From the NCBI GenBank assembly GCA_903821255.1, contig CAIJKT010000312.1:1-11113 (forward strand): 11,113 bases of DNA, written 5' to 3'. The position numbers and the translations under genes were made by a program. The stretch's first letter is position 1. Every line of letters begins with the position of its first letter. Shown here in pieces: positions 1 to 11,113 of this stretch. The stretch comes from an uncultured Lentisphaeria bacterium. Lineage in GTDB: Bacteria > Verrucomicrobiota > Lentisphaeria > Victivallales > Victivallaceae. The notes under the pieces were generated by a model, which saw only the letters and a program-made list of their open reading frames with translations, had not been told where the DNA came from and ran no database searches.

Positions 1-109
1 TTCCGATTGCCTGTTATCAGGCAACCGGCCAGCATTATGCGCACTCAGCACTAAATGACCGTTTTCCGGCCATTTTAAATGCTCAAAATCCGGCCATTCC
101 TAGTGCTCA
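1..109. mobile_element. Probable terminal end of an IS21-like insertion sequence (partial)
   Basis: On the minus strand this edge holds repeated units of the form TGAGCA, about eight variable bases, then ATGGCCGG, at 109-86 and 85-62. A looser copy (TGAG, 13 bases, GGCCGG) lies at 47-25. A perfect hairpin TTGCCTG/CAGGCAA spans 7-24. Several short direct repeats inside a terminus that begins with TG is the known layout of IS21-family ends, and contigs often break at such multi-copy elements. No transposase (istA) or helper ATPase (istB) is visible, because the element would continue to the left of the window. The family assignment is therefore inference. The likely outer boundary is 109/110. 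It could also be an unrelated intergenic repeat cluster. Confidence 0.35.
62..109 (-). repeat. Two tandem 24-bp direct repeats
   Basis: Read on the minus strand, 109-86 and 85-62 are adjacent 24-base units that agree at 17 of 24 positions by hand comparison. The shared parts are the first six bases (TGAGCA) and an internal AATGGCCGGA block. They would be the transposase-binding repeats of the putative IS end. Confidence 0.6.
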
Positions 110-1392
110 TCCACACATGGTTGGCGATGTATTAGTTTCGATTGAATAATGCTATTTCTAGCATATTTTTCGGCAGGGCCGTAAAGCTCTTCATCTCTCG
201 CTTTGCAAGCTAACGCTTCAGCTATTTTGTAATAATCCTTCTCTGTATCTGAAAGCTGTTCCTCAATTTCATGAAAAGGTAAATCAGAAATAGCAATCCA
301 AAGTGCGGTTGCATCTAGAGATAATCCATTCGTAGTGTTTTCACGTATTTTGCTAACTATTTCTAGTGCTTTCGCTTTTTGATTTTTGTAAATATAGCCA
401 TTTGCATATATTAACAGTAATGCATTACAAGGCTCTTTAACTCCTAATTGTAACTCAGAATGCGCTAAAGCTTCTAGCGCTTCTTCCTTTTTGCCAGCAA
501 TTAGCAACGCTTGACCGCGCAATGCAGAAAGCCAAACATCAGCACTTTTTTTATCGTTGTATTTTTCATCTTGATATAACTCTTGGACTGCTTCAAGAGC
601 TTCTGCAATTTTATTTTGTGATATTTTGTTAGAAATTATATTAATAACTTTATCAAAATCATCATCGACTTCTGTTGAAATCATAGAGTTAAGACTAATA
701 TTAAAAATTGAGCACAAAAATTGCATACTAATATTCGAATTGGCTGATTGATTTTGGGCTTTTTGGGTTGCTTCAACTATTTCTAATACTTTGTCAAATT
801 TTGCACGGTTTTCTTCTTGGTACTCATCAATTTTTTTCCTTGTTTGAGTCGTTGTATTATTAACATTATCCAACGTTGTTATTATGTTGTTAAGCTTATC
901 TTGAACATCTCCAAGCTCAGCCCGATTAAAACAAATTTTCTTACAGATATCATCAATTTTTGCATTCCGGCCATCTATTTTTTCAATGAGAAACTCAATT
1001 AATTCACGCTGCTTTTTTTGCTCTATTTCTATTCCAATAATCTTAGTCAACTCTGTTATTCTAGTTTTTCTAGCAGCTCTCAAGCAGTCGATTATCTCTT
1101 TATGTTTTCTAATAAATTCATCATTAAGAATTTTTTGTTCATTATTCTTGTTCTTTCTAGCGGAGTAATTAATCCCTGCATACGCAACAAATAACCCTGC
1201 TATAAGCGGTATGCTTATGGGGGCACTAACCGCTGTTGCAGTAATTCCTGATGTAACAAACAAATAATCTAGCAATCCTTTATTAATTGCCCCTTTTCCT
1301 AATTCAAGCAAGGAATCTTTGACTGAAGAAAATATTTGTTTGTCATTCTGTTTAAGCATCTTATAATTTACCCTAATCGACTCATTTTGCAT
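100..1392 (-). CDS. Orphan AT-rich protein: membrane hairpin, coiled coil, TPR-like tail
   Basis: I do not recognise this 430-residue protein. Residues about 44-76 are hydrophobic and rich in Gly, Ala and Ser, consistent with one or two membrane segments. Residues about 80-215 are strongly charged and helical, with coiled-coil character (many Lys, Glu, Asn and Gln). From about 245 to 415 there are TPR-like helix pairs, for example AEALEAVQELY and GKKEEALEALA. There is no signal peptide. The coding DNA is visibly more AT-rich than every other gene here, suggesting recent acquisition. No good Shine-Dalgarno precedes the first ATG; Met12, with AGGG eleven bases upstream, is an alternative start. 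The last two residues and the TAG stop lie inside the IS-like repeat, so the native C-terminus has probably been cut off. The architecture resembles membrane-bound accessory or defence proteins, but no function can be assigned. Confidence 0.75.
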   Translation of the reverse strand: MQNESIRVNYKMLKQNDKQIFSSVKDSLLELGKGAINKGLLDYLFVTSGITATAVSAPISIPLIAGLFVAYAGINYSARKNKNNEQKILNDEFIRKHKEIIDCLRAARKTRITELTKIIGIEIEQKKQRELIEFLIEKIDGRNAKIDDICKKICFNRAELGDVQDKLNNIITTLDNVNNTTTQTRKKIDEYQEENRAKFDKVLEIVEATQKAQNQSANSNISMQFLCSIFNISLNSMISTEVDDDFDKVINIISNKISQNKIAEALEAVQELYQDEKYNDKKSADVWLSALRGQALLIAGKKEEALEALAHSELQLGVKEPCNALLLIYANGYIYKNQKAKALEIVSKIRENTTNGLSLDATALWIAISDLPFHEIEEQLSDTEKDYYKIAEALACKARDEELYGPAEKYARNSIIQSKLIHRQPCVDEH

Positions 1393-1755
1393 TCAAATAA
1401 AGCGTCTGCGTAAAAACACATCATCATATCACCTTCATTAAATCCCGCCAAGTTTGAAGCATAGCTTTTTACAGGTTATTTTTAATCCTCAACTCGTAAT
1501 TTGTCATCAATATAATAATTTACAAGGCAATTTCCATACATACTCTGTGCCCAAGCTGTAATGAACAAAAAATTAGGCTAGCGTGGTCGTATTTAAGCTT
1601 TCTAATCTTTTATGTGGAAGTTGGGTTAAAATGCTAGACAGGCGAACAGTACTCCCGGTGGAATATGTCGTTCCGCTGGGGAAATCGGGGTCAAATACCT
1701 CAAAAATAGCTTTTAGAAGAAGCCAATCTACCTCACACCCAGCCGAGCAGGCCGG
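1393..1755. other. Stretch without an intact gene; 60-codon open remnant on minus strand
   Basis: The part from 1393 to about 1572 is AT-rich and I see no gene, RNA or clear promoter in it. On the minus strand, 1755 down to 1573 is an open frame of 60 codons ending in TAA. It directly follows, in the same frame, the TAG that ends the membrane-protein remnant at 1756-1926. Its translation includes FEVFDPDFPSGTTYSTG, which I cannot place in a family, and it has no start codon of its own near its beginning. It may be a decayed gene end or chance; 60 open codons are not decisive. Confidence 0.3.
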
Positions 1756-1926
1756 CTAGGCGGCGATCCCCATCACGATTAACGGATTGATCTTTGTCAG
1801 ATAGAAGATCGCGAAAGCGGCGATGGCGATGATGCGGCTTACCGGCCTCTCCCGGATGCCGGACCAGGCGGCGGATATAACATACACGAGGATGAATTCG
1901 AGCCTACGGCTCTCAATGGCGGCATC
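1756..1926 (-). pseudogene. C-terminal remnant of a membrane protein resembling chromate transporters
   Basis: The minus frame is open for 56 codons, from just after a TGA at 1929-1927 to a TAG at 1758-1756. It encodes two hydrophobic helices separated by a short charged loop. It ends in AIAAFAIFYLTKINPLIVMG, the pattern seen at the C-terminus of CHR-type chromate transporters (helix, Lys, x, Asn-Pro, hydrophobic helix). There is no start codon or ribosome binding site, and the frame begins immediately after the terminator at 1929-1959. The front of the gene is therefore missing, by deletion, insertion or a wrong assembly join. The family call rests on about 40 residues and is tentative; any polytopic transporter tail could look similar. 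Confidence 0.4.
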
Positions 1927-1928
1927 TC

Positions 1929-1959
1929 AAAAAAGACCGTCATTTTGATAAAATGACGG
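1929..1959 (-). terminator. Rho-independent terminator
   Basis: On the minus strand a perfect 10-bp stem (CCGTCATTTT, loop ATC, AAAATGACGG; 1959-1937) is followed by TC and six T residues (1936-1929). This is a canonical intrinsic terminator. It lies about 300 bases after the stop of the TPR gene, the last gene of the minus-strand group, with nothing convincing between. It most likely ends that transcript. Confidence 0.75.
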
Positions 1960-2258
1960 GTGACATATGAATTATGAATGCAGTATTCAAAACATGGGGC
2001 GGATGAAAAAATACATTTTTTCTTCAGACCCGGCAACAGCCGGATTTGCAACAGGTTCGGGATGCCGTCAAGAGAGCAAACTGAATAACAGGGAGCCCGC
2101 GACCGGTTATGCCGGATTGCGACCTTTACGGAATCACGGTTCTATTGCATTTTCCTGCCCTTCGTTTTATAGAACCCACAAATTCTTTTGAAAAATCATG
2201 CAGTTTGCCGGGCATGGCACTAAAAATATGCCGTCTGCAGCATCTAATCTTCCCGGCA
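1960..2258. other. Long 3' region between TPR gene stop and terminator; no gene seen
   Basis: This stretch of about 300 bases would be the transcribed 3' end of the TPR gene. It contains a 7-bp inverted repeat TGCCGGG/CCCGGCA (2206-2212 and 2252-2258) enclosing a 5-bp GGCAT/ATGCC repeat, and a weak AT palindrome around 2004-2021. A 74-codon open frame on the plus strand (1967-2191) has no ribosome binding site and a composition unlike a protein, so I do not call it. Confidence 0.5.
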
Positions 2259-3251
2259 TTACCGACCTGCCCCGGCTGAGGCAGTATCTTTCTTATCGGC
2301 ATTGCCGGGCTGCGGCTGGGCGATAAGGGCCTGAAGCTGCTCAATCGCTTTCTGGGCAATTTTGCGGTGCTCCGGTTTGGTTTCCGGAATGCCCAGAACA
2401 ACATTATAGGTTTTAATGGCGTCGGAATACTTCTTTTGAGCTTTTAATATACTCGCTTCCCCCATGCAGGCCTCGGCGCGCTGTTCCGGTTTAAGGCCTT
2501 TGTCCTTTTCCAGCAGACAGTAAATCTCCATGGCCTTGTCATAATTTTTATCGGCCTGCATGTTTCTGGCGACTTTCATATATGCACTGACCAGAGACGG
2601 GTAAAAACTCTTTTTAGCGTCAACCGTCATCGCATCGAGTTCCTGCCGGGTAAAAACTTCAATAACGGCGGGATAATTTTCCTGCGCGCTGTAAATCCAT
2701 ATCATAAGTCTTTTTGCCATAAACTGGTTTTGAACATTGTCCTGGCACAATGCCAGGGCCTGCCGCGCATAATCCAGAGCATTGGGATAGTCTTTTTTAG
2801 TGTTCATGACATGGCCTGCTTTCATCAGGAACCGGTATTTATCGACATTTGCAGTCACCTTGCCGAGGCCTTCCATGCAGTCATCTATCGCATCATCGTA
2901 TTTCCGGGCGGCGGCATGGACGTCCGCCATTTGCAGATATACCCTGTTGCGGTCATTTCCCGCAAGGTCGGGAATGTCCAGAATTTGTTCAAGGTATTTC
3001 ATTGCCTCGTCAAGGCTGGACATTTTCAGGCAGGCATAGGAAAGATCGAACAGCACGGCTACTTCCTCCGAAGAAAGCTGGGCGGCGGCCAGTGCTTTGT
3101 TGAGTTCAGCAATGGATGCCGGGTAATCTCCTGACTGCATTTTCTGCCGGGCGTGGGCATAAAGCTGTCTGAAATCCTCTCCGGCTGCGGCGGCGGACCA
3201 TGCCATCATACTCACAAGCGGGAGAATGAATATTAATTTATGCAACATCAT
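2259..3251 (-). CDS. Secreted tetratricopeptide-repeat (TPR) protein
   Basis: The 330-residue product begins with a signal peptide (about residues 1-23: Lys5, a hydrophobic core, then an Ala-rich cleavage region), so it should reach the periplasm. The rest is almost all helical TPR units. Clear copies lie around 28-60 (GDYPASIAELNKAL), 68-92 (DEAMKYLEQIL), 103-130 (RKYDDAIDDCMEGL), 144-170 (KDYPNALDYARQAL), 223-249 (KNYDKAMEIYCLL) and 262-290 (KKYSDAIKTYNVVL). The tail from about 311 is Gln/Pro/Asp/Lys-rich and probably disordered. TPR proteins scaffold other proteins and have no reaction of their own. The start is ATG with AAGGAA six bases upstream; a second ATG follows directly. It lies 133 bp after the transglutaminase-like gene, so it may be read through from the aminolipid group or have its own promoter. 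The partner is unknown. Confidence 0.85.
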   Translation of the reverse strand: MMLHKLIFILPLVSMMAWSAAAAGEDFRQLYAHARQKMQSGDYPASIAELNKALAAAQLSSEEVAVLFDLSYACLKMSSLDEAMKYLEQILDIPDLAGNDRNRVYLQMADVHAAARKYDDAIDDCMEGLGKVTANVDKYRFLMKAGHVMNTKKDYPNALDYARQALALCQDNVQNQFMAKRLMIWIYSAQENYPAVIEVFTRQELDAMTVDAKKSFYPSLVSAYMKVARNMQADKNYDKAMEIYCLLEKDKGLKPEQRAEACMGEASILKAQKKYSDAIKTYNVVLGIPETKPEHRKIAQKAIEQLQALIAQPQPGNADKKDTASAGAGR

Positions 3252-3320
3252 TACCGTTTCCTTAAAGATTGCCGCCGGTCTGTCATGTGCCTCATTCCGG
3301 CTGCTGACTATTAATATATC

Positions 3321-3333
3321 GCTCCGATGGAGC
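3321..3333. repeat. Short palindromic element GCTCC-GAT-GGAGC
   Basis: A perfect 5-bp palindrome with a 3-base loop is followed on the plus strand by TAAAAAAAC and a run of A/T. It sits in the 133-bp gap between two genes. It is not an intrinsic terminator for the minus-strand genes, because the T run precedes the stem in that direction. Similar small GCTCC-NNN-GGAGC palindromes with A/T flanks are scattered between genes in some bacterial genomes. A related GAGCC-TAC-GGCTC palindrome lies at 1900-1912. Confidence 0.4.
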
Positions 3334-3384
3334 TAAAAAAACATTTTATAAATTTAAAACTATTAATCTTTCGCGCCGCCGGCT

Positions 3385-4449
3385 TCATTTTTTTGTCTTT
3401 CCGCCGGTTCCCGTGCTGAATACCGACTTCTGAATTCTGACTTCCGGCTTCCGGGTTGCGGGCAAATCCCGCCGGGTCATCCATTTTGCGGCTTCCGGCA
3501 GATGCTTTACCGCGCTGAAAGGTTCATCCCAGTAAGCATATCTGTCCGGACTGCCATAGAGCATATTTTTCGAAAATGCAGCCAGAAGCATTTCCGGGTC
3601 CCGTCCGAAAACCGGGATACTGCCGGGAGGAGCAAGCTTCCTCAATTTATCGCTCAGCGCCTGATTGGCAGGCCTGAAATCCTGGAATTCAGAAGGCTGC
3701 AGCATTAATTTCCGCCGGAAGAACGCGTTCTTCAGTTCATCCGGCCAATCGTCCGGCGGCATAAAGGAATTGATGTCACAGCCCTTATAGATTCTTCTGC
3801 CGGGCAGATCCACGACCCAGTGCTGCTGTTCCCGGGATACCTCCGTCAAAATATACGCCGGAGCGCCTTGAGCATCCGTCAGCAAAGCGATTTTAGCGTC
3901 AAAACCGGCCTGTTCCGCCAGGCCGCAGAAAAGTCTGGCGCGGGCATAAATATCCGGGCAGCCGTTCTCCAGCAGACCGGAAAGCCGGCCGGAGGCGGCG
4001 GGGGCGGCTTTCACCGCCAGAACAAAGCGCAGGATTTCCTCAACCGGAAAAGCTGTTTTCGCAATCGCCGCCGCGGCATGTTTCAGAATCAGGGCATCGC
4101 GCCACCTGAAATAATCAATCGTTGAAAAAGGCGGAGACCACAGCAGCGGGAGGAGGCCCTCCTGTCTGCCGAATTTCAGCGCATTCGCGGCAGGCATCGG
4201 CGGCAGTTCGTCAGGAACAATCAGCAATGATGCGGCATAAAGGGCTTTCCGCCGGTCGTCCTTCTCCACCGCCTGAAGCCATTCGGCGGCCAGTTTCTGT
4301 TCATCCCGGCAGCGGGATTCATTGATTTGCGCCAATGTGACCGCCGGTATTTTTTCGCGCAGAAGGGCAGTCAATACAATGCCGGTCAGCATTGCAGCGG
4401 CAAGCATAAAAATTATCCCGGCCCCAATCCGCCTGTCATAAGATGCCAT
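3385..4449 (-). CDS. Membrane-anchored transglutaminase-like protein
   Basis: The 354-residue protein has one N-terminal hydrophobic segment (about residues 9-30) preceded by Arg6-Arg7. It is therefore an inner-membrane anchor or uncleaved signal with the bulk of the protein outside the cytoplasm. The middle resembles a transglutaminase or papain-like fold. Gly163-Cys164 lies in a loop before a helix (DIYARARLFCGLAEQAGFDA), matching the place of the nucleophilic Cys, and a later strand has His210-Trp-Val-Val-Asp214, matching the His and Asp positions. Such proteins cleave or cross-link peptides, or are inactive scaffolds. The Cys context lacks the usual Gly-x-Cys pattern, so activity is uncertain. 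The C-terminal 110 residues are not recognised and end in a Lys-rich tail. It follows the CobS-like gene by 32 bp and is probably co-transcribed. The ribosome site is weak (AGAGAA). Confidence 0.6.
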   Translation of the reverse strand: MASYDRRIGAGIIFMLAAAMLTGIVLTALLREKIPAVTLAQINESRCRDEQKLAAEWLQAVEKDDRRKALYAASLLIVPDELPPMPAANALKFGRQEGLLPLLWSPPFSTIDYFRWRDALILKHAAAAIAKTAFPVEEILRFVLAVKAAPAASGRLSGLLENGCPDIYARARLFCGLAEQAGFDAKIALLTDAQGAPAYILTEVSREQQHWVVDLPGRRIYKGCDINSFMPPDDWPDELKNAFFRRKLMLQPSEFQDFRPANQALSDKLRKLAPPGSIPVFGRDPEMLLAAFSKNMLYGSPDRYAYWDEPFSAVKHLPEAAKWMTRRDLPATRKPEVRIQKSVFSTGTGGKTKK

Positions 4450-4481
4450 AATTAAGTTTCTCTGATTAGTTCCAGTACGAT

Positions 4482-5276
4482 TTATGTCCGGCTGAGAAAC
4501 AAAACCCCGAGCAGCAGTGCAAAAAGTTCAAACAGATATCCGGCGAGACTGATAATGTCAATGGTCACGCCATTGAGTTTGATTTCGCAAAACCGGCGGA
4601 CGACATTGGCAAAGACGAAAGCCACGGCAAAGGCAATCAGTGAAACATAGGGAGATTTAAACAGAATGAACAGAACGAAAAAACCGGCCACTCCCCAGAT
4701 GTAAAGCCGGTTCTCCTGATTGATTTCAATCACCGGCAATCCGGTGTTCAGCGCCGGAGCGGCGGCCAGATGCCCCTGAATGGTAAATGACAGCACCAGC
4801 ACCACGATCATCCAGTAGTAATAGCCGCAATAGAACATCAGGTAAAAGGTGAAAAGCTTGAGCAGCACCGCCAGCACCAGCACCAGGCTGCTCAGCGGCC
4901 CGGCGGCGTTGCGGACATCATTATCAAGGTTGACCATCGCATAGCCCAATGGTTTTTTGTCAAGTATTTGCTCAAACAGGGAAACGAGCGCGCCAAGACT
5001 GCGGAAAGAGTCTTTCAATTCCGTCAGCAGCGTAAGCGAAATGGCAAAAATGACGGCACCGGAAATCTTCATGGAAAGCATTGAAAGAATTCCGCCGAAG
5101 AAGAAAATAATCAGTCCGGCCACCACGCCGACAACAGGAAAACACATCTGGGTCAGCGGCGAGAATACCTCGTCTTCAAAGTCTTTTCCCGCATTTTTAA
5201 TTGATGCCGGAACCGGAAGATCAATCAGCATTTCCCATGCGGCCGCAAAAGACGCCATTATAACTTTATGAATCAT
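4482..5276 (-). CDS. CobS-like integral membrane protein with degenerate catalytic motifs
   Basis: The 264-residue product is polytopic, with hydrophobic segments near 46-64, 70-86, 129-148, 153-168, 192-206, 209-226 and 241-262. Its layout follows CobS, the membrane enzyme joining adenosylcobinamide-GDP to alpha-ribazole. Matching parts are LPVPA at 20-24, FPVVGVVAGL at 46-55, a D-x-x-x-x-G-rich segment at 118-128 followed by a hydrophobic helix, and LNGVTIDI at 234-241 where CobS has GG-x-TGD. The signature HLDGLADTxDG is replaced by LKDSFRSLGAL (87-97): only the first Asp survives. TGD has become TID, and the DSRxGTxG loop has become DNDVRNAAG. Cobalamin synthesis is therefore unlikely, and no cob genes are nearby. 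It starts 21 bp after the OlsA-like gene with a good AGGAG site, suggesting a role linked to aminolipids. The homology is by eye; the alternative is an unrelated membrane protein. Confidence 0.55.
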   Translation of the reverse strand: MIHKVIMASFAAAWEMLIDLPVPASIKNAGKDFEDEVFSPLTQMCFPVVGVVAGLIIFFFGGILSMLSMKISGAVIFAISLTLLTELKDSFRSLGALVSLFEQILDKKPLGYAMVNLDNDVRNAAGPLSSLVLVLAVLLKLFTFYLMFYCGYYYWMIVVLVLSFTIQGHLAAAPALNTGLPVIEINQENRLYIWGVAGFFVLFILFKSPYVSLIAFAVAFVFANVVRRFCEIKLNGVTIDIISLAGYLFELFALLLGVLFLSRT

Positions 5277-5297
5277 CCGACACTCCTGTGGTTTAAT

Positions 5298-6089
5298 TTA
5301 AAAGGCCAGCGCGGCATCCCGTACTTCCGCTTTCGCCTGCTGACGGTTTTTGATATTCCAATATTCCTTTTCCATCAAAGTATGAACATACTCGGCAAGT
5401 TCCTTGCGGGATCTGCCTTCCGCCTTGACTTGCGGAAGAATATGCACCTCGACATTGATGGACTTATATCCTAAAATCCGCCAGAGGTGCGGCATCAATG
5501 TCATGTCGCCAAACCACGCGGTCGTCTGCCCGGCTTCGGCCGGCCGGTAATAAGTTATTACCGGCAGTATCGGATAATCACTCTGAGCAATGGCTTCAAA
5601 AGGAGTGGACTTGAACGCCTTGATGCCGTTTTCGCCGTCCGTACTGGTTCCTTCCGGATAAACCAGGATCGGAATCCCGTGTTTCATTGTATCCAGAATT
5701 TGAGAGAGCGCGTCTGAAGATTTCTGCTTTGAACCGCGGTCTATCCAGAGCGGACGGCTTATGCCGAGATACCATCCGAGAATCGGCCAGTTCCTGATGT
5801 CCATTTTCGGCGTGAATCTTATCGGAAAAATCGACCCGTGCACCAGAATGTCCAGATATCCCATATGATTTGAGACTATCATTCCGCCTTTAAACGAACC
5901 GGGATCGCCGACAATGGCAACCTTTATACTCAAAATCCTGACAAAACCGCGGCCCCACATGCGGGAGCAATATGTAACCCGCCGGATCGCGCCCCAGCCG
6001 CCGATATGCACAAAAAATGAGAAAAAACCAGTAACCGGCAACCATAAACAAATCGCCAGAAGTTTAACAATACGTCGCAGCATCATCAT
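5298..6089 (-). CDS. olsA: Lyso-aminolipid O-acyltransferase (OlsA/PlsC family)
   Basis: The 263-residue protein has the glycerolphosphate acyltransferase motifs in order. There is an N-terminal membrane segment (about 8-27). SNHMGYLD at 73-80 carries the catalytic H-x4-D pair (His75, Asp80). WIDRGS lies at 115-120, and YPEGTSTDG at 144-152 is followed by a Lys/Phe-containing acceptor region near 156-165. WFGDMTLMPHLW at 192-203 is typical of the OlsA-like branch. It would transfer an acyl group from acyl-ACP or acyl-CoA at the inner face of the cytoplasmic membrane. A general lysophosphatidic acid acyltransferase (PlsC) has the same motifs. The OlsB-like gene 27 bp upstream points to O-acylation of the lyso-aminolipid. 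Three ATGs are in tandem; the first sits six bases after AGG. The length is normal for the family. Confidence 0.8.
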   Translation of the reverse strand: MMMLRRIVKLLAICLWLPVTGFFSFFVHIGGWGAIRRVTYCSRMWGRGFVRILSIKVAIVGDPGSFKGGMIVSNHMGYLDILVHGSIFPIRFTPKMDIRNWPILGWYLGISRPLWIDRGSKQKSSDALSQILDTMKHGIPILVYPEGTSTDGENGIKAFKSTPFEAIAQSDYPILPVITYYRPAEAGQTTAWFGDMTLMPHLWRILGYKSINVEVHILPQVKAEGRSRKELAEYVHTLMEKEYWNIKNRQQAKAEVRDAALAF

Positions 6090-6116
6090 TTTAAACCTGC
6101 ACTATTCATCTTGATT

Positions 6117-6980
6117 CTATGAACAAAAATGCTTGAAATATTTTTCCGGAAGACTGGCATGGTCCAGCAATACCAGGAAGTCGATGGAACTGAAGTCTTT
6201 ATCCAGCGCCGGAGCCCCGCAGATTCCCACCCCGAGCCGCAGATAGCCCTTGAACAATGGCGGAATCAGATGCAGCAGAGTGCGCCGGCTATCCAGCAAC
6301 TCCTGCATTTTCCCCGCATCCGGCGGCGGCAGAACAAAATTATCCGTCGGGGTCGCCTGTAAAATCGCAGATAAATTATTGCGCTCCTTAAAATGTTCAT
6401 ACAGCGCCCAGCCGACCGCTGGTTCCGTTGTTTCCAGACTGACACAGCCGAGCAGATATCGCATTTTTGACCGTTTAAGCACTTCGGCGATTCCGGCCCA
6501 CAACAGCGCGACCACTGCGCCGCTGCGGTATTCCGGCGAGACGCATGAACGTCCGACTTCGATGGTATTCTCGGAGATTTTATCGAGACCCTCAATATGG
6601 TATTCCCTGGCGGAGTAGAAGCCGATACCGGAACTGGCCGCCATGCCCGGATGCATCCGGTAGGTGCCGACAATCAATCCGCTTTTCTTTTCAACAACAA
6701 TCAGATGCAGGCAATATTCATCGAACTCGTCCCGGTCAAGCTGATCCTGCTGTGCAGACGCGAGATTTTTCCCCTGTTCAAGGCTGAAGACTTCAAAACG
6801 AAGGCGCTGGGCCATTTCAATTTCTTTGTCGGAATCAGCCATTTTGATCAGGAATTGATCCTTCTCGGCCAGCACCGGTGGTGTACATATCTGTTTTATT
6901 AATTCCTGTAAAGTCATATGCCCCGCTAAAATTTCACTTATCTCTGTTAGGTAATATGTAAAATAATGGCTCTGTACCAA
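6117..6980 (-). CDS. olsB: OlsB-type N-acyltransferase (aminolipid synthesis, GNAT fold)
   Basis: This is the first enzyme of ornithine-type lipid synthesis. It transfers a 3-hydroxyacyl chain from ACP to the alpha-amino group of an amino acid. Family features appear in order: QRLRFEVFSLEQG at 58-70, LDRDEFDEYCLHLIVVE at 81-97, VGTYRMH at 104-110, GFYSAREYHIEGL at 120-132, IEVGRSCVSPEYR at 140-152, LGCVSL at 177-182, and PPLFKGYLRLGVGICGAPALD at 240-260 before a DF-x-x-x-DF segment. The amino acid cannot be read from sequence: ornithine is the classic substrate, glycine in Bacteroides-type relatives. The longest frame starts with TTG at 6980 but has a poor ribosome site. ATG at 6917 (Met22, 266 residues) is an equally good start and would suit the promoter at about 7005. 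The OlsA-like partner follows 27 bp downstream. Confidence 0.82.
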   Translation of the reverse strand: MVQSHYFTYYLTEISEILAGHMTLQELIKQICTPPVLAEKDQFLIKMADSDKEIEMAQRLRFEVFSLEQGKNLASAQQDQLDRDEFDEYCLHLIVVEKKSGLIVGTYRMHPGMAASSGIGFYSAREYHIEGLDKISENTIEVGRSCVSPEYRSGAVVALLWAGIAEVLKRSKMRYLLGCVSLETTEPAVGWALYEHFKERNNLSAILQATPTDNFVLPPPDAGKMQELLDSRRTLLHLIPPLFKGYLRLGVGICGAPALDKDFSSIDFLVLLDHASLPEKYFKHFCS

Positions 6981-6998
6981 TATTCCAGCAACAAATCA

Positions 6999-7033
6999 AA
7001 TCATATTATAAAAAAACACAGCATGGAAAAAAC
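6999..7033 (-). promoter_or_regulatory. Candidate promoter of the aminolipid gene group
   Basis: On the minus strand an exact TATAAT -10 box lies at 7010-7005. The -35 region 17 bases upstream is only GTTTTT (7033-7028), so the match to a sigma-70 promoter is partial. It lies in the AT-rich 239-bp gap (6981-7219) between the DUF3047-like gene and olsB. Transcription would begin near 6998, leaving about 80 untranslated bases before ATG 6917, but only about 18 before TTG 6980. An imperfect stem (CGGCCTGG with CCAGCCG, one bulge, long loop; 7077-7034) followed by TTTTTT directly upstream might end the preceding transcript, but it is too loose to call separately. Confidence 0.35.
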
Positions 7034-7219
7034 CGGCTGGAATCCACCAGACTCAGTTCGGCGCTTTCTCCAGGCCGCGTAATCTCTGAAACCATTATTA
7101 ATATTTATAAAAAATTAAATCACAAAATAGAAAAATCAATCTCAGCGAATAAAAAAAATATTAAGAATTAACCGTTTTTCGACAAATAAAACATGCCGGC
7201 AATTGTTGAAGCTGTAAAA

Positions 7220-7924
7220 TCATCTCTTCGCTTCAGGAATAAACTCCAGATAATCCAGCTCCGCAACGGTATGCGATTTAGTGTATTGGCTGTTGCCGCA
7301 AACGCTTAAGGCAAATTCTTTTGGAATTACCCCGTACGCTTTTTTCAGGTCTTCCGCCACATTGCGCTCTTCAGTATACCATTTGTCGGTGCCGTCATTC
7401 TTGTTGCGGAGACAGTACCATTTGACATTGACCAGCCCGGCGGCATAATTAACCTGCCCGGTTTCCCCGGCCGGAGTTTCCGCCTCGTAGCGGTAGGAGA
7501 CACTCTTTTTGCGCACCCAGTCGTTGAAGCCGATATAAATCGCCACCGCCTGGTCATCCTTGTCCGGGCGGCGTCCGTCTCCGCCCGGAGGGAGGTTTTT
7601 AACCCGCCATCTCCAGCGCAAAATCGGGGTTTTATTCAGGTCCACGGTTTTGGACGGATTACAAACCAGTCCGCCGCTGGCCTTGTCTGCTTCAACAACA
7701 AGTTTATTGGATTTCAGATCATTGTCTTTAACGACATAGAACGAAGTGGGAGTCACGCCCGGCTTGATTGCGTCCAGTTTCCATTGTACAGGCGAATACA
7801 GTTCATCCTTTTTCTCCGTGTTGCTGAAGTCTTCACGCCAGAATGCGACATTGTCAGCCATGGACAGATATAGACAGGCGGAGAAAAAAATTGTGCCTGA
7901 AAGTATTATTTTAAGTCTGCTCAT
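7220..7924 (-). CDS. DUF3047-family exported protein
   Basis: The 234-residue protein has an N-terminal signal peptide (about 1-23, a hydrophobic core after Lys5) and should be periplasmic or envelope-located. The body matches the DUF3047 pattern: WREDFS near 29-34, ILRWRWRVKNLP at 101-112, KDDQAVAIYIGF at 122-133, a central Tyr/Glu-rich strand SYRYEAE (143-149), and ERNVAEDLKKAYGVIP at 186-201. The C-terminal end, AELDYLEFIP, is typical of a beta-sandwich. The family is found in Gram-negative bacteria and has no established function; the fold suggests carbohydrate or ligand binding (inference). The start ATG overlaps the stop of the lytic transglycosylase gene as ATGA, so the two are translationally coupled and probably act in the same compartment. 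Confidence 0.72.
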   Translation of the reverse strand: MSRLKIILSGTIFFSACLYLSMADNVAFWREDFSNTEKKDELYSPVQWKLDAIKPGVTPTSFYVVKDNDLKSNKLVVEADKASGGLVCNPSKTVDLNKTPILRWRWRVKNLPPGGDGRRPDKDDQAVAIYIGFNDWVRKKSVSYRYEAETPAGETGQVNYAAGLVNVKWYCLRNKNDGTDKWYTEERNVAEDLKKAYGVIPKEFALSVCGNSQYTKSHTVAELDYLEFIPEAKR

Positions 7925-8505
7925 GGCTGCATTATGCCTCGTTTACAGTATTCCCGGTATTTTTTCATTATGACTTCCACATAATTCTTCGTACTCTTAA
8001 TTTTTATCCGGTCCATGACTTCCCCGTCATAAGAATCCGGCTTCCAGCTTTGCGCCCGCTTATCTCCGGCATTATAGTGACACAGCGCCAGCTCAGTGCC
8101 GCATTTAAAATCACGCCACCGGGCCATCGCCTTAGCCAGATACCAGGTGCCGATTTCAATGTTCAGTTGCGGCGAATACAACATTCCGGCAGTCGGCGAC
8201 TCCACGCCCTGTTCCTTCGCCCAGTCCTGCACGGAAAACTTCTGCATTATCTGCATCAGCCCGATTTCCCCGGCCCTGCCGCAGGCGGAAGGGTCGAACC
8301 GGCTTTCCCGATATATCACCGCTTTTACCAGACGGCTGTCAATACCGTATTTTCTGGCCGACTGAACGATTAAGTGATCATATTTGGTGTCGTCCAGAAA
8401 TAAATCTCTGATAACATCGCGATAATACAGCGCCAGCAATACTCCCGCGACCGCAAGCATAAAAAAGCAAAGACTGCCAAGTTTTGTTTTTATGCTTTTT
8501 TTCAA
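7921..8505 (-). CDS. Membrane-anchored lytic transglycosylase (SLT domain)
   Basis: The enzyme cleaves the MurNAc-GlcNAc bond of peptidoglycan, forming 1,6-anhydro ends. The 194-residue product has a basic N-terminus and one membrane segment (about 10-28), placing the domain in the periplasm. The SLT domain runs from about 43 to 185. The catalytic Glu67 lies in YRESRFDP, followed by GEIGLMQIM at 79-87, the substrate-groove NIEIGTWYLA at 115-124, and HYNAG at 143-147 (usually AYNAG). The start is TTG, supported by AGGAG five bases upstream and by the Lys-rich signal that follows. The closest relatives are small Slt/MltC-like proteins, for which this length is normal. It overlaps the DUF3047-like gene by four bases and probably belongs to one transcription unit with the exported proteins upstream. 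Confidence 0.9.
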   Translation of the reverse strand: MKKSIKTKLGSLCFFMLAVAGVLLALYYRDVIRDLFLDDTKYDHLIVQSARKYGIDSRLVKAVIYRESRFDPSACGRAGEIGLMQIMQKFSVQDWAKEQGVESPTAGMLYSPQLNIEIGTWYLAKAMARWRDFKCGTELALCHYNAGDKRAQSWKPDSYDGEVMDRIKIKSTKNYVEVIMKKYREYCKRGIMQP

Positions 8506-8510
8506 AGCCT

Positions 8511-8515
8511 CTCCT
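8511..8515 (-). promoter_or_regulatory. Ribosome binding site deciding a TTG start
   Basis: AGGAG on the minus strand lies five bases before TTG at 8505-8503. No ATG occurs at a suitable distance, and the sequence after TTG encodes KKSIKTK plus a hydrophobic stretch, a proper signal anchor. This fixes the start of the lytic transglycosylase. Confidence 0.75.
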
Positions 8516-8603
8516 GTTAAATATTCATTACAGACAAATCGGCTTTTCTTTAAAATTTATACAATGACCGGTATATACTCCCTGCGGCCTGCATGGTGAT
8601 TAA

Positions 8604-8879
8604 TTAATCCGCATCCTCATCATCAGGGGCGACACCGCTCTTCTTGTCTTTTGTGCTGTCACTGCTGCCGCCTTGATTGGCGTCATCATCTTCGTTATCA
8701 TCGGCGTTCCTGTACATATCATCATCCTGATTGTCGTCGTCATTATCAGATTCCTTCACCCCGACCAGGGCCGCTCTTGCTTTGCCGGACATGTTGTGAC
8801 ATCGGTTAATGCTTCTAAAAATGTTGGAATTTACGCCAAGAGTCAATGCCAGAATCAGAACTAATACATAATTCTTCAT
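8604..8879 (-). CDS. Small secreted Asp/Asn-rich acidic protein
   Basis: I do not recognise this 91-residue protein. Residues 1-18 form a signal peptide (Lys2, hydrophobic core, Asn-Ser near the cut). A short basic section with one Cys (Cys28) and ARAALVG follows. From 43 on it is strongly acidic and low-complexity, with Asp clusters such as SDNDDDNQDDD (44-54) and DDNEDDD (60-66), then Gly/Ser and Lys spacers and DDEDAD at the end. Coding is supported by a perfect AGGAGG site eight bases before the ATG and by its place 19 bp after the 374-aa gene. The tail could bind calcium or metal, or be a disordered linker, but no EF-hand or thrombospondin-type pattern is seen. The GAT/GAC triplet runs make it prone to length changes. 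Confidence 0.7.
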   Translation of the reverse strand: MKNYVLVLILALTLGVNSNIFRSINRCHNMSGKARAALVGVKESDNDDDNQDDDMYRNADDNEDDDANQGGSSDSTKDKKSGVAPDDEDAD

Positions 8880-8898
8880 TTTCCAGACCTCCTGTTAG

Positions 8899-10023
8899 TT
8901 ATTGTGCACTATCCGCCTTGCCGACGGCAACAGCCGGTTTGGCAGCCGGAACCGCTTTGTTCAGCGGGACTGGTTTGCCTGCGGGAACGGCATCAAATTC
9001 GCCGTCGCCCGACGCCTGACTGTCCGGGCCGTGCGACATAAGATAATCTTTAACCTGCTTATGCAGCTTTTCCGGCAACTGCAGATTAGCTTTGACTTTA
9101 CTGCCGTCAGCCTGCACTTTCAGCGCATTGCCGACATCTGCCGCCAGCGCGGGATTATCTTTGAATGCAGATGACAGTCCCAGCATCACCATGCCCTGGG
9201 CCTGCATTGCCATCATCGCCGCTGAATTTTTATTTTTACAGTCAATAACGGCATCCAGAGCAATATCCTTCTGCTCCGAGCCGTTGAAATTCAGCGCCAT
9301 CCCCATCGACTTGAACGGTTGAGGGCCTGCCTGTTCGGGCATGCCGCCGTTACTCGATGCATCGGCAGGCTTGGCGGATGGCATTGAGGGATGATAAAGA
9401 ATCCATGCGAGAGACTGCTGGTTTATGCCGGAAGCATCTATAAACTGCCTGCAACTGCCTTTTTTAATTTCATCCATCACGCGTCCGGCTTCCTGATAAT
9501 CCGTGATCAGGGCGACATCCGGGTTCAAGTAAAAAACTCCTATTTTTTTCATGTCCCGTTGTCCGATCATCCCTGAATCAACTAATGTTTCGCCGACTTT
9601 CACAGGTTTATTTTCCAGGCAGTAAACCGTCTGTCCGTTGACTTTTTCCACCGTATAATCAATATTGTAGCCGCTTTTAAGTTTGGTTTTCAGCAACTCC
9701 ACAAATCTGGCTTCCGGGATTGTCGCGTCCATGACAATTCCCCAGTAGGCGCGATCCTGACGTCCGAAAACCACTGCCAGCGGCGGCATGTCTTTTACTG
9801 AAAGGCCGTTCTTTTCCAGTTCTTTTTCAAAAGAAGTATACTTGCCGGCAAAATCTTTGTCGCTGGCGCGCATTTCTTTCACCAGCGGCAGATTCAGCGA
9901 GTCCGTTATCCGCAGGCCCAGAATCAGGTCGGCATTATCGGGAACGAAATCCAGCAGGCTTACCGCCGGAACGTTTGCCAGCATACTGAAACACATCATC
10001 AAAACTAATCCGGTTTTTTTCAT
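8899..10023 (-). CDS. Exported protein of unknown function (DUF3352-like style)
   Basis: The 374-residue product has a clear signal peptide (about 1-20, cut near NVPA) and no lipobox, so it is probably periplasmic. The mature protein begins with LLDFVPDNADLILGLRI (23-39), a pattern of exported proteins that open with a Val-Pro-x-Asp-Ala strand, somewhat like DUF3352. A mixed alpha/beta body follows, with PPLAVVFG near 80-87 and a repeat of the same fold after about 150. A Ser/Pro/Gly/Ala linker lies near 213-235. The last 35 residues are a Pro/Ala/Val/Lys tail with three degenerate KPAV-type repeats and are probably disordered or wall-contacting. A good AAGGA precedes the ATG. It lies between the SGNH hydrolase (53 bp upstream) and the small acidic protein (19 bp downstream). 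No catalytic motif is seen, and no reaction can be proposed. Confidence 0.75.
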   Translation of the reverse strand: MKKTGLVLMMCFSMLANVPAVSLLDFVPDNADLILGLRITDSLNLPLVKEMRASDKDFAGKYTSFEKELEKNGLSVKDMPPLAVVFGRQDRAYWGIVMDATIPEARFVELLKTKLKSGYNIDYTVEKVNGQTVYCLENKPVKVGETLVDSGMIGQRDMKKIGVFYLNPDVALITDYQEAGRVMDEIKKGSCRQFIDASGINQQSLAWILYHPSMPSAKPADASSNGGMPEQAGPQPFKSMGMALNFNGSEQKDIALDAVIDCKNKNSAAMMAMQAQGMVMLGLSSAFKDNPALAADVGNALKVQADGSKVKANLQLPEKLHKQVKDYLMSHGPDSQASGDGEFDAVPAGKPVPLNKAVPAAKPAVAVGKADSAQ

Positions 10024-10076
10024 CTTTTATCCTTTTTTGCGATACGATCTGTAATATTTTCGAAGCCGGGTAATTT

Positions 10077-11039
10077 CTAGTTTATCGGGTTAACGGTAAT
10101 TTGATGTTTTACCGGTTGCAGACAGCTTTTGACCTTGGCGTCCAGTTCGGCCTGACGCGCCATCAGTTTCATGCGCAGATATTCCGCCGACTCTTTCATT
10201 TTCGGGTCCTTGTCCGCGTCCGGAAGCGTTGCCAGAAGACGAATATTGGTGATGATGCCTTTAATCATCCATGTCTCGTGATTCTGCTTGCTCCAAAGTT
10301 CGTCCTGCAGCAGTTTGAACTGGGCGGAAAACGGGTTGTCGAGAAATTCCGCCGCCAGGTTGATGCCTTGCTCCAATTCGTCTTTGCTGAAAACTTTTTT
10401 CTGGCCGCCCCAGTTGACTTCAGCCTTTGCCGACGGCAGATTGCTGACTTTCAGTTCGAAACGGTTCAAGTCCTGCTGAAACGGCACAAACGGCAGAATG
10501 CTGACTGTACCGTTGGGATCGTCAGGTTTGCCGGTGAAACAGAACGGATAGCGCGTACTCTCGATTTCCGCCATACCGGGTTTCTGAGTTATGACCGTAT
10601 GTCCGGCGGACACACTGGTCTGACCCTTGAAATCCATACTGACGGCAGCAATCTGACCGTCAAACCCCATGGCTTTCAGGAACGCGTATGCCATCAGCAA
10701 CTGACCGTCCGCCGCCGGGTGAACGCCGTCAGGCCCGGCGACATGGAAACTGCCGCCCAGCCTGGCTTTGGCCGCAGTCATGGCGGTCATCATCACGGTG
10801 TTGACATCGGCAAATCCGACATTGGAGGCCTGGGCTATTTCCCGGTCGATCAGGGCCAGTTTACTCAAATTTTCATTATAAACCGCAGCCCCGGGAAAAC
10901 GTTTGTAAGTTTCGGAGTCAACCACGCCGGGAGAACCGACGATCACCCTGACGCCTTTGTCTTTAAAGAAATCAACGATCTTTTTCATGTTGTCGCGGTA
11001 AACCGCGCCAATGATTTTTTCATCATACGCACGGTAGCC
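10077..11039 (-). CDS. SGNH/GDSL-type hydrolase, N-terminus missing at contig end
   Basis: The frame is open from a TAG at 10079-10077 to the end of genomic sequence at 11039. Met at 10988 is internal: codons upstream read GYRAYDEKIIGAVYRDN with no stop, and hydrolase-like sequence continues across it. About 320 residues are present. The C-terminal catalytic block GPDGVHPAADGQLLMA carries the family Asp and His (Asp87 and His90 counted from that Met), and VRVIVGSPGVVDS matches a central strand of the fold. The GDSL serine and the Gly and Asn blocks lie in the missing part. These enzymes hydrolyse esters, often acetyl or acyl groups on carbohydrates or lipids; the substrate here is unknown. 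The region after residue 110, including repeated charged helices near 200-290, is an accessory domain that I do not recognise. Confidence 0.75.
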   Translation of the reverse strand, partial: GYRAYDEKIIGAVYRDNMKKIVDFFKDKGVRVIVGSPGVVDSETYKRFPGAAVYNENLSKLALIDREIAQASNVGFADVNTVMMTAMTAAKARLGGSFHVAGPDGVHPAADGQLLMAYAFLKAMGFDGQIAAVSMDFKGQTSVSAGHTVITQKPGMAEIESTRYPFCFTGKPDDPNGTVSILPFVPFQQDLNRFELKVSNLPSAKAEVNWGGQKKVFSKDELEQGINLAAEFLDNPFSAQFKLLQDELWSKQNHETWMIKGIITNIRLLATLPDADKDPKMKESAEYLRMKLMARQAELDAKVKSCLQPVKHQITVNPIN

Positions 11040-11113
11040 AGATCGGAGAGCGTCGTGTAGGGAAAGAGTGTCTTCGCCTGTGTAGATCTCGGTGGTCGCC
11101 GTATCATTAAAAA
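11040..11113. other. Illumina TruSeq dual-index adapter left in the assembly
   Basis: This is synthetic sequence, not genome. From 11040 it reads AGATCGGAGAGCGTCGTG and GGAAAGAGTGT, then eight bases CTTCGCCT (11072-11079), then GTGTAGATCTCGGTGG through GTATCATT at 11108. That is the reverse complement of the TruSeq universal (P5) adapter with one A missing from the AGATCGGAAGAGC start. The eight-base block is the reverse complement of AGGCGAAG, which I recall as the D505 i5 index. Five A residues follow, as usual when a read runs off an adapter. The true genomic end is 11039. Confidence 0.97.

Follow-up and report, generated by a model that had tools for sequence, protein, structure and literature searches.

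The window, the whole 11,113-nt stretch of Lentisphaeria DNA analyzed here, encodes a membrane protein that is best read, from its sequence, as a member of a family paralogous to the cobamide synthase CobS, with the membrane fold kept and the active site lost. We call these proteins CobSL. The gene follows a pair of genes for OlsB- and OlsA-like acyltransferases, and the most likely role of its product, at a probability of roughly 45%, is that of a non-catalytic membrane partner of OlsA. Homology to CobS, absence of its catalytic residues, purifying selection, a separate clade and coupling to OlsA were computed here; anchoring of OlsA is what we infer.

A gene for a CobS relative next to OlsA- and OlsB-like genes

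The OlsB-like, OlsA-like and CobSL genes all lie on the minus strand (Table 1), separated by gaps of 27 bp (OlsB-like to OlsA-like) and 21 bp (OlsA-like to CobSL), with a further 32 bp between CobSL and the next gene. These coordinates confirm the frame and the 21- and 32-bp gaps given by an earlier, sequence-only reading of this DNA. The same reading had called the adjacent upstream gene OlsA-like and spoken of an olsB/olsA neighborhood. At the level of Pfam domains this holds (PF01553 for OlsA and PF13444 for OlsB), but neither protein reaches its NCBIfam equivalog cut-off (NF052553, 112 of 300 bits; NF052555, 150 of 320 bits). As also claimed, no cobalamin genes were recognized among the ten window ORFs in a Pfam and NCBIfam scan.

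Table 1. Features of the CobSL locus in the window
Feature	Position	Strand	Remarks
CobSL, 264 aa, putative membrane protein of CobS descent that lacks the CobS active site	4482-5276	(-)	
Residues 93-102, aligned with CobS HxDxxxDxxD	4971-5000	(-)	H/D/D/D replaced by S/G/S/E; profile and joint alignments
R92, family-specific residue	5001-5003	(-)	Lys or Arg in 71 of the 83 CobSL
Residues 236-242 (GVTIDII), aligned with CobS GxxGDxxG	4551-4571	(-)	Acidic position varies across the family (D, N, E or others)
OlsA-like acyltransferase (PF01553)	5298-6089	(-)	Directly upstream of CobSL; 63.7 bits
OlsB-like N-acyltransferase (PF13444)	6117-6980	(-)	108 bits; start codon uncertain

The label transglutaminase-like, which had been attached to the downstream gene (3385-4449), found no support. 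No Pfam family matched its product at E up to 5, the transglutaminase profile included, and two relatives matched only CEPT76_peptidase (Pfam, E 0.16 and 0.29). Such a neighbor was found solely in the window, L041 and L043, which places it outside the recurring unit. Its membership of the unit was rejected on the survey of neighbors and on the missing Pfam transglutaminase match.

Two further observations concern the flanks. Genes for a DUF3047 protein and for a lytic transglycosylase (SLT) (window 7220-8505, minus strand) recur upstream of olsB in L004, L042, L043, L046, L053, L055, L065, L070, L072, L073, L121 and L122, CobSL being absent from the last two. An open frame at the contig end (11040-11111, minus strand) starts FNDTATTEIYTGEDTLSLHDALRS, which presumably resembles a translated sequencing-adapter artefact.

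By sequence comparison, the window ORF is a distant relative of CobS, weakly so when taken singly and clearly so by profile. PF02654 matched it with E = 1.5e-4 and 22.5 bits, under the Pfam cut-off of 23.2, and NF001278 with E = 2e-6 and 27.7 of 252 bits; another NCBIfam cut-off was also missed (12.4 of 110 bits). When 42 CobSL proteins were aligned by hhalign with 29 canonical CobS proteins, drawn from CobSL-bearing genomes with a fragment (L105) left out, the probability was 98.5 and the one-against-one E value 2.1e-15, over 246 columns. The kinship with CobS proposed by the sequence-only reading was thus recovered, and the failure to match that it had named as contrary evidence did not occur. 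Searched one by one, 14 of 37 CobSL proteins matched PF02654 at E 0.01 (these are alignment A4, which is the set of 42 without L041, L042, L045, L063 and L064), and three other families matched one member each. PF07264 (CysZ/EI24) was matched by one of the 37, with E 4.5e-6. The CobSL proteins of two genomes, G232 and G241, exceed the Pfam cut-off for PF02654. AlphaFold2 models had a mean pLDDT of 87.8 and a pTM of 0.87 for CobSL (20-row alignment), and 85.4 and 0.85 for canonical CobS (five-row alignment). Compared by eye, their long helices run in the same order, with the motif-bearing CobS helix 78-92 corresponding to CobSL 92-105. No solved CobS structure was found by sequence search.

CobSL forms a family separate from CobS

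To delimit the family, 387 genomes from the phylum to which G003 belongs were searched with alignment A4. At E 0.001, 125 genomes matched. The best place was taken in each of 95 genomes (E up to 3.6e-15), with the 30 weaker matches left out, and a further MAG (L004) and the window brought the set to 97 loci. The HxDxxxDxxD motif is present in 14 of these (canonical) and absent from 83 (CobSL). Because the split was made by this motif, its absence from the 83 is true by construction; profile scores and a tree provide independent support. Canonical profile scores were 127–252 bits in the 14 motif-bearing loci versus at most 29.8 bits in the others. In a tree of 126 proteins (83 CobSL and 43 CobS), made by a quick method and with long branches noted for L144 and L163, a single branch of length 1.33 divided the two sets (SH-aLRT 100). 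One CobSL member, P0021, comes from Lentisphaerota bacterium WC36G. Another protein, P0010, was left out of alignments A1 and A2 as a probable chimera: it has 318 residues, lies on one 1155-bp contig that is probably chimeric, and joins an MFS domain (PF07690) to a CobSL C-terminus.

CobSL lacks the residues required by CobS

In Salmonella CobS, substitutions D82A, D86A and D89A in HxDxxxDxxD, or D229A in GxxGDxxG, are reported to abolish growth on cobinamide and DMB; the H80A variant is reported as defective at low cobinamide (PMC8092220). Profile and joint alignments place H80, D82, D86, D89 and D229 at S93, G95, S99, E102 and D240 of the window protein. In the joint alignment, HxDxxxDxxD was found in 0 of 42 CobSL versus 29 of 29 CobS. 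The earlier claim of a lost catalytic block therefore stands, but its register does not: LKDSFRSLGAL (residues 87–97), proposed as the remnant, covers only the first part of the motif. The claimed change of TGD to TID agrees with the alignment, in which T-I-D (238–240) faces the TGD of GxxGDxxG. This second motif is also absent from the window, where GVTIDIIS keeps D240 and loses two further glycines. Among the 42 CobSL proteins, the D240 column holds D in 12, N in 8, E in 7 and others in the rest. Judged by sequence, then, CobSL is without the known catalytic residues of CobS.

Over the 83 CobSL proteins, no column of Asp, His, Cys, Asn/Gln or Ser/Thr reached 60% (weighted); in the 43 CobS proteins, for comparison, five columns of Asp and one of His are conserved at 96–100%. 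Conserved instead in CobSL are W14 (73 of 83), W155 (68), K/R92 (71), K/R140 (74), E250 (76), E/D86 (64) and D/E19 (57). Two of these look structural, as most CobS proteins have K140 and E250 too (28/29 and 27/29). Still, the few charged positions that are conserved (K/R92, K/R140, E250, E/D86 and D/E19) leave room for another chemistry. The sequence-only reading had offered two options, an inactive scaffold or an enzyme acting on a nucleotide-linked head group. Both are putative, and the former fits better, since none of the 83-member columns of Asp, His or Cys reaches 60%.

CobSL is maintained by purifying selection

Intact CobSL copies, 88–92% identical, were found in three Lentisphaeria MAGs. 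For CobSL, dN/dS was 0.07–0.12 (six pairs, four close relatives); among the same relatives it was 0.06–0.10 for OlsB, 0.12–0.19 for OlsA and 0.18–0.26 for the next downstream gene (three pairs). Over longer distances CobSL is less conserved. Median pairwise identity was 0.27 for CobSL, 0.47 for OlsA, 0.50 for OlsB and 0.40 for CobS in the 21 genomes with all four, and CobSL pairs drop to 18% identity. Low dN/dS with low long-range identity indicates that selection maintains CobSL but constrains it loosely over long times. A sequencing error or pseudogene was rejected, in view of the intact copies in independent assemblies and the dN/dS of 0.07–0.12. The sign of a reading error named earlier, homologues beside cobU/cobT with the catalytic block restored, did not occur.

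These data also bear on whether CobSL is a neofunctionalized enzyme, with a new active site (R92, E86, K140, E250, perhaps D19) for modifying the aminolipid or one of its precursors, such as by a change to the head group. Strong purifying selection, the lipid acyltransferase neighborhood and the retention of K/R92, E/D86 and D/E19 in 71, 64 and 57 of the 83 members would suit such an enzyme. Yet no Asp, His, Cys, Asn/Gln or Ser/Thr column is kept at 60%, K140 and E250 are shared with CobS, and CobSL diverges faster than OlsA or OlsB in the 21 genomes. We regard an enzyme of this kind as unlikely.

Could CobSL nonetheless be a working or recently broken CobS, misplaced or misread? Relatives carry the names cobalamin synthase or adenosylcobinamide-GDP ribazoletransferase in public sources. 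However, a separate canonical CobS (at least 112 bits) is present in 29 of 41 CobSL genomes, copies of CobSL are intact and under selection in independent assemblies, and residues reported as essential from Ala variants of the Salmonella enzyme are missing (PMC8092220). We give this explanation next to no credence. A genuine CobS was rejected given the canonical CobS elsewhere and the loss of the catalytic residues and of the conserved Asp/His columns, and cobalamin synthase, its name in databases, is probably a misnomer for CobSL. The name has consequences, as it would credit genomes with a B12 step, and in 12 of the 41 PF02654 finds no match at E 0.001. In L009, the canonical CobS follows a gene matching PF02277 (E 3e-120), which we take to be the CobT family.

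CobSL genes are coupled to OlsA

An OlsA-like gene lies directly upstream of CobSL, on the same strand and within 200 bp, in 62 of 83 loci versus 0 of 14 canonical loci, and OlsB-OlsA precedes CobSL in 42 of the 83. Thus, both features that the sequence-only reading had proposed to look for in homologues, the Asp losses and the olsB/olsA neighborhood, recur. The frames of the OlsA-like gene and CobSL overlap in 41 of the 62 loci, the commonest offsets being –3 (9 loci) and –7 (6); each frame was extended to its longest start, which makes the large overlaps artefacts of start choice.

Co-occurrence was also assessed across the 387 genomes. CobSL and OlsB (at 1e-40) are found together in 54, CobSL only in 27, OlsB only in 24 and neither in 282 (Fisher p 5e-27, kinship uncorrected); OlsB can have been missed in this count because at most six candidates per genome were scored. 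An OlsA-like neighbor is kept in 17 of the 27 CobSL-only genomes, which makes OlsA a tighter partner than OlsB; aminolipid synthesis in these 17 is putative. Five acyltransferases were checked, three of them from OlsB-less genomes; all scored best against OlsA models, below the cut-offs. PF01553 matched two to six times per genome in 20 of 20 genomes, and hence the OlsA-like gene is not the sole acyltransferase of its superfamily. At five olsBA loci picked for having no known linked CobSL (L121-L125), none was found in the stretch in any of the five, indicating that OlsA can do without CobSL.

Twenty-one of the 83 CobSL loci have no OlsA neighbor, three of them with <200 bp of contig left. Of these genomes, 11 carry an OlsA-type gene at another site (E 2.5e-80 or better), and the same 11 hold OlsB; genome searches detected neither OlsA nor OlsB in the other 10, which leaves room for a wider membrane role. 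Neighbors of the unlinked copies, named by eye except in L076 (PF00288/PF08544 match), are DprA/RibBA-like (L058, L068), IspE-like (L076, L078, L128) or cytidylate-kinase-like (L139), and in L146, L152 and L164 CobSL lies beside a lipoprotein and heptosyltransferase-like pair. If CobSL were a general membrane protein without a functional link to OlsA, the 10 genomes without detected OlsA or OlsB and the varied other neighbors would be explained, but not a gene order that is constant in 62 of 83 loci despite CobSL identity down to 18%. We find this account distinctly improbable.

Ten genomes of 2.7–3.3 Mb (G025, G028, G031, G034, G037, G067, G086, G115, G223 and G251) have a 643-residue open frame, the size of bifunctional OlsF, with a weak match to the OlsB profile. 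For Akkermansia muciniphila, the genes for ornithine lipids are described as not identified (PMC12710885), and these frames are only a lead.

A putative membrane partner of OlsA

With the fold probably kept, the known catalytic residues gone, few new conserved polar positions and tight coupling to OlsA, a non-catalytic membrane partner suits CobSL best. CobSL would act without CobS-type catalysis, embedded in the membrane as a partner of OlsA and, in genomes that have it, of OlsB. Its task would be to anchor or position the acyltransferase on the cytoplasmic side of the membrane, at the site of the last step in making the aminolipid. Such anchoring would reuse, by analogy, a role proposed for CobS in B12 assembly: CobS is proposed to serve a multienzyme complex as its anchor, CobC is reported to need CobS in order to associate with liposomes, and excess inactive CobS (D82A) is reported to cause the same rise in permeability (PMC8749415). 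Counting against a partner role are the 21 CobSL genes not beside OlsA, including those of the 10 genomes without detected OlsA/OlsB, the 17 OlsA-linked genomes in which OlsB was not detected at 1e-40, the olsBA loci L121-L125, and the conserved charged positions.

Alternatively, CobSL may carry the finished aminolipid between leaflets or toward the outer membrane. Its position directly after the two lipid genes, a predicted polytopic fold without an enzyme site, and the unlinked copies beside what by eye are envelope genes (L146, L152, L164) are all consistent with a lipid mover, a role we nevertheless consider rather unlikely. Put more broadly, and just as tentatively as the partner role itself, the decatalyzed CobS fold could be a third, membrane-integral component of bacterial aminolipid synthesis, serving OlsA as anchor, lipid chute or translocator in many genomes of one phylum and concealed there by the label cobalamin synthase.

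CobSL may therefore be an unrecognized part of the aminolipid pathway. No gene of this type turned up in the titles and abstract openings of open-licence PMC papers matched in searches on CobS, olsA and ornithine lipids. If the proposal is true, a conserved integral membrane partner adds a component to the pathway, directly testable by lipid analysis with versus without CobSL. The family also matters for CobS itself. The reason for the membrane location of cobamide synthases has been called unclear (PMC8749415), and CobSL, its CobS chemistry presumably gone and its fold probably kept, allows fold and catalysis to be studied apart.

Comparison with CobS and the OlsB-OlsA pathway

CobSL resembles CobS (PF02654, TIGR00317) in homology over nearly the full length and in the helix order of the AlphaFold2 models, and the two have P21, P47, G50, K140, G236 and E250 in common. 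It differs in being without HxDxxxDxxD and GxxGDxxG, in forming a separate clade and in adjoining OlsA rather than cobalamin genes. The locus in turn resembles the OlsB-OlsA ornithine lipid pathway in its adjacent olsB-olsA pair, as reported in PMC11631085. No third, membrane-integral component of that pathway turned up in the text searched among open-licence PMC papers. Here, in contrast, the OlsA and OlsB scores lie below the equivalog cut-offs, and a third gene, for an integral membrane protein, follows the pair.
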